This document shows, piece after piece, positions 1 to 64,000 of a stretch of 64,000 bases of DNA. Source of the DNA: Brasilonema angustatum HA4187-MV1 (lineage in GTDB: Bacteria; Cyanobacteriota; Cyanobacteriia; Cyanobacteriales; Nostocaceae). Position 1 is the stretch's first letter; every line of letters starts with the position of its first letter. A program made the translations under genes and the position numbers. The notes beneath the pieces are model-generated. The model was not told the DNA's origin. It made no database searches and saw nothing but the letters and a program-made list of their open reading frames with translations. The DNA is taken from positions 162,031 through 226,030 of the forward strand of contig JAHHGV010000004.1 of the NCBI GenBank assembly GCA_019359695.1, written 5' to 3'.

Positions 1-1
1 T

Positions 2-115
2 GAACATGAAATTTCGCCTCATTTTCCATTTGTGTCTATGGAAAATGAAGCTGCACCGCAGTTTTTCAGTACGAGCGATGAAACGCTATTGGCTATCGGG
101 GAGTGTTTGCGCTGA
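2..115 (+). CDS. Possible C-terminal tail of a gene entering from the left edge
   Basis: From base 2 the plus strand reads 37 codons without a stop, ending in TGA at 113-115. The inferred tail ends in SDETLLAIGECLR and has a plausible, non-repetitive composition. No domain can be recognised in so short a piece, and the other frames here are not clearly worse, so this is only a candidate for the 3' end of an upstream gene. Confidence 0.25.
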   Translation, partial: EHEISPHFPFVSMENEAAPQFFSTSDETLLAIGECLR

Positions 116-139
116 GTGGGGCGATGCTCCGAAGCCGCC

Positions 140-186
140 CCAAGGGCGATAAGCCGGAGGCTTGACGCTGCGCGTATCGCGCTCAT
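140..186. repeat. Dispersed palindromic repeat, copy 1
   Basis: The string GCGATAAGCCGGAGGCTT, followed shortly by GCGCGTATCGCGC, recurs near 18003-18040 and, inverted, near 47999-48041. Internal palindromes (GCGCGTATCGCGC, AAGCC/GGCTT) suggest a REP-like element. The rest of bases 116-300 shows no supportable gene. Confidence 0.6.
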
Positions 187-300
187 CAGCGTTTTGATGA
201 TTGCCAAATTTTTTCATGCAGAAAAGACTGTTTCTTGAGGATGGCAAAATTTGGATACAGCATGATGAGATAAAAACAAAAGTCTCTGTAGTGATCCGGC

Positions 301-2568
301 TTACAAGGAATAACTCGTTCCATTAGCAATAATCCCAATCAGATTCAAATTACTCAAGATTTCTGCAGATTGAATGAGTTTGTTGCAGCTTACCTGCCCC
401 ATCCGCCCTACCATGACAATCTGATTGCAAAGAGATGCCAGGATTGTGGCATCAACTGTGCCGAGAATAGGAGAAGTATCTATAAGCACGAGGTCATAAG
501 TTTGCTCGAAAAATTCCAACAATTCTTTCATCCGTGCAGAACTTAATAGCTTAACTGTATCTTCTAGTGTCGGTCCAGCAGTCAAAACATCAATGGAGGG
601 ATGAATAGGCTGGATGTATTCCAAAACTTCGGAATTTCTTTCCTCAACTAACAACAAGGATAGACCCCAATCATTGGTTAATCCCAAAATTTTGTGCAGA
701 TTTGGCTGTCGCAGGTTGGCATCAATTAATAAAACCCGTTGATGCATACGGGCAGCACTGACTGCAAGTCCCAGCGCCAAAGTTGACTTCCCTTCTCCAG
801 ACATTGCTGAAGTAACCATCACAGATTTGTGGCGAATACAAGACTTTGATATGTGAATGTTTTGGTACGCCATATCCAGCGTTTCGTGGGAGGGTAACAA
901 GCCGTAGACGTTGAAGTGCTTTTCGTCAGATATGGCTTGTGATGAGAAATGAGTTATGACTCGTCGCAAGGATCGGCGAAACGACCTCTTTTTTGTACTC
1001 AGCTGTGATAATTGTGGGACTGTCCCTAATAAACGAAGGTTTGTCAGCCTCTGTAACTCTTGTGGAGAAGAGATAACATCCTTGGATTCTGATATTAGGG
1101 CTGTGCCAATACCTAAAATCGGTGCTAGGAGCACTCCTGCAAGTAATATAGATAGCTTGTTGCTATCTAGATAGTTTTCTACTTGAGGTTGTTCCAAGAC
1201 TTGGAAATGAGATCCTCCTTGAGCCATCATCAATCCTAGAGATTGTTGTGCTGCCATGAGTTGCTCAAGTGTTTTGCGATTCGTTTCTACTTCTGGTAGC
1301 AGACGGTTGTACTGTGCTATTAAACTTGGGTATTTGCTTAGTTCAGCACGAATTTGCTCTTGTGAGTCAGCAAGACTCTTTTCATTGGCACGCAGCCCTA
1401 AGATTGCTGTCTGTACCTGAGTCAAGTCTTGCATCAGCTTCAAGTTAGCTTCTCCTACTTGCCTTGTAGTCTGTTGTAATTCTTGCGTACCAGACGATAT
1501 TTCTGTATCCAACGGCTTTTTTTGAAATAAAGTATCTGATATCGCTTGCATATCTTTGTCTCCCAGCGTTCGTCGAATCTCTTCTTGCAAAAGCGCGGCT
1601 TGAGTTCGTCGCTGCTGTATCAGTTTTTGGACTTCTGGATAATTATCTGTATAACGTAACCGTTCTTGAGCTAAAGCTAAATCAGTTTTTTGAATCTCAT
1701 TAAGTAGTGTTTGATAACGGGTTGACTGACTCAGACGAAAGGAGACAATAGCATTTTTAGGTAAGGACGACAATTGTTCTTTTAAGTTGTCGTAACGAGC
1801 TTGTAAGTCTTTAAGGTGTGCACGGGTAGTTCTTAACTGTTTTGTGATGTCAGCAAGAGATTCAAGAAGAATTTTGCCTTGTACCTGCGGATCGAGTAAA
1901 TGATTTTTTTCGCGAAATTGTTCCAATTTTTTATCCGCTTGAATCATTTTATTTTTGACTTCGGACAATCTTTTTTTGATAAAAGTAAGCCCTTTGGAAA
2001 GACTTTGTTTTCGTTGTTCTATGTTTTCTTCCTGATATACCTTTTGTAAAGACTTGAGAACCTTTTCTGATCTAACGGGATCGTTGTCTTTGAAGGAAAC
2101 TTCAAAGACTTGACTCATCACTTTGTTGTCCCCTGTCTGTGGCTGTAATGGCGTAACCACTAAAGGTGCTTGTTGACCTTTATTACCTTTTATATGTTCA
2201 ACTGTCAAATCTGGATACTCAAAACGAAGCAAATTAACTGCTTTTTGAATCAAGTTGGAACTCAGCATAAGCTTTTGCTGAGTCATGTCGTTAATAATGT
2301 CAAGATTAGTATTAGTAAAATTGCTTTCTGCTCCCTGTTGGGTATGACTTGAGCGTACCCCTTCATTTAGCTTAGAATTTACTAGTATTTGTATAGTACT
2401 TTGATATGTCGGTTTTGCACTTAAAGCCAGAACGCTTGCAACCGACATGACTACGCCAGAAACACCTAAGATTTGCAAGCGTCGGCGAAACAGAATTGTA
2501 GAGAGTTTTCTGCCTTGAACTTTGCTTTGTGGGGAAGTAATAATTATTTTTCTGTGCTCCAGACTCAT
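301..2568 (-). CDS. Polysaccharide chain-length determinant / tyrosine autokinase (Wzc-like)
   Basis: This is an inner-membrane polysaccharide co-polymerase fused to a cytoplasmic BY-kinase, the type that controls export and chain length of exopolysaccharide. The sequence shows a first membrane helix near residues 30-50, a long coiled-coil periplasmic region (about 190-440), a second helix near 475-495, then a kinase domain with Walker A (SAMSGEGKST, near 590), the A' box (LLIDANLRQPNL) and Walker B (LVLIDTSPI, near 695). The C-terminal tail lacks the usual tyrosine cluster; only one Tyr lies near the end, so autophosphorylation may use other residues. A TTG 15 bases upstream (2583) could also serve as start; the ATG at 2568 is preferred. 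No other polysaccharide genes lie beside it. Confidence 0.88.
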   Translation of the reverse strand: MSLEHRKIIITSPQSKVQGRKLSTILFRRRLQILGVSGVVMSVASVLALSAKPTYQSTIQILVNSKLNEGVRSSHTQQGAESNFTNTNLDIINDMTQQKLMLSSNLIQKAVNLLRFEYPDLTVEHIKGNKGQQAPLVVTPLQPQTGDNKVMSQVFEVSFKDNDPVRSEKVLKSLQKVYQEENIEQRKQSLSKGLTFIKKRLSEVKNKMIQADKKLEQFREKNHLLDPQVQGKILLESLADITKQLRTTRAHLKDLQARYDNLKEQLSSLPKNAIVSFRLSQSTRYQTLLNEIQKTDLALAQERLRYTDNYPEVQKLIQQRRTQAALLQEEIRRTLGDKDMQAISDTLFQKKPLDTEISSGTQELQQTTRQVGEANLKLMQDLTQVQTAILGLRANEKSLADSQEQIRAELSKYPSLIAQYNRLLPEVETNRKTLEQLMAAQQSLGLMMAQGGSHFQVLEQPQVENYLDSNKLSILLAGVLLAPILGIGTALISESKDVISSPQELQRLTNLRLLGTVPQLSQLSTKKRSFRRSLRRVITHFSSQAISDEKHFNVYGLLPSHETLDMAYQNIHISKSCIRHKSVMVTSAMSGEGKSTLALGLAVSAARMHQRVLLIDANLRQPNLHKILGLTNDWGLSLLLVEERNSEVLEYIQPIHPSIDVLTAGPTLEDTVKLLSSARMKELLEFFEQTYDLVLIDTSPILGTVDATILASLCNQIVMVGRMGQVSCNKLIQSAEILSNLNLIGIIANGTSYSL

Positions 2569-2583
2569 GTCAGCTACAATCAA

Positions 2584-3418
2584 AGTCCTCTGAATTATAC
2601 CGAATTACTTTTTCTACAAAATTGTGAGAAAAAATTGACAGTTTATACAAGTACACTCAAAAAAAAGAATTCGGAATATCTCTTACCCAGACGCTGCGCA
2701 AACGGATTTTGAAATTAAGGTACAAGATGTCACCTCTGCTGAAATATTTTCAATTTCATTTCAAGCTAAGTGAAGAATATTGAAATAGTCAACTGTCTCT
2801 GTCTATCTTTACCATCTCGTTACGATTCCAAGTTTTTTCTATTGTGATTTTTGAAGAAGCGGTTTATACAATCAATTGCTTTTTTTTGATTGGGTGAAAA
2901 ATCGCACTATGTTTATATAAAAAAACTGAATATTTTTTCCAAAGCAGAAAGCTGATAGTATTAAAAAAGACTTTAATAGAGACTGAAAATCTGCATATTT
3001 ATATTGTACTAAGAATTCTAAATGTTTATAATTACAAGCTAAATAAAGAAATTTTTGGAATATTTCAGATTTGAGAATAAAATCAGTAGTTCAATAATAA
3101 CAAGTAAAAATTTGGCTGTGTTTTTGTTAGTACTAGTTTGGTAAATAGAACAATTGTGTACAGTATGTTGATTAGTCAGCAGCTAAAAATATTGATATTT
3201 ACTTTTTTCTGTTTATAGACATGTATTTTCATCTACTTTTACAGAAATCAAACACCGAAAAATTTTTGACTTCTTCGATCAGAAAATTTAAATTTATTAT
3301 GAAGATGGGCGCAAATGAGTAGAAAATGAATAAATTTCTTGATATCAAGCCTATTAAAGGCTCTAGATGTAGAGACAAAAAGCTATATTTAACAGTTAAC
3401 AGTGAACAGTTAACTGAT
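2584..3418. other. Long AT-rich intergenic region, no gene seen
   Basis: About 835 bases with very high A+T and stops in all frames. It holds short A/T runs and, at the rnz end (about 3390-3416), a TTAACAGT/ACTGTTAA-type local inverted repeat that could end rnz transcription. It probably carries the upstream region of the tyrosine kinase gene. I see no RNA fold that I can name. Confidence 0.5.
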
Positions 3419-4384
3419 TTAAGCCATAGCCTCCGCCTTTTTTAATTCTTTATCCCGCCGTCTAGGTACTTCATAAGTCATAAAATCATATGCCATGTCA
3501 GTTTTAGGAAAAATAGCACGAGCTTCCTCTAGTAAATCTTTTAACTCTATTTCATTTCCAGGAGCATACCGGGGACTAAAATGTGTCATTATGAGTCGAT
3601 TTACCCCAGCAGCTAAAGCGGTTTGCGCTGCCATTGTGGTTGTGGAATGTAACCGTTGAAAAGCCATCTCTGCATCTTGATGGGCGAATGTCGCCTCGTG
3701 AATTAACACATCTGCATCCTGTGCCAATTCGACTGCACCGTCACAATAAAGTGTATCTGTACAATAGGCAATTTTGCGTCCAATTTCTGTCGGTCCACAC
3801 AGTTGCTTACCATCAATCACTCGCCCATCAGCAAGAGTCACGACTTCACCACGTTTGAGTTGACCGTAAATGCGACCGGGAGGAATTTCCAACGCTTTGG
3901 CTTTTTCTACATCAAAACGTCCTGGTCGGTCTTTCTCTAAAACACGGTAGCCAAAACTGGTAACGCGATGATGCAAAAAACCACAGATTACAATGAATTC
4001 ATCATCTTCGTAAATCACCCCTGGACGTACGGCGTGAACTTTGACTGGATAAGAAAAGTGGGTGTGGGAGTAGCGTGAGGCGGCTTGTAGGTACTCATTT
4101 AATCCCGGTGGACCATAAATATCAACGCGTTGTACATTTCCTGCTAAACCACAACTGGCGAGAAGACCCATTAAGCCAAAAATATGATCGCCGTGCATAT
4201 GGGTGATAAAAATTCGGGAGAGTTGGCTGACTCTGAGGTCACTCCGCAAAATTTGATGCTGAGTTCCTTCACCACAGTCAAATAACCACATCTGAGCACG
4301 TTGTGGTAACCTCAGCGCGACACTGGAAACATTGCGCGATCGCGTAGGTACACCGGAACTCGTCCCTAGAAATGTTATCTCCAC
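3419..4384 (-). CDS. rnz: Ribonuclease Z (tRNA 3'-end processing)
   Basis: RNase Z is a metallo-beta-lactamase-fold endonuclease that removes the 3' trailer of pre-tRNAs lacking an encoded CCA, as the tRNA-Phe in this window does. The N-terminus [13 protein letters not shown] and the zinc motif H62-M-H64-G-D66-H67 are typical, with further ligands in the ATFAHQD and THFSPRY stretches. The start is taken as GTG at 4384, which gives 321 residues, the usual family length, and puts the protein directly at EITFLG. An ATG at 4465 would add 27 residues of unlike sequence. The gene is divergent from the CHAT gene. Confidence 0.95.
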
Positions 4385-4616
4385 GGCCTTATTTTGCCTT
4401 CCTCTTACTGCATTTGCCACTCTCTTCTCTATAGTGGCATGGAAAATGCAAAATTCTTGTGGCAAAACGCTTTCCTAAAAAAAAGTGCCTTAGCGTGTTT
4501 TCAGGTGAAATACTGCTGTTTATATGTGCTTTATAATACGCTTTTGTATATTCTAAAGTAAGATACAGCAGACTTCCCAGATTTGTCGAAAATCTATATC
4601 TGAAGAAAGCACTCAT

Positions 4617-7130
4617 ATGCCAAGCCAACACAGGACATCTATTCTCCGTCGTTCATTAAAACTAATATTTCTGTTCAGTCTTGTATTTATTTTATGGCTG
4701 AGTCACGTTCCGTTATCACCTTTGCTGTGGGGATTTGGGGAAGTCGTCTCTGTAGAAACTCGTGATGTTAGGAAACTGGTGCAGCAGATAGAACAGAGGG
4801 AACAAGCGTTAGCCTACCATCGCCAAACCAAAGATTGGCTACAGGTTGGACAAATGCTCATCCAGCAGGCTCAAGCTTATATGAATTTGGGGAAACCTAA
4901 AAGAGCGATCGCTCTTTTAGATAGTGTGTTGCAAATTGCTCGTACACATAACAATAGTGTCTTAGAAGCATTGGCTTTGAGCAGCCGAGGAGAAGCTTAT
5001 CAACAAAAAGGTGATTACAAACACGCGATTACAGATTTACAAGCTAGCTTAAATTTTTCTGATGTAAAAAAGAATTTAATGGCTCGTGCGTCTGTTTTCC
5101 AAAATTTAGGAACAGCCTATATAAGGCTTGCTCAAGTCAATTATCTTCGTGCGGAATCGGCTGTAGAACTTGGTGATGATGATGTTGCTTATATTTTAAA
5201 AAAACAAGGTTTAGATTCTGATTTTCTTGCGTTGGAATACCTTGAAAAGAGTCTTGTTATTGCCCATAAACAGAATGATAACTTAGCACAAATCCGTTTA
5301 CTTATCAATTCAGTTACACCTGCACATCACACGAAACAATCAGACTTAGCTAAAACAAACTTGCAAGAAGCTTTAGTGCTGCTCAAACAACTACCTGATT
5401 CACCCGAAAAAGTTTATGCATCCATCGAATTAGCTAAAATTGTACAACTTCCGTCTGATAATTTCACTCTCTCTTTAGTGAAATGTCAACAACCAATTGT
5501 AGAAATAAAATATATTCCATCTCTACATCTCCTTCAGCAAGCCGTTTCAATTGCTCAAGGTTTGGCAGATGATCGCGCTTTATCTTTTGCTTTGACTTAT
5601 CTTGCTCATTTTTATGAATGTCAACACGATTACACGCAAGCGCTCAAATTAACTCGTGAAGCACAGTTTCTTGCTGAAAACAATGTAAATGCTAGAGAGA
5701 ACTTATATTTGTGTCAGTGGCAATTTGCTCGCATTTTCAAAGCACAAAATAAACTTATGATGGCACTGACAGCTTATGAAGCAGCTATTAATACTTTCAA
5801 AAATCTACGCCATCCTCATGTTATTTTTGATTCCTATTTACAAGATTTTAGCCATGAAAATACTAATGAAAAAATCTTACGCGAGTTGATTGAAGTCAAG
5901 TTAAGTTTAACAGGTATTAACTTATCTAAAAATAATAGTCATGATTTGACTGAAATACTGAATAAAATTGAAAATTTAAAACTGGCAGAAGTACAAAATT
6001 ATTTAGGAGAAGATTCAGACTTAATTTTAGTTAATAAAAAAGTAATTGACTCAGTAGAAACAGATAATACAACTGCTTTTTTTCACTCCATTATATTAGA
6101 AGATAGACTCGCTATTATCATAAGTCTTCCTGATAATAAGAAGTATTTGAGGTGGATATTCGTTGATAGAAAAAGCCTAAGACAAGAAATCAACGAATTT
6201 CGTAGAGGTCTAGAAAAACGTAGTAATATAATTTACAACCCTCAACAAGCACAGAAACTGTACGACTGGATTATTCGTCCTTTTGTTAAAGACTTAGATT
6301 CCTTGCACATTAAAACTCTCATTTTTATTAATGATGGAATTCTTGGTAGTGTACCAATGACGGCGCTGCATGATGGAAAGGAATTCTTGGTTCAGAGGTA
6401 TGCGATCAGCAATGCTTGCTTCCTGAGTCCGAAGGACACGCTACGCGAACGGAGCATCGCTACAACCTCAGCGACTACCCTTATCAATGCCAAAAAAGTC
6501 AACCGTAAAAATCTACGGATGCTTGCTATGGGGTTAACTAAAGATGCAATAGTTGATGGTAGAAAGTACGAGGCTCTCAGTAACGTCAAGCAAGAAATCA
6601 ATCAAGTTACAGCACAAATTCCTGGTAGCAAGCAATTATTGGATGACAACTTCACATACACGAATCTGCAAACTGAACTTCGGCAAACTTTTTACCCTAT
6701 TATTCACATTGCCACTCACGGTGAGTTTAGCGCAGTTTCCGAAGATACCTTCTTGATCACAGGAAATAATGGCAAACTTACCATGACTGATTTATATACT
6801 CTGATTCGCAATACTCTTCGTGGTTCTCAAGCAGTAGAATTACTAACACTGACGGCTTGCGACACTGCTATTGGAGATGACCGTATTCCTTTGGGTTTAG
6901 CAGGTAGCACAGTTAACGCTGGTGTCAAAAGCGCTTTCGCTTCTCTTTGGTCAATTAATGATGCTGCAACTGTAACGTTTGTGACAAAATTTTATGCTGA
7001 ATGGTACGAGAATGGACTCAGTAAGGCAGAGGCTCTACAAAGGGTGCAAAAAGAACTGATTACCAATGGTAAAAAATATGCTCATCCATACTACTGGGCT
7101 CCTTTTATTCTTGTAGGTAATTGGTTTTAG
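4617..7130 (+). CDS. TPR-CHAT protein (caspase-like peptidase domain)
   Basis: This 837-residue protein has an N-terminal hydrophobic helix (about 12-36), helical TPR-like repeats (about 50-420) and a C-terminal CHAT domain. CHAT is a caspase-related fold; the expected catalytic dyad is visible as H701 in HIATHGEF and C748 in LTACDTA, followed by the characteristic GLAGSTVNAGVKSAFASLW block. It could be a membrane-tethered protease responding to a bound partner, but substrate and trigger are unknown. In cyanobacteria such proteins often sit near DUF928 and CHASE2 genes, as here. Residues about 602-621 are encoded by a dispersed repeat read in frame. The ATG at 4617 has an AAGAAAG stretch 8 bases upstream. 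It converges on the DUF928 gene. Confidence 0.85.
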   Translation: MPSQHRTSILRRSLKLIFLFSLVFILWLSHVPLSPLLWGFGEVVSVETRDVRKLVQQIEQREQALAYHRQTKDWLQVGQMLIQQAQAYMNLGKPKRAIALLDSVLQIARTHNNSVLEALALSSRGEAYQQKGDYKHAITDLQASLNFSDVKKNLMARASVFQNLGTAYIRLAQVNYLRAESAVELGDDDVAYILKKQGLDSDFLALEYLEKSLVIAHKQNDNLAQIRLLINSVTPAHHTKQSDLAKTNLQEALVLLKQLPDSPEKVYASIELAKIVQLPSDNFTLSLVKCQQPIVEIKYIPSLHLLQQAVSIAQGLADDRALSFALTYLAHFYECQHDYTQALKLTREAQFLAENNVNARENLYLCQWQFARIFKAQNKLMMALTAYEAAINTFKNLRHPHVIFDSYLQDFSHENTNEKILRELIEVKLSLTGINLSKNNSHDLTEILNKIENLKLAEVQNYLGEDSDLILVNKKVIDSVETDNTTAFFHSIILEDRLAIIISLPDNKKYLRWIFVDRKSLRQEINEFRRGLEKRSNIIYNPQQAQKLYDWIIRPFVKDLDSLHIKTLIFINDGILGSVPMTALHDGKEFLVQRYAISNACFLSPKDTLRERSIATTSATTLINAKKVNRKNLRMLAMGLTKDAIVDGRKYEALSNVKQEINQVTAQIPGSKQLLDDNFTYTNLQTELRQTFYPIIHIATHGEFSAVSEDTFLITGNNGKLTMTDLYTLIRNTLRGSQAVELLTLTACDTAIGDDRIPLGLAGSTVNAGVKSAFASLWSINDAATVTFVTKFYAEWYENGLSKAEALQRVQKELITNGKKYAHPYYWAPFILVGNWF
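6424..6480. repeat. Palindromic repeat read in frame inside the CHAT gene
   Basis: The 13-mer GGACACGCTACGC (6434-6446) is the exact reverse complement of 40835-40847 in the response-regulator gene, and CGCGAACGG also occurs in both. The reading frame continues through it, adding a Ser/Thr/Arg-rich stretch just before the CHAT catalytic core. Confidence 0.6.
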
Positions 7131-7165
7131 TCATCACCAAAAAACTCTTGAATGTTGACCTTTTT

Positions 7166-7900
7166 TCAATTGCTCAATGCAAGATTATAGAGATCCAAAT
7201 TCTGGAGAGACTTCTCTAATTGAGCGAGATCTTGTATCAAAGTTATCCCCACTATTTTTAATTGTCGATCTACAGTGAAGGCTAGAGCTTCGCCTAAGGC
7301 ATCATACCACATACCAGCTTCAGCATATGAATTCGCTCTTTCGGAAGGTTCGCGTTCGCGAGAAAGCAGAATTTTTAAAGTTGACGGCATTTGTACAACC
7401 TCTATTTCTGCCCGAACAAGAAAATTACGAGATGGACGGTTAGGGTTGCACAAGGTTTCCACTTGCCAGAGATATTTTTTACCTGAAGTTAATCCTTGCT
7501 TGTACTGTGGCAAAGATAGCTTCATTATCCCTGGAGAGCTTTGCAACTGGTACTTATATGTCAGGGTGGTTGGTTGATCATTTGTATCAAACTCGTAAAG
7601 AGTAAATTCTATGGGTATTTTTTGGTCGTAAGGTACAAACCATGCAAAAGTTGGGTGAGTTGAAGTCGTTTGTCCAACGTGAGTCATTGGAGCAAGTAGG
7701 GTGGGTGAACTAACACCAGTTGTTTGGCAACTCCCTCTAACCCCTGATGAGTCTGTATAAGTACTGGGAGGTTTTTGAGTACGGGGTGGTTGGTATTTAG
7801 CATATGCAGCCTGAGTTGAACTCAGCGTGAAACTCAAAATACAACTCGCTAATAAGCTGAGATTAAGTACTCTGTACAAAAGCCATAGTAAGTAAGTCAT
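7166..7900 (-). CDS. DUF928 family secreted protein
   Basis: This 244-residue protein starts with a signal peptide (hydrophobic stretch ending near TQAAYA) and carries the DUF928 hallmark APMTHVGQTTSTHPTFAWF in its first half, followed by a beta-rich region and a C-terminal YAEAGMWYDALGEAL segment. The family is nearly confined to cyanobacteria and its function is unknown. The ATG at 7900 has a GGAGAG box 10 bases upstream; a GTG at 7918 overlaps that box and is less likely. The SREREPSERANS stretch before YAEAG is Arg/Glu-rich and is encoded by TTCGCG-rich DNA, possibly a small repeat-derived insertion. It is convergent with the CHAT gene and upstream of nothing on its own strand. Confidence 0.8.
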   Translation of the reverse strand: MTYLLWLLYRVLNLSLLASCILSFTLSSTQAAYAKYQPPRTQKPPSTYTDSSGVRGSCQTTGVSSPTLLAPMTHVGQTTSTHPTFAWFVPYDQKIPIEFTLYEFDTNDQPTTLTYKYQLQSSPGIMKLSLPQYKQGLTSGKKYLWQVETLCNPNRPSRNFLVRAEIEVVQMPSTLKILLSREREPSERANSYAEAGMWYDALGEALAFTVDRQLKIVGITLIQDLAQLEKSLQNLDLYNLALSN

Positions 7901-8180
7901 TATAATCACTCTCTCCACAGTGATATGGAGTCAGTAATAGTACGAGGATGGTAGAGAAATTTTTAGTTTCTATCTAGTAGATTCTCTAGCCATGCTAACT
8001 TTACTATGAATTTTCAGTCAATTTTATGACATATAATTAATGAAGTTTCTGTAAATAGTTCTTGCTTATTCATGTATTTTTTATATCTAGCTGTGGTTTT
8101 TACAGGCTTTCTCAAGAAGAAGGGGTTGAGTGAAACCATGACAAAACCAGGTGCTAACTCCTGCACCAGACGCTCTTGCA

Positions 8181-8219
8181 ACAAGTCGGAAAACTCTAGC
8201 CGAGCACTGGCTCGCCTTA
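8181..8219. repeat. 39-bp dispersed repeat, copy A
   Basis: The string ACAAGTCGG.AAACTCTAGCC with continuation GAGCACT.GCTC.CCTTA recurs at 39052-39090 with three or four differences. It lies in the 310-base gap (7919-8228) between DUF928 and the CHASE2 kinase, which otherwise holds no gene that I can support. Confidence 0.6.
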
Positions 8220-8228
8220 GCTATTTAA

Positions 8229-10112
8229 TCAACTTTTTGACGCCAGCCAAGATAATTCGCAAAGAGTGCCTTTGGGAAAAAGAGGCGATCGCGTAAATTT
8301 GCCTTTGAGTTGTTGAGCAATATACTTAAACTGCCGTGTTCCTTGACCTTCTTTGTATGATTTCATACTCAATCCGTTATCTTTAATCCTCAAGGTGTGC
8401 CAGCCATTGTCATTTTCGTAAATCACCTCTAGACGGGTTAGTCCTAGGGCGTGTTTGCCAACATTGCACAAAGCTTCTTCCAGAAATCGACACACACCTT
8501 GCTTTTGTTCGATACTTAAGTGTGTATCTTCTATTGGCTCAAAGGTACGGACTTTGACCTTGAGAGTTTTAAAACAGGGAAAGTCTCGCTCTAAGGTATA
8601 GTTGTAAACTTGATAGAGAATGTCGTGAAGAGGGTTTTGTAAATTGAGTTCTATACCACTTCCAATATAAAGACGATTATCTTGATTTTGCGGTTCTCGT
8701 TGCAAAAACTCATAGATGCCCCGTAGCTCATAGTTTAATTTCTCCAAATCTTTTTCAAGTTCGCAAAGTAATTCGTCTGGTGGCAAATCTTTCCCATCTT
8801 TTACACGTCTCAAAGCTTTAGCCAGAGTTTGTAATGGTCCGTTATGAATTGTTTCAAATGTGCGTTCAATTATTATTTGACGAGCGTTAATTTTTGCTTG
8901 AAAAGTTTGGTCATATTGAAACAAAGCGGTGAGTCCTACACCATTTAAAGTCAACACAAGGATTGCTGGTATCACTGGAACCCAGCAACCCCAAAAGAGT
9001 AGCAGCAAATAACTACTTCCTATAAGGTTAATGCTAGCAATGCTAACAGCCAAAAGATTTATTAACGGATATTTAGTGAGTCTGGCGAAATAAATTCCTA
9101 CAAAACCCCAACCTATAATCCAAATATATTCCCACTCTTTTGTCCATGCATTTATGAGTGGTCGTCCGTCAAGTACTGCACTGATAATCTGTGAAGTTTC
9201 ATGAGCTTGAATTTCTACTCCATAAACTCGTCCTGGTGCAGTTTTGGTAGATGCAATTGTGGAAGTTGAGATCAGGTCTTTTACGCTAGAAGCAGTCATG
9301 CCAATAATGACAATGCGATCGCGTATCCACTCTGGCTTAAAGTTTCCCGTTTTGATATCATTCAGACTAACTGTTCTAAATCGCTCTCGATCGTTCTTAA
9401 AATTTAGTAAAACTTGAACCCCACCTGCATCTGCTTTGACATATCCCCCAGAGTTGGGCAAAAAGCGGGGTAACTCAGTGTTAGCAAATCTCATAGTATC
9501 GCGATCGCGTAAGCCATTCTCCAGGGTGATACCTTTATGGGTTAAATAAGCTTCTGATAAACGTAAAGACAAAGAAAATTTGTATCCTTTAGGCGTTGGC
9601 GTTGCCAGCAGACTACGTCTGAGTTTACCGTCTGTATCCGTCATTTGATCCGCAAAACCAATTTGTTCAGAAGACAAATAGGGCGTTGGATCAACTTTAT
9701 CTGGTAAAACTTTTTCAATAGCAATCAAATTTCTCATGTCTTTGAATGCAGCAATCATCTCAGGGTTACCTGGAGGAGGTACTGGTACATTTCTGTATAT
9801 ATCCAGACCGATGACTCTGGGTTTGTACGTCTGCAACTTTACCAGTAGCGATGCTAACTCTCCATCTGGTATAGGATAATTTTTTATACTGCGGATATCA
9901 TCTTCATTAATTCCCACAATCAGAATTCGTTCATCGATAGGTTCTGATGGGCGCAGACGTAGAAAAGTATCAAAAGCTAGCCATTCTAAAGCTTGTAATG
10001 AACCAGTCAGACGGGCTATGATCACAAGCCCAATGATTAGAATTCCTGTTGATGCACCTAAGCGCCAAACAAAAATTTCCTCTTTAACTTTTTTCCACAT
10101 GCTGGGATACAT
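8229..10112 (-). CDS. CHASE2-domain sensor histidine kinase
   Basis: The order is one N-terminal membrane helix (about 18-35), an extracytoplasmic CHASE2 sensor (about 55-310, with ILIVGINEDD and VIIGMTASS typical of the domain), then membrane helices (about 330-395), and a cytoplasmic kinase core. The core resembles the HisKA_3/NarX class: H423 lies in TIHNGPLQTL, and a degenerate ATPase region carries LEEALCNVGKHA (N-box) and LRIKDNG (G1 box). The signal sensed is unknown. The next upstream gene on the same strand encodes a REC-HTH regulator, the natural partner. M5 is an alternative start. Confidence 0.85.
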   Translation of the reverse strand: MYPSMWKKVKEEIFVWRLGASTGILIIGLVIIARLTGSLQALEWLAFDTFLRLRPSEPIDERILIVGINEDDIRSIKNYPIPDGELASLLVKLQTYKPRVIGLDIYRNVPVPPPGNPEMIAAFKDMRNLIAIEKVLPDKVDPTPYLSSEQIGFADQMTDTDGKLRRSLLATPTPKGYKFSLSLRLSEAYLTHKGITLENGLRDRDTMRFANTELPRFLPNSGGYVKADAGGVQVLLNFKNDRERFRTVSLNDIKTGNFKPEWIRDRIVIIGMTASSVKDLISTSTIASTKTAPGRVYGVEIQAHETSQIISAVLDGRPLINAWTKEWEYIWIIGWGFVGIYFARLTKYPLINLLAVSIASINLIGSSYLLLLFWGCWVPVIPAILVLTLNGVGLTALFQYDQTFQAKINARQIIIERTFETIHNGPLQTLAKALRRVKDGKDLPPDELLCELEKDLEKLNYELRGIYEFLQREPQNQDNRLYIGSGIELNLQNPLHDILYQVYNYTLERDFPCFKTLKVKVRTFEPIEDTHLSIEQKQGVCRFLEEALCNVGKHALGLTRLEVIYENDNGWHTLRIKDNGLSMKSYKEGQGTRQFKYIAQQLKGKFTRSPLFPKGTLCELSWLASKS

Positions 10113-10133
10113 GAGCTTCTTAAATTAATAATT

Positions 10134-10171
10134 AGTAATGGTTAATAGGGGAAACCTTGTTAACCATTACT
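10134..10171. other. Stem-loop between response regulator and CHASE2 kinase genes
   Basis: AGTAATGGTTAA (10134-10145) pairs perfectly with TTAACCATTACT (10160-10171) around a 14-base loop. There is no clear T-run, so it may be a processing or attenuating structure between two same-strand genes rather than a full terminator. The rest of 10113-10338 is non-coding. Confidence 0.45.
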
Positions 10172-10338
10172 GAGTATTAATTTAAATTCCGGAACTCATT
10201 AATATCTTGTTAAAGAAGAAATTTAGATACAGCACCTTACAAGTAAATGGAGTGCAGTACTGAGGTCTAAAAGGCACATAGAAAGCTCTTTTTACTTCTG
10301 AATCCTGACGACTGACGTCTTTATTCTACTGTAAGTTA

Positions 10339-11019
10339 TCAATCAATGAATCCTTCTTCTCTAGCTCGCATTTCAGTCTGAATTCGGATATTTTTTCCCT
10401 CATCAGGATAAACGTTTAAAGCGTCTTGGAGTTTAGTCCAGTAGTGACGTACCATCCGTTCTGAAACAGACAGGCGTTCAGCGATCGCCTTATCTTGTAA
10501 CCCTTCTTCAAATGCTAACCTCAGCACTTGCAGCCACTCTGGTTTAACTTCTAGTCCTACGAATGTTCCTTTAATATCTTTGGTATGAGTTAATCCCTGT
10601 AATGCCCAATCAACTCTAGTCAACATTTCCTTGCTAGAGAGACTTTTATCCGCAACTGTAAAGCCTCCTTTATGAACATCAATTTCAGGTCTAATCCGCA
10701 CGAGGGTTTTGACGTGGGCGCTTTGAACAACCAGATTCAGGGTAGGATAGTTTGTCATCAAATACCTCAGGAGTTGAAGACCTGTATCAGACCGTGCTAT
10801 CGTCCCTAAGGTTTCTGGAATAGAAAGATCCATGACAACAAGATCTGGCTGCAAGCTATTCACTGCATTTCTAACAGTTTCAGCAGTTTGAGCAGTGATG
10901 ATTTCAGCATCTGGGTACTTAGTGTTAAGTACCCAGATTGTTCCCCCCAAAACAGATTCATGGTCATCAACCACAAGAATTTTTAATAATGCTTGCTCTA
11001 TTAAAGCTTGAGTCATCAT
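10339..11019 (-). CDS. Response regulator, receiver plus helix-turn-helix
   Basis: The N-terminal receiver shows ILVVDDHESV, the phosphoacceptor Asp in LVVMDLSIPE and a conserved Lys in VADKSLS. The C-terminal part (EEGLQDKAIAERLSVSERMV) is a LuxR/NarL-like DNA-binding helix-turn-helix. It is expected to be phosphorylated by the CHASE2 kinase encoded just downstream; targets are unknown, although the bacteriocin locus nearby is an obvious candidate to test. Start chosen at the ATG at 11019, where GAGG lies 6 bases upstream (11016 is also possible). A GTG at 11055 would add 12 residues encoded by GTAGGGAG-type repeat DNA. Confidence 0.83.
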   Translation of the reverse strand: MMTQALIEQALLKILVVDDHESVLGGTIWVLNTKYPDAEIITAQTAETVRNAVNSLQPDLVVMDLSIPETLGTIARSDTGLQLLRYLMTNYPTLNLVVQSAHVKTLVRIRPEIDVHKGGFTVADKSLSSKEMLTRVDWALQGLTHTKDIKGTFVGLEVKPEWLQVLRLAFEEGLQDKAIAERLSVSERMVRHYWTKLQDALNVYPDEGKNIRIQTEMRAREEGFID

Positions 11020-11149
11020 CAACATCCTCACAATATAGTAGGGAGTAGGGAGCACCCGAGCGCTTAACGCTTAACAGACGTGTGAAAGTCTGGTGATTTC
11101 CGTATTTTCTCGTTAGTTTATGTCCTAATCTACGTGGCAACTGCTATAA

Positions 11150-11872
11150 CTATAAAACTGGTACTGACCAGCAGAAGTACCAAGCAATGCTGTTACTATT
11201 ACTTTGACGAAAAGTTTTCCCTGATGTTAAGAATCGAAAAGTTTCACAAAGATAACTTAATTCTGGTAGACTCGAATAAAAGGCATATTCAGATACATCT
11301 GGATAAGTAATTTTAACCATAAGTTGACCAATATTTTCCAGTTGTTTCAAGCTTATATAGATAGATAATTCCGTCACAACTTCTGGCACAGTTATTTCTA
11401 GTAACTCTTCTAAGGTTCTTAAAACTATCAGACTGGTTTCGGCTGGCTCATGTCGCCAACTCTTAGGCATATCTATATCAAAATAGAGATGAGGATGGGA
11501 GTGTACCCACGGTTCAATTGTGGACTCCATCGCCAATGGCAAGCTATCTTGAAGGTATGCCGGGAACAAGCGATCGCTCAATTGTGCTAAGGATAGATGA
11601 AAACTATTAGTCTTAGTTAAGCATTCTTGAGTTTGGGAGAATGATAACCCCTGATTTTCTACTGGTAAAAGTTCTAGGCTGCGGCGTATAGTGAAAAATT
11701 CTTGTAGTAAATTGTCCCGAATAATCTCTGCTTCTAGAAAAAGTTTCAGAGACTGCCTACAAGACCACCACTGCAAGGCATGTTGAGTTCTATAATAAGA
11801 CCTGACAAACCAAATGAAAATTATGATGCAGACAACGACAAGTATAATTTGCATACATAGTAAGCAGACCAC
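11150..11872 (-). CDS. Membrane-anchored degenerate histidine kinase-like protein
   Basis: A single N-terminal helix (IILVVVCIIIFIWF) is followed by a helical segment (EAEIIRDNLLQEFFTIRRSL) reminiscent of the dimerisation region of NarX-type kinases, then a beta-rich part around SLIVLRTLEELLEITVP that could be a remnant GHKL ATPase fold without N-box Asn or G-boxes. I cannot assign a family. Position upstream of the receiver/HTH gene on the same strand suggests an accessory signalling role. An ATG at 11854 is an alternative to the GTG at 11872. Confidence 0.5.
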   Translation of the reverse strand: MVCLLCMQIILVVVCIIIFIWFVRSYYRTQHALQWWSCRQSLKLFLEAEIIRDNLLQEFFTIRRSLELLPVENQGLSFSQTQECLTKTNSFHLSLAQLSDRLFPAYLQDSLPLAMESTIEPWVHSHPHLYFDIDMPKSWRHEPAETSLIVLRTLEELLEITVPEVVTELSIYISLKQLENIGQLMVKITYPDVSEYAFYSSLPELSYLCETFRFLTSGKTFRQSNSNSIAWYFCWSVPVL

Positions 11873-11973
11873 GGGTAACCACTGTAATTATTTCTTGTCT
11901 TAGTTTAAGACACAAAACCTAGATAAGATATTGTATATTTATGCCTACTTAATTGTTTAAAGATACCATTTTT

Positions 11974-11994
11974 ATTTCCGAAAAATGCATAAAA
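11974..11994 (-). promoter_or_regulatory. Upstream motif shared with the bacteriocin operon
   Basis: ATTTCCGAAAAATGCATAAA (plus strand) matches 17543-17562 at all but one base. Each copy lies roughly 100-190 bases upstream of a minus-strand start (the kinase-like protein here, the CTB precursor there). Nearby 11921-11935 (AGATAAGATATTGTA) resembles the direct repeats at 17601 and 17659. A shared promoter or operator is an inference. Confidence 0.35.
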
Positions 11995-12086
11995 GAAAAA
12001 CGTCTGTTGTAAATACACTTGAGTTAACCAGAAAAAGAAAGTCAGAAAAAGTACTTTTTCTGACTTCACCTTACCTACTGAGCATC

Positions 12087-13493
12087 TCATAAATCTGTTA
12101 TTAGCCTCGCTTTTCTCAGCAAGAATTGCAAAGCTGTTTCTTCTTTGGAAATAATATCAGCTTTGGCATCCATTCCTGCTTGGATAGAGCATTGATGCTG
12201 ATGTTGACCAAATTTTCGCGCCTGGGGTTTAACTGTAGCTTCAAAATAGCCAACAGCAGGCGTTGTTCCAGTTGTGCTACCTGTATTGTTAGCTTGAGGT
12301 GTAATTGCGTCTGGAGAAATGGCGCTAACAACACCATTGAGAGTACCATAATCAGGATAGGGACAAGCATCAACTCGCAGTTGTACTTTTTGACCAACTT
12401 CGACTTTTTTAATATCAGCAGCAGAAACCATTGTTTTGATAACCAGTGGAGCATTCTGAGGTACAATTTCAGCAATTGCTTCACCCGGTCGTACTACCTG
12501 ACCAGGGTTTCGTAAGTTTAGCTTGAGAATTGTTCCATCACTTGTGGCACGAACAATGCTACTTTTTAATTGAGTATCAAGTTGTTGAATTTCTTTTTGA
12601 GATTGGTTGAGTTGACTTTGCACTTCAACTTGCCGCTGCTTTAAAGCTTCTCTTTCTCTTCTCAAAGTGGCAATAGTTGATTCACCTTTGGCAGTTTCTT
12701 GGGCAATACGTTCAGAGGCAATCTTAATCATTGCTGTACTGGGATTGAGTGCAGCTTCGGCTGATTTCACCCTAGCTTTTGCGATATCAACAGCTTTTTT
12801 TTCACCCTCTAATATTGCTTTTACCTGCTCAACAGCGAGTTTTTTCTGTTCAAATTCACGCCTCGCGATCGCTCCGATTTCTGAAAGCTGTTTGTATCGA
12901 TCGCGATCTACTTTAGCAAACTCTAAATCAGCATGGGCTTTTTCCACATCCGTCTGTGCTTTTTCCAAACTTGCTTGTGCTACTAGCAATTCGTTTGTTG
13001 TTGTAATTTGACGCTCTTGATACTCCCGTTGATTGCGTTCCAAATCTGCTTTAGCAGAACCAACTGTTCTGTCTATAACTCTCTTTTCAGCGAGAATCTG
13101 AACTTCTAAACTCTTAATTTGGGCATACATTTGAATGAGTTGTAACTTACCTTGTTCGAGATTACCTTGCAACTGGCTCTTTTTGATGAGTAGTTGCTCA
13201 TCATCAAGGCGGGCGATCGCATCTCCCTGCTTAACAAGCTGATTTTCTTTAACAAAGATACTTTTAACAGTACCTTCCATTTCCGGCTGCACCAGTCGGG
13301 TGTCTCCCACAGGACGCACAGTTGCTGGAGCTTTCACCGTAACATTGTATTTCACCCATGAAGATACGCCAATTGCAGTACCAACAGTCCCGACGAGAAA
13401 CATTCCAGCCATTGATGTCCACGGACTAATAGGGGGAAGAAACTCGTCAGTTTGAATACTAGGGAGGAGTTTTTGATTGTGGGTGTAGAGCAT
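12087..13493 (-). CDS. HlyD-family secretion adaptor (membrane fusion protein)
   Basis: This is the periplasmic adaptor of a type I-like export system. It has one N-terminal membrane helix (about 27-46), a lipoyl-like half (RPVGDTRLVQPEMEGTV), a very long coiled coil (about 100-300, rich in Glu, Lys and Gln), the second lipoyl half (SSIVRATSDGTILKL) and a beta-barrel region (VVRPGEAIAEIVP). It would link the C39 ABC transporter encoded immediately upstream to an outer-membrane channel. No TolC-like gene is present in the window. It is the last gene of the bacteriocin export unit, with 107 bases between it and the transporter. Confidence 0.9.
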   Translation of the reverse strand: MLYTHNQKLLPSIQTDEFLPPISPWTSMAGMFLVGTVGTAIGVSSWVKYNVTVKAPATVRPVGDTRLVQPEMEGTVKSIFVKENQLVKQGDAIARLDDEQLLIKKSQLQGNLEQGKLQLIQMYAQIKSLEVQILAEKRVIDRTVGSAKADLERNQREYQERQITTTNELLVAQASLEKAQTDVEKAHADLEFAKVDRDRYKQLSEIGAIARREFEQKKLAVEQVKAILEGEKKAVDIAKARVKSAEAALNPSTAMIKIASERIAQETAKGESTIATLRREREALKQRQVEVQSQLNQSQKEIQQLDTQLKSSIVRATSDGTILKLNLRNPGQVVRPGEAIAEIVPQNAPLVIKTMVSAADIKKVEVGQKVQLRVDACPYPDYGTLNGVVSAISPDAITPQANNTGSTTGTTPAVGYFEATVKPQARKFGQHQHQCSIQAGMDAKADIISKEETALQFLLRKARLITDL

Positions 13494-13600
13494 ATATAAT
13501 CACCAGATATTAAAATCACCAGATATGAAAAAGTGTAGGGAATGAGGAGTGGTTAGTATAACAAGAGAGCATCCCAACTAAACAATCCCTATTCCCCATT

Positions 13601-15751
13601 TCAAGGAATTAAAAAATCCATATGATCCCCTGATTTTGAATATAGCTCCTCCAAAGAACCTTGAAGTTTCAACTTACCCTGATCCAACAGAACAATCCAA
13701 TCAGCGCGATTAACTATCTTGGGACGGTGGGTAATCAAAATTGTCGTTTTACCGCGACGGTGCTCAAACAATCTATCTAGCACCTGTGCTTCACTCACTG
13801 GATCGAGTCCAGAAGTAGATTCATCTAAAATCAGGATTGGTGGATCTGTGACAATGGCTCGTGCGATCGCCAATCGTTGACGTTGTCCACCTGAAATATT
13901 TGCGCCAAATTCCCCCAAAATAGTTTGATATTTGTCAGGAAGTCTACTAATAAAATCATCAGCATGAGCAATTTCGCAAGCTCTGACAATCTGCTCAAAA
14001 GTAACGTAGGGCGTTCCTAGGCGAAAGTTTTCTACAATAGAACGGCTCCAAAAATGAGCATCTTGGGGAACAAGAATCACCTGCTGGCGTAGACAATCAA
14101 GAGAAAGATCATTCAGGTTATAAATTCCAATGCGGATATTGCCAGATTCCAGTGGATATAAACCAGCAATCACCTTAGCTAAAGAACTTTTACCACAACC
14201 AGACTTACCGATTAGGGCGATAACTTTACCACCGGGAATTGTTAGTGAAAAGTCCTGTAGCAAGTCAAGCCTACCAGCATAGTGAAAGTTCACATCTGTA
14301 CAAATAATATCAGCATCTCCAGGAAGATTAGCGAAAGGTCTTTTTCCATCGCCTTTATTTTCTGGGGTGGTATCTATAACTTCTGTTAAGCGTTGAGTTG
14401 CCGTTTTTGCACGAGTAAATTCATCGACAAAACTAATCAAACTACCAATAAACCCGAGGAAATTACCATTCATCGAGTTAAAGGCAAAGAGTTGTCCAAT
14501 ACTCAAGTTTTCCACTGGGTTAATTACTAAATTTCCACCGCACCAGAGCAAGACAACACTGCCAACAGCAGAAACTAAGCTAGAAAAGGTATGATTGATA
14601 ATGCTTATCTGAATTGTGCGTAATGTCAAGCTAGCAAGACGGCCAAATCTACTTTGGAACTCATCCCAAAATTGCGGTGTTGCTGTCGTCGTTTTGAGGG
14701 TCAGTGCGCCTTTAAAAGTTTCTACTAAAACGCCTTGTGTTTCTGCTTCTGTGACTAAAAGTTCACGAGTTTTTTGCTGCAAAGTTGGCTGGAATATGAT
14801 TGTAGAGATTGACATGACTATAGCAAACAACACAGCCACCAATGTCAGTTTCCAGCTATAAAAAACCATGAAAGCAAAAGAAACCAGCGCAATAAAAAAT
14901 TGGCTGGGCAAACCAACAACGATTTGAGCAACTAACTGATTAATCTGGTCAATATCCCGCAGACGGCTAACGATTTCTCCACTGCGACGAGATTCATAAT
15001 AAGAAAGAGGTAAGTGCAGAATAGCCCTTCCAAATTCCAGAACTAATCCTAATTGCAAACGTTGGGCAAAGTGAGCGATTAAATGAGACTGGACATAAGA
15101 AAGGCTGCTGGAAATAAAATGCATCACAACCACACAAATTGCTACAGTTGTGAGCAGCTTGGTGTCACCGCGAACCAGCACATCATCAGTGAGGATTTGC
15201 AGCAGAAAAGGCGAAGCTAAAGAGAGTAGTCCCAAGATGAGGTTTAAGGGAAACGCTTGTGCCAGAATTGAGCGAAAAGTCCAAACGCGCTTGAAGAAAC
15301 GCCAAAACCCACCAACTTGATCATTCTCTTGAGCAAAAAAGCGTATTGGATCTGGTTCCAATAACAGCATCAACCAATCTGTCCAACTCTCTGCTAAATC
15401 TTCTTTAGACAGATAACGGATACCTACAGCAGGATCGGCGACAACACATTTTTTGCCTTTCTTACCGTATAGTACAACCCAATGATTTCCCCTCCAGTGA
15501 ATAATTGCTGGAAGAGGTGCTTCTTTTATCCGATCTAACAATTCGGGAGAAGTTTTGACTGGACGAGCATTAAACCCAAGTGTTTCTGCTCCCCGCTTCA
15601 GCCCCAATAAAGTTGTACCTAATTGTCCAGTACCTACGGCTTCACGAATGTGATTTACAGTAAAAGTACGTCCATAATGTCTAGCAATTGAAGCCAGACA
15701 AGCAGCCCCACAGTCTTCCTCACTATGCTGTCGAATAAACTGATATTTCAT
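13601..15751 (-). CDS. Peptidase-containing ABC transporter (C39, double-glycine leader cleavage)
   Basis: PCAT transporters cut the leader of double-glycine peptides and export the core. The N-terminal C39 peptidase shows its catalytic Cys in EEDCGAACLASIARHYG (C14), the His in IIHWRGNHWVVLYG and the Asp in VADPAVG. Six membrane helices follow (about 165-440). The ATPase carries Walker A (LIGKSGCGKSS), signature (ISGGQRQRLAIARA), Walker B (PILILDESTSGLD) and the H-loop (LITHRPK). The ATG at 15751 follows a GGGTGAT box; a TTG at 15766 is the alternative. Three precursor genes lie upstream on the same strand, which makes the substrate assignment strong. Confidence 0.93.
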   Translation of the reverse strand: MKYQFIRQHSEEDCGAACLASIARHYGRTFTVNHIREAVGTGQLGTTLLGLKRGAETLGFNARPVKTSPELLDRIKEAPLPAIIHWRGNHWVVLYGKKGKKCVVADPAVGIRYLSKEDLAESWTDWLMLLLEPDPIRFFAQENDQVGGFWRFFKRVWTFRSILAQAFPLNLILGLLSLASPFLLQILTDDVLVRGDTKLLTTVAICVVVMHFISSSLSYVQSHLIAHFAQRLQLGLVLEFGRAILHLPLSYYESRRSGEIVSRLRDIDQINQLVAQIVVGLPSQFFIALVSFAFMVFYSWKLTLVAVLFAIVMSISTIIFQPTLQQKTRELLVTEAETQGVLVETFKGALTLKTTTATPQFWDEFQSRFGRLASLTLRTIQISIINHTFSSLVSAVGSVVLLWCGGNLVINPVENLSIGQLFAFNSMNGNFLGFIGSLISFVDEFTRAKTATQRLTEVIDTTPENKGDGKRPFANLPGDADIICTDVNFHYAGRLDLLQDFSLTIPGGKVIALIGKSGCGKSSLAKVIAGLYPLESGNIRIGIYNLNDLSLDCLRQQVILVPQDAHFWSRSIVENFRLGTPYVTFEQIVRACEIAHADDFISRLPDKYQTILGEFGANISGGQRQRLAIARAIVTDPPILILDESTSGLDPVSEAQVLDRLFEHRRGKTTILITHRPKIVNRADWIVLLDQGKLKLQGSLEELYSKSGDHMDFLIP

Positions 15752-15846
15752 CGGCAAATCACCCAAAAGAACAGAACCTAGAGGTGTGGTTAATCTTTTG
15801 GTCTCAATTAATGCGTGTATATATTACAGTTTTTTAAACTAAATAA

Positions 15847-15960
15847 AAAACACAGAATCCAGCAGTCAGTAGTCAGAATCATAAACTCCTTACAAAAGTC
15901 GAATGACTCTCGCTGACGCTGTCAAATTCCCTAATTTTATAGAGATGCATTCTGTGTTTT
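15847..15960. other. Inverted repeat between transporter and precursor genes
   Basis: AAAACACAGAAT (15847-15858) and ATTCTGTGTTTT (15949-15960) are perfect reverse complements about 90 bases apart, in the non-coding stretch 15752-15993. They could form a long hairpin or be the ends of a small element; no function is claimed. Confidence 0.35.
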
Positions 15961-15993
15961 GCGCTCTTGTTAACTACCTGGGTGATACTATCA

Positions 15994-16323
15994 TCAAGAG
16001 TGCAACAGAGTGTAAAGCAAGAAAGATAAGAAATCACTGCCACTCAAACCTCTTGATTTACGTCCGCGCCCATTCCCTAAGAGAAAAGAACCAATTGAAA
16101 GGGTAGTTTGTGAATACATGTATCCACTGTGATCTGAGAATGAAGCACCATTTAGCGAAGTATTAAATCCGCTGTTTGCAGAACTTCTGATATTTGTCCT
16201 TTGAAAGAACAAATCGCGTAACTCAAATGATGAACGTGAACGTCCACCTGATACAACCTCCTGTTCTTGGTCAGACAAATCTGTTAGCAGTTCACAATTC
16301 TTAGGTGTGATATCGTTAGACAT
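15994..16323 (-). CDS. Double-glycine leader peptide, serine-rich core (putative bacteriocin)
   Basis: The leader LTDLSDQEQEVVSGG matches that of the two CTB-type precursors upstream and the recognition logic of the adjacent C39 peptidase. Cleavage after GG would release a core of about 82 residues beginning RSRSSFELRDLFF, rich in Ser, Gly, Asn and Leu, with no Cys. The core is unlike the two neighbours and unlike any class I can name. The ATG has an AAAGG box about 6 bases upstream. It lies downstream of a terminator that follows the CTB pair, so it may have its own promoter. Confidence 0.7.
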   Translation of the reverse strand: MSNDITPKNCELLTDLSDQEQEVVSGGRSRSSFELRDLFFQRTNIRSSANSGFNTSLNGASFSDHSGYMYSQTTLSIGSFLLGNGRGRKSRGLSGSDFLSFLLYTLLHS

Positions 16324-16408
16324 ACTATTACCTTTCTGATTTGGCAGTCCGTGTACTTTACAATAGTATAAGGATTAGACAAATCTTTCCGTTCTACAAA
16401 ACCGACCT

Positions 16409-16457
16409 GGTATTAATAAAAAGAGTGGTAGAGAGGTGAGCAATTCCCTCTCTACCA
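16409..16457 (-). terminator. Rho-independent terminator after the CTB precursor pair
   Basis: On the minus strand TGGTAGAGAGG pairs with CCTCTCTACCA (11-bp arms 16447-16457 and 16426-16436, 10-base loop) and is followed by CTCTTTTTATT. It would end transcripts of the two CTB-type genes before the serine-rich precursor. Confidence 0.75.
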
Positions 16458-16546
16458 TAACTCTCAATCTAGCTGATAGCTAATAGTAGCTAACTCATCT
16501 AGACCAAAAATGCGTTACAATGTGGAATTGAGTCAGCTAATAACCA

Positions 16547-16633
16547 CAGAGTTTAACTTTCCCTTGCATTGATTACTAACACAACAAAGTTGATGTTCAG
16601 TTTATCTAAAACAAAACGTCAAGTTAAACTCTG
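16547..16633 (-). other. Long stem-loop downstream of CTB precursor 1
   Basis: CAGAGTTTAACTT (16547-16559) and AAGTTAAACTCTG (16621-16633) are 13-bp perfect inverted repeats around about 61 bases. The same structure follows the second copy. It probably acts as a transcript-end or partial terminator; there is no strong T-run. Confidence 0.5.
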
Positions 16634-16650
16634 GAATACATTTTAGCTAA

Positions 16651-16890
16651 TCAAGATAATCCAGGGAATTTAGCGGTGATGTCGTTCAAAGCATTAGTGT
16701 CCAGAGAATTTGTTTGCAACATATTAACTGAAGTGGTTCCTGCACCACCAGGACCAGCAGTGGTTGTGATCTGGCTTCCTGCTGCCAAAGTCTTTAATGC
16801 ATAAAGGGATTGGCTGATTTGACCAAAGTCAATACCACCAGCGACAACTTCTTGTTCTGCAGCAGATAGATCGGTAAATAGTTGAGACAT
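16651..16890 (-). CDS. CTB-family bacteriocin precursor 1
   Basis: This 79-residue peptide has the leader MSQLFTDLSAAEQEVVAGG, cut after GG by the adjacent C39 transporter, and a 60-residue core starting IDFGQISQSLYALKTLAAG with a Gly/Thr-rich middle (TTTAGPGGAGTTS). There are no Cys residues, so neither disulphides nor lanthionines are expected. It is about 90% identical to the next copy; most changes fall in the core. AAGAGG lies about 9 bases before the ATG. Confidence 0.85.
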   Translation of the reverse strand: MSQLFTDLSAAEQEVVAGGIDFGQISQSLYALKTLAAGSQITTTAGPGGAGTTSVNMLQTNSLDTNALNDITAKFPGLS

Positions 16891-17012
16891 AGTTGAAAAC
16901 CTCTTAAGTTTGTGTTGGATTGATTTTAAGCTCGTCGTTGATTACCTCTTTTTGGCTGCTCAACTCCTCGCTTGATTAATACGATATGTGTAATTGACTC
17001 AGCGAATAATCA

Positions 17013-17099
17013 CAGAGTTTAACTTTCCCTTGCGTTGACTACTAACACAACAAAGTTGATGTTCAGTTTATCTAAAACGAAACGTCAAGTTAAACTCTG
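17013..17099 (-). other. Long stem-loop downstream of CTB precursor 2
   Basis: CAGAGTTTAACTT (17013-17025) pairs with AAGTTAAACTCTG (17087-17099). It is the duplicate of the structure at 16547-16633, located between the two precursor genes, and so could set the ratio of read-through from copy 2 into copy 1. Confidence 0.5.
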
Positions 17100-17117
17100 G
17101 AATATATTTCTAGCTAA

Positions 17118-17357
17118 TCAAGATATCCCAGGAAATTGAGCGGTGATGTTGTTCAAAGCATTAGTGTCCAGAGAATTTGTTTGCAACATATTAACTGAAG
17201 TGGTTCCTGCACCACCAGCACCAGCACCGGTTGTGATCTGGCTTCCTGCTGCTAAACTCTTGAATGCGTAGAGAGATTGGCTGATTTGACTAAAGTCAAT
17301 ACCACCAGCGACAACTTCTTGTTCTGCAGCGGATAAATCGGTAAATAGTTGAGACAT
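17118..17357 (-). CDS. CTB-family bacteriocin precursor 2
   Basis: A 79-residue paralogue of the gene at 16651 with an identical leader through the GG site. Core differences include G/S after IDF, ALKTL to AFKSL, TTTAGP to TTGAGA, and the C-terminus ITAQFPGIS instead of ITAKFPGLS. It is the first gene of the minus-strand unit and is preceded by about 300 bases containing direct repeats that may be its control region. The Shine-Dalgarno box AAGAGG is conserved with copy 1. Confidence 0.85.
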   Translation of the reverse strand: MSQLFTDLSAAEQEVVAGGIDFSQISQSLYAFKSLAAGSQITTGAGAGGAGTTSVNMLQTNSLDTNALNNITAQFPGIS

Positions 17358-17542
17358 GGTTGAAAACCTCTTAAGTTTGTGTTGGATTGACTTGTCACTA
17401 CTAGTTGATTGCCTCTTTTTGGCTGCTCAACTCCTCGCTTGATTAATACGATATACGCAAGCAACTAGCTGAGTCATTCCCTTTTTCTGCAAAGTTAAGT
17501 ACCAAATTTGGAAATAGCAATTACACAATTCTGAAGCGCGGC

Positions 17543-17563
17543 ATTTCCGAAAAATACATAAAA
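17543..17563 (-). promoter_or_regulatory. Upstream motif of the bacteriocin unit
   Basis: ATTTCCGAAAAATACATAAA on the plus strand is the near-identical partner of 11974-11993. It lies about 190 bases upstream of the first precursor start. A role as promoter or regulator site is inferred only from the match. Confidence 0.35.
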
Positions 17564-17600
17564 ATATGGTCTTGAACTAACACAAGTAACCACAAAAGGT

Positions 17601-17686
17601 TGATAAAGATATTGTAAATGATTAAGCTCAAAATAAACTTTTAAATTTACTACTACTTTGATAAAGATATTGTAAATTATTAGGCT
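17601..17686. repeat. Pair of 28-bp direct repeats upstream of the bacteriocin unit
   Basis: TGATAAAGATATTGTAAA plus GATTAAGCT (17601-17628) recurs at 17659-17686 with 26 of 28 bases the same, 58 bases apart. The spacing is close to whole helix turns, as for paired regulator sites. The rest of 17687-18221 contains only repeat DNA. Confidence 0.55.
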
Positions 17687-17989
17687 ACAAAACAATACTA
17701 AGTTGCGTTGAGATAACACACAAACCCTCACCCTCAACCCCTACCTCAAGCTGTGCATACAGGGATTTCGGGCTTCTGTGACAAATCAGCCACTTGGGAT
17801 AGATTCATAACTTATGTAAACAGATGAAAGAAATCAAGTTTTTAGCTTGTGTTAAATTCCTCAGCGACACCTCAACGTTTGTAAGGATAGGGCGGGTGGG
17901 GTTATCTGTCGCAAACATTTTTTGAATTGGTATTAGTTAGCTTTGGTGAAAGCCTTGCTGTATAAGGGTTATACAATGTACTTCTTAAG

Positions 17990-18100
17990 CCCCCCCACGG
18001 ATAGCGATAAGCCGGAGGCTTTAGCTTGTGCGTATCGCGCAAAGTAAGAGACGCCTGTGGCGTATCGCCACCCGCGACGAATGAAAGAAACACTCTTTCC
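17990..18100. repeat. Dispersed palindromic repeat, copy 2
   Basis: GCGATAAGCCGGAGGCTTTA and GTGCGTATCGCGCA match copies at 140-186 and 47999-48041. A second palindrome, GGCGTATCGCC, follows at about 18059. Open frames across it are not credible genes. Confidence 0.65.
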
Positions 18101-18221
18101 CTGTTAAGCGTTCCCTGTGTTTCTTCAGAGTTAACTAGTGATAGCTTGATTATGGGAAACATCTCAGATTTTTTCAGAAAAACTTATTCTATAAATAAGC
18201 TAAAACCTTTAAAGTAGAGCA

Positions 18222-19094
18222 ATGAGTAACTTCCACCGTAGGCAATCACGTCGTGATACCCCAAGAAATATAAAGAAACCGTCCTTTCTTAAAACACTGC
18301 AAGAACTTGGCGGAACTTTAGGTGAAGTCAGTTCTCAAATCAGTGAGGATATGGTTAGCGAGGTAACAAAGTTAAAGCGAGACATTGTCCAATCAGTTAA
18401 GTCAGCTACAGATTTTGGACAAGACGTGGTGCAATCTGCGATCGAACGAGGGAAAACAGCACAACAGGAAACACGTCAGTTTTTTGGAAACAAGCTGGAA
18501 CAGAATCAAGAATCTCTCAGGAAGAAACTAGACGAAAATCAAACAGCAAAGGAAGCTGCTGCAAGGGCACATATTGAACAGATTAATTTAGATGCAGTTG
18601 AGAAATTTGTCACTCTTCTTTTAACAAAATTTCCCAACGCAACGCCTGAACAAATTACTCAGCGTCTGCTTCGCCGACAGCTTTTCCGCGTCAGCAGAAC
18701 TTCTGTAGTCATGAGTGTTGTTCCATCCAAAATGGCAGAGTCTGTCGGGGTTGATCATGTTGAAATTGCTCTAATCCAAGCTGAAATTATTTTTCAGATC
18801 GCAGTCGCTTACGGTTTTGAACTACAAATTCCAGAGTGTAAAAATGAAGCGTTTGCAATTCTTGATCGCGTACTGAGAGCCAATAGATTAGCCACAATCG
18901 GTTTAAGTGCAACACAAATCATTCCAGTTGCAGGAGGATTTATTAATACAGGAACTGATACCTATTTAGTTTATCAAATTGGAAATACGGCTCAGCAGTT
19001 TTATAAATCTTTAACTGAAGAAGAGGTTCCGGGCGAAACTTTAGAGGTTTTTATAGAAGAGACACAAAGGCGGTACAAGCAACGTTTATGGTAG
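18222..19094 (+). CDS. Hypothetical protein, amphipathic N-terminus and hydrophobic EcsC-like C-terminus
   Basis: A 290-residue protein not assigned to a family. Residues about 20-125 are strongly amphipathic and rich in Lys, Glu and Gln, likely a long helix or coiled coil. The second half (about 135-255) carries two hydrophobic stretches, including ATIGLSATQIIPVAGGF, a Gly-rich pattern reminiscent of EcsC or DUF697-type membrane-associated proteins. It is alone on the plus strand, convergent with the CyRepA1 gene, with a strong hairpin immediately after it. Confidence 0.6.
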   Translation: MSNFHRRQSRRDTPRNIKKPSFLKTLQELGGTLGEVSSQISEDMVSEVTKLKRDIVQSVKSATDFGQDVVQSAIERGKTAQQETRQFFGNKLEQNQESLRKKLDENQTAKEAAARAHIEQINLDAVEKFVTLLLTKFPNATPEQITQRLLRRQLFRVSRTSVVMSVVPSKMAESVGVDHVEIALIQAEIIFQIAVAYGFELQIPECKNEAFAILDRVLRANRLATIGLSATQIIPVAGGFINTGTDTYLVYQIGNTAQQFYKSLTEEEVPGETLEVFIEETQRRYKQRLW

Positions 19095-19127
19095 GAGCAA
19101 CTTAATTGGATTGTAAAAGATTGTATA

Positions 19128-19160
19128 AGAGAACCGACTTCTTGAAGAAGTCGGTTCTCT
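19128..19160. terminator. Strong hairpin between convergent genes
   Basis: AGAGAACCGACTTCTT (19128-19143) is followed, after one base, by its exact reverse complement (19145-19160). It lies between two convergent genes and could serve both, though no T-run follows on either strand. Confidence 0.6.
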
Positions 19161-19214
19161 GGCTTAAGTTGACACAAATAACTCTAAGTTCACCTCACAA
19201 TATTTATCTTGAAA

Positions 19215-22200
19215 TCAAGCGATAACTGGGGTATTTGCTATCTCAAAACCAATACTTTTAAATTTTTCCAACATCAACTCATCACGTTTGTGCCAAACGT
19301 CAAATATTTTTTCCCTACCATCATAGAGTGTTTCAGAGTCAATTTGATAAACTGCATTATTTATCCGCTTCAGCTTTAATCCTAATAAACTCAACAGTTG
19401 CTTAAGTATTTTTATCGGTGAAATATACTCTTTTTGGTGCAATAAATTAATACCAATGGATCTTTTGATATGTTGACTACATTGAAAAGTCACATTTCTC
19501 AATAATAATAAATCTGGGTCATTTTCGGTAAAAACTCGTTTTGGTTCGAGATACTGTAGCACTCCTAATGCTCTCAAAGCTTCAACTTTAAGTTTATAAG
19601 TCTTTAAATCTGGCAGAAAAACTTTACCTTCACCCCAAGTTAGTTGTTGATACCATTCTTGCTTGTCTCTGAGGCAGAGGTACTCGCTTTCATGAGTTAG
19701 ATAATAATGTATTAATAGTTGGTAATAATATCCTTTGTCGTCACGTAATTTTAGTAGAGGAGTGACTTCTATACCATACTTTTGTCTCAGAAGATATTTC
19801 TGAGTTTGATTACGTTCCTCTTCAGTCAACGAGTGTTTAAGCAAGATCTGTTCATATTCTACATAATCAATATCTTTAGCATAAGCTACAGTCGTTGCAG
19901 CCGCGTATTGATTTTTTAGCTTAATTTCTCTTATTTTTTCGTCAATCTCTTTTGATTTTTTACGGCTTTTATACCAATCTTTTTGAACTTTGAAGATTTC
20001 TATAATTAATCTTTTACGAGTTGTTAGGTCACTAGGTTCAGTTGCTATAAATGCAAGGCGTAAATCTCTGATAATATTCTTTTGAACATCATTACCTCGT
20101 ACATTAATTTGATGCCCATCAGCTATCAAACCGTCTTTCATAGATTTACGGTAAAGCGTAATAGAAGCATTGACCCTGGCAGACAATTTTGCCCAAGTTC
20201 GTAAATGAATAGGATCATACACCAATGGTAAATCGACATCAACTTTATGTAGTGGACTGAGCAAAGCTATATTTTCTTTTTGATTTTCTTGATACCAATA
20301 AGACAATGAACGATAATTTGTACTACCACTACCAATTAAGCCAATTCCTCGCTTGGCACACCAGACAATACGTGGCACATCGTCGCGTACTCTTGCTAAA
20401 GCTTGTCGTGCTTCCGAGTCAGGAATAACGCCTTGAAAAATACCATAAACCCGGTCAAAATGTTGAACATCAATACTAATTCCTGTACCAAGGCTAGGAG
20501 TCACAAAAACAGTGTTGTATTCAGTCACTTTTTGATTGATAGCTGCAACAAAATCAACAGCTTCATGACCTAGTGTATTTGTTGTGTGACTACTGACAAC
20601 CAAAGTTTTGGGAAATTGCTTTTGCAATCTTTGTAAACGCTCTTGAAGATAACGTTCAATCGTTTCACAACTGTAACGTCCAGAGCGACTATCCGTCGTC
20701 ACATAACATTTCTGTCCTGTAATTAAATCCAATTCTAGCTGATGAATTAAGGGAGTTGGGTTAGGAGAATCATAGAAAGTCACATCCCAACCTTGCTGGG
20801 GTTTCCACTGATTTACAACAACCCAAGGAATAATTTGAATACCTGCCAATCCTTGTAAATATTCTAAGGAAACATCTGATAAATCTGCATCTTGGGCAAT
20901 CACTAATCCTCCACTTATCAACACGGTAGAAATAAGCTGCTGGAAGACTTTTAAAATTTTGACGCGTTTATCTTTACAAGTATTGCTGTTAAGTAAATGC
21001 CATAAAGACTGTTCTACTTCGTCCAAAATTATGATTGCCCCTCGCCAATCCTCAGGATTCAGCTTCCAAATAGAATCAATACATAATCCAAGGGAATCAG
21101 GAGATAAGGGAGTGTGGGAGTGAGACAGCGCGAATGACGGGTTTCCCTCCGTAGGCGACTGCGTTAGCGCAGCGGAACCGGAGGTTCTCCCCGAAGGGTG
21201 AGGGAGTGTGGAAAAATATCTTTCCTTCCCTCCTTCCCTCCTTCTCTCTCTCCTTGGCATTCCCCACTGAATGCCGATTTTTTCGCATAAAAAACGTCCC
21301 AGTTGAATTCTGTGAGTAATGAGTAATACGGGTTTGTTTGTGCTTTTGGCTTGGTTCACAACAGTTTGCAGTGTTGTGGTTTTCCCTGTTCCTTTTGCAG
21401 AGTTCACTCCAACTAATCCAGAGGAGGGGAACGGTATTTCTCCTAAATACCGGCGGTTGACGGTGAGTGCAGCCGGAATGGTTAACTCGGTGTGAGGCTT
21501 GGTTTGAGCAAGGTAAACTTCTAAATCAACACTTTGGCGGTAGACTGTCTCAAAAGCACTTGCACCTTTGGCGACGAGAAAGTCATCAATCCCTTTTTCT
21601 ATTCCTGGAAGTTTGATGACTCGCACGGAACAATTTTTTTCTTGAAACAGAAATCCTAGCTGGGAGATAGCATTAGTGACTGCTGCAATTTTGTTAGGTT
21701 CAGTTTCAAAATCAAAGCAAATGTAAAAGATACGCCGAGTCTTCGCAAACGCTGCTAAATCTGGGATAAGCTGGCGACTGATAATTTTGCCAAAGTCATC
21801 CTTAATGACGCGGTAACCACTGGTAATTCCAGGGATAGCAAACGCTGCATATCCTTGTGTCAACAGTGCTGCTGCTTTTTTAACACCCTCGCAAATAATG
21901 ATGGGGATGTTCCGTTCCATCACCCATTGCCAAAAGCCTTTGGCTTCACCATTACCAGCAATCTTGATACTGTCGGGCATGGGTACATTGTAACGTTGAG
22001 CCACTTGCTGCCAGATATCCAGTGATACCCGCAGACAAAATACTCGCGTTGGTGTAGTAGGGGGATGTTCGTACTTTATCAACTTGCCATTTTCATTTAA
22101 TCGAGGTTGGTTGGGCTTAAAACACCCCCACTCCATCGCTTGCCAATGATTTAGGGAGTCAAGTCCAGAACACCACCAACCACCTTCAGTGATGTGGGCA

Positions 22201-22388
22201 TAACGCTGTAACCACCCGCTTTTGACCATGCCAGTATTTGTACGCGGAAGATGTTCAGAAATTAGCAGGTAATCATAAGTGGTTCTGCCTTTAAGAGACA
22301 GAAAATTGAGTTTCGCAAGGTTTAAATCTATACCGCTACCTTGGACTAATTCCTCAAGGTGTTGGGACTCTAGATAGTACAAATGCAT
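19215..22388 (-). CDS. CyRepA1-type plasmid replication protein (DUF3854 plus helicase-like ATPase)
   Basis: This 1057-residue protein has an N-terminal DUF3854 region (about 40-290) with TOPRIM-like traits (IIICEGVKKAA near 155 and IFYICFDFE near 220), then a P-loop ATPase with Walker A (SAKGTGKTTT, near 330), Walker B (GAIIILDEVEQ, near 450) and later helicase-like blocks (FVTPSLGTGIS, QALARVRDD). Such proteins are plasmid replication initiators/primases of cyanobacteria. Here it is embedded among chromosomal genes, suggesting an integrated plasmid or a chromosomal relative. Residues about 375-425 are encoded by repeat DNA that interrupts the ATPase between Walker A and B without breaking the frame. 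No iteron array was seen. Confidence 0.8.
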   Translation of the reverse strand: MHLYYLESQHLEELVQGSGIDLNLAKLNFLSLKGRTTYDYLLISEHLPRTNTGMVKSGWLQRYAHITEGGWWCSGLDSLNHWQAMEWGCFKPNQPRLNENGKLIKYEHPPTTPTRVFCLRVSLDIWQQVAQRYNVPMPDSIKIAGNGEAKGFWQWVMERNIPIIICEGVKKAAALLTQGYAAFAIPGITSGYRVIKDDFGKIISRQLIPDLAAFAKTRRIFYICFDFETEPNKIAAVTNAISQLGFLFQEKNCSVRVIKLPGIEKGIDDFLVAKGASAFETVYRQSVDLEVYLAQTKPHTELTIPAALTVNRRYLGEIPFPSSGLVGVNSAKGTGKTTTLQTVVNQAKSTNKPVLLITHRIQLGRFLCEKIGIQWGMPRRERRREGGKERYFSTLPHPSGRTSGSAALTQSPTEGNPSFALSHSHTPLSPDSLGLCIDSIWKLNPEDWRGAIIILDEVEQSLWHLLNSNTCKDKRVKILKVFQQLISTVLISGGLVIAQDADLSDVSLEYLQGLAGIQIIPWVVVNQWKPQQGWDVTFYDSPNPTPLIHQLELDLITGQKCYVTTDSRSGRYSCETIERYLQERLQRLQKQFPKTLVVSSHTTNTLGHEAVDFVAAINQKVTEYNTVFVTPSLGTGISIDVQHFDRVYGIFQGVIPDSEARQALARVRDDVPRIVWCAKRGIGLIGSGSTNYRSLSYWYQENQKENIALLSPLHKVDVDLPLVYDPIHLRTWAKLSARVNASITLYRKSMKDGLIADGHQINVRGNDVQKNIIRDLRLAFIATEPSDLTTRKRLIIEIFKVQKDWYKSRKKSKEIDEKIREIKLKNQYAAATTVAYAKDIDYVEYEQILLKHSLTEEERNQTQKYLLRQKYGIEVTPLLKLRDDKGYYYQLLIHYYLTHESEYLCLRDKQEWYQQLTWGEGKVFLPDLKTYKLKVEALRALGVLQYLEPKRVFTENDPDLLLLRNVTFQCSQHIKRSIGINLLHQKEYISPIKILKQLLSLLGLKLKRINNAVYQIDSETLYDGREKIFDVWHKRDELMLEKFKSIGFEIANTPVIA
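21105..21260. repeat. Repeat DNA read in frame inside the replication gene
   Basis: This stretch contains GCGTTAGCGCAGCGG (21161-21175), identical to 31532-31546 in an intergenic repeat, a GGAACCGGAGGTTCTCC near-palindrome, and polypurine/polypyrimidine ends. It codes for about 50 Arg, Gly, Ser and Pro-rich residues between the ATPase motifs, with no stop codon. Confidence 0.65.
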
Positions 22389-22535
22389 TAGTTACGGCGT
22401 TAGGAGAAAAGAGTGCATAACACCTTATCATGCATATGCAATTTTGAGATGAGGGAGTATGAAAGTACTGTGAGGCTTATTACACCATTTCAAATCATAC
22501 ACTGAAAATGATGGTTTAATGTAAACTGATAACTA

Positions 22536-23804
22536 CTATCTTGAACTGCGAGAAGTCATGCGTTTATAGACAAGGGCAGACATCTTGGGGAAAATTTCTC
22601 CATCATCAGCGTATGCCGAATCTGGAGCGAAAACTGCCAAAATATAAGCAACTTTTTTATCTTCTGTAACAACCATTGCTGCTTCTGAGCGAGAAGCAGA
22701 AGTTGCGCCTGCCTTAGAATAGAATCGAACACGAGTGTCGGTTAAAGATTCACCAAAAAAAGTGCGTACCGGATTGAAATCATAAGAATCTGGTGGTTGC
22801 CAAATTTTAGGATTTAAATCCCTTTTGAGCCATCCACACATTTTTCTGCTGGCTTGTAAAGAGACAGCGTGTTCAGCGTAACACATTTCATACAATAGTC
22901 TGGCTGCGTGTTTGCTCGTTATCTTATTCCAATTTCCAACTGTGTTATTAAGCAGCTGGGATTCACTTCCCTCAGGCTCTTGAAGATTAAGATAGTCAAT
23001 GGGAAATGTTTTTTGAATAATATTAAGATTTGTGTAACCTGCTTGTTGAAAAAATTGATTAAGTTGTTGGCGTTTGTTTTTCCACTGTTGAAATTTTTCC
23101 CTCTTTAATTCTGATTCCGAACGTGTTCCTGTGACTTGATCAATAATAAAGCTAGCAGCTTCATTATCAGACTCCTGAATCATTTTTGCCAAATAAGGAG
23201 CAAAATCTCTTTCATTTTGCCAAAAACCCCTCTCTATTTGGGCATATAAAACCACCATCCAAAACATCTTAACTACGCTGGCAGGATATCTTGGTATATC
23301 TTGTTGATATCCGGCTGTTTCACCAGTTTTTGCATTTATTAAGGTAACAGATAAAGCTTCTTTAGGCAGATTTTCCTCAGCAGCAAGCTCAACAATATTG
23401 TTAACAATTGCTTGCAACTGTTGAGATTCTTTAAATTTTGGAGATTTTTTGAGATTGTAGACGACTTCTGAATTTTGTTTGCCAGGTTGACGAGAGGGAA
23501 TAGACAGTCCCAAGGCGATCGCCCAATCAGGAAGAGGTACAGCTGGAGTTACTGATTTAGAATTTTGTTTGCTGGATGATTTGGCAGCAATTTGGATAAC
23601 AGGAAGTGGCGAAGTGGCTGTTGGTGCATGTAACGATTGTTGGGTAGATGGTTTTATAAATTGTTTTGATGGATATTTAGCTATCAAAACAGCTAGTAAT
23701 ACACCTAAAGTTATCACTCTTACTGTCACATGGTTTACTTTGACAGCAAAGTTTCGCTTAGGAAATCTATTCCGGAATTTTTGAGATTGACGCCTTTTCG
23801 GCAT
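22536..23804 (-). CDS. Class A beta-lactamase-fold serine hydrolase
   Basis: A 422-residue membrane-anchored protein: a basic N-terminus, one helix (about 28-43), a linker rich in Ser, Pro and Gln, then a penicillin-recognising domain. The catalytic SxxK is S176-V-V-K179 in YPASVVKMFW; the second motif is S212-D-N in ESDNEAAS; the third appears as KAG in SKAGATSASR instead of KTG/KSG. Proteins of this build in cyanobacteria are usually called serine hydrolases and may act on peptidoglycan; antibiotic hydrolysis is not implied. The gene is monocistronic. Confidence 0.82.
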   Translation of the reverse strand: MPKRRQSQKFRNRFPKRNFAVKVNHVTVRVITLGVLLAVLIAKYPSKQFIKPSTQQSLHAPTATSPLPVIQIAAKSSSKQNSKSVTPAVPLPDWAIALGLSIPSRQPGKQNSEVVYNLKKSPKFKESQQLQAIVNNIVELAAEENLPKEALSVTLINAKTGETAGYQQDIPRYPASVVKMFWMVVLYAQIERGFWQNERDFAPYLAKMIQESDNEAASFIIDQVTGTRSESELKREKFQQWKNKRQQLNQFFQQAGYTNLNIIQKTFPIDYLNLQEPEGSESQLLNNTVGNWNKITSKHAARLLYEMCYAEHAVSLQASRKMCGWLKRDLNPKIWQPPDSYDFNPVRTFFGESLTDTRVRFYSKAGATSASRSEAAMVVTEDKKVAYILAVFAPDSAYADDGEIFPKMSALVYKRMTSRSSR

Positions 23805-24036
23805 TATGTCTGAGTTATATTTTGTTTTTAGAAGGAAAAAACAGTGAATCTGCTAAATTTTAGCAGAAGGATGTAATTTCTCACAAATACAACATGAATA
23901 GACTTAAAAGCAAGATGCATAGAGTCTCACTAGTATCCTTCTACCTTGCCTACCATTTCAAGTTCTACTCCGGTTTTCAATCGGGTAGAACACAGGTTGC
24001 TTCTTTGCCCTAAAAGCTCTGAGAATTAGCGGTGAT

Positions 24037-24142
24037 ATAGCGCTTCTCGTTTGAATCAAGTACAGATTTATCTGCGTCCATCCGCCTGCATCTGCGGTTT
24101 TTTAATTCTTTAATGTATTGCACTCAAATGCAAACCGCTATA
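24037..24142. mobile_element. MITE-like element with TATAGCG ends
   Basis: The two ends, TATAGCGCTTCTCGTTTGAA and the reverse complement of the right end (TATAGCGGTTTGCATTTGAG), match at roughly 70% of positions over 28 bases. There is no coding capacity. It lies in the gap 23805-24276 downstream of prs, which has no gene. Confidence 0.45.
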
Positions 24143-24180
24143 TTAAATTGCTTGTGTATTGGCGATATCATTTTTTGGAG

Positions 24181-24229
24181 AAAAATAAAGAATAAAGGAT
24201 GAAGCTTTAAAAACTTCATCCTTTATTCT
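24181..24229 (-). terminator. Terminator of prs
   Basis: A perfect 16-bp stem (24189-24204 with 24214-24229, 9-base loop), followed on the minus strand by a T-rich run (TTATTTTT). It lies about 50 bases past the prs stop. Confidence 0.85.
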
Positions 24230-24276
24230 CCTGAGTTGATGCACAACTGTAATCAAAGATAACTGTTTTGTTTGTG

Positions 24277-25317
24277 CTAACGGAACATGCTACTTACAGA
24301 ACTATCTTCGTGAATCCGCCAGATAGTTTCCCCAAGTAAGTTAGCGACTGACAGCACAACTAATTGTGGAAAGCGTTCGCGCAGCGACTTCCCTGAAGCA
24401 TGGGTTTCTGGGATTGGAATCGTATTTGTAACAATCACTTCCTCAAATAACCCACTTGAGAGCCGCTCAATTGCTGTTGGTGAAAACACTGCGTGAGTGG
24501 CACAAGCATAAACCTGACGCGCCCCTTCTTCACGCAAAAGTTTTGCCCCTGCAGCAATAGTACCAGCAGTGTCTATCATGTCATCCACAAGCACTGCCGT
24601 TTTGCCTTTAACATCACCGATGACATTTAAGACTTCGGCAACGTTGTGAGCCTGACGACGTTTATCTATAATCGCTAGCGGTGCATCGTTGAGCTTTTTC
24701 GCAAATGCCCTGGCTCGCGCTACACCACCAACATCTGGGGAAACTACCACTAAGTCAGGTAGTTGTTTGCTTGCTAGATAATCGAGTAAAACTGGAGAAC
24801 CATAGACGTGATCTAGCGGTATATCGAAATAGCCTTGAATCTGAGCTGAGTGCAAATCCATTGCAAGAATACGGTCGGCACCGGCTTGTGTAATGAGATT
24901 TGCCACCAATTTGGCAGTGATTGACTCTCTTCCTGCAGTTTTGCGGTCAGCGCGGGCATAACCATAATAGGGAATGACTGCAGTGACTTGCCGTGCAGAA
25001 GCACGCCGGCAGGCATCGATTATAATCAGCAATTCCATCAAATTGTCATTCACAGGATTACAACCGGGCTGGATGAGATAAACATCACAACCCCGGATTG
25101 ATTCTTGGATTTGAATGTATAGTTCCCCATCCGCAAATCGTTTGCGAATCATTGGTCCCAAATCCATGCCCAGGTAACGAGCAACTTCTTGGGACAGGGG
25201 TACATTGGCAGAGCCAGATAACAGCCGCAGGCGAGTATTTTCAGCTAGTCCTGTTGTCGTCGGCTGCACTTTTAGTGTTGCAGAACTGAGCACAGCAGAT
25301 CCTCGATGTGCATTCAT
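24277..25317 (-). CDS. prs: Ribose-phosphate pyrophosphokinase
   Basis: PRPP synthase transfers pyrophosphate from ATP to ribose 5-phosphate, feeding nucleotide, His and Trp synthesis. Visible signatures are RKRFADGELYIQI near residue 60, the metal/ATP region DLHSAQIQGYF, the flexible loop start DKRRQ, and the PRPP-binding loop VLVDDMIDTAGT. The 346 residues exceed the usual ~315 by an N-terminal extension of about 25 residues before NTRLRLLSGSAN, common in cyanobacteria. The gene stands alone with its own terminator. Confidence 0.96.
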   Translation of the reverse strand: MNAHRGSAVLSSATLKVQPTTTGLAENTRLRLLSGSANVPLSQEVARYLGMDLGPMIRKRFADGELYIQIQESIRGCDVYLIQPGCNPVNDNLMELLIIIDACRRASARQVTAVIPYYGYARADRKTAGRESITAKLVANLITQAGADRILAMDLHSAQIQGYFDIPLDHVYGSPVLLDYLASKQLPDLVVVSPDVGGVARARAFAKKLNDAPLAIIDKRRQAHNVAEVLNVIGDVKGKTAVLVDDMIDTAGTIAAGAKLLREEGARQVYACATHAVFSPTAIERLSSGLFEEVIVTNTIPIPETHASGKSLRERFPQLVVLSVANLLGETIWRIHEDSSVSSMFR

Positions 25318-26039
25318 GGCAATCTTATCACCAGAGATTAGACAGCTTTAACCGAAAATAGTTATAAAAAATATACATAAGCTTTTGGTGTGAGTTTTGT
25401 TGAAGCTTTTATCAAAACTTTAAACAAACCTCTATTAAACTACATTTTGTACATTCTCTAGCTCTTGCATAGAGAGACAATTGATAGCTTAACTGAATAT
25501 TCTGCTTAGAAACCATATCTATCATTTAGATTTTTTGGCATGAATTGAAAAAATCAACTCAATTGGATGTATGTTTGGTAGACTTTGCCCTTTAACTACC
25601 TTATCAGTTGCTTTGCACAAGCATCAACACTTGGACTGTTGAATCTGAGGAAAGATAAGCATAAATACTTAACGAAGATTCAAATCAGAGAACATGAATA
25701 CTTAATGATACTAGTTTTGATTGGAAAGCGCGGAAATTGTTAGGCTTTTTTTAGTTTGTCCTCAAACAGTATCATTGCGGGGCTTGTGCCTTCCAATTTC
25801 CGTCATACTTGACCTGATAACTTTAGAGCACACACGTAAGTTTAAAGAGTTGGGAAATCTGATAGAAGTTAAAACGGACATACTACCTACAGCAGATGCA
25901 TGTGATAGGCAATATGCGTAGCATCAAGCGTTCGGCTTATTGCCTCCTGAAAGAAAGTTCAACCGACTGTCTCCGTCTGGAAACTATCCGTATCATAGTG
26001 AAGTCCTCCTCTGTTGCTATAACACTCAATTGATCAACA
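25318..26039. other. Intergenic region, no supportable gene
   Basis: These 720 bases separate the divergent prs and kinase genes and probably hold both promoters. A 66-codon frame on the plus strand (25721-25921) lacks a ribosome site and shows no recognisable sequence. No repeat of the dispersed families was noticed. Confidence 0.4.
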
Positions 26040-27830
26040 ATGCAAGCACCGATTACAACTGACACTATATTGCAAAACCGTTACCGGATCACTCAAGTTT
26101 TGGGTCAGGGTGGATTTGGTAGAACCTATCTGGCACAAGACCAGAGGCGCTTTGACGAACTTTGTGCAATTAAGGAATTAATTCCAATAGTCACGGAAGG
26201 TTATGCTTGGGAAAAAGCAAAAGAGCTTTTTGAGCGAGAGGCAGCAACTTTATATCAAATACAACACCCCCAGGTGCCTCAATTCCGCGAGAGATTTGAA
26301 CAAGATCAGCGCTTGTTTTTGGTGCAAGACTACGTTGCCGGAAAAACGTATCAGACTTTGTTGGATCAGCGTCAAGCCACAGGGAGTGCATTTACAGAAC
26401 AAGAAGTATTACAACTTATACGCTCTTTGTTACCAGTCTTAGAATATATTCATAATCAAGGAATTATTCATCGAGATATTTCACCGGATAATATTATTCT
26501 GCGAGAAAGCGATCGCCTACCAGTTTTAATCGACTTTGGAGTTGTAAAAGAACTGGTAACGAAATTGAACTCTCCAGATAACACAACGCCAGCAACCACT
26601 GTTGGAAAACATGGTTATGCCCCAACTGAGCAAATGCAAACAGGTCGAACATATCCCAGCAGTGACTTGTATGCACTAGCTGTTACAGCAATTGTATTGT
26701 TGACAGGCAAAGAACCCCAAAATTTATTTGATGAACATCAACTAACTTGGAATTGGCAACATTTGGTCACACTCAATCCACACTTTGCCTCTGTGTTGAA
26801 TCGAATGTTAAGTCAAAAACTGGGCGATCGCTACTTAAAAGCTCCTGATGTACTACAAGCATTACAAACTCCACAACAACCAAATGTTTTCACTTCAAAT
26901 GTGTCTAAGGTACAAACAGTAGCCGTTGGTCGCCGCCCTGAACAAGCACAACCATCTGCCCCCAATACATCTAAGCCAGCCATTCCAACACAGGGTAGCC
27001 CTTCACTGTTAGATAATCCCTTGGCAGTTTTTGGAATTACCGTTGCTGTAATTGTTGTAACAGGATTTGGTTCATGGACGGTGGTCAGATCCATTCGTAC
27101 TAGCTCACAAGCTACATCAGAAAAAACAAATCCACAAACTTTCCCTTCACCTGTAATTCCCAATGGAACGACCTTAACACAAACAGCTGGCAATGAGCCT
27201 GTGGTGAATAACAAAACCCTAAATTTTGGTAGATCTAACACTGCTAATGCTGACGGTATAATAAAAGCCAATGAAATAGATCAGTACATATTTATTGGTA
27301 CAAAAGGGCAGCAGTTAACCGTATTGCTGACTCAACAGGGTAGTGTTTTGCTATCAGTTTTAGATGCAAATCAAGAACCAATTGACAATGCTGCTAAAGA
27401 CTTTTCATTTTACCAAGGAACATTGCCTTTTGCTGGGAAATATACGGTTCAAGTACGTCCCGTGCCAGGACAACCCCAAAGCAATTATAGTTTTAGCCTC
27501 GGATTAGAAAATCCAGTTAGACGCAGATCTAACTCTACAGCTACACCCACTCCTACTCCCACTCCCACAGCCACACCTATTCCCACTCCCACAACCACAC
27601 CTACTCCTACTCCCACCCCCACGCCCATTCCCGTTCCCACTCGCACCCCCACTCCCGTTCCCACTCGCACTCCTACTCCCGTTCCCACTCGCACTCCTAC
27701 TCCCATTCCCACTAGCACTCCTACTCCCGAACAGCCGTCTACAGCCGCTCCAGAACCACAAGATACCCCGCCTGCTAGTGAACCACCCAACTCTGTTCCA
27801 AACGAAACAGCTTTCCCGTCAAGGTTGTAG
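26040..27830 (+). CDS. Membrane Ser/Thr protein kinase with Pro/Thr-repeat tail
   Basis: A Hanks-type kinase (about 10-275) with the Gly loop [12 protein letters not shown], the catalytic loop [11 protein letters not shown] (Asp present, Asn present) and DFG in LIDFGVV, followed by an activation segment with [13 protein letters not shown]. One membrane helix lies near 330-350. The outer part has a prepeptidase C-terminal-like beta domain (about 395-485: [26 protein letters not shown]), then a tail of (T-P-x-P)-type repeats (about 500-565) that probably spans the cell wall. The domain order suggests an envelope-sensing kinase. The ATG at 26040 starts immediately at a kinase N-terminus typical of the family. 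Confidence 0.9.
27541..27730. repeat. Tandem CCCACT-type repeat encoding the Pro/Thr tail
   Basis: Short units such as CCCACTCCCAC and longer ones (CCCACTCGCACTCCTACT with CCCGTT) repeat many times. Length variation between strains is likely by slippage, in steps that are mostly multiples of three. Confidence 0.8.
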
Positions 27831-27946
27831 AATTCCATGCAGAATCTGCATGAAAACTATGCAAAATATTTATAGAATGGAATTGTCAGTAATTTATGAT
27901 AGTAACTGTGAGACATTAGTTGTTGGCTACTCATAACTAATAACTA

Positions 27947-28642
27947 ATGACTGACAAGCTATTAAACACACTATTGATTACAGGAACAGATACAGAGGTT
28001 GGCAAAACTGTTTTAACGACAGCATTGGCAGCCTATTGGCAAAAATATCACTCCTCCCGGAGTATGGGAATTATGAAACTCATGCAATCGGGAGAAGGTG
28101 ATTGCGAGTGGTATCAAAAAATATTTTCCTTAAATCAATCTCCCGAAGAACTGACACCTTTATATTTTCAAACACCCGTTGCTCCTCCCATTGCTGCGGC
28201 AAGGGAAAATAAAACTATAGATTTAGCAAAAGTGTGGCAAAGTTTTATAGCTTTACGTGAGCGGCGTGATTTTCTATTTTTAGAAGCTTTAGGAGGATTA
28301 GGTTCGCCAGTAACTGAAGAATTGACGGTTGCTGACTTGGCAGGAGAATGGCGCTTACCAACAGTGTTGGTGGTTCCAGTCAAATTGGGTGCAATAGGTC
28401 AAGCAGTCGCTAATGTAGCATTAGCACGACAATCACGAATCAATTTAAAAGGTATTGTTCTAAATTGTGTTCAACCTCGAACAAATACAGAAATTGCTGA
28501 TTGGACACCAATAGAATTGATCAAATCACTGACTCACATTCCAATTTATGGCTGCTTACCTTATCTAGATAACTTAACTGATTTATCTAAAATGGCACAA
28601 GTAGCATCAGATTTAGATTTAGAACGATTGCTATATATCTAA
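27947..28642 (+). CDS. bioD: Dethiobiotin synthase
   Basis: BioD closes the ureido ring of dethiobiotin from 7,8-diaminononanoate, CO2 and ATP. The P-loop LLITGTDTEVGKTV at the N-terminus, with the conserved Lys of a K-x-x-Q pattern (MKLMQSG), and the EALGGLGSP and VVPVKLG stretches are typical. The 231 residues are the normal length. No other bio gene lies nearby, so the biotin pathway is scattered in this genome. The upstream TAACTAATAACTAATGAC is repeat-like and includes the start codon. Confidence 0.93.
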   Translation: MTDKLLNTLLITGTDTEVGKTVLTTALAAYWQKYHSSRSMGIMKLMQSGEGDCEWYQKIFSLNQSPEELTPLYFQTPVAPPIAAARENKTIDLAKVWQSFIALRERRDFLFLEALGGLGSPVTEELTVADLAGEWRLPTVLVVPVKLGAIGQAVANVALARQSRINLKGIVLNCVQPRTNTEIADWTPIELIKSLTHIPIYGCLPYLDNLTDLSKMAQVASDLDLERLLYI

Positions 28643-28739
28643 AAAAGTGTGAAGAGTGAGGCAAGAAATACCTTTTGCAAAAGTTTAAAGCGTAAAAATA
28701 AAAATACATAACTGTCATTTTAATTTAAAAATGTGAAAC

Positions 28740-29957
28740 ATGGTTTCTACATTCCCAAACTCCTCTTGTGTTGATTTATCTCGTGTTCGGCTCCCCATCC
28801 GCTCACTGCAACCGCAACTCGTGGAATGGCGGCGACAGTTGCATCAAAAGCCAGAACTGGGTTTCCAAGAAAAATTAACCTCCCAGTTTGTCTCGCAGAA
28901 GTTGCAGGAATGGGGGATTGAGCATCAAACTGGCATTGCTCAGACTGGGATTGTAGCAACGATTCGGGGTAACAATCTCAGCACTGAAAAAGTGTTGGCA
29001 ATTCGCGCGGATATGGACGCTTTGCCCATTCAAGAACTTAACGAAGTACCCTACCGCTCACAACATGATGGGGTGATGCATGCTTGTGGACATGACGGAC
29101 ATACAGCAATTGCCCTAGGAACAGCATACTATCTTCACCAGAATCGAGATACTTTTGCTGGTACTGTCAAAATTCTCTTCCAGCCAGCAGAAGAAGGACC
29201 AGGAGGCGCAAAGCCGATGATAGAAGCTGGGGTATTGAAAAACCCTGATGTTGACGCAATTATCGGTTTGCACCTTTGGAATAATTTGCCTTTGGGGACA
29301 CTAGGTGTCCGCGCTGGTGCATTAATGGCAGCTGTAGAAACATTCAAATGCACAATTATGGGCAAAGGTGGACACGGTGCCATGCCCCATCAAACTGTTG
29401 ATTCAGTGGTGATTGCTGCCCAAATCGTCAATGCTCTACAAACAATTGTTGCTCGTAACGTCAACCCTATTGACTCGGCAGTGGTGACAGTGGGCGAACT
29501 TCATGCTGGAACCAAGAATAATGTCATTGCTGATACAGCCAGGATGAGTGGTACTGTAAGGTATTTTAACCCAGCATATGAAGGCTTTTTCAAGCAGCGC
29601 ATTGAGCAAATTATTGCGGGAATTTGCCAGAGTCATGGTGCTACTTATGACTTTAATTGTTGGTCGCTTTACCCACCAGTGATCAATGATGTTACCATAG
29701 CGGATTTGGTACGCTCAGTCGCCGAAGAAGTGGTAGAAACGCCTCTAGGTGTTGTTCCTGAATGCCAAACAATGGGTGGCGAGGATATGTCTTACTTCTT
29801 GCAAGAGATACCAGGTTGCTATTTCTTTTTGGGTTCGGCGAACCCTAACAAAGGATTGGCATATCCCCACCATCATCCCCGTTTCGATTTTGACGAAACC
29901 ATTTTAGCGATGGGTGTGGAGATGTTCGTTCGCTGCGTGGAAAAATTCTGTAATTGA
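28740..29957 (+). CDS. M20-family amidohydrolase
   Basis: A zinc-dependent amidohydrolase of the hippurate/IAA-amino-acid hydrolase type, which removes an acyl group from an N-acyl amino acid. Metal ligands are visible in MHACGHDGHTA (Cys and His) and PAEEGPGGAKP (Glu), with further His in GKGGHGAMPH and the C-terminal AYPHHHPRFDFDE. The 405 residues match the family. It starts 98 bases after bioD; co-transcription is possible but unproven. The natural substrate is not evident. Confidence 0.92.
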   Translation: MVSTFPNSSCVDLSRVRLPIRSLQPQLVEWRRQLHQKPELGFQEKLTSQFVSQKLQEWGIEHQTGIAQTGIVATIRGNNLSTEKVLAIRADMDALPIQELNEVPYRSQHDGVMHACGHDGHTAIALGTAYYLHQNRDTFAGTVKILFQPAEEGPGGAKPMIEAGVLKNPDVDAIIGLHLWNNLPLGTLGVRAGALMAAVETFKCTIMGKGGHGAMPHQTVDSVVIAAQIVNALQTIVARNVNPIDSAVVTVGELHAGTKNNVIADTARMSGTVRYFNPAYEGFFKQRIEQIIAGICQSHGATYDFNCWSLYPPVINDVTIADLVRSVAEEVVETPLGVVPECQTMGGEDMSYFLQEIPGCYFFLGSANPNKGLAYPHHHPRFDFDETILAMGVEMFVRCVEKFCN

Positions 29958-30085
29958 TAAAAGTAGATGGGTATTAATAAATATTAGGTACGAGAGTTCA
30001 TTGCTTGTAGTTAATCACTCACTTAACAAGTCGCAATTAGTAACCTCTGCCAGTTTCTTTTATGTTTTACCCATCTACTTAATCA

Positions 30086-30886
30086 ATGAATTCCCCAACG
30101 TTAGATCCATCTGTTGCTTCGGCAATAGCAGAATTTGAAAAATCCAACGCCCCCAGTGTTTGGTCAAATTTAGATAAAAACCAAGTGCTGGCGGAAATGA
30201 AAATGCGCCTTTTGGACGCCTTTCAAGTCAACCAAGGTCAACAACCGTTTTGCGGTCCTGCATCGATTTTATTTGAACTCGTTCGTAAACAACCGCTGCG
30301 CTACGTGCAAATTTGCCGTAGTTTATTTGAAACTGGTGGTTTTCAAGGACGAACCAAACGCATTGAAGCATCAAATAGGTTGCGTCAAAGTCGAGGCAGA
30401 CTACGAATGGGGCAAGCTGATTGGATGGTTCTAGCAACGTGGCGAGAATCAGAAAATTTGGTTTTCCCTGTTGAACCAGATGCACCGGAGATTGTCCGCA
30501 ATATAGCTGGGATGACCAAATCCTGGGAGATGAAAGGATGGACGCGGGAAGTTTTAGGCTACCGGAATGTTAAATACACCCACACTTATCTTTTTGGTGA
30601 AGTCAATGCTTTGAATGAGGCAGCAAGAGTTATCTCTGGTGGTGGTGTTGCCTTTGGTTTGATTACCGCACAGGGTTTGCTGGGTGACAATCCGCCACCG
30701 CTACCTTACCCCACTCACTGGATCACGGTGTTGGGTAATATCTCAATTCGACAGGGACTGTTGTGGAAACACGACAGCGGTCGCATTAGTATGGATGTTT
30801 ACACTTGGGGAAGCAAAAGGCATATAGATAAAGATGAGGATCCTTTTGAAGCTTATTTTTGGGGTATTGTCATGGGTTCGATGTAA
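30086..30886 (+). CDS. Hypothetical protein with papain-like Cys/His motifs
   Basis: A soluble 266-residue protein without signal peptide. The segment QGQQPFCGPASILFEL resembles the catalytic-Cys helix of papain-like and C39-type peptidases (Gln a few residues before Cys-Gly), and THWITVLGNI fits the His strand of the same fold, followed by an Asp in KHDSGR. The family is not one that I can name. It may be a peptidase or transglutaminase-like enzyme, or a toxin/immunity-type protein. It lies downstream of the M20 gene on the same strand, 128 bases away. Confidence 0.6.
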   Translation: MNSPTLDPSVASAIAEFEKSNAPSVWSNLDKNQVLAEMKMRLLDAFQVNQGQQPFCGPASILFELVRKQPLRYVQICRSLFETGGFQGRTKRIEASNRLRQSRGRLRMGQADWMVLATWRESENLVFPVEPDAPEIVRNIAGMTKSWEMKGWTREVLGYRNVKYTHTYLFGEVNALNEAARVISGGGVAFGLITAQGLLGDNPPPLPYPTHWITVLGNISIRQGLLWKHDSGRISMDVYTWGSKRHIDKDEDPFEAYFWGIVMGSM

Positions 30887-30904
30887 CATTATCAATTTCA
30901 GAAT

Positions 30905-31348
30905 TCACTTGTTCCACTCATTAACAAGCAAATCAAAATGTTTTACCTGAGGTTCAAGTTCGAGAAGGAATTCTTTGTCTCTGGGTAAGTGATGAGTTTT
31001 CTCAATATCCTCACCAGCAAACTTCTTAATTGCCTCTCGTGATATCCAGTAGGAAAGCACATAAAATTCTGCTACCTTATCATTTGTGCGTCGAAATACT
31101 TGAACACCTTTATTACCATCAATGAGGCGTATTTTCTTGATCCCAGCTTCATAAAGGTATTCTGCGTATTCAGAAGATTTTGCAGCTGGTGTTCTACTGT
31201 GCCACATACGAGCGACAATTGTCTGTTGTGGAGAAGTCGTTATGTTAGCAGAAGGAGCTTTCTGTGCAGAACTAACAAGTGGTATTAGTATCAAAAACAG
31301 TAAGGTGCTTATGATAACAAAGACTTTAAACCGCTTTTTTTGAAACAT
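30905..31348 (-). CDS. Secreted ABM-fold (antibiotic biosynthesis monooxygenase-like) protein
   Basis: A signal peptide (VFVIISTLLFLILIPLVSSAQ) precedes a single ferredoxin-like alpha+beta barrel domain: TIVARMWHSRTPAAKSSEYA opens it, and FYVLSYWISREAIKKFAGED and HHLPRDKEFLLELEP close it. Proteins of this layout often are small monooxygenase-like or stress-response proteins; most lack a known substrate. The ATG at 31348 has a GGAG box about 9 bases upstream and puts the signal peptide at the N-terminus, so the frame from 31414 is not used. Convergent with the papain-like gene. Confidence 0.75.
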   Translation of the reverse strand: MFQKKRFKVFVIISTLLFLILIPLVSSAQKAPSANITTSPQQTIVARMWHSRTPAAKSSEYAEYLYEAGIKKIRLIDGNKGVQVFRRTNDKVAEFYVLSYWISREAIKKFAGEDIEKTHHLPRDKEFLLELEPQVKHFDLLVNEWNK

Positions 31349-31487
31349 AGTAGTTGCTCCTTTTTCTGGGTACAACGGAAGTAATAAGTCGCACACCAGA
31401 ACATGATAAGGCAAGTAGAAACTAAAATTTTATGTAGAAACAGCTATTTAACGCACTCAATTATGCTCGACGCGGTTTGCAAAAATC

Positions 31488-31565
31488 CATTCGTCAAAGC
31501 GCTCGACGGGGCGTAGCTCTCCTTTGAACGAGCGTTAGCGCAGCGGGGCGTAGCCCTCCTTTGAA
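31488..31565. repeat. Tandem palindromic repeat, GGGGCGTAGC type
   Basis: GGGGCGTAGC.CTCCTTTGAA occurs twice (about 31508-31527 and 31545-31564), and GCGTTAGCGCAGCGG (31532-31546) is identical to a 15-mer inside the replication gene. It is part of the dispersed repeat family. The gap 31349-31618 has no gene. Confidence 0.65.
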
Positions 31566-31618
31566 TTCAAAAAAGGTCAAGCGTTTTATATTTAATTAGG
31601 TTGACCTACTTAACATGT

Positions 31619-33259
31619 CTAATTCTCAACTGCCTTTTTACGAAATATCCAGAGAGTTTGCATCACTTGAGTCAAAGAGTTTCTTTGCGCTTCTTGCACA
31701 AAGAAAAGGGGAATAATTGCTCCAATTCTGAACACAAAAGACACAACAAAGACTGCTGGTAAACCTCCTAATGAGGGATTTTGTGCAATAAAACCACCTA
31801 TAGTTGTACCTAAAGCGCCACAAACCCCAGTAACGGCAGCAGTCATTCCAAAATAAATGGATTGTTGTTTGACAGGCGCAATTGCTATCTGCATATTGTC
31901 GTTGCATAAATCAATAGCTCCCCAAACCGTTCCCATTAACATGTGTAGGAGCGGTAACCACAGCCAAATGCTAAAGGAACTAACATTAATCTCCAACCAA
32001 AATAAAGGTACAAGTGTAAGTAGAATCCCCGCTAATATCAAGATTAGACGATTACCTATTTTGTCTGATAACTTACCCCAGAAAATGGTTATCACCATGT
32101 ATACCCCCGCCTGAACACTGGCGTAGAGTGCCACAACACTGACATCTAAATGTAAATCATTTAACATTTTGAATGAGAAATAAGGAGCACTCAAGTTAGT
32201 GCTAAACATCTGGAAACTGAAATACAACAGAAACATCAAGAAATTAAAGTTATTTAACAGACTTTTTATCACACTCGAATCAGGTATAACAGGAGTCTTT
32301 TTTTCTATAGTTTCTGACTGTTCATCAGTATTTTTCTTTAAACTATCAGTATCTCCAGAAATAGTTTCTGACTGTTCATCAGTATTTGTATTTAAATTAT
32401 CAGTATCTCCAGAAATCGCATTTTTCACAAAAGAACCCAGGACAGAAGCGTGCTGCGTCTGTGGATTCACATCCACCTGGAAGTACTGACACCCAAGACC
32501 TATCAGCCCTGACAAAGTCCCCAACAGCACAAGCACTCCATAACCTTGTAAAGCTCCACCAGGCCATTTTGAGACAACTAGACCGGCTATTGGTATACAA
32601 ATCAAATGAGTTAAACTGAAAGCACCGTTGCGCAACCCAAAATATCTTCCTCGGAGCTTTCGAGGGACTAAAAGTGCCATCCAACTCATCCACGATGGAT
32701 GTCCTAATCCTTGCAACATATTGATTAACAAGACAATCACAAGTGTCAGAACTATCAATTGCTGAGAATTTATATATCCGAAGCTAAGGGCGGCGATACC
32801 AATGGGTAGAAATAACCAGACTATCCTCGCAGTTACGTTTGTAAGGAGCGAATATCGAAAGCGACTGGTTGTGCGTTCTGATAGATAGGCACCCAACGGC
32901 TGAATGAGATTCACCAGCATTGGAATGGAAGACAGCATTCCAATAATCAACGGACTGGCATTTAATTCCACCAGAAAATTAGAGAGTAAAACACCAGTGA
33001 CAATAGTCAAGTATATTGATGTGAAGACACCATCTATAGTGCAGGCTCTGAGGCTGATACGAATAGCATTCTTCTTTAAAACTGAAGGGCTGAGTGTTGA
33101 GTTAGCAACAACAGTCGGTTCTGAAATTGCAATCTCGGGTATTCTAGGGGCTAGAGGCAGAGCGGTTTCTGGCGAAATGGGTTCCATACTTGTCTCTACA
33201 GATGAGTCAAGCGGGGAGTGTAAACTTTGTTCGTAATTGTTCGTTATTTTATCTTGCAT
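31619..33259 (-). CDS. MFS transporter
   Basis: A 546-residue 12-helix permease of the major facilitator superfamily. Hydrophobic helices begin near residue 75 after a soluble N-terminal tail of about 70 residues. The cytoplasmic loop 2-3 motif appears as YLSERTTSRFR and the 8-9 counterpart as GKLSDKIGNRL. The central loop (about 280-320) contains an 18-residue tandem duplication (SGDTDNLNTNTDEQSETI and its variant). The substrate cannot be told from the sequence. Divergent from the sugar-binding protein gene 86 bases away, so shared control is possible. Confidence 0.85.
   Translation of the reverse strand: MQDKITNNYEQSLHSPLDSSVETSMEPISPETALPLAPRIPEIAISEPTVVANSTLSPSVLKKNAIRISLRACTIDGVFTSIYLTIVTGVLLSNFLVELNASPLIIGMLSSIPMLVNLIQPLGAYLSERTTSRFRYSLLTNVTARIVWLFLPIGIAALSFGYINSQQLIVLTLVIVLLINMLQGLGHPSWMSWMALLVPRKLRGRYFGLRNGAFSLTHLICIPIAGLVVSKWPGGALQGYGVLVLLGTLSGLIGLGCQYFQVDVNPQTQHASVLGSFVKNAISGDTDNLNTNTDEQSETISGDTDSLKKNTDEQSETIEKKTPVIPDSSVIKSLLNNFNFLMFLLYFSFQMFSTNLSAPYFSFKMLNDLHLDVSVVALYASVQAGVYMVITIFWGKLSDKIGNRLILILAGILLTLVPLFWLEINVSSFSIWLWLPLLHMLMGTVWGAIDLCNDNMQIAIAPVKQQSIYFGMTAAVTGVCGALGTTIGGFIAQNPSLGGLPAVFVVSFVFRIGAIIPLFFVQEAQRNSLTQVMQTLWIFRKKAVEN
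32307..32414. repeat. 54-bp in-frame tandem duplication in the MFS gene
   Basis: Two adjacent 54-base units (32307-32360, 32361-32414) differ at a few positions and encode 18 residues each in the central cytoplasmic loop. Confidence 0.85.
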
Positions 33260-33345
33260 GTCTCAATAAAAATTTAGATAAACAAAAAGTTAATCTTGAG
33301 CTATAGAGGCAATATGTAAAGTTACAGAATTTTTATTTGGCTGTG

Positions 33346-34656
33346 ATGCAAACCAACGTGTCGAAATTTTTACGATTGTTAGTGGCGATCGCCTTTTGGG
33401 CATCTGTTTTTGGAAGCATCGCCCTCTTGGTGATTGGTTGTCAAAATCTCCCCTTTGCGAGCGTTCCCTCAGCACCAACCGCACTCACCATCAAACTCGG
33501 TGGTTGGACAGCAAGTCCAGCAGAGCAAAAACTCTTGAAAGAACTACTACAAGCCTTTGAAGCAAAGCATCCAGGTATTAAAGTTAGGCATGAAGTCATC
33601 AACGACCAATACATGGATGTCATCAAAACCCGCTTAGTTGGTGAAGCGGCTCCTGATGTATTCTATTTAGATGCTCTTGAAGCTCCTTTTTTTATGAGCC
33701 AGAATGTTCTCGAACCACTCGATGCCTACATAACTCCTGATTTTGAGCTAGCTGACTTTGAGGAAACGCTACTCAATAGCTTCAAGTACAATGATCATAT
33801 TTATGGTCTTGCGAAGGACTATTCGACACTTGCTTTATTCTACAACAAAAAAGCTTTTGGAAGTGCAGGGTTAAGCACTCCTCCAACAACTTGGAAGGAA
33901 TTACGCGCCTACTCAAAAAAGTTGACCATAGACCGTAACCGAGATGGCAGAATTGATCAATACGGTTTTGGAGAAGTTCCAGAGTTAGCGCGTCAAGCTT
34001 ACAAAATCAAAGCTTTTGGTGGGCAACTTATAGACCAGAATGGTTATGCAGCTTTTGCCAGTCATGCCGGATTGCAAGGATTACAATTGGCGGTAGATCA
34101 GTATCAAAAAGACCACTCCTCAGCTCAAAAGTCTGATGTTGGGACAAATTCTGGTAGTGAAATGTTTGGTCAGGGTAAAGTTGCAATGGTGATTGAGGGC
34201 AATTGGGCAATTCCCTACCTTACAGAAACTTTTCCTAATTTAGAGTTTGCTACAGCAGAATTACCTACAATTAATAATAACAAAAGTACAATGGTTTTCA
34301 CTGTTGCCTACGTGATGAACAAGCAAACCCAACACAAAGCCGAAGCTTGGGAACTTATTTCTTATCTCACGGGTAAAGAAGGTATGACAAAGTGGACGAA
34401 AACAGGCTTTGCTCTGCCATCTCGGAAATCTGTTGCTCAGAAATTGGGTTATGAGCAAGATCCCCTACGAACTGCACTTGTGGCAGGAGTAAATTATGCT
34501 ATACCTTGGCAAGTCGGTGAGTACCCAGCAGCGATTGTTAACAATTTTGACAACCAATTTGTCAGTGCTTTGCTAGGACAGCAACCACTACAACAGGCGA
34601 TGCAACGAGCACAAGATGATGCGAATGAACTGATTAAGGCGATTGCAATGGAATAA
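33346..34656 (+). CDS. ABC sugar transporter, substrate-binding lipoprotein
   Basis: A carbohydrate-uptake-1 type binding protein. The N-terminal helix ends in a lipobox LVIGC (Cys32), so the mature protein is lipid-anchored in the plasma membrane. The family core is evident in LLQAFEAKHPGIKV, PDVFYLDALEAP and GKVAMVIEGNWAIPYL. The sugar is not identifiable. The start is placed at the ATG at 33346; a TTG at 33337 would add three residues. It begins an operon with two permeases. Confidence 0.9.
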   Translation: MQTNVSKFLRLLVAIAFWASVFGSIALLVIGCQNLPFASVPSAPTALTIKLGGWTASPAEQKLLKELLQAFEAKHPGIKVRHEVINDQYMDVIKTRLVGEAAPDVFYLDALEAPFFMSQNVLEPLDAYITPDFELADFEETLLNSFKYNDHIYGLAKDYSTLALFYNKKAFGSAGLSTPPTTWKELRAYSKKLTIDRNRDGRIDQYGFGEVPELARQAYKIKAFGGQLIDQNGYAAFASHAGLQGLQLAVDQYQKDHSSAQKSDVGTNSGSEMFGQGKVAMVIEGNWAIPYLTETFPNLEFATAELPTINNNKSTMVFTVAYVMNKQTQHKAEAWELISYLTGKEGMTKWTKTGFALPSRKSVAQKLGYEQDPLRTALVAGVNYAIPWQVGEYPAAIVNNFDNQFVSALLGQQPLQQAMQRAQDDANELIKAIAME

Positions 34657-34760
34657 GTAAAGTTTCATGCATTTTTTTCGAGATTGGATTTGAAATTTTG
34701 AATTTATATATCGCCTATCGCTACAGTCGGGATGGTGCCGAATGAGTTGGAGGTACATTT

Positions 34761-35669
34761 GTGTTTGAAGTCAGAAGGCGACAAACAAAGCCTAGATCGA
34801 ACATCACACAAGACTTGGCTGGATACTTGTTTATGATGCCTACTATTTTGGTGTTAGGCACATTTGTCGTACTACCCATTCTCTGGGCTGTTTATCTTTC
34901 CCTACACAAAGTTCAACTTCTTGGCAATATTGAGTATCAATTTGTAGGCTTTCGCAACTTCACGCGACTCATTGAAGATGAACAGGTTTGGATTGCTTTA
35001 AGAAATACAGCCCAATATGTTGCAATTGTTGTCCCGGCTCAAACTGTCTTGGCTTTAATTCTAGCTGTAACGCTGAATTCTGGGATTCGCGCCAAAAATT
35101 GGTGGCGTATCCTCTACTTTTTGCCGACAGTCACTTCATCAGCTGTGTTGACGCTGATTTTTATGTGGATTTATAACACGAATGGGTTACTCAATGATTT
35201 TCTTGCTTTTGTAGGGCTACCTACTTACAACTGGTTAGGAGATCCAGCCGTTGCACTCAAAGGTATTATGCTCATGAATATTTGGTCAACAGCACCGTTT
35301 TACATGGTGATTTATCTGGCAGCGTTGCAGGATATTCCTCGTTCACTTTATGAGGCTGCATCCCTAGATGGAGCAAATGGCTGGCAGCAATTTATTCATA
35401 TCACAATTCCTATACTCAGACCAGTCACCTTTTTTGTAGTCACAATAGGAGTGATTGGCACGTTTCAGTTGTTTGACCAATCCTACATTTTTTCTAACGG
35501 CACTGGTGGACCTAATAATGCTACTTTGACAATAGTTTTATTGATATATCAAGCTGTCTTTCGTAACTTGCAGATGGGGTATGCAGCGGCGATCGCCTTT
35601 TTACTTGCAGCAGTCATTATTGTTATCACTTTGATTCAACGGCGGTTTTTTGGAGGCGAAAAAACTTGA
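34761..35669 (+). CDS. ABC sugar transporter permease (MalF/UgpA-like)
   Basis: Six hydrophobic helices and the EAA loop EAASLDGANGWQQFIHITIP, which contacts the ATPase, identify a MalF-type inner-membrane permease. It starts at GTG with GGAGG 8 bases upstream. Its stop overlaps the start of the next permease by three bases, indicating translational coupling. 302 residues, the usual length. Confidence 0.93.
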   Translation: MFEVRRRQTKPRSNITQDLAGYLFMMPTILVLGTFVVLPILWAVYLSLHKVQLLGNIEYQFVGFRNFTRLIEDEQVWIALRNTAQYVAIVVPAQTVLALILAVTLNSGIRAKNWWRILYFLPTVTSSAVLTLIFMWIYNTNGLLNDFLAFVGLPTYNWLGDPAVALKGIMLMNIWSTAPFYMVIYLAALQDIPRSLYEAASLDGANGWQQFIHITIPILRPVTFFVVTIGVIGTFQLFDQSYIFSNGTGGPNNATLTIVLLIYQAVFRNLQMGYAAAIAFLLAAVIIVITLIQRRFFGGEKT

Positions 35670-36502
35670 CTCATATTTCTCGCACCTCATGGCTAAAAGT
35701 ACTGCTGTACATAGTACTAACACTGTATGCAATTATCACCCTCATTCCCTTTTTATGGGCATTATCAGCATCATTTAAGCCGCTATCAGAAATTGTCAGC
35801 GGTGAACCTAATTTTGTACCTAAAAACTTTACTCTCGACAACTATAAACAAATTTTTTTTCAAGAACCGCTGTTTCTGCGCTGGGTTTTCAATAGTGTGG
35901 TTATAGCTATCAGTGTGACTGTATTAAACTTGTTGTTCAACTCAATGGCAGGTTACGCCTTAGCAAGACTGAACTTTAAGGGTAAACGCTTCTGGTTCTT
36001 CCTGATTTTGGCAGTCTTAGCAGTTCCTGCACAGATCACCCTCATTCCCACATTTTTAATTTTAAAAGCTTTGGGCTGGCTAAATTCCTATCAAGGGATG
36101 ATTGTTCCTAGCATGGTCAATGCTACCTTCATTTTTATGATGCGGCAGTTTTTCGTGAATTTTCCCAAGGAATTAGAAGAAGCGGCTCAATTGGATGGAT
36201 TGAAGACTTGGGGTATTTTTCGGCATATTGTTTTACCTTTAGCAAAACCAGCTTTAGCAGCACAAGCAGTTTTTGTATTTATGGGAAATTGGAATAATTT
36301 CTTGTTACCTCTAGTTATTTTGTTTGATCCAGAAATGTTTACTCTTCCTTTGGGATTGAATACTTTTAAAGGTCAATTCATTAGTTATTGGAACTATATT
36401 ATGGCGGCTTCTATGGTGTTTACTTTACCGGCTTTGGCGATTTATGCGTTTTTTAACAGATATTTTATTGAGAGTGTAACGTTTACCGGTGGGAAGGGTT
36501 AA
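35666..36502 (+). CDS. ABC sugar transporter permease (MalG/UgpE-like)
   Basis: The partner permease, with six helices and the EAA loop EAAQLDGLKTWGIFRHIVLP. It begins at TTG (TTGA overlap with the preceding stop), backed by GGAGG about 9 bases upstream, so the unusual start is well supported. No ATP-binding subunit is encoded in the window; an MsmX/MalK-type ATPase from elsewhere must complete the importer. Confidence 0.93.
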   Translation: MTHISRTSWLKVLLYIVLTLYAIITLIPFLWALSASFKPLSEIVSGEPNFVPKNFTLDNYKQIFFQEPLFLRWVFNSVVIAISVTVLNLLFNSMAGYALARLNFKGKRFWFFLILAVLAVPAQITLIPTFLILKALGWLNSYQGMIVPSMVNATFIFMMRQFFVNFPKELEEAAQLDGLKTWGIFRHIVLPLAKPALAAQAVFVFMGNWNNFLLPLVILFDPEMFTLPLGLNTFKGQFISYWNYIMAASMVFTLPALAIYAFFNRYFIESVTFTGGKG

Positions 36503-36529
36503 TATAAGTAATTAAAAATTTAAAATTCT

Positions 36530-36595
36530 GACTCGTGTTAGGGCAGCGGGGCGTTTGCGTAGCGTCCCTTAGGGGCTAGCCCATTCTGACTTCTG
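36530..36595. repeat. Repeat of the GCAGCGGGGCG family
   Basis: GGGCAGCGGGGCGTTTGCGTAGC and CCCTTAGGGGCTAGCCC form short palindromes related to the copy at 31488-31565. The flanking TTCTGACT... text occurs twice (36525 and 36584). Confidence 0.55.
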
Positions 36596-36637
36596 ACTCC
36601 TTTTTATAAACAATTCAATAAACGTAGGGGATATGTA

Positions 36638-37837
36638 ATGGCGCAGATTGTGATTGTGGGTGCAGGTCCGACTGGTGCTACGCTTGCTTTACAGCTTGTA
36701 AAACGCGGTATTGCAGTGACATTGATTGAGGCGGCGAAGGATTTCCATCGAGTGTTTCGCGGTGAAGGGTTAATGCCGAGTGGGTTGGATGCACTTAAGC
36801 AAATGGGATTATCGGGGATTGTGGAACGTATTCCTCATAGACCACTCGACGCATGGGAGTTCATCATAGGCAAAAAGCAGTTGTTTCGAGTTGAGGAACC
36901 AATGGGGGCAGATCAACCTTGTACGTTGGTGTCGCAACCGCCATTGCTCGAAGCTATGATTACGGAAGCTCAGGCTTATCCTAACTTTGAATTTATACAA
37001 GGTTTTGCTGTAAAGGATTTACTGTGGATTAATAATCGCGTTGCGGGTGTGAAACTGGGCAATGGACGTGAAATTTGGGCCGAACTCGTGATTGGGACAG
37101 ACGGTCGAAACTCGGTTATCCGACAACGGGCAGGGTTGCAATTGGTACGTCAGCCAAAGGATGTGGATATTCTCTGGTTCAAACTTGCTGCCAGTCCTAG
37201 GTTTACAGGAGATAATGTGTTTAATTTAATCCTTAGTGGCGATCGCGTATTCACCATCTTTCACGGAGCAGAGGAAGGAAAACTGCATCTAGCTTGGGTA
37301 ATATCTGCAGACGAAAAAACCGATCGCAAACAAGCAGACTGGGCAGAAATTTTTGCATCGCTATCACCCTCATGGATGGCAGAGCATTTCCGTAGCTATG
37401 CAGACACCATCGAAACTCCGATTAAGCTATCAGTTGTAGTTGGTCGTTGTCCATCCTGGTACGCGCCAGGAGTGTTGCTTCTGGGTGATGCTGCACACCC
37501 AATGTCTCCTATTCGCGCTCAAGGAATCAACGTCGCATTGCGTGATGTCATTGTCGCTGCTAATCACCTTGTACCACTGTTTGACGCACAAGCTGGACAC
37601 GAAGAGATTGACGCAGCACTATCGCGCATTCAAGCGGAACGTGAGCCAGAAATTATCCGCGCCCAACAACTCCAGACAGAGGAAGCAGCACAAGGCGAAC
37701 TACTACGAAAAAATGCACTGATACGTTGGCTATTGATTCAACTTGCTCCCTTACTTCGTCAAACAATTCGCCACTCTTGGCTGAAGCGACAGTACGAAAT
37801 GCGTCAGGGTATAACGCAGGTGCACTTGAGTGTCTGA
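36638..37837 (+). CDS. FAD-dependent monooxygenase
   Basis: A class A flavin monooxygenase-type protein of 399 residues. The N-terminal dinucleotide fold shows IVGAGPTGATLALQLVKRG and the ribose-binding Glu in TLIEA; the second FAD motif is LLLGDAAHPMSPIRAQGIN, and a DG-type motif is present in VIGTDGRNSVIR. The hydroxylated substrate is unknown. The ATG is preceded by AGGGGAT. Separated by 135 bases of repeat DNA from the sugar permeases, and convergent with the ArsR-type repressor. Confidence 0.87.
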   Translation: MAQIVIVGAGPTGATLALQLVKRGIAVTLIEAAKDFHRVFRGEGLMPSGLDALKQMGLSGIVERIPHRPLDAWEFIIGKKQLFRVEEPMGADQPCTLVSQPPLLEAMITEAQAYPNFEFIQGFAVKDLLWINNRVAGVKLGNGREIWAELVIGTDGRNSVIRQRAGLQLVRQPKDVDILWFKLAASPRFTGDNVFNLILSGDRVFTIFHGAEEGKLHLAWVISADEKTDRKQADWAEIFASLSPSWMAEHFRSYADTIETPIKLSVVVGRCPSWYAPGVLLLGDAAHPMSPIRAQGINVALRDVIVAANHLVPLFDAQAGHEEIDAALSRIQAEREPEIIRAQQLQTEEAAQGELLRKNALIRWLLIQLAPLLRQTIRHSWLKRQYEMRQGITQVHLSV

Positions 37838-37876
37838 AACTCGATGAGTTGGCAAAAAGTTTCGCGCCATGATTTT

Positions 37877-38290
37877 TCACTCCTGTTGATCTAAATGTTC
37901 AGCAACAGCTTGATAAAGATGCAAAACATGACTGTCATGTAAGCGGTAGAATACATTACGACCTTGCTTGCGGTAACTAACCAAACGCATCGCCCGTAAG
38001 TTTCTCAGTTGATGGGAAACAGCAGATTCACTCATATTTAATACTGCTGCCAAATCACTCACACAAAGTTCTTCTTGAGCTAACAGTGAAAGAATACGCA
38101 AACGATTAGCATCGCCTAAAAAGCCAAAAAATTCTGCCATGCGCTGGGCTTTCTCACTGTTGAGAAGCTCATGTGACGCAGGTTGGACGTTATCACCCTC
38201 TACTTGACTGGATATTTGATTGTACTCACTAGTTTCCTTTTGGGAAAGAGAATGAGTGATATTGTCAGCAAAAGTGTCTCTAGTTGACAT
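37877..38290 (-). CDS. ArsR/SmtB-type metal-responsive repressor
   Basis: A 137-residue winged-helix repressor: the recognition helix lies in [17 protein letters not shown] and the wing in [14 protein letters not shown]. The alpha5 segment [18 protein letters not shown] retains Asp, His and His at the positions of the SmtB/ZiaR zinc site; the fourth ligand is Gln rather than Glu. The alpha3 site is incomplete (ELCVSDL, one Cys). Zinc sensing is therefore likely but less certain than for canonical SmtB. It is divergent from two tiny membrane-protein genes, its probable targets. Confidence 0.85.
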
Positions 38291-38414
38291 AATATTAATG
38301 TAGAAAATTTATAGTTATTTTTTAAGAAAAAATAAATCTTACATACTCAAAATACTTTCATTGATTTGTATAAACAACATATGCTTTTCTCGAACATTGG
38401 TTGTCCTCTACTTT

Positions 38415-38528
38415 ATGGATAAAACCAATTTAGCGAATGATAGCGTTTTGAATATCGTCTTGTCAGGTGCGTTGGCAGTAGGCATGATTCTCACTAGCTT
38501 AATTCAAGGATATCGCGGTAACTCATGA
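38415..38528 (+). CDS. Tiny membrane protein (37 aa) divergent from the ArsR-type gene
   Basis: ATG at 38415 opens a 37-codon frame, MDKTNLANDSVLNIVLSGAL and a short tail, with one hydrophobic helix. Its stop overlaps the start of the next small gene (ATGA at 38525-38528), a typical sign of coupled translation. No family is recognised. Confidence 0.5.
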   Translation: MDKTNLANDSVLNIVLSGALAVGMILTSLIQGYRGNS

Positions 38529-38719
38529 GCGTGCTATTTCGCGAGATTCTCGCTCGTTTGGTGTTGCTATGTGTGATTGTCGGTTCCATAAGCAGTATCG
38601 TTGGCATCTTTGTATCAGGTCTTTTCAACTTTGCTTCCGATCCTAGTATCGTTATTGTTCAATTTGTGGTATATTTTTTTGTTTTTGCCTGGGTCAAGTT
38701 GAAAACAAAAGCTGCGTAA
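38525..38719 (+). CDS. Small membrane protein (64 aa)
   Basis: Two hydrophobic segments (LARLVLLCVIVGSISSIVGI and IVIVQFVVYFFVFAWV) separated by a short loop, with a basic C-terminus. It is coupled to the 37-residue frame by an ATGA overlap. The pair faces the SmtB-like repressor across a 124-base gap, suggesting metal-linked expression; the function is unknown. Confidence 0.5.
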   Translation: MSVLFREILARLVLLCVIVGSISSIVGIFVSGLFNFASDPSIVIVQFVVYFFVFAWVKLKTKAA

Positions 38720-38795
38720 ATTTTTTTTCTGCAAGGACTTGCAAAATTAATATAACTTTGCTACATTAATTAATCGTGGGAATTATAAATTCCAC

Positions 38796-38868
<73 letters not shown>

Positions 38869-39089
38869 TAATAACCAAAACCCCTAATAGCGAAAGCTTT
38901 TGCAAGTAGACTGTTTATCAGAAAACCCTATTTCAGCTATTTTTTCTGGTCTACAGAGAGTGTAAAAAATGCCGCATTAGATATTTTTGGATGAAGTTGG
39001 ACAAATTATTGGGGTAAAGTTGGGGTAAATCAAGCCTTCTGCTGGGCGTCTACAAGTCGGGAAACTCTAGCCGAGCACTAGCTCCCCTT
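38869..39089. other. Region after tRNA-Phe, no intact gene
   Basis: It holds a GGGGTAAAGTTGGGGTAAA direct repeat (39011-39029) and copy B of the 39-bp repeat (39052-39090). Such positions are common integration sites, but no integrase frame or copy of the tRNA 3' end was found here. Confidence 0.4.
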
Positions 39090-39211
39090 ATACCGTTTCA
39101 CTTTAAGGTTGATACAAATGGGGAGCACCCGAGCACCCGAACAGGGAGCAGGGGGCAGGGGGAAAGAATTAGAAACCAATCATTTGTATCAGGCATATCG
39201 TGAAATGGTAT
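39090..39211. mobile_element. MITE-like element, ATACCGTTTCAC family, copy 1
   Basis: The left end ATACCGTTTCACTTTAAGG and the right end (GTGAAATGGTAT, inverted) bracket 122 bases without coding potential; an inner inverted pair TTGATACAAAT/ATTTGTATCA is also present. A second copy with the same ends and similar interior lies at 51026-51150. Confidence 0.75.
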
Positions 39212-39354
39212 TACACCCGCCCCGATAGCGTAGTGTGACGTTAGGCATAGGGGCTTCGGTGATTCAATTCGTCACGGATTTATGAAATGCTTTACTTAGC
39301 ATTTGTTAAGGTAAAAAAATCAGTGGTACAAAAGTCAGTTAATAGGTAGAGGTT

Positions 39355-41394
39355 GTGAAAATTCTGCTGGTAGAGGACGATCTCCCAACGGCAGCAGTAC
39401 TGTGTGAGGTTCTCACGGCTCAGTACTATACGGTTGAACTGGCAACGGATGGTCAAGATGGGTTGGCATTAGCAACATCATCGAACTTTGACTTGATCTT
39501 GTTGGATCTGCTGATTCCCAAACTCGATGGTATTAGTCTTTGCCGTCAACTTCGCATTCAGGGAGTTCAAAAGCCGATTCTCTTACTCACTGCTAAAGAT
39601 CAGAGTGCCGACGTAGTCAAGGGATTAGATGCAGGCGCAGACGATTATCTCACTAAACCCTACAAGTTGTCTGAGTTGCTGGCACGGATGCGGGCGTTGC
39701 TGCGTAGAGGACAGACCGAGCTAGCGCCAACTGTACTGATGTGGGAGAATCTTTGCATCAACCCTGTGTCGGCAGAAGTGACTTACAAAGGGCAACTTAT
39801 ATCTCTAACCCCCAAAGAATATAGCCTGTTGGGGCTGTTCCTGCGTAATCCACAGCGTGTCTTTAGCCGCAGTGACATCATTGATCGCCTCTGGTCAATG
39901 GATGCCATACCTAGCGAAGGAACTGTGACTAATCTGATTAAAGACTTGCGGCACAAGCTAAAGGCTCAGGGAATGTCCGCCGAGGTACTAGAAACCGTCT
40001 ATGGCTTGGGCTATCGACTTAAGACTCCACCGAAAACTGAGGAAACAAAGGGTGTGTTGTTTGGTGAACAGGACGAACAGACACACAGACTTGCACAGAC
40101 AGGGAAAAGAAAACGTCAAACAAATCTTGCTTCAGTCAACAAAGTAATAGAACGTTACAAAGATACGTTTGCCCAACGGGTAACTTTGCTAGAGCAAGTA
40201 GAACAAGCTTTGCGCTTAGGGAAATTGCAGATCGAACTCCGGTACCATGCGAGCAACGAAGCACACAAGCTAGCAGGCACACTGGGATCGTTTGGCTACG
40301 AGATGGGATCAAAGTTAGCGCGGGCGATTGAACATTTCCTTATGGGCGACAAGCCTTTAGCGCCAACGCAAGCCCCTCAACTCTCAAGACTCTTGAGTGA
40401 ACTCAAAGGGACGCTTAGTAAACCTCCTACACCACCAACTATCGAACAGTTTGAGCCAACTCAGATTCCTCTGGTGCTCGTTATCGATGATGAATCTTTG
40501 AGCAATCAACTGAAAACCGAAGCTATGAGTTGGGGAGTGCGGATTGAAGTTGCTAGCAATTGGGCGATCGCTCTGGCAGTGATTTCTCAATCTCCCCAAG
40601 CTGTTTTGCTTAATCTCAATGGACAAGATCCGATAGAAAAGGGCTTAACCTTGCTGCAAAAACTCAAGGAACAGCTTCCCACGACACCAATTTTGGTGAT
40701 AGGTGAGCAAGACAATCTGACACACAGAGTTGCTGTTTCTCGTTTGGGGGTACAACGATTTTTACACAAGCCAGTGAGCACAGCTGAAATATTTGAAGCG
40801 ATACGCGTTTGCGATAGACGAAGTCGTGCCGTTAGCGTAGCGTGTCCGCAGGACATAGGCATAGCGCCCCCTATGCCTAACGGCACGCTTGGGCTATCGG
40901 GGCTAGCGTCAAGCCTGAGCGCAAAGCGCACGCTGCGCGAACGGCTTATCGCTCAAGTTCTGCCCAAATCTCAAGCTTCCGAAGCCAAAGTGATGATTTT
41001 AGATGACGATCCAATAGCACTGGAGCTATTAAGCAATCTGCTGCAACCTTGGGGGCTGAGGGTGAAGACTTTGCAAGATCCCCAACAGTTTTGGGAGGTA
41101 TTAACTACCACAACGCCTGACTTACTCGTAATCGATTTGGAAATGCCAACATACAGTGGTGTTGATTTGTGCCGCGTAGTGCGACAAGATCCTAAGTGGG
41201 GAAATTTGCCGATTTTGGTGGTTACTGCTCATACAGACTTAGAATCGATTCAGCAGGTATTTGCGGCGGGAGCCGATGATTTTATCGGTAAGCCCGTAGT
41301 GGGACCAGAATTAGTCACCCGTGTTATCAGTCGCATTGATCGCTCCCGCTTACAGCAAGAACTAAAAATCTTAAAGCGGAGAATTGGAACTTAA
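39355..41394 (+). CDS. Multidomain response regulator (REC-wHTH-Hpt-REC-REC)
   Basis: Starts at GTG with AGAGG upstream. Order: an OmpR-type receiver (1-115; LLVEDD, phosphoacceptor in LILLDLLIP, KPY Lys), a winged-helix DNA-binding domain (about 128-222; TPKEYSLLGLFLRN and TVYGLGYRLK), an Hpt domain (about 255-350; NEAHKLAGTLGSFG), a middle receiver (about 370-480) whose phosphoacceptor position reads VLLNLNG (Asn for Asp), and a C-terminal receiver (about 545-660; VMILDDD, LLVIDLEMP) that looks intact. Residues about 483-532 derive from a palindromic repeat read in frame. The following gene encodes a hybrid kinase, so both belong to one phosphorelay, as an inference. Confidence 0.88.
   Translation: MKILLVEDDLPTAAVLCEVLTAQYYTVELATDGQDGLALATSSNFDLILLDLLIPKLDGISLCRQLRIQGVQKPILLLTAKDQSADVVKGLDAGADDYLTKPYKLSELLARMRALLRRGQTELAPTVLMWENLCINPVSAEVTYKGQLISLTPKEYSLLGLFLRNPQRVFSRSDIIDRLWSMDAIPSEGTVTNLIKDLRHKLKAQGMSAEVLETVYGLGYRLKTPPKTEETKGVLFGEQDEQTHRLAQTGKRKRQTNLASVNKVIERYKDTFAQRVTLLEQVEQALRLGKLQIELRYHASNEAHKLAGTLGSFGYEMGSKLARAIEHFLMGDKPLAPTQAPQLSRLLSELKGTLSKPPTPPTIEQFEPTQIPLVLVIDDESLSNQLKTEAMSWGVRIEVASNWAIALAVISQSPQAVLLNLNGQDPIEKGLTLLQKLKEQLPTTPILVIGEQDNLTHRVAVSRLGVQRFLHKPVSTAEIFEAIRVCDRRSRAVSVACPQDIGIAPPMPNGTLGLSGLASSLSAKRTLRERLIAQVLPKSQASEAKVMILDDDPIALELLSNLLQPWGLRVKTLQDPQQFWEVLTTTTPDLLVIDLEMPTYSGVDLCRVVRQDPKWGNLPILVVTAHTDLESIQQVFAAGADDFIGKPVVGPELVTRVISRIDRSRLQQELKILKRRIGT
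40801..40950. repeat. Palindromic repeat cluster read in frame between two receivers
   Basis: CGTGCCGTTAG (40825-40835) pairs with CTAACGGCACG (40877-40887), and inside it AGGCATAG pairs with CTATGCCT. Further on, GCGCACGCTGCGCGAACGG matches other family members. The reading frame stays open, adding about 45 linker residues. Confidence 0.75.
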
Positions 41395-41449
41395 ACCAAA
41401 CAATTCGTCATTCCTAATTGATTCAAATATCAGAGCCACCTAACTTAAG

Positions 41450-44400
41450 TTGATGATTACCATCCGAGGCTACCAACTGCTTACCCAAATCTACGAAAGT
41501 GTTAATTCTTTGGTGTATCGAGGTATCCGAGAGTCAGGTAATCAACCTGTTATTCTCAAAGTTCTCAAAGATGACTATCCCACACCATCTGAGTTAACTC
41601 GATATAAGCAGGAATATGAAATGACTCGGAATCTCAATTTAGATGGAGTGGTTAAGGCTTATGGCTTAGAACCGATAGAAAGAACTCTAGTCATCATCTT
41701 TGAGGATTTTGGTGCAACATCCTTAACTCTATTAAAGGAGGTAGGAGGGAGTTTTTGCCTTTCCGCAATTTTTTCTTTACTAGAATTTCTCAAGCTTGCC
41801 ATCAAGATAGCTGAGATTTTGGGTACGATTCATACTGCCAATGTTATCCACAAAGATCTCAACCCCTCGAATATCGTCCTCAACCCGGTAACTGGACAAC
41901 TCAAAATCATTGACTTTGGTATTTCCACTCTCATTACCCGCTCTAATCCGACTCTTAAAAATCCCAATGTTTTAGAAGGCACTCTAGCATACATATCGCC
42001 CGAGCAGACGGGACGAATGAACCGAAGTCTTGATTACCGTACAGATTTTTACTCTCTCGGTGTTACCTTTTACGAACTGCTGACAGGAAAACTACCGTTT
42101 GAAAAGAATGATGCTCTAGAGTTAGTACATTGTCATATCGCTCAACACCCCATTCCACCCCATCAGCTTGTAGAGGGTAAAAGCGGTACAGCCATTCCCA
42201 AGACAGTTTCAGATATTGTGATGAAATTGATGGGGAAAACAGCAGAAGAACGATACCAAAGTGCTTGGGGACTAAAAGCTGATTTAGAAAAATGCCTTCA
42301 GCAGTTACAGACAACTGGCAAAATTGAACCGTTTTCTCTCGGTTCGACTGATATTTCTGACAAGTTTCAAATACCCCAAAAAGTTTATGGACGTGACGCG
42401 GAAGTTGAAACTTTACTGGTGGCGTTTGAGCGAGTCGCAGGGGGAGGAGAAAAAGAAAACCTGCAATCACCAGTCATCAATCACCAGTCACCAATTCAAG
42501 GGTTAAAATCCAAAATTGAGATGATGTTGGTGACGGGTTATTCTGGTGTTGGAAAATCAGCTTTAGTACAGGAGATTTATAAACCCATTACTGAAAAACG
42601 CGGTTATTTCCTAACTGGTAAATTTGACCAGTTTAAGCGAAATATCCCTTACTCAGCCATTGTAAGCGCGTTCGCCGGATTAATACAGCAACTGTTAACT
42701 GAAACTGAAGTGCAGCTTGAGCAATGGCGAGAAAAACTTCGACTTGCTTTGGGTTCTAATGGTCAAGTCATTATTGATGTCCTTCCGGAAGTGGAACTGA
42801 TTGTTGGTAAACAGCCATCTGTGTTAGAGTTAGGCGCTGCTGAGTCGCAAAATCGCTTTAATCTGGTTTTTCAAAACTTTATCCAGACATTTTGTCTAAA
42901 AGAGCATCCTTTAGTGATCTTTTTGGATGATTTGCAGTGGGCTGACTCCGCCAGCCTCAAGTTGATAGATCTGATGATGACAGATGCAGATACACAATAT
43001 CTGTTTCTGATTGGAGCGTATCGAGATAATGAAGTCAACTGCACTCATCCATTGATGATGACTCTTGATAGGTTGCGTAATATTGGAGCGACTGTCAATT
43101 TTATTACCTTAGCTCCTTTACAAAGTGAGTCTATCAGTCAATTAATTGCTGATACATTGCACGCAGACATGCCATCAGTCAGCCAGTTGGCATCCCTTAT
43201 AGTGCGTAAAACTGACGGCAATCCTTTCTTCGTTAATCAATTTTTGAAAACACTGCACGCGGACAATCTCCTTACCTTTGATTTTGAACGCAATGCTTGG
43301 CAATGGAACTTAGCTCAAATTCAGGCAACGAATATCACTGACAATGTGGTGGAGTTGATGATTGGTGAGTTAAAGAAATTGCCGGAATCCACACAGCACA
43401 TTTTGCGTTTAGCAGCTTGTGTTGGTGCTGAATTTGACTTAAAAACCCTTTCTATTATTTGTGAAAAATCTCAGGGCGAAATTTTTTCTGACTTAATGAC
43501 AGCAGTTCAATCCGGATTAATCTTATGTATATCTGAGTTAGATACGAACCTATTCATTCAAAATTATAAATTTTTACATGACCGAGTACAACAAGCAGCT
43601 TATGCTTTGATAGATGATAAGCAAAAAAAAAATATTCACCTAGAAATCGGTCGCCTATTGTTACAGAATATCTCAGTCGATGCTTTATTCGATGGGTTAT
43701 TTGACATTGTTGATCATTTTAATCTTGGGGTTGAATTAGTCACCTATCAACAGGAGCGAAATGAAATCGCCAAACTCAATTTGATGGCGGGTCAGAAAGC
43801 CAAAGTAGGAACAGCTTATGGGGCAGCAGTCGAGTATTTGAATGTCGGGCTAAAACTCTTGAGTGCAGATAGTTGGCACAAAGAGTATGACCTAACCTTA
43901 GCTTTGTACGAAGAAGCAGCAGAGGCGGCGTACCTCAACGGAGACTTTATCACGATGGAGCCATTGGCTCTAGTTGTGTTAAACAATGCCAAAACAGTGC
44001 TGGACAAAGTAAAAGTTTATGATGACAAAATCCAAGCATATGTGTCACAGGGCAACCTCAAAGAAGCCATTAATATTGGACTGCAAGTGCTAAATTTGTT
44101 AGGAGTGATATTACCAGAAGAACCGAGCCAGTTAGATATTCAAAAAGGATTGGAGGAAACAGCTTCACTTTTGAATGGGCAGGAAATTGAAGACTTAATT
44201 AGCTTGCCAAAGATGACCGAACCTGAAAAGCTAGCAGCGATGCTTGTCCTATCAAGTATAGCATCAGCTTCATTTATAACGAGTCCCAATCTTTTTTTAC
44301 TGATCGCATTATCAAAAATTAATCTATCTATTACATATGGCAATATAGAATTATCAGCATTTGCTTATGGTCAATACACAGTAGTTCTGTGTGGAATACT

Positions 44401-47400
44401 CCAAGACTATGAGTCAGCTTATAAATTTGGCAAACTTTCTTTAGTTTTGGGAGAACAGTTAAATGCTCAGAAAGAAAAAGCTAAAATCTGTCTGGGATTT
44501 GGTGCTCACTCAATGCACTGGAAGGAGCATGTCAAGGAAACAATATCAGTTTTGATTGAGGGCTATCAAGGCGGAGTTGAAATTGGGGACTTTGAATATG
44601 CTGGCTATTGCGCCTGTTATGTGTGCGAACATTTATATTTTCTCGGTCACGAACTTACACAGTTAGAACAAGAGATAGCCATTTATAGTAAAGCGATCGC
44701 TCGAATCAAACAAGAAGCATCTTTTCATTGGACAGCCATCTTTCGACAAGCAGTTCTCAATTTGTTGGGTAAAGCTGAAAATCCCATCCGCTTATTTGGT
44801 AATGCCTATAACGAAGAGCAAAGCCTACCACTTGCTATCAAAGTCAATAACAGAATAGAACTTTTATTTTTTTACTTAAATAAACTTATATTGTGTTATT
44901 TATTTGGTGACACTCAACAAGCCGTCCAAAATGGAGTACTCGCTAAACAGTATCTAGAAGGATTCGCTACAATGCTAGTTACTGGTTTACTGCATTTCTA
45001 TGATTCTTTGGCACATTTGAGTGCATTTGTCGAGGCTTCAAGCTCCGAAAAAGAAACTTATCTCAATCGAGTGAATATAAACCAAGAGAAGATGCAGAAA
45101 TGGGCATATCATGCTCCGATGAATTATCTGCATAAATTTTATTTAGTCGAGGCAGAGAAAGCACGAGTTTTAGGTCAATATTTTGAAGCCGAGGAGTTTT
45201 ACGAACAAGCGATTCAAGGAGCAAGAGAAAATGAATATGTCCAGGAAGAAGCCTTAGCTTATGAATTAGCTGCTAAGTTTTATTTAGGGCGTGGTAGATT
45301 GAAGTTTGCCCAAACTTATATGCAAGAAGCTCATTACACCTACACACGCTGGGGAGCAACAGCAAAGGTCAAAGATTTAGAAAAACACTACCCCCAATTT
45401 TTTCCCAAAACAAGTTCCCACGGCATTAAGCCTTACACCTCTAATGCAATTTTCAGCACCGATTCAAAAACATCTAGTGAACTCGATTTAAGCAGCGTTC
45501 TCAAAGCCTCACAAGCCCTGTCAAGTGAAATTGTGCTAACTACCCTGTTAGAAAAAATGATGAAAATTGTCCTGGAAAATGCAGGGGCACAGAAAGGTTA
45601 CCTTATTTTACAATCGCAGATTGAACCAGGGAACAAGAATGGGCAATGGGTAATTGAGGCATCAGGAACAGTTGATAATAATGAATTCAAGATTTTACCA
45701 TCCATCCCGCTTGAAACTGTTGGTGGCAGCAGTCATACCCCAATGGTGTGTGATGCGATCGTCAATTACGTTATCCGTACCCAAGAAAGTATTGTTTTGA
45801 ATGATGCTTTTCGTGAAGGCAATTTCATTCGTACTTCTTACATTGTTAAACAGCAACCGAAATCAATTTTGTGTGCGCCTCTGCTCAATCAAGGCAAACT
45901 GGTAGGTATTTTGTACCTGGAAAATAATCTGACAACTGAGGCTTTTACGCCAGACAGATTGGAAGTCTTGAAACTGTTATCTTCGCAGGCAGCAATTTCG
46001 ATAGAAAATGCCAAGCTTTATGCTCAAGTGCGTGAAAATGAGAGGAGGCTGTCTCAATTTTTAGAGGCAATACCCATAGGTATCGGAGTGCTGGATGCTC
46101 AAGGTAGATCGTGCTATGCTAACCGAACGGCTGTGGAGTTAATGGGTAAAGGAGTTGTGCCGTCAGCTACAGCCGAACAATTGGGAGAAGTTTATCAACT
46201 TTATGTTGCGCAAACTTCTAAGCAATACCCGAGTGATCAACTACCAATCATGCGGGCGTTGAGCGGTAATCAGGCGATCGCGGATGATATAGAAATTCAC
46301 CAAAAAGATAGGATTATTCCCGTGGAAAGTCGAGGAACACCCGTCTTTGATGAAAAGGGTAATATTGCGTATGCGATTACCACGTTTCAAGATATCACAG
46401 AACGCAAACAAGCTCAGCAGATTTTAACTGACTACAATCGTACTTTAGAAAAGCAAGTTGCTCAAAGGACAGCCGCTTTACAAGAGAGTGAAGAGCGGTT
46501 TCGCCATGCGTTTCATGATGCTCCCATTGGTATGGCGCTGCTGGGATTGAATCATCGCTGGCTGCAAATTAATCCGATGCTAGGTGAAATGCTTGGCTGC
46601 TCTGAATCAGAGTTACTAAGCGTGAACGCTTTTGAGTTCATTCACCCGGAAGATGTTCATCAACTTCAGGATTGCATCAAGCAAGTTTTGAGCAATGAAA
46701 ACCGCAATGCTCAAGTAGAGTTGCGCTACTTGTGCCAGGGAGGACGGATCGCTTGGGGATTAACGAGCCTGTCATTGGTACGAGATTCTTACTACAAGTC
46801 TTTATATTACGTCACACAGATCCAAGATATCAGCGAACAGCGGGCTATTGAGCAGATGAAAAATGAATTCATTTCCGTCGTTAGCCATGAACTTCGCACC
46901 CCGCTCACCGCAATCCGAGGATTTTTAGGGCTGCTCAATACTGGTATGTACGACAACAAACCCGAAAAAGCCAAACGGATGCTCCAGCAAGCTTTGACAA
47001 ACAGCGATCGCCTTGTGCGTCTGGTTAATGACATCCTTGATTTAGAACGCTTATCTTCGGGGCGAGTACAGCTTACAAAGGAAGTTTGTCAAGCAGAAGA
47101 TTTAATGCAACGATCCGTCGAAGGGGTACAGTCAATCGCTCTTGGAGCTGCGATTACACTCTTGATTACTCCCACCAACGCTTGCGTATGGGCTTCGCCC
47201 GACTCAATCATCCAAATGCTGACCAATTTGTTGAGCAATGCCATCAAGTTCTCTGCCCCTAACTCGGTTATTACCCTGTCTGCCCAACCTCAGTTCAACT
47301 CAGTTCTGTTTGAAGTCAAAGACCAAGGCAGAGGCATTCCCGCCGACAAGCTAGAAACGATTTTTGAACGCTTCCAACAGGTTGACGTTTCCGATTCTCG

Positions 47401-47548
47401 TGCTAAAGGAGGAACTGGCTTAGGCTTAGCGATTTGCCAAAGTATTGTCCAACAACATAAGGGGAGTATTTGGGCACAGAGCAAACTGGGTGAAGGCAGC
47501 ACTTTTTATTTTACATTGCCAATACCATCAAGAGAAAATCATGACTAA
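41450..47548 (+). CDS. Trifunctional Ser/Thr kinase / AAA ATPase / sensor histidine kinase
   Basis: 2032 residues. A Hanks kinase occupies about 5-275 (HKDLNPSNIVL, IIDFGIS). A linker carrying the repeated text ATCACCAGTC precedes a large STAND-like ATPase (Walker A VTGYSGVGKSALVQ near 361; Walker B LVIFLDDLQWAD near 487). A TPR-like helical region spans about 760-1310. Then come GAF (about 1340-1515), two PAS domains (about 1525-1640 and 1680-1795), HisKA with H1813 in SVVSHELRTPLTA, and a HATPase with NLLSNAIKF, DQGRGIP and GGTGLGLAI. Proteins of this architecture are frequent in filamentous cyanobacteria, some acting in heterocyst or stress signalling; the input is unknown. It overlaps the next regulator gene by 8 bases. 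Confidence 0.93.
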   Translation: MMITIRGYQLLTQIYESVNSLVYRGIRESGNQPVILKVLKDDYPTPSELTRYKQEYEMTRNLNLDGVVKAYGLEPIERTLVIIFEDFGATSLTLLKEVGGSFCLSAIFSLLEFLKLAIKIAEILGTIHTANVIHKDLNPSNIVLNPVTGQLKIIDFGISTLITRSNPTLKNPNVLEGTLAYISPEQTGRMNRSLDYRTDFYSLGVTFYELLTGKLPFEKNDALELVHCHIAQHPIPPHQLVEGKSGTAIPKTVSDIVMKLMGKTAEERYQSAWGLKADLEKCLQQLQTTGKIEPFSLGSTDISDKFQIPQKVYGRDAEVETLLVAFERVAGGGEKENLQSPVINHQSPIQGLKSKIEMMLVTGYSGVGKSALVQEIYKPITEKRGYFLTGKFDQFKRNIPYSAIVSAFAGLIQQLLTETEVQLEQWREKLRLALGSNGQVIIDVLPEVELIVGKQPSVLELGAAESQNRFNLVFQNFIQTFCLKEHPLVIFLDDLQWADSASLKLIDLMMTDADTQYLFLIGAYRDNEVNCTHPLMMTLDRLRNIGATVNFITLAPLQSESISQLIADTLHADMPSVSQLASLIVRKTDGNPFFVNQFLKTLHADNLLTFDFERNAWQWNLAQIQATNITDNVVELMIGELKKLPESTQHILRLAACVGAEFDLKTLSIICEKSQGEIFSDLMTAVQSGLILCISELDTNLFIQNYKFLHDRVQQAAYALIDDKQKKNIHLEIGRLLLQNISVDALFDGLFDIVDHFNLGVELVTYQQERNEIAKLNLMAGQKAKVGTAYGAAVEYLNVGLKLLSADSWHKEYDLTLALYEEAAEAAYLNGDFITMEPLALVVLNNAKTVLDKVKVYDDKIQAYVSQGNLKEAINIGLQVLNLLGVILPEEPSQLDIQKGLEETASLLNGQEIEDLISLPKMTEPEKLAAMLVLSSIASASFITSPNLFLLIALSKINLSITYGNIELSAFAYGQYTVVLCGILQDYESAYKFGKLSLVLGEQLNAQKEKAKICLGFGAHSMHWKEHVKETISVLIEGYQGGVEIGDFEYAGYCACYVCEHLYFLGHELTQLEQEIAIYSKAIARIKQEASFHWTAIFRQAVLNLLGKAENPIRLFGNAYNEEQSLPLAIKVNNRIELLFFYLNKLILCYLFGDTQQAVQNGVLAKQYLEGFATMLVTGLLHFYDSLAHLSAFVEASSSEKETYLNRVNINQEKMQKWAYHAPMNYLHKFYLVEAEKARVLGQYFEAEEFYEQAIQGARENEYVQEEALAYELAAKFYLGRGRLKFAQTYMQEAHYTYTRWGATAKVKDLEKHYPQFFPKTSSHGIKPYTSNAIFSTDSKTSSELDLSSVLKASQALSSEIVLTTLLEKMMKIVLENAGAQKGYLILQSQIEPGNKNGQWVIEASGTVDNNEFKILPSIPLETVGGSSHTPMVCDAIVNYVIRTQESIVLNDAFREGNFIRTSYIVKQQPKSILCAPLLNQGKLVGILYLENNLTTEAFTPDRLEVLKLLSSQAAISIENAKLYAQVRENERRLSQFLEAIPIGIGVLDAQGRSCYANRTAVELMGKGVVPSATAEQLGEVYQLYVAQTSKQYPSDQLPIMRALSGNQAIADDIEIHQKDRIIPVESRGTPVFDEKGNIAYAITTFQDITERKQAQQILTDYNRTLEKQVAQRTAALQESEERFRHAFHDAPIGMALLGLNHRWLQINPMLGEMLGCSESELLSVNAFEFIHPEDVHQLQDCIKQVLSNENRNAQVELRYLCQGGRIAWGLTSLSLVRDSYYKSLYYVTQIQDISEQRAIEQMKNEFISVVSHELRTPLTAIRGFLGLLNTGMYDNKPEKAKRMLQQALTNSDRLVRLVNDILDLERLSSGRVQLTKEVCQAEDLMQRSVEGVQSIALGAAITLLITPTNACVWASPDSIIQMLTNLLSNAIKFSAPNSVITLSAQPQFNSVLFEVKDQGRGIPADKLETIFERFQQVDVSDSRAKGGTGLGLAICQSIVQQHKGSIWAQSKLGEGSTFYFTLPIPSRENHD

Positions 47549-47918
47549 ACGCATCCTTGTTATTGATGATGAAGAATCGCTGCAAGACCTTATCTGCACT
47601 TGCTTGGAGGATTTGGGAGGGTGGGAGACACAATCTGCCCAATCGGGTCATGAAGGACTTCTTAAAGTCCAAGGGTATGCTTTTGATGTTATTCTCCTTG
47701 ATGTATCGATGCCCGAGATGGATGGCTTCCAATTCTACACGCAACTCAGAGCCAACCCAACAACTCAAACGATTCCGGTGATTTTGCTAACCGCTAAGGT
47801 ATTACCGGACGAGCGTAGGCGTTTTGCTCAAATGGATATCGCTGGAATTATCACCAAACCCTTCGATCCAACCCTGATTTGCGAACAAGTAGCCCAACTG
47901 ATGGGTTGGAGTCAGTAG
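47541..47918 (+). CDS. Single-domain response regulator (CheY-like)
   Basis: 125 residues comprising just one receiver: ILVIDDEES, phosphoacceptor in VILLDVSMPEMDG, Thr in ILLTAKV and Lys in ITKPFDP. The ATG at 47541 overlaps the kinase stop, so translation is coupled and the kinase is its likely donor. An upstream in-frame start at 47445 would put 32 residues antiphase inside the kinase gene and is rejected. Confidence 0.93.
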   Translation: MTKRILVIDDEESLQDLICTCLEDLGGWETQSAQSGHEGLLKVQGYAFDVILLDVSMPEMDGFQFYTQLRANPTTQTIPVILLTAKVLPDERRRFAQMDIAGIITKPFDPTLICEQVAQLMGWSQ

Positions 47919-47997
47919 ATCTTGGCGTTAAATTTTATAGCAGGGAACGCTTAACGCTTAACAGGGAACTACTAAGACGAAGCTAATTCACAAGTTA

Positions 47998-48045
47998 ATA
48001 AGCGCGATACGCGCAGCGTCAAGCCTCTGGCTTATCGCCCTCTTG
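47998..48045. repeat. Dispersed palindromic repeat, copy 3 (inverted)
   Basis: AGCGCGATACGCGCAGCGTC and AAGCCTCTGGCTTATCGCC are the reverse complement of the copy at 140-186 apart from one base. It lies in the gap 47919-48453, which has no gene. Confidence 0.7.
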
Positions 48046-48220
48046 GATGGAATTTGTCGGCTGAGAATGAATCTACTATTTGAGCCAGAGTCGTTTGAGA
48101 AAAAATTTAGCATCCCTATAAGTTCCTTATTTTTTATTGATATGTTTAGCGCATAAGGTTGGGAAAAGGAAGTTTGAAAAAATCCCTAGCATTCTGACTG
48201 GAATAAAATGCAGCAACCTT

Positions 48221-48245
48221 GGTGTCCCCCCGGAGGGGGGACACC
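48221..48245. other. Perfect GC-rich hairpin
   Basis: GGTGTCCCCCC (48221-48231), loop GGA, GGGGGGACACC (48235-48245). An 11-bp stem with a three-base loop is exceptionally stable. There is no T-run; it may terminate, pause or simply be a repeat element. Confidence 0.6.
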
Positions 48246-48453
48246 GCCTCAAAGAGCTGCTATTGGATATAACTAGTTGATAAAGGCTGAAATATCCACA
48301 CAGCAGGGTTTCTAAAAAACTTTTTTGTTTACTAACTTTTGCGTATTATTTCAGACACTTAATTCTTCGTAAGTATTTGAAACAGAGGTTCGAGTGTCCA
48401 ACGCTTGTTGTTACTGCCGATTCAATCTCTTTGTTTTTTAATCACAACTTAAG

Positions 48454-49650
48454 ATGCGGTATCAAGTTGCTGGTAGCCTTCGTAGTGACGATCTTTCATA
48501 TATTGTTCGTCAGGCAGACGAACAACTTTATGCTAGCTTGAAAGCTAGCGATTTCTGTTATGTCTTAAACTCTCGCCAGATGGGTAAGTCATCTTTACTA
48601 CAGCGGACAATTTTTCGTCTGAGATCAGAAGGCTATGAATGCCTTTATTTGGACATGAACAGGTTGGCTGCCAATAATCTTACACCAGAAAAATGGTATA
48701 AAAGCGTCATTCTTAGCTTGTTCCACAGCTTAAATTTAGGGCAACAGGTCAATTTTCAAAATTGGTGGGATACGCAAGCAGGAACTTGCCCGGTAAAGAA
48801 ATTATACCAGTTCGTAGAAGAAGTGTTGTTGATACATATTCAAAGCAAATCTCCCAAAGACGGCAAAGCCGAACGCATTTTTATCTTCATTGATGAAATT
48901 GATAGTTTGTTGAGTTTGAATTTTCCTGTCAATGACTTTTTTGCTTGGATTTCTCATTGCTACAATCAGCAGGCAGACAACCCGAATTTTCAACGCTTGG
49001 GATTTGCACTATTTGGGGTAGCCAGTCCATCTGATCTAATTTCTGACAAATACCTCACACTTTTTAATATTGGTATCCCAATAGAGTTACATGACTTTCA
49101 ACTGCATGAAGTCACTCCCCTGCTTGAAAGGTTAAAGGAAGCGATTAGCCAAAGCGAAGCTGTTATGCAAGAGATTCTCTACTGGACAGGAGGACAGCCA
49201 TTTCTTACCCAAAAACTTTCTCAGTTAATAGTTCAAATTGCCTTGGAAACATCTAATAGAATAATTAATTTACCAAGACACACAGAAGCGTTATGGGTAG
49301 AACAATTGGTGAAAACGCACATTATCCAACACTGGGAAGAAAAAGATGAGCCAGAACACCTCCACACGATTCGCGATCGCCTACTTTTTAACAAACAGCG
49401 TGCAGTCCAATTGTTAAGTCTTATAGAGCGAGTGTTGCAAGCAGAGGAAAGTCAAACATCTGGTGTACCTACCGACAATAGTCCAGAACAGGCAGAACTT
49501 TTACTATCCGGATTGGTTGAAAAGCGCGACGGCTATCTTAGAATTAAAAATCCCATCTACCGCAGTGTCTTCAATTCTGAATGGGTGAGTAGACAATTAA
49601 CCCAACTCAGGTTTACCGAAAAGTTTTCCAGAAGCCTTGCTAGCCTTTGA
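48454..49650 (+). CDS. Stand-alone AAA-like domain protein
   Basis: The 398 residues match the AAA-like (AAA_35) ATPase that in cyanobacteria is usually the N-terminal half of larger WD40, CHASE2 or TPR proteins. Visible: YVLNSRQMGKSSLLQRT (Walker A-like), FIFIDEIDSLL (Walker B), LFGVASPSDLI (sensor) and the C-terminal GGQPFLTQKLSQLI region. Here no effector domain follows, so it could be a truncated or a free-standing regulatory ATPase. About 535 bases of repeat-bearing DNA precede it. Confidence 0.82.
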   Translation: MRYQVAGSLRSDDLSYIVRQADEQLYASLKASDFCYVLNSRQMGKSSLLQRTIFRLRSEGYECLYLDMNRLAANNLTPEKWYKSVILSLFHSLNLGQQVNFQNWWDTQAGTCPVKKLYQFVEEVLLIHIQSKSPKDGKAERIFIFIDEIDSLLSLNFPVNDFFAWISHCYNQQADNPNFQRLGFALFGVASPSDLISDKYLTLFNIGIPIELHDFQLHEVTPLLERLKEAISQSEAVMQEILYWTGGQPFLTQKLSQLIVQIALETSNRIINLPRHTEALWVEQLVKTHIIQHWEEKDEPEHLHTIRDRLLFNKQRAVQLLSLIERVLQAEESQTSGVPTDNSPEQAELLLSGLVEKRDGYLRIKNPIYRSVFNSEWVSRQLTQLRFTEKFSRSLASL

Positions 49651-49857
49651 TTGAACTAGGAACGATCCTTACGACTAGCTGTGACGAAACTCAAGGTTAG
49701 TGGGTTTGAAACGGTTCATAAATCATTAACTTTGATTTTAGTGTTAGCGCACGTGATCACTAACGCTAGAGGGTTCCCCCCATCAGAATCAGGTAAAGGT
49801 ATCACTTCGTATTTCGATAGCGCTGAATTAAGCGTTTGACAAACGATAAGCTTACTT

Positions 49858-50931
49858 TCAAACACCTGGAACTGTAACGTGTCGTTGCAGCACACCAGAA
49901 TTTTTGAGTTCTTCCAAGGTTACATTGTCAGTGCAAAATAAAACTGTTTCCAGTTCAGCAATAAGAACTTCAACCAACTCATCAACAGCGGCTTCTGAGT
50001 TTACAGCCGCTTCTAGAAAAGGTCTGGCTAAACCTGCGAGATCGGCTCCCAGGGCGATCGCCTTAGCTACGTCTAATCCATTACGCAGCCCTCCAGAAGC
50101 AATTAAAGGAATTGTTGGCGCGACTGCACGGATTGAGGTTATGCACTCAGCTGTTGGAAGTCCCCAGTCAGCAAAAGTTTGTCCCAGACGGCGCTGTTTG
50201 TTATCTTTTGCCCGTTCGCTTTCCACTTTTGCCCATGAGGTTCCACCCGCACCAGCTACGTCTATTGCTGTCACTCCCACATCAATTAACTTTTGTGCCA
50301 TTGCTGCTGAGATTCCATTTCCCACTTCCTTGACAACCACAGGAACGGGAAGTTTTTCGCAAAGTTCAGCAATCTTACGAAGCAGCCCCCGGAAATTTGT
50401 GTCCCCATGAGATTGTACGCACTCTTGCAGGGGGTTAAGATGCAGAATCAGCGCATCCGCTGCCAACATATCGACAAGTTGCAAACATTCGACAAGACCA
50501 CATCCATAATTCAACTGCACAGCTCCCAAATTTGCAAACAGCAGAATGTCAGGAGCGAGGTGGCGCACTGCGAAAGTCGAGGCTAGGTGGGGCATCTCTA
50601 GAGCAATTCGTTGCGAACCAATTCCCATTGCTAATCGGTAACGTTGAGCAACACTTGCAAGCCGAGTGTTGACTAGCCGCGCGAGTTCTGTCCCTCCTGT
50701 CATGGAAGAAATCAGAAGTGGTGCACCAAGATTTTTACCCAAGAAGGTTGTTTGAATATTGATATCACTGCGGTCTAATTCCGGAAGACAGCAATGAGTA
50801 AAGCGATAGCACTCAAACCCATTCGTTACCTCCCGGAATTGTACATCCTCCTCTAAGCACACACGAAGGTGATCGGCTTTGCGGTTCTCAATTTCAGTTG
50901 CAGCATCGACTGGCGGTAAAATACTGGTCAT
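49858..50931 (-). CDS. fni: Type 2 isopentenyl-diphosphate delta-isomerase
   Basis: A flavin-dependent enzyme that interconverts IPP and DMAPP for isoprenoid, carotenoid and phytol synthesis. The TIM-barrel shows [42 protein letters not shown] and the phosphate-binding [11 protein letters not shown], typical of Fni. 357 residues, normal length. Monocistronic. Confidence 0.94.
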
Positions 50932-51025
50932 AATATTTTTTCTGGTGACGGGTTATTGGCAGCTTGGCGCAAATAGCCTCGTGAAATTTGGCGACATCAA
51001 ACGAGAGCGATGCTAAAGACTCCTA

Positions 51026-51150
51026 ATACCGTTTCACTTTAAGGTTGATACAAATAGGCAGCAGAGGAGCAGAGGAGCAGGGGAGCAGAGGAGCAGGGGA
51101 GAAAGAATTAGAGACTAATCATTTGTATCAAGGATTTCGTGAAATGGTAT
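51026..51150. mobile_element. MITE-like element, ATACCGTTTCAC family, copy 2
   Basis: It has the same ends and layout as 39090-39211, with a different GAGCAG-type tandem interior (GCAGAGGAGCAGGGGAGCAG). The rest of 50932-51382 shows no gene. Confidence 0.75.
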
Positions 51151-51382
51151 AACTTGTAAAACAGTCGCGTTCAAACGCTGTCTTGAGTGATATAGTTAAC
51201 TCTAATATCCTCCTGGAACAATTCAGCAAGAAGTTGAATGTTGATTAGGCATGCGTCTTCAATAATCTCTATAATACTGAATAAGCCAGTATTTTTCCTA
51301 ACACTTCTTTTGGATCACTAATATTTTTAATTTTGATAACTTCGGATGCTGTAAGGAGGGCAAGACCCACCTTACTTTTGAT

Positions 51383-51991
51383 TCAACCAATTGGACGATT
51401 TCCTGGATTGACAGCATGAATGCACTCACTTCCTGAGGTTGGAAATCCTCGTTTATAACAGGCTTCCTGTGGTTGACCCCATCCTAAGTGTAAAATCACT
51501 TCCAAAAAATTAGTATTTTCACATTTGGACAAACTTGTCCATTCTGTTCTTTGAGCAATTCTATCTACATCAAATTTTTCTATCTGTCGATGCTGTTTGC
51601 CATGACTAAAACTTAAGTACAAGTCCATCCCTACAGTGACTTGATTCCAAAATTCCACTATCGAACTTTTGGCTGCTTTTAATATTTTTATGTCACTGGC
51701 TAAAGCAATTAACTGAGCATCGACTTCTGGATAGCGTAACATTTTTCCTTTGATAGTCACCTCACGCCAGACAATACCAGAAACTTGATGTTCGTTTTGG
51801 TATTCGTGAATGGTGGCTTTAAAATCTTGATATGCTGTAAACTGTTGTAGCCCATCGGTTCTGATAAACTGGTCTATGACAGGATTGCCAGAGACAGTGA
51901 CTGCTAACTTCAGGCGGTTTCCCTTGAGGCAAGCTTGGCGTTCAGAACGTAAAATTTGAATTAACTGCTCGGTGGTGTAAACCTTTGACAT
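51383..51991 (-). CDS. Hypothetical protein
   Basis: A soluble 202-residue protein with no signal peptide or membrane helix and no family that I recognise. It opens with a helical TTEQLIQILRSERQACLKG, is mixed alpha/beta in the middle and ends with a Cys- and Pro-bearing tail (RGFPTSGSECIHAVNPGN). A reading frame of this length with normal codon use and a plausible ATG supports a real gene. Confidence 0.6.
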   Translation of the reverse strand: MSKVYTTEQLIQILRSERQACLKGNRLKLAVTVSGNPVIDQFIRTDGLQQFTAYQDFKATIHEYQNEHQVSGIVWREVTIKGKMLRYPEVDAQLIALASDIKILKAAKSSIVEFWNQVTVGMDLYLSFSHGKQHRQIEKFDVDRIAQRTEWTSLSKCENTNFLEVILHLGWGQPQEACYKRGFPTSGSECIHAVNPGNRPIG

Positions 51992-52186
51992 CAGAGCACA
52001 CTTTATAAGTCATTGTCATTGGTCAATAGTCATTATTTATTCACTTACTTGTTCTTGACTTCCTAACTCCTCAGTTCTCAACAATTTTTAAAGATTATTC
52101 GTATACATTATCCCTTTGAATCAATAGCTTTGCAGTATCTAATAACACGAAAAAACAAGGCAGACAAAATTTGTCTGCCCCACAAC

Positions 52187-52771
52187 TTACTTCGCTAACT
52201 CGCTGCTTAACTCATTAAATGCTCGGCGCTTCAATGGTACTGATTCGGAGCGAGGTAATAAATCAAACACTTGTCTAAATTTGTCGTCCATTTTCTCAAA
52301 GGGGACTTGACCCTTTTTATTCAAAACCACCTCACCGGATTGATTAAATACTACAACTTGGGGAACAACCCCAGAGTAGTAATAGGCTGGTTCTGTAGAG
52401 TTATAAGTTTTTCCATCTAAAATGCTATCAACATTAACTGGAATAATTTCTGCTACTCGACCGTAATATTCTTGTATCGTCGAAATAACAATCGCATATT
52501 TTTTACAATCGCTGCTGTCATCCAAATAAAATGCTAACAGCGTTGGTTTATGCTCTGCTAAAGCTTTTGCCAGAGTCACTTTAGGAGGAACCAGTGAACC
52601 ATTCCCCGCATAAACCACAAAAATATTGCCATCGTATCTGTCGTTATTAAGATCAGCAAACGCTGACTGTACATTTGTGAATAACAAGCAACTCAGCAGC
52701 ACAGATAAGGAAAACAACCGCCGCCAGTTTGGAATAAAATTCAGTAAAAAGCGCCACTTTATACAATTCAT
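52187..52771 (-). CDS. Thioredoxin-fold exported protein (photosystem I accumulation factor-like)
   Basis: A signal or anchor helix (FSLSVLLSCLLFTNVQSAFA) precedes a thioredoxin-like domain: PTLLAFYLDDSSDCKKYAIV replaces the WCxxC site with DSSDC, and the conserved cis-Pro lies in YSGVVPQVVVFNQSGEVV. It resembles cyanobacterial thylakoid proteins linked to photosystem I accumulation; this name is from memory of the family and is not certain. With a single Cys, disulphide exchange by a CxxC is not expected. The ATG at 52771 has AAGG 11 bases upstream, and the frame from 52849 is not used. Confidence 0.6.
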   Translation of the reverse strand: MNCIKWRFLLNFIPNWRRLFSLSVLLSCLLFTNVQSAFADLNNDRYDGNIFVVYAGNGSLVPPKVTLAKALAEHKPTLLAFYLDDSSDCKKYAIVISTIQEYYGRVAEIIPVNVDSILDGKTYNSTEPAYYYSGVVPQVVVFNQSGEVVLNKKGQVPFEKMDDKFRQVFDLLPRSESVPLKRRAFNELSSELAK

Positions 52772-52923
52772 TAAAAAGAACCTTTCAACGTCTATATTTT
52801 TTCTAGTTTGTGCTGAATGTAGCAAACTGGGATGGGAATAGGGGGACAAGGGAACAAGGAGATAAAGGAACAGACTACAGGGTTTAGAGTACAGGATTTA
52901 GGGAGACAATAGGGAATAAAAAT

Positions 52924-53038
52924 AAGTAGGTCGGCGTAAATAATTATCGTCGGGATCAGGCAAGGAACAAGGATAAAAAAGGTTTGAGTCTTGTTTACAT
53001 TTCTTAACACAGTTTTGTTTTATTGTGCCGACTTACTT
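52924..53038. mobile_element. MITE-like element with AAGTAGGTCGGC ends
   Basis: AAGTAGGTCGGCGTAAA (52924-52940) and the right end, read inverted AAGTAAGTCGGCACAA (53023-53038), match at 13 or so of 16 positions and bracket a 115-base non-coding stretch. Confidence 0.55.
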
Positions 53039-53076
53039 ACATCCACACGAGCAAAAGCTCTAGCTAAGAACATCGG

Positions 53077-53110
53077 GAGCCGTATGCCGCGAAAGTGCCA
53101 CGTACGGTTC
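53077..53110 (+). ncRNA. Group II intron domain V (orphan 3' remnant)
   Basis: The 34-base segment starts GAGCCGTATGCC, has a GAAA tetraloop and closes CACGTACGGTTC, the canonical domain V hairpin with its two-part stem. A further 3' segment up to about 53150 could be domain VI. There is no reverse-transcriptase/maturase frame upstream, so only the 3' end of an intron remains. Confidence 0.75.
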
Positions 53111-53261
53111 TAACTCAGAGGTACGGACGATAATACTCCCCATCGACTCAACCCAATCGCAAGGGTTTGACAAATTTACATTCTGTTACATAGTGAGGTT
53201 TATTCACACCTACCTACTTTATAAGGTAGAATATCTGATTCATAGCTAAAAAATTATAACG

Positions 53262-54074
53262 ATGCGATCGCAATGGGAATCTTTGCTGACAAACCTCGGT
53301 GAATGGCAAGGTTCATTTACCCGTATCTCGCCTCAAGGTGAAATTCTAGAAGATGTTCCCAGCATAGTTTCCTTGGAAGGGTTAAACAACAATCAAACAA
53401 TCCGCCAAACAATTCGCTTAGCGGAAAATGAAAAGACTTTAGAATACTCGTCCTTAGGACGTAGCGTGCTGTTTTTTGAAAATGGGGCGTTTTCTCAAGG
53501 TTCAACACAACTTGGTCCATTTTCCGAATTTGGCGCAGAACTGGGTTTCATTTGGGAAAATTGCCGCTTACGTCTGGTTCAGTTATTTGACAAAAACCTC
53601 CAGCTAGATCAATTTACTCTCATTCGAGAACATCTGGCTGGAACTCAACCAGTCAAACGTCCACCTTTAAAAGTAGATGACCTTTTGGGAGAATGGCAGG
53701 GTGAAGCAGTGACAATATATCCAGATTGGCGTTCACCCCAAAGTTACCCCACCAAAATGCAACTACAACTTGATGGTGCTGGGCGATTAACGCAAAGCTT
53801 AACTTTTGGCGAACGCACAATCACTTCAACAGCCACTGTTAAAGACTCTATCATCCACTTCAATCAAGATCCTCAAAAGCAGATACAAGTCCTACTTCTA
53901 CCTGATGGTGCTTCTGCAACCTCTTTACTCAAGTTGCAATTACGTCAACCACTTTTTCTTGAAGTCGGTTGGCTGATCCAACCAGACTTACGTCAACGGA
54001 TGATTCGCAGCTACGACGACAAAGGCGAATGGGTTACGCTGACTTTGGTAACAGAACGTCGAGTCAACAACTAG
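53262..54074 (+). CDS. DUF3598 family protein
   Basis: A 270-residue soluble protein made of two lipocalin-like halves: LGEWQGSFTRISPQG (about 12-26) and LLGEWQGEAVTIYPDW (about 143-158) mark the repeated start. The family is common in cyanobacteria; some relatives are phycobilin-lyase-like calycins, but most have no known role. The start codon is joined to a HIP1-like GCGATCGC (ATGCGATCGC). Confidence 0.78.
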   Translation: MRSQWESLLTNLGEWQGSFTRISPQGEILEDVPSIVSLEGLNNNQTIRQTIRLAENEKTLEYSSLGRSVLFFENGAFSQGSTQLGPFSEFGAELGFIWENCRLRLVQLFDKNLQLDQFTLIREHLAGTQPVKRPPLKVDDLLGEWQGEAVTIYPDWRSPQSYPTKMQLQLDGAGRLTQSLTFGERTITSTATVKDSIIHFNQDPQKQIQVLLLPDGASATSLLKLQLRQPLFLEVGWLIQPDLRQRMIRSYDDKGEWVTLTLVTERRVNN

Positions 54075-54102
54075 GGGTATAGGGGTATAGGGGTATAGGG
54101 GT
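54073..54102. repeat. Tandem AGGGGTAT microsatellite
   Basis: The 8-mer AGGGGTAT is repeated three times and then decays (AGGGGTGT). It lies just after the DUF3598 stop and is likely to vary in length. Confidence 0.8.
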
Positions 54103-54165
54103 GTAAAGGTATAAGAAAATAAATGTATTTCCCCTCACACCCTTAGTTTCGGTCAAGTCTTTTGT

Positions 54166-55539
54166 CTAAATTGTTGAGAATTTTGATGATGTCCTGATAA
54201 ATTGAGTAAACTCCCCATCTTCAAATGTTTCTTCCCAGTTGCTGGGTAAACGATGGGGATTAGGATTATCTTTTGTGGGTACACACAGAAAAGTGTACTC
54301 ACACTTAACCCCATCTAGCTTGGTTTCCGGTGTCACCCCCCAGTTCCCGATGTATGCGCCTGTAAGAGTTGCACCTCTAAAATCGGTTCTATCTAATTGT
54401 GCTCTTGTAAGGTTGGCTCTGGAAAAATCAGCATCTTGTAAGTTAGACTCATTCAGCACAGTTGCAACTAAGCTAGCATCTGCAAAATTTGCTCCTTGCA
54501 AATTGATACCTTGCAAATTCCAGCCATCAAAATTTTGGTTTTGTAACTGTTTTGTCACCAATAGCTGTCTGATCTTTTCATCCTTAAGATAAGTTGTTCT
54601 AATATCAGCCAGATTCAACTTTTTCGCCTGAAACCAACAGGTACGTGCCAAGATAGATTTTTTAAAGGTAGCGTTTTTAAGTTTTGCCTGCGTAAAATCC
54701 GCATCAGTTAAATCACTTTCTTGAAAACGGGTGGCGTGTCCTGTTACCAAACCAATAGCAATATTGGCAATCCAGCTTTGCTTATCATCTTGATATAAGC
54801 CACGGCAACTCACATCAGCAGACACAATTAAGGTTAATATTGCTACTACAGAAGCTGGTATTGCTGCGACGACACCAGCTATCTTTACAGCGGCTATAAC
54901 TACTACTCCCGCTACAGCCCCTGCGACTGACACTGTCAGCGCGACTGCTAATAACCCAGCGATAAATCCTGCCACCACAGCCGCCCCGGATATAACCACT
55001 AGTCCTGTTGCAGACACTATAACTGCCACAGCCCCTGTGACGACTACCGATACCACAGATGCCAATTCCATCACCCGTGTCTGAGTGCCTGTCCCAACCC
55101 ATGCCACAGCCACTATCCCAGCCCATACGACTGCTGCAAGCCCACATCCTATAACAGCCGCTGCCAAAAACCCACAGCCTGCTGCCACTCCTCGGCGCAT
55201 AGAGATGAGAAAAAAGATTAACAATATTATTGAACTGATGACAGTAACATAGACATTTTGACGGTTGCCATCCACTAGAATAAATCCTAGCAACGAACCA
55301 CCAACAGCCGATAGCAATCCTGATACTGCCGATAGCAGTAACGCAAATATGACTAACGCAAATGCCCAACGGCGTTGTAGTCCTGCTTGCGCATAACTGA
55401 AGTTTGCTCCTCTAAGGGTCGCACCTGTAAAGTCAGCACCTCGGATATCGCAATAGGAGAAGTCCGTACCTGTTAAGTCTTGCCCTTTGAAAGATTTGCC
55501 TCTGAGCTTAGCATTACGGTAGTTTTGAGCCACGTTCAA
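54166..55539 (-). CDS. Pentapeptide-repeat protein with a hydrophobic middle
   Basis: 457 residues: an N-terminal A(D/N)LxG-type pentapeptide block (about 15-50; TGTDFSYCDIRGADFTGATL), a very Ala/Val/Gly-rich membrane region (about 60-240, six or more helices, with imperfect internal repeats such as AAVVAGF and AGVVVIAA), and a second pentapeptide block (about 285-425; GINLQGANFADASL). The right-handed helices probably flank a membrane channel or anchor; the function is unknown. Confidence 0.85.
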   Translation of the reverse strand: MNVAQNYRNAKLRGKSFKGQDLTGTDFSYCDIRGADFTGATLRGANFSYAQAGLQRRWAFALVIFALLLSAVSGLLSAVGGSLLGFILVDGNRQNVYVTVISSIILLIFFLISMRRGVAAGCGFLAAAVIGCGLAAVVWAGIVAVAWVGTGTQTRVMELASVVSVVVTGAVAVIVSATGLVVISGAAVVAGFIAGLLAVALTVSVAGAVAGVVVIAAVKIAGVVAAIPASVVAILTLIVSADVSCRGLYQDDKQSWIANIAIGLVTGHATRFQESDLTDADFTQAKLKNATFKKSILARTCWFQAKKLNLADIRTTYLKDEKIRQLLVTKQLQNQNFDGWNLQGINLQGANFADASLVATVLNESNLQDADFSRANLTRAQLDRTDFRGATLTGAYIGNWGVTPETKLDGVKCEYTFLCVPTKDNPNPHRLPSNWEETFEDGEFTQFIRTSSKFSTI

Positions 55540-55620
55540 TTACAATTAAATTGGGTACCTTTAACTACTAGTTGCTAGGATATCAGTTTTTGGCAGATTT
55601 AGATAATAGATTGACACTCA

Positions 55621-55779
55621 CGAGGTTGCGGCGGGGTGGTGTCACAAAGCAAATATCCCAATTACGGAAAAACGCGCAAGACCAATCGCCGTTGCCATTG
55701 CAGACTCACTACCCACACACTCCAGTACCGACTCTGCACCACCTAGGGTCATCTCAAGCAAGGCGGCGATCGCACTCAG
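55621..55779 (-). pseudogene. Remnant of a zinc-dependent alcohol dehydrogenase
   Basis: The minus strand reads GGAESVLECVGSESAMATAI (about 55736-55677), the NAD-domain segment around VLECVG typical of zinc alcohol dehydrogenases, then runs into a stop (TGA at 55644-55642) with HHPAAT shortly after. No catalytic N-terminal half remains. It lies directly downstream of the SDR remnant, as part of a decaying cluster. Confidence 0.6.
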
Positions 55780-55799
55780 CCTAACTACCAGCACTATCC

Positions 55800-56300
55800 T
55801 TACCAAGGCTGCGTGGTTGGGCCAATCGTAAATTCGTTCACGTTTGTATCTTCTGGCTGGTCAATCGCAAACGCCACAACATTGGCTACTCGATCTGGTG
55901 AGATGCCATATTGTTCATACAACTCTGTCATTTTTTCAGCCACATCTTGGTTGGTAATCTGATATCAAATCCGTTTATATCGGAATTTTTCCTCCTTCCT
56001 CTCTCTCTGTGTGTCCTCTGCGCCTCTGCGGTTTTTTTATCACTCAGATGCTACCGGATTTGATATGATCTAACAACGAGAGTATTAATTGCAGCAGGAT
56101 AAATTGTCGCAGTACGAATGTTAGTCCCCTCTTGAGCAGACTCCATGCGTAGAAGTTCCATTAAATCGCGCACGAACCATTTCGTCCCACCGTACACCAC
56201 ACCACCTGGATAAGCTTTTAATCCAGCAACCGATGAAGTTGTGATAACATGCCCAGACTTTTGGTTAATAAAAGTTTGCCCGAAAGGTCTAGATTAAGGA
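55800..56300 (-). pseudogene. SDR oxidoreductase remnant split by a MITE
   Basis: The minus strand encodes INQKSGHVITTSSVAGLKAY, the catalytic VYGGTKW (YxxxK) and MELLRMESAQEGTNIRTATI, then is broken by a 103-base element, and resumes ITNQDVAEKMTELYEQYGIS to a normal C-terminus PTTQPW. The N-terminal Rossmann half (about 120 residues) is missing. The catalytic Tyr/Lys are present, but the gene cannot make an enzyme. Confidence 0.8.
55963..56065. mobile_element. MITE inserted in the SDR remnant
   Basis: TATCAAATCCG (55963-55973) and CGGATTTGATA (56055-56065) are perfect 11-base inverted ends, flanked on both sides by TGA, a likely 3-bp target duplication. The interior has TCCTCTGCGCCTCTGCGG and no frame. 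Confidence 0.78.
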
Positions 56301-56379
56301 TTGTTGTCTGAGTTTTTTACATAATTTCCTCCTACTCTCTCCAGCTCTGCTGAGTCAGGTTCTTTTGCTCTGACCATCA

Positions 56380-57150
56380 CTACACCGTTTGACCGCCATC
56401 AACGACCAAGGCGTGCCCGACAACGAAGGAAGACGCATCCGAACACAGCCAGACCACGGCATTGGCGATCTCTTCGGGCTGTCCCATCCTTCCAATCGGT
56501 TCCTCTGAGATTACCTGTTCTCGTCCTTCAGGAGTGCCGCCAGTGAAGCGATCCATCATCGACGTGTCAATATAGCCAGGACAGACGGCGTTGATGCGGA
56601 TGTTCTGCGAGGCGTAGTCGAGAGCCGCCGACTTGGTGAGTCCGATCAAGCCGTGTTTTGCGGCGGTGTATGCGGCTCCGCCCTTGATGCCTATGACGCC
56701 TGCGCCCGATGATGTGTTCACGATTGCGCCGCCGCCTTGCTTGAGTAGCAGCGGGATTTCATACTTCATGCACAGAAAAACGCCGCGCAGGTTAATGTTG
56801 ACGATCCGATCCCACTCTTCCTCTTCAATTTCCGCTGTTGCTGCATTCTTCTGCTCCACACCGGCGTTGTTAAAGGCAAAGTCCAGCCGCCCGAAGGTTT
56901 CGATGGTCTTGGAAAGAGCTGCCTTCACGTCAAGGGCTCGCGTCACATCGCACTTGACGGCGATCGCCCGTCCGCCGAGGTCTTCGATCATGCGCGCCGT
57001 TTCTTGATTGCCCTGTTCCGAAACGTCGGCGACCACCACATGAACGCCTTTACGGGCAAACGCCAGCGCCGTAACTCGACCGATGCCGTTCGCTGCTCCG
57101 GTTACAAACGCAACCTTTCCTGTATAGTTTCCATTCTCGTTCGTTGTCAT
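56380..57150 (-). CDS. SDR-family oxidoreductase
   Basis: A 256-residue classical short-chain dehydrogenase: cofactor loop TGAANGIGRVTALAF, NNAG motif (AFNNAGVE), catalytic Ser/Tyr/Lys in NTSSGAG and AAYTAAKHG, and C-terminal VVGHALVVDGGQTV. The Asp after the second strand (VVVADVSEQG) suggests NAD preference. The substrate is unknown. GC content and codon choice are clearly higher than in most of the window, which suggests recent acquisition. AAGGAG lies directly before the ATG. Confidence 0.9.
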   Translation of the reverse strand: MTTNENGNYTGKVAFVTGAANGIGRVTALAFARKGVHVVVADVSEQGNQETARMIEDLGGRAIAVKCDVTRALDVKAALSKTIETFGRLDFAFNNAGVEQKNAATAEIEEEEWDRIVNINLRGVFLCMKYEIPLLLKQGGGAIVNTSSGAGVIGIKGGAAYTAAKHGLIGLTKSAALDYASQNIRINAVCPGYIDTSMMDRFTGGTPEGREQVISEEPIGRMGQPEEIANAVVWLCSDASSFVVGHALVVDGGQTV

Positions 57151-57310
57151 TTTTTACTCCTTGTGTTGCTGATTCGGGAAGTTTTTGTCGCAAGCAGTTT
57201 CATTTCTATCTTTTTTGACGTTTCTACTGAATTAGCTCTACCGTCACGTTGATAGAACTAGGCACATTTCTGGTAATTTTTTCCCTTAATGGTAAGCCAT
57301 TTCAAAAGCA

Positions 57311-57448
57311 TTAAGACTTTCCTTCGTACTGTTCGTCACTGACCTGTTCCATCCAATCCACGGGTTTACCGTCGAGTCATTCCTGAATGGCGATGTGCGT
57401 CATTGCTGTGGTTGCCGTAGCGCCATGTCAATGCTTCTCACCCGGCTC
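57311..57448 (-). pseudogene. Cupin C-terminal remnant with two in-frame TGA codons
   Basis: The minus strand reads EPGEKH-stop-HGATATTAMTHIAIQE-stop-LDGKPVDWMEQVSDEQY and ends in TAA at 57313-57311. The pattern is that of small cupins, where HWHGA is expected at the first TGA, so Trp (TGG) probably became TGA. The N-terminal part is missing or unrecognisable. It lies between the alpha/beta hydrolase and the SDR. Confidence 0.7.
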
Positions 57449-57523
57449 AAAACAGAAACGCAATCGTACTTTCAAAAACGACGGTTTCTTCAATAATTCT
57501 TCGGTTTTTATCCCAAACGAACG

Positions 57524-58606
57524 TTACTTTAAATGCTCAGTAAAAAATGAAGTGAGTTTATCAAAGGGAATTAACTCAACTCTGTCATACAAATCAACGT
57601 GTCCTGCTTTTGGAACGATATACAATTCTTTGGGTTCGGCTGCACGTTTGTAAGCATCCTCACTAAACTCTCTTGAGTGAGCTTTATCACCCGTAATGAA
57701 AAGCATAGGACGAGGGGAAATCGTTTCTATGTCATTAAACGGGTAAAAATTCATAAACTTAACGTTACTGCTTAACGTCGGGTGCGTTGTGAGTTTCGGC
57801 GACCCTCCTTTTGGAGTGTATTCACCTCGCGGAGTTCGGTAGAAATCATAAAACTCACGCTGGATGGGGTCTGTGTTTTCATCTAACTTATGTACAGTCC
57901 CACCCGTGTATTTGGTTTCACCATCGGTAAACTCTACATAACGTTGTTCCGCAGCCTCCTTCTGGATTTTCTTTCTCTGCTCAAGAGTCAGAGAATGGTT
58001 AAGTGCATTTCGGTTGGCTGCTCCCATATCGTACATGCTGACAGTTGCGATAGCTTTCATTCGTGGATCAATCTTAGCGGCACTAACAACAAAGCTTCCG
58101 CTACCACAAATTCCAATTATTCCGATTCGGTTTTTGTCAACAAATGGACGGGTGCCAAGAAAGTCAACTGCTGCACTGAAATCTTCAGAATAAATATCAG
58201 GTGCAACAGCATTGCGTGGTTTGCCCTCACTCTCTCCCCAAAAAGACAAGTCAAGAGATAAAGTCACAAACCCTCGTTCAGCCATATTCGCAGCATACAC
58301 GTTGGCACTTTGTTCTTTTACAGCTCCCATAGGATGCCCAACAATGATCGCCGAATGTTTTTTACTTTGATCTAAATTCTTGGGAATAAATAGATGTCCC
58401 GCAACATTCATTTTGTATTGGTTTTTAAAATTAACCTTATACATCGTAACGTTGTCGCTTACCTTAAAAGTTGTATATCCCTTTGGTGTTATTTGTTCCA
58501 TTTCTGCTATTTGTTTTGATTCTCCTTTTTTTTCTGTTTGTGTGTAAGCCTGCCCGCTTATCATAAAAGTCATCATCGTTAAAATGCATATATATTTCAT
58601 CTTCAT
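57524..58606 (-). CDS. Secreted alpha/beta hydrolase (dienelactone hydrolase-like)
   Basis: A signal peptide (YICILTMMTFMISGQAYTQ) precedes an alpha/beta hydrolase with oxyanion-region IIVGHPMGAVKEQ, nucleophile elbow IGICGSGSFVVSAAK (G-x-C-G-S-G pattern), acid near MLFITGDKAH and catalytic His in PKAGHVDLYD. 360 residues. The Lys/Asn-rich composition and TQTEKKGES start resemble Bacteroidota proteins more than cyanobacterial ones, an impression only. It is divergent from the AraC gene. Confidence 0.85.
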   Translation of the reverse strand: MKMKYICILTMMTFMISGQAYTQTEKKGESKQIAEMEQITPKGYTTFKVSDNVTMYKVNFKNQYKMNVAGHLFIPKNLDQSKKHSAIIVGHPMGAVKEQSANVYAANMAERGFVTLSLDLSFWGESEGKPRNAVAPDIYSEDFSAAVDFLGTRPFVDKNRIGIIGICGSGSFVVSAAKIDPRMKAIATVSMYDMGAANRNALNHSLTLEQRKKIQKEAAEQRYVEFTDGETKYTGGTVHKLDENTDPIQREFYDFYRTPRGEYTPKGGSPKLTTHPTLSSNVKFMNFYPFNDIETISPRPMLFITGDKAHSREFSEDAYKRAAEPKELYIVPKAGHVDLYDRVELIPFDKLTSFFTEHLK

Positions 58607-58853
58607 TTTATTTACTTCTTGATCTGTACTTATTGCTTATTTTCTGAATATAAGCATTAGCGGCAATGCTACTAAAAGTTTTAGAAAGCTCCGCTAGTAA
58701 AAACGCTTTTCCCAAATCTTTATACCGTATGAGTTCAATTATGCGGGCGTGAGAACGGATAGCGTGAGGACGTTTGTCGAAAAAAACCGGACAATTCTCT
58801 AAAAATCCGCCGCGCAACGTGCTCTTGAGAAACAGAGCGTTTAAGATAAATTT

Positions 58854-59780
58854 ATGAACCAAAAAGAAGCAGAACTTGAAAAGCGAAAGATGCAGATCAA
58901 TCGGGAAGATCTGATCGAAAGAATGATTCGTCTCGCTCCCGAAAACAGCATAGTGGAACTGTTTCCGGGCATTTTCATATATCAATCGTCGAAACCGACC
59001 GAGAGCCAGATATCCGTATTAAAGCCCGCCTTCTGCGTCATCGCGCAGGGTAGCAAGGATGTGCTTTTGAACGATGAATTATTTCACTACGACTCCGGTC
59101 ATTACTTAATCTCGACGCTCGATCTGCCGATTATGAGTAATGTCGTCGAAGCGTCCGAGGAAAAACCTTATTTGAATCTTCGGATAGACCTCGATCCGGC
59201 GCTTGTGGCTGCGGTGATGATTGAATCCGGCATCGAAACTAAAAAAAGCGGTGCTAGAGTCAAGGCGATGGATGTCAGCCCGGTTGATGCCGACTTGCTG
59301 GAAGCGGTCGTCAAATTGGTGAAACTATTTGACACGCCGGACGAAATGAAGTTTCTCGCGCCGCTCATTATCCGCGAGATCATCTATCGGCTTTTAAAAG
59401 GAAAACAAGGCGCACGGCTCAGCCAGCTTATCACTACAGAAGGGGACGCGCAGCGCATCTCTAGGGTCGTCAAGCAAATCCGCGAGAACATTGATCAGCC
59501 GCTGAAGATCGAAGATACAGCCCGCTCACTCGGCATGAGCGTGTCAGGCTTTCACTCTCATTTCAAGTCTGTTACGGCCATGAGTCCCTTGCAGTTCCAG
59601 AAACAAATACGGCTTCAGGAAGCGCGCCGTCTGATGCTCGGCGAAAACATGGACGTGGCGATCGCCAGCATGAGCGTCGGTTACGATGACCCGTCTTATT
59701 TCAGCCGGGAATATAAAAAACTATTTGGTATTCCCCCGCATCGTGACATCGCCAAGCTGCGTAGCAATTTAGGGCAATAA
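58854..59780 (+). CDS. AraC-family transcriptional regulator
   Basis: The N-terminal AraC_N-type cupin region (about 20-190; ELFPGIFIYQSSKPTESQ, FCVIAQGSKDV) is followed by two helix-turn-helix units (about 208-300; EDTARSLGMSVSGFHSHFK and IASMSVGYDDPSYFSREYKK). This type often sits divergent to SDR, cupin or hydrolase genes, as here, and probably controls that cluster. M13 is an alternative start. Its GC content is above the window norm. Confidence 0.92.
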   Translation: MNQKEAELEKRKMQINREDLIERMIRLAPENSIVELFPGIFIYQSSKPTESQISVLKPAFCVIAQGSKDVLLNDELFHYDSGHYLISTLDLPIMSNVVEASEEKPYLNLRIDLDPALVAAVMIESGIETKKSGARVKAMDVSPVDADLLEAVVKLVKLFDTPDEMKFLAPLIIREIIYRLLKGKQGARLSQLITTEGDAQRISRVVKQIRENIDQPLKIEDTARSLGMSVSGFHSHFKSVTAMSPLQFQKQIRLQEARRLMLGENMDVAIASMSVGYDDPSYFSREYKKLFGIPPHRDIAKLRSNLGQ

Positions 59781-59806
59781 GAAGGAAGCTGCGAAAAAGG
59801 TCAATT

Positions 59807-59977
59807 ATGACAAAACCGGATTTCAAGGTCATGAGTAAAGCTGAATTACGAGCTTACGTATTGCAACATCCAGAAGACAATGAAGCGTTTTATGAATTAT
59901 CAGACAGGATAAAGGCGAATGCAAAATCCGTAACTGTTGAAGAACTTGAAGCAGAGTTACGGAAACAGGTAAACTAG
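59807..59977 (+). CDS. Small DUF6887-like protein (56 aa)
   Basis: MTKPDFKVMSKAELRAYVLQ begins a 56-residue acidic-helical protein resembling a family of short cyanobacterial proteins (KAELRAYVL and HPEDNEAF motifs). Such genes usually come with a second small partner; none is visible here. AAGG lies about 10 bases before the ATG. Confidence 0.65.
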   Translation: MTKPDFKVMSKAELRAYVLQHPEDNEAFYELSDRIKANAKSVTVEELEAELRKQVN

Positions 59978-60130
59978 CAACTGCAATAGTAATACCATGT
60001 GCGCCTAATTAATTATAATTCGGTGCATCTGTGCCAAAACCTAAAAACTCTTTCTCCGGTGCTCCCTACCCCCTGCTCCCGAAGAGCCTTAATGATAAGT
60101 CTTTAACCGGACACGATATAAAACCCTCAC

Positions 60131-60219
60131 TGCTATAGCAGTCCTAAATGAGATTGTAAATTGTCCCATGAGGGCAGGGAACAGGAATTGTTTATAAATG
60201 ATTTAGGATTGCTATAGTT
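60131..60219. mobile_element. MITE-like element with CTATAGCA.TCCTAAAT ends
   Basis: The left end CTATAGCAGTCCTAAATGAG and the inverted right end CTATAGCAATCCTAAATCAT match at 17 or so of 20 bases, bracketing about 87 bases without coding potential. The rest of 59978-60305 holds no gene. Confidence 0.7.
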
Positions 60220-60305
60220 ATGAAGCTGTCAGCGGGGCAAGATTAGATAATCAACGTACTCATCATCTTGAGCTGATCACATTGGTTAACTGATCACAAC
60301 AAAAA

Positions 60306-60881
60306 CTAAAGTAGAGAACAAGAACGATGCAAAGCTTTATCAAGTAACACCATGTACTCATCATCTTTCACCCCATAAGCACCAAACCTCTCCAAATGGG
60401 GATTCATCATCTGAGCATCAAACATCACAAATCGCCTTTTGCGCAACAGTTCCACCAACTTCACCATCGCCACCTTTGAACCTTCCGGGATGCGGTAAAA
60501 CATCGACTCCCCAATAAAAGCACCCCTAATCACAATTCCTAAAATTCCCCCAGCCAGTTCATCCCCTTGCCAAGTTTCAAAACTGTACGCCCAACCCGTC
60601 TGGTAAAGTTCCCAATAAATCTGTTTTAACTCTGGTGAAATCCAAGTTGATTCTCGGTTAGCGCATCCAGCTACGACGGCTTTGAAATTGCGGTTAATCG
60701 CAACGCTAAAACGCTCTTGATTCAGAACACGCTGTAGGGACTTGGGATAGCGAAATCTTTGATCTAAAGGAATGAGAGTGCGATCGCGACTCCCATACCA
60801 CCCCAAGACATCATTCTCATCAGCCATGAGAAAATAACCTTGAGCATAGCCTTGAATAATAGTGGCAACATCATATTTCAT
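60306..60881 (-). CDS. aat: Leucyl/phenylalanyl-tRNA-protein transferase
   Basis: Aat adds Leu or Phe from aminoacyl-tRNA to N-terminal Arg/Lys of proteins, marking them for ClpS/ClpAP. The N-terminal [20 protein letters not shown], the active-site [19 protein letters not shown] and [17 protein letters not shown], and [17 protein letters not shown] are characteristic. The start is placed at the ATG at 60881 (191 residues, normal for the short cyanobacterial form); the longer frame to 60977 has an unlike N-terminus. Confidence 0.92.
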
Positions 60882-60958
60882 AGAAATAAGGAATATACAT
60901 CGTTTGTAGTCAGCGCTTGTGCGACTACTACGAACCTCTTTTATATAAAAACAAGAAA

Positions 60959-61288
60959 ATGACACAACCCATTCCACCCATCACCCTACCACCACCTCAA
61001 GATCCGATGCTTGAGGGAAAATGGTTACAGCAACGCTTGCATCAGTGGCTGGATGAAGAATTTATCCCAGAAACAATCAATCAGACGATCGCCCAAAGGG
61101 CTGCACAAATTTTTGTGCGTCAACGGATGGAAGGAGAAAACGACTTAGGTTCTCTGGTTATTGCCATTGTTACAGAGATGCAGTCGTTTGATTTTTCCAA
61201 AAGTTTCTACGGAGAGTTTGCTATTGCTAACGCCGTTAGCGACTTACTCCTAGAAAGTTTGGGGATTGACAAGTGTTGTGGGCAATAA
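60959..61288 (+). CDS. Conserved cyanobacterial hypothetical protein
   Basis: 109 residues: a Pro-rich N-terminus ([14 protein letters not shown]), a helical middle ([29 protein letters not shown]) and an acidic end. The ATG at 60959 is used because the Pro-rich start follows directly; the frame from 60917 adds 14 residues. Divergent from aat, 77 bases apart. Confidence 0.7.
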
Positions 61289-61354
61289 ATAGGCAATAAA
61301 TAATTTATGTCTGTTGTCCTTCGTCATTAGTCCTTGGTTCTTTGTCTAAAGCTT

Positions 61355-61389
61355 ATGACTAATGACTAATGACTAATGACTAATGACTA
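61355..61389. repeat. Tandem ATGACTA heptamer, five copies
   Basis: Five perfect copies of the heptamer just downstream of rpsN (minus strand); they are likely length-variable. Confidence 0.9.
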
Positions 61390-61394
61390 AGCAA

Positions 61395-61697
61395 CTACCA
61401 ACTGGACTTAACAACTCCGGGTAAAAGACCTTCGTGTGCCCATTCCCGCAGAACGTTGCGAGATAGCCCAAAGTCGCGGTAAACTCCTCTGGAACGACCT
61501 GTTAACCAGCAACGGTTACGGTGGCGGCTGGGAGCGCTATTGCGGGGTAGCTGTTGAATTTCACGGTGAATTTCTAGCTTATCAACAGGAGATTCTGTTT
61601 GTCTGAATTCTTCCAGGAGTGCTTCGCGTTTTTCAGCATATTTAGCCACCAATCTGGCGCGTTTTTTCTCGCGTTCTATCAAGCTCTTTTTTGCCAT
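61395..61697 (-). CDS. rpsN: 30S ribosomal protein S14
   Basis: A 100-residue S14 of the zinc-free type: [19 protein letters not shown] at the start and [20 protein letters not shown] near the end, with only one Cys. It is a head-of-30S protein near tRNA sites. It is a single gene here, away from ribosomal operons, as usual in cyanobacteria. Confidence 0.97.
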
Positions 61698-61798
61698 AAT
61701 ACTCAGTGATTCATTTTAAAGACAGCATTTTCCATTCTATATAATCCCGCGTCTAGTGACCAAAGTCTCTTTTAGAGAGGGTCTGTAGGGCTAGGTTC

Positions 61799-62488
61799 CT
61801 AAGCTTCCTTAATTTTTGCTTTGACAGTTACCTGTGGCACGCTAAAAGCAGAAGGGCATAGGTCAGCTAATTCACAAGCATCACAAGCAGGCGATCGCGC
61901 TTTACAAATCGCACGACCATGATAAACCAGCCGAATAGACCAATTTTCCCAATCTGCTTGAGGCAATAAACTCATCAAATCTCGTTCAATACGGATGGGA
62001 TCTGTGTGTTCAGTTAACCCCAAACGCTCACTCAGACGTTTCACATGAGTATCCACTGTCACCCCAGCATTAATTCCATAAGCATGAGCAAGCACAACAT
62101 TTGCTGTCTTTCGCGCCACACCTGGAAGCCGCAACATCTGTTCCATCTGCTTGGGGACATCACCGCCAAACTCATTGATAATCATCCGACAAGCAGCTTG
62201 AATATTCTTTGCCTTATTGCGATAGAACCCTGTGGAACGCACGCTTGTTTCTAACTCTGCCAAATCAGCATTTGCCAGACTTGCTGCATCTGGAAATTTA
62301 CTAAACAAAGCTGGTGTGACTAGATTCACTCGTTCATCGGTACACTGAGCTGAGAGAATCGTAGCCACCAGCAACTGTACTGGGGTTGAGTAGTTTAAAG
62401 AGCAAGTTGCATCTGGATAAAGACGCTTCAGGCGAACTAGGATTTCTAGCGCCCGTTGCTTCTTAGATGACTTTTTGCGGATACTCAT
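61799..62488 (-). CDS. nth: Endonuclease III
   Basis: A DNA glycosylase/AP-lyase that removes oxidised pyrimidines. Helix-hairpin-helix LPGVARKTANVVL with catalytic Lys, the Asp of TVDTHVKRL, and the 4Fe-4S Cys set C-x6-C-x2-C-x5-C (CKARSPACDACELADLC) are all present. The start at 62488 overlaps the rseP stop by one base (TAATG), indicating coupled translation. An ATG at 62512 is possible but lies inside rseP. Confidence 0.95.
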   Translation of the reverse strand: MSIRKKSSKKQRALEILVRLKRLYPDATCSLNYSTPVQLLVATILSAQCTDERVNLVTPALFSKFPDAASLANADLAELETSVRSTGFYRNKAKNIQAACRMIINEFGGDVPKQMEQMLRLPGVARKTANVVLAHAYGINAGVTVDTHVKRLSERLGLTEHTDPIRIERDLMSLLPQADWENWSIRLVYHGRAICKARSPACDACELADLCPSAFSVPQVTVKAKIKEA

Positions 62489-63591
62489 TACTGGAATAAT
62501 CTTTGCACCCACTCCAATTGGGTAGTTTCTTTGACGATGAGAAAAATGCCTAGTCCTAAAAGTATCACTAAACCCGTTTGCATGACACCTTCTTGAACAC
62601 GATTCGGTAAAGGTTTACCGCGCAAACCTTCAATCAGCAGAAAAGCAAGTTGTCCTCCATCTAAAGCTGGTAAGGGCAAAATGTTGATGAAAGCCAAGTT
62701 AATGCTGATCAAAGCACCAAAGAACAACAAATTGCTGATATCATTCTGAGCCCAGGTTGCACCAATCTCGACAATTTTAACTGGACCTGCGACTTGGCTT
62801 GCTGTTTCGCTGAAGTTAGTAACTAATTGTCCAAAACCTTGAGATGTCTTGATGAGAATCTGTTGAAATTGTGTAGCGCCAATTTTTAATGCTTCTACGG
62901 GGTTTGTCGCGCGACGATGCACGATTTTCTGGTTAGGAGAAAGGCGGACACCTATGCTACCTTCTCCCTTAGCATTAGCTTCAGGAGTCAGATTCACAGA
63001 CAGTTTTTGATCGCCACGGGCGATTGTCAAATTAATCGGCTTACCCAAATGACTTTTGACGATTTCTGTGAAAGCTTTTAATTCTTGCTCAGAAGTTCCA
63101 AAAGTTTTGTTATCAGCAGCTAAAATGACATCTCCAGCCTGAAGACCTGCTTTAGCCGCAACAGAAACTGGTTGTGAAATTAATTCTGGGATGAGAATCC
63201 CCTTTTGAGCCGGTTGCGGTATGTTTACACCTACAACACCCACCTGTGTTACAAGCAGGAAGTAGGCAAATATTAAATTTGCTATCACTCCTGCACTAAT
63301 CACAATCGCCCGATCTAAAACAGGGCGGTTACGTAAAAGATTTGGGTCATTGGGAGGAATATCACTATCTGGGTCATCGTCTGGAAAACCGACAAACCCA
63401 CCCAGAGGAAAAGCACGGACAGCGTATTCCGTTTGTACTCCTTGATACTTCCAAATCACTGGGCCAAAGCCCAGAGAAAAGCGATTGACGTAAATCCCTT
63501 GGGATCTTGCTGCAATAAAATGTCCAAACTCATGCACCAGGATCAAAACAGCCAAGACTGCGATCGCTGCTAAACCCGCAAGAAATGACAT
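62488..63591 (-). CDS. rseP: Site-2 protease (RIP metalloprotease)
   Basis: An intramembrane zinc protease that cuts membrane-bound anti-sigma factors or signal peptides. HEFGH (residues 20-24) lies in the first helix; a PDZ domain occupies about 125-205 (AKAGLQAGDVILAADN), and the third metal ligand region is LPLPALDGGQLAFLL. 367 residues, normal. It is translationally coupled to nth. Confidence 0.95.
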   Translation of the reverse strand: MSFLAGLAAIAVLAVLILVHEFGHFIAARSQGIYVNRFSLGFGPVIWKYQGVQTEYAVRAFPLGGFVGFPDDDPDSDIPPNDPNLLRNRPVLDRAIVISAGVIANLIFAYFLLVTQVGVVGVNIPQPAQKGILIPELISQPVSVAAKAGLQAGDVILAADNKTFGTSEQELKAFTEIVKSHLGKPINLTIARGDQKLSVNLTPEANAKGEGSIGVRLSPNQKIVHRRATNPVEALKIGATQFQQILIKTSQGFGQLVTNFSETASQVAGPVKIVEIGATWAQNDISNLLFFGALISINLAFINILPLPALDGGQLAFLLIEGLRGKPLPNRVQEGVMQTGLVILLGLGIFLIVKETTQLEWVQRLFQ

Positions 63592-63729
63592 AGATAAAGA
63601 ATCAATGAACTGATTGGGTGATACTTCTTTTCATTTTAAGGTGTGTCTCTGTTTAGCATAGGTCTCAATTGCTGATTTTGTCGTTTGTTCGGTAATTTGT
63701 ACAAAGAAACCTTCGGAAATGCTCGCCCC

Positions 63730-63805
63730 AAGAGTGCGTTCGCCCGATCCGTTCTGCGCTTAGCCGTGCTGTAGGCGCATAGGGGGCGCTACCCAAAGTC
63801 TTACA
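63730..63805. repeat. Palindromic repeat, GCGCCCCCTATGC type
   Basis: GCATAGGGGGCGCTA is the inverse of TAGCGCCCCCTATGC found at 40862-40876, so this belongs to the same family as the in-frame copies. The remaining DNA to 64000 holds no gene that I can support; it presumably contains the rseP promoter. Confidence 0.6.
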
Positions 63806-64000
63806 CAGGGTACTTCCCCCGCAGAGCTTTGCGCCAAGGAAGTCCTGTTAAGTCTTGGAAAAATGTAGCGGGTGGTGCGAGTCAGGAATGCATAAACCAG
63901 TTCTTTCAAGCTCTAAGTAAGGAAAGACGGCACGTACCCCCCTATCCTTAGGCAGGGTTCCCTCGCACATCTTGTTCATAGTAGTAAACAAGCAAATCAT

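Follow-up and report, generated by a model that had tools for sequence, protein, structure and literature searches.

How does a palindromic repeat come to be read as protein inside a bacterial signalling gene? This question is raised by a locus within a 64,000-nucleotide stretch of the Brasilonema angustatum HA4187-MV1 genome (the stretch is hereafter the window, and its genome G000), where an earlier note, made from the letters alone, had described a nested inverted repeat that adds about 45 residues to a response regulator, without a stop or frameshift and just after a degenerate receiver. The gene in question is:

39355-41394, + strand: response-regulator gene, 679 aa, with domains REC, winged helix (Trans_reg_C), Hpt, degenerate REC and REC

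The gene is indeed a single stop-free frame over its entire length, as had been claimed, and a domain search returned three receiver matches along with Trans_reg_C and Hpt. Receivers usually carry an aspartate as phospho-acceptor. In the aligned sequence the receiver preceding the insert carries asparagine at this position, in keeping with its description as degenerate.

We aligned the gene with its orthologues from Brasilonema sp. CT11 (G005) and from a genome that is probably B. octagenarum UFV-E1 (G002), an alignment that the earlier note had itself put forward as the test of insertion. CT11 showed a gap of exactly 49 codons at an intact HIP1 octamer. The in-frame addition was therefore borne out and its size corrected, the unit being 147 nt at 40801-40947; the palindrome is likewise real, but its arms make up an inner part of a larger element that is ended by the two halves of HIP1. 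The parts are, in order:

40798-40800, + strand: left part (GCG) of a split HIP1 target, GCGATCGC, which is intact in CT11
40801-40947, + strand: 147-nt stop-free in-frame insert, codons 483-531, absent from CT11 and from 31 of 31 rows outside the genus
40803-40806, + strand: 5' arm (ACGC) of hairpin 1 of the primary 27-nt element, read from sequence
40807-40905, + strand: loop 1, 99 nt instead of 3 (+96 nt), a nested composite repeat
40825-40887, + strand: nested palindrome inside loop 1, with outer arms 40825-40835/40877-40887 and inner arms 40856-40864/40871-40879
40906-40909, + strand: 3' arm (GCGT) of hairpin 1
40911-40915, + strand: 5' arm (AAGCC) of hairpin 2
40916-40942, + strand: loop 2, 27 nt instead of 3 (+24 nt), a second nested repeat
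40943-40947, + strand: 3' arm (GGCTT) of hairpin 2
40948-40952, + strand: right part (ATCGC) of the split HIP1 target, intact in CT11

An exhaustive search recovered the inverted pair, which a repeat search with a minimum length of 12 had not listed: CGTGCCGTTAG, the left outer arm, pairs perfectly with the right one over 11 bp, and the inner arms form a further pair of 9 bp. When 40801-40950 was folded, 2 of 200 shuffles were equal or better with RNA parameters (z = -2.91) and 1 of 200 with DNA parameters (z = -3.14), and the loop-2 repeat folded alone was no better than its shuffles (z = -0.30). Of the six possible frames, two stay open across the 147 nt, and one of these two is the frame of the gene. 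The GC content of the insert is 61%, compared to 48% for the gene overall. Parts of 40801-40950 have at least 41 matches in their own genome (E<=0.001), one of which is the window itself, and this count is a lower bound based on scoring 40 of 207 first-look candidates.

The three-way alignment revealed an empty allele in CT11 (GAGGCG-ATCGCC, with intact HIP1), an allele with 27 additional nucleotides in G002 and the 147-nt allele in G000, where the 27-nt element of G002 provides nine extra codons in the same HIP1 site that is occupied in G000. All three alleles are free of stops, and collinearity with the compared stretches of CT11 and G002 extends over only about 10 kb on either side of and including the gene. 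Outside Brasilonema, the 49 residues were lacking in all of the aligned rows, these being the 31 best loci returned out of 140 genomes with a match, among which two pairs look like one sequence from two sources and rows at 51-54% identity are possible paralogues; none of the aligned rows had the residues without the palindrome. The insertion site was an exact HIP1 octamer in 11 of the 30 outgroup rows that could be read (L061, a mislocated row, was left out). The presence of exact HIP1 in these empty alleles suggests that HIP1 is probably the target of insertion. The in-frame insert, its empty HIP1 allele, the 27-nt stage and the nesting within both loops are thus observed directly.

The primary unit can be written as a 35-mer, GCGATACGC-NNN-GCGTCAAGCC-NNN-GGCTTATCGC, which is HIP1 with 27 nt inside. 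When folded with DNA parameters, the 27-nt forms fold into a pair of triloop hairpins that the HIP1 halves close off, and RNA parameters gave other folds instead of this two-hairpin form. The strict 35-mer was present in 23 of 192 genomes of the family, representing 12 of 56 genera; each of the seven Brasilonema genomes holds 15-40 copies, and the remaining 16 genomes hold 1-10. It was found in 0 viral contigs, and a similarity search returned three plasmid records, all of them from Brasilonema or Scytonema. A looser pattern (GCGATACGC, 8-38 nt, GCTTATCGC) yielded 50, 46, 40, 51, 31, 55 and 40 copies in G000 to G006, respectively, and a reversed-pattern control yielded none in all seven Brasilonema genomes. 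The element measured 27 nt in 75 of 89 copies examined from G000 and G002, and 28-29 nt in the other 14, a length that would shift a reading frame. Among 48 strict copies from these two genomes, the triloops include complementary pairs, GAA/TTC and AAA/TTT in loop 1 and TCC/GGA and TCT/AGA in loop 2, as if loop sequences were sometimes inverted.

Relatives of the insert also occur elsewhere in the window, the first and last of those below having been found in a search that allowed up to three mismatches:

146-180, - strand: parent 35-mer, uninterrupted
18004-18038: parent-element variant (G000:C60:180034)
48004-48038, + strand: parent 35-mer, uninterrupted, between listed ORFs, where CT11 and G002 have plain GCGATCGC

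The earlier note had placed the repeat in a family found between genes elsewhere in the window; the parent element recurs there as listed, and the reported arms recur only as fragments of up to 19 nt. The insertion reading itself is supported, and it had missed the layering, the 27-nt primary unit within HIP1 and the in-frame copies in other genes.

In the window's response regulator the arms of both hairpins are intact and both loops are enlarged. The loop-1 material resembles composite repeats that are dispersed through the genome, and loop 1 appears by eye to be likewise enlarged, by related sequence, in two other G000 copies (L078 and L082). Loop 2 holds an extra repeat at five places across the genus, the response-regulator copy included (search bounds 10-40 nt), with additions of +24, +24, +23, +23 and +25 nt; because three of the five are +23 or +25, being in frame is not inherent in the nested repeat. 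Both loops were enlarged together at one place in seven genomes, in G006, within search bounds that leave out the response-regulator copy with its 99-nt loop 1. Enlarged loops in several copies therefore indicate that the hairpin loops took further repeats more than once, and the response-regulator copy is among those in which the additions preserve the frame.

Most of the examined copies lie outside ORFs. In G000, 14 of 50 copies are in ORFs of at least 100 aa and 8 of 50 in ORFs of at least 200 aa; the corresponding counts for G002 are 10 and 7 of 39, the 40th copy being that of the response regulator, which was left out. Since gene calls were made as the longest ORF, some copies near 5' ends may precede the actual start. 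ORFs of at least 200 aa contain 15 of the 75 copies with 27 nt and 0 of the 14 with 28-29 nt, a difference that is not significant (Fisher p 0.11), and two of the longer copies are in short, doubtful ORFs (108 and 141 aa). HIP1 octamers, in contrast, were within ORFs in 114 of 126 cases on C60, the contig that carries the window, and in 80 of 105 cases in the flanks of examined copies, so that the element (14/50 and 24/89) is rarer there than HIP1 in both comparisons (p <1e-11), and genic copies have therefore probably been weeded out.

Eight G000 host genes are backed by Pfam, encoding HemD, PurK, a DUF4388 protein, two histidine kinases, an acyl-CoA dehydrogenase, a ShlB-type protein and an alpha/beta hydrolase. 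Within the ShlB-type gene the element lies towards the N-terminal end, within PurK and the hydrolase towards the C-terminal end, and across the host genes the 27 nt are translated in four frame/orientation settings. Alleles were aligned across the genus for three of the eight, and each of these provided direct examples of the element in frame alongside alleles that lack it at the same codon, just as the genome-wide family is itself directly observed. For HemD, the element is present in G000, G005 and G002, an exact empty HIP1 is found in G004, G006 and G001, and G003 gave no match. For the DUF4388 gene it is present in G000, G005 and G001 and lacking in G002, G006, G003 and G004, the empty sites being near but not exact HIP1 (GCGATTGC in G002, ACGATCGC in G006 and GCGGACGC in G003 and G004). 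For PurK it is present in G000, G001, G006 and, in diverged form, G003, whose match holds one TGA; G005, G002 and G004 lack it, with exact HIP1 only in G004, beside other sequence.

Could the residues have a different origin altogether? Insert sequence that is in frame and stop-free might be expected of old protein sequence that was lost in relatives, with a palindrome arising by chance. However, CT11 and 31 of 31 outgroup rows lack the insert, the site is exact HIP1 in CT11 and in 11 of the 30 readable rows, and the insert is itself composed of dispersed repeats. We reject this scenario on the empty HIP1 alleles and regard it as scarcely credible. An assembly or sequencing error that happened to restore an open frame, raised by the earlier note as a possible refutation, is also rejected as unlikely, because at this site G002 also has the 27-nt stage in frame, and because the whole gene shows dN/dS values of 0.20-0.27. 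The same values bear on whether the insert, although real, is simply tolerated rather than used in a gene that is decaying. Both the degenerate state of the receiver just before the insert and a second large insert within this receiver in G002 could be taken as signs of decay, but all three Brasilonema alleles read are stop-free, and dN/dS falls to 0.11-0.18 in the last receiver, which is downstream of the insert. Decay is thus improbable, and it was rejected on the stop-free alleles and low dN/dS.

A more serious alternative concerns history: the 27-nt element may have entered this HIP1 site on separate occasions in G000 and in G002. A tree of three genes groups G000 with CT11, with G002 next (support 0.89), and single-gene trees disagree on the placement of G002. 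Because CT11, nearest to G000, lacks the response-regulator element that is common to G000 and G002, a single gain needs either precise loss or gene exchange, and the patchy distributions for DUF4388 and PurK are likewise favorable to repeated gain. On the other hand, in the bases just before the response-regulator site, G000 and G002 resemble each other more closely than either resembles CT11, which favors one shared, possibly recombined allele, and the conflicting single-gene trees fit exchange. Independent gain is therefore the less favored history, at perhaps a minority chance. Given patchy presence and conflicting trees, precise loss, allele exchange and repeated gain at HIP1 are each a possible explanation for the patchiness. 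Besides the response-regulator site, G000 and G002 share five copies with both flanks and one with a single flank, and the unshared sites may reflect missing DNA or diverged copies.

What does the insert do to the protein? An AlphaFold model of codons 360-679, built from six sequences, was of low confidence overall (mean pLDDT 62). Both receivers were formed, with block means mostly at 60-85, and pLDDT was below 50 over fragment residues 127-181, the insert corresponding to residues 124-172. Foldseek matches for this fragment were PleD and other receiver proteins, as expected. The 49-residue insert, at the end of the degenerate receiver, is probably a flexible segment, and we infer that the protein bearing it is made and still working.

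Other length differences were observed in this neighborhood. The G002 orthologue (L011) has a 234-bp in-frame insert (78 aa) at window position 40493, where it follows the first strand of its degenerate receiver. This insert ends in inverted repeats, CTGACTTTTCACG/CTTACTTTTCACG (12 of 13 matching), and is flanked by an imperfect repeat of some 9 bp, ATTGATGAT/ATCGATGAT; as read from its sequence, it appears MITE-like and separate from the HIP1 element. The adjoining kinase gene (41450-47548) has a 24-nt in-frame repeat in G002 at window position 42429, a linker whose length differs by 69 nt between G000 and CT11, and at position 46487 G002 has a 762-bp in-frame insertion (254 aa), which by eye may be extra PAS-type sequence. 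Just past a listed ORF, at position 47941, a CAGGGAA heptamer repeat has one more unit in CT11 and seven more in G002 than in G000.

Cyanobacteria reportedly possess small dispersed repeats (SDRs) in families of 21-27 nt, and one of them, SDR5, is said to have been described by Elhai et al. in 2008, work that PMC4390886 cites, as a very small repeat of this type with nested repeats and a characteristic predicted secondary structure. The element studied here resembles SDR5 in several respects. PMC4390886 puts the exact insertion point of SDR5 between nucleotides 3 and 4 of HIP1. The same GCG|ATCGC split is seen here, with exact empty alleles in the response regulator and HemD, although the element starts with AT, so that a cut after nucleotide 5 would fit just as well, and the empty sites in DUF4388 and PurK are for the most part inexact HIP1. 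Most copies fall within the SDR size range (27 nt in 75 of 89, with 28-29 nt in 14), and the comparison is one of insertion point and size as described rather than of nucleotide sequence. A possible difference from SDR5 is that several genes here carry copies in frame, and that sister species have empty and intermediate alleles. Our literature search on in-frame palindromes, HIP1, small dispersed repeats and MITEs returned no report of in-frame SDR5; it did not cover the 2008 SDR paper, so novelty is not claimed.

Rickettsia palindromic elements provide a second comparison. PMC10969869 describes these as about 150 bp long and in frame in unrelated protein genes, with a conserved encoded peptide, and calls a similar mechanism in other prokaryotes conceivable. 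Our element is also in frame in unrelated genes (response regulator, HemD, PurK and DUF4388), each with alleles lacking it, but the host is a cyanobacterium, the unit is 27 nt within HIP1, 147 nt is reached by nesting, and the 27 nt are used in four frame/orientation settings rather than for a conserved peptide. REPINs, which are linked to RAYT transposases, are likewise genome-dispersed doublets of short hairpins and, according to PMC3116915, occur in Nostoc punctiforme too; that paper suggests that its approach may help find the origins of SDR. The element here differs in sitting in HIP1. Finally, the 234-bp G002 insert, with its terminal inverted repeats and flanking repeat, is MITE-like, whereas any duplication at the HIP1 element is limited to AT, and HIP1 itself supplies its outer inverted ends. 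We judge the finding to be an SDR5-like repeat that occurs in genes, as the Rickettsia elements do, with intermediates preserved.

Taken together, it is highly probable that an SDR5-type repeat in a genic HIP1 site was kept at 27 nt and lengthened by two loop repeats to 49 residues. A very small mobile repeat of this type would have entered the HIP1 octamer (GCG|ATCGC) within the coding gene, and this first copy would have been retained because it is nine codons long and open in the gene's frame. In the window's lineage two more repeats would then have entered both three-base hairpin loops, and since +96 and +24 nt are both multiples of three, the nine-codon tag would have become a 49-residue segment. 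How the two loop events were ordered, and whether each took one step, is likewise a matter of inference. Single-strand transposition would be compatible with the paired hairpins and with the lack of a clear target duplication.

More tentatively, SDR5-like elements may be mobile and often reversible nine-codon tags for which HIP1 provides coding targets, with resident hairpin loops being preferred by further repeats and stop-free copies growing linkers by whole codons in signalling proteins, a generalization that we hold as possible rather than likely. The before, middle and after series of empty, 27-nt and 147-nt alleles captures mobile repeats in the act of lengthening an intact bacterial gene outside of Rickettsia. 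It opens to testing both the movement of repeats shorter than 30 nt and the question whether copies kept in frame are ballast that is tolerated or linkers that are of use, and it cautions that protein segments confined to one cyanobacterial lineage may be repeats.
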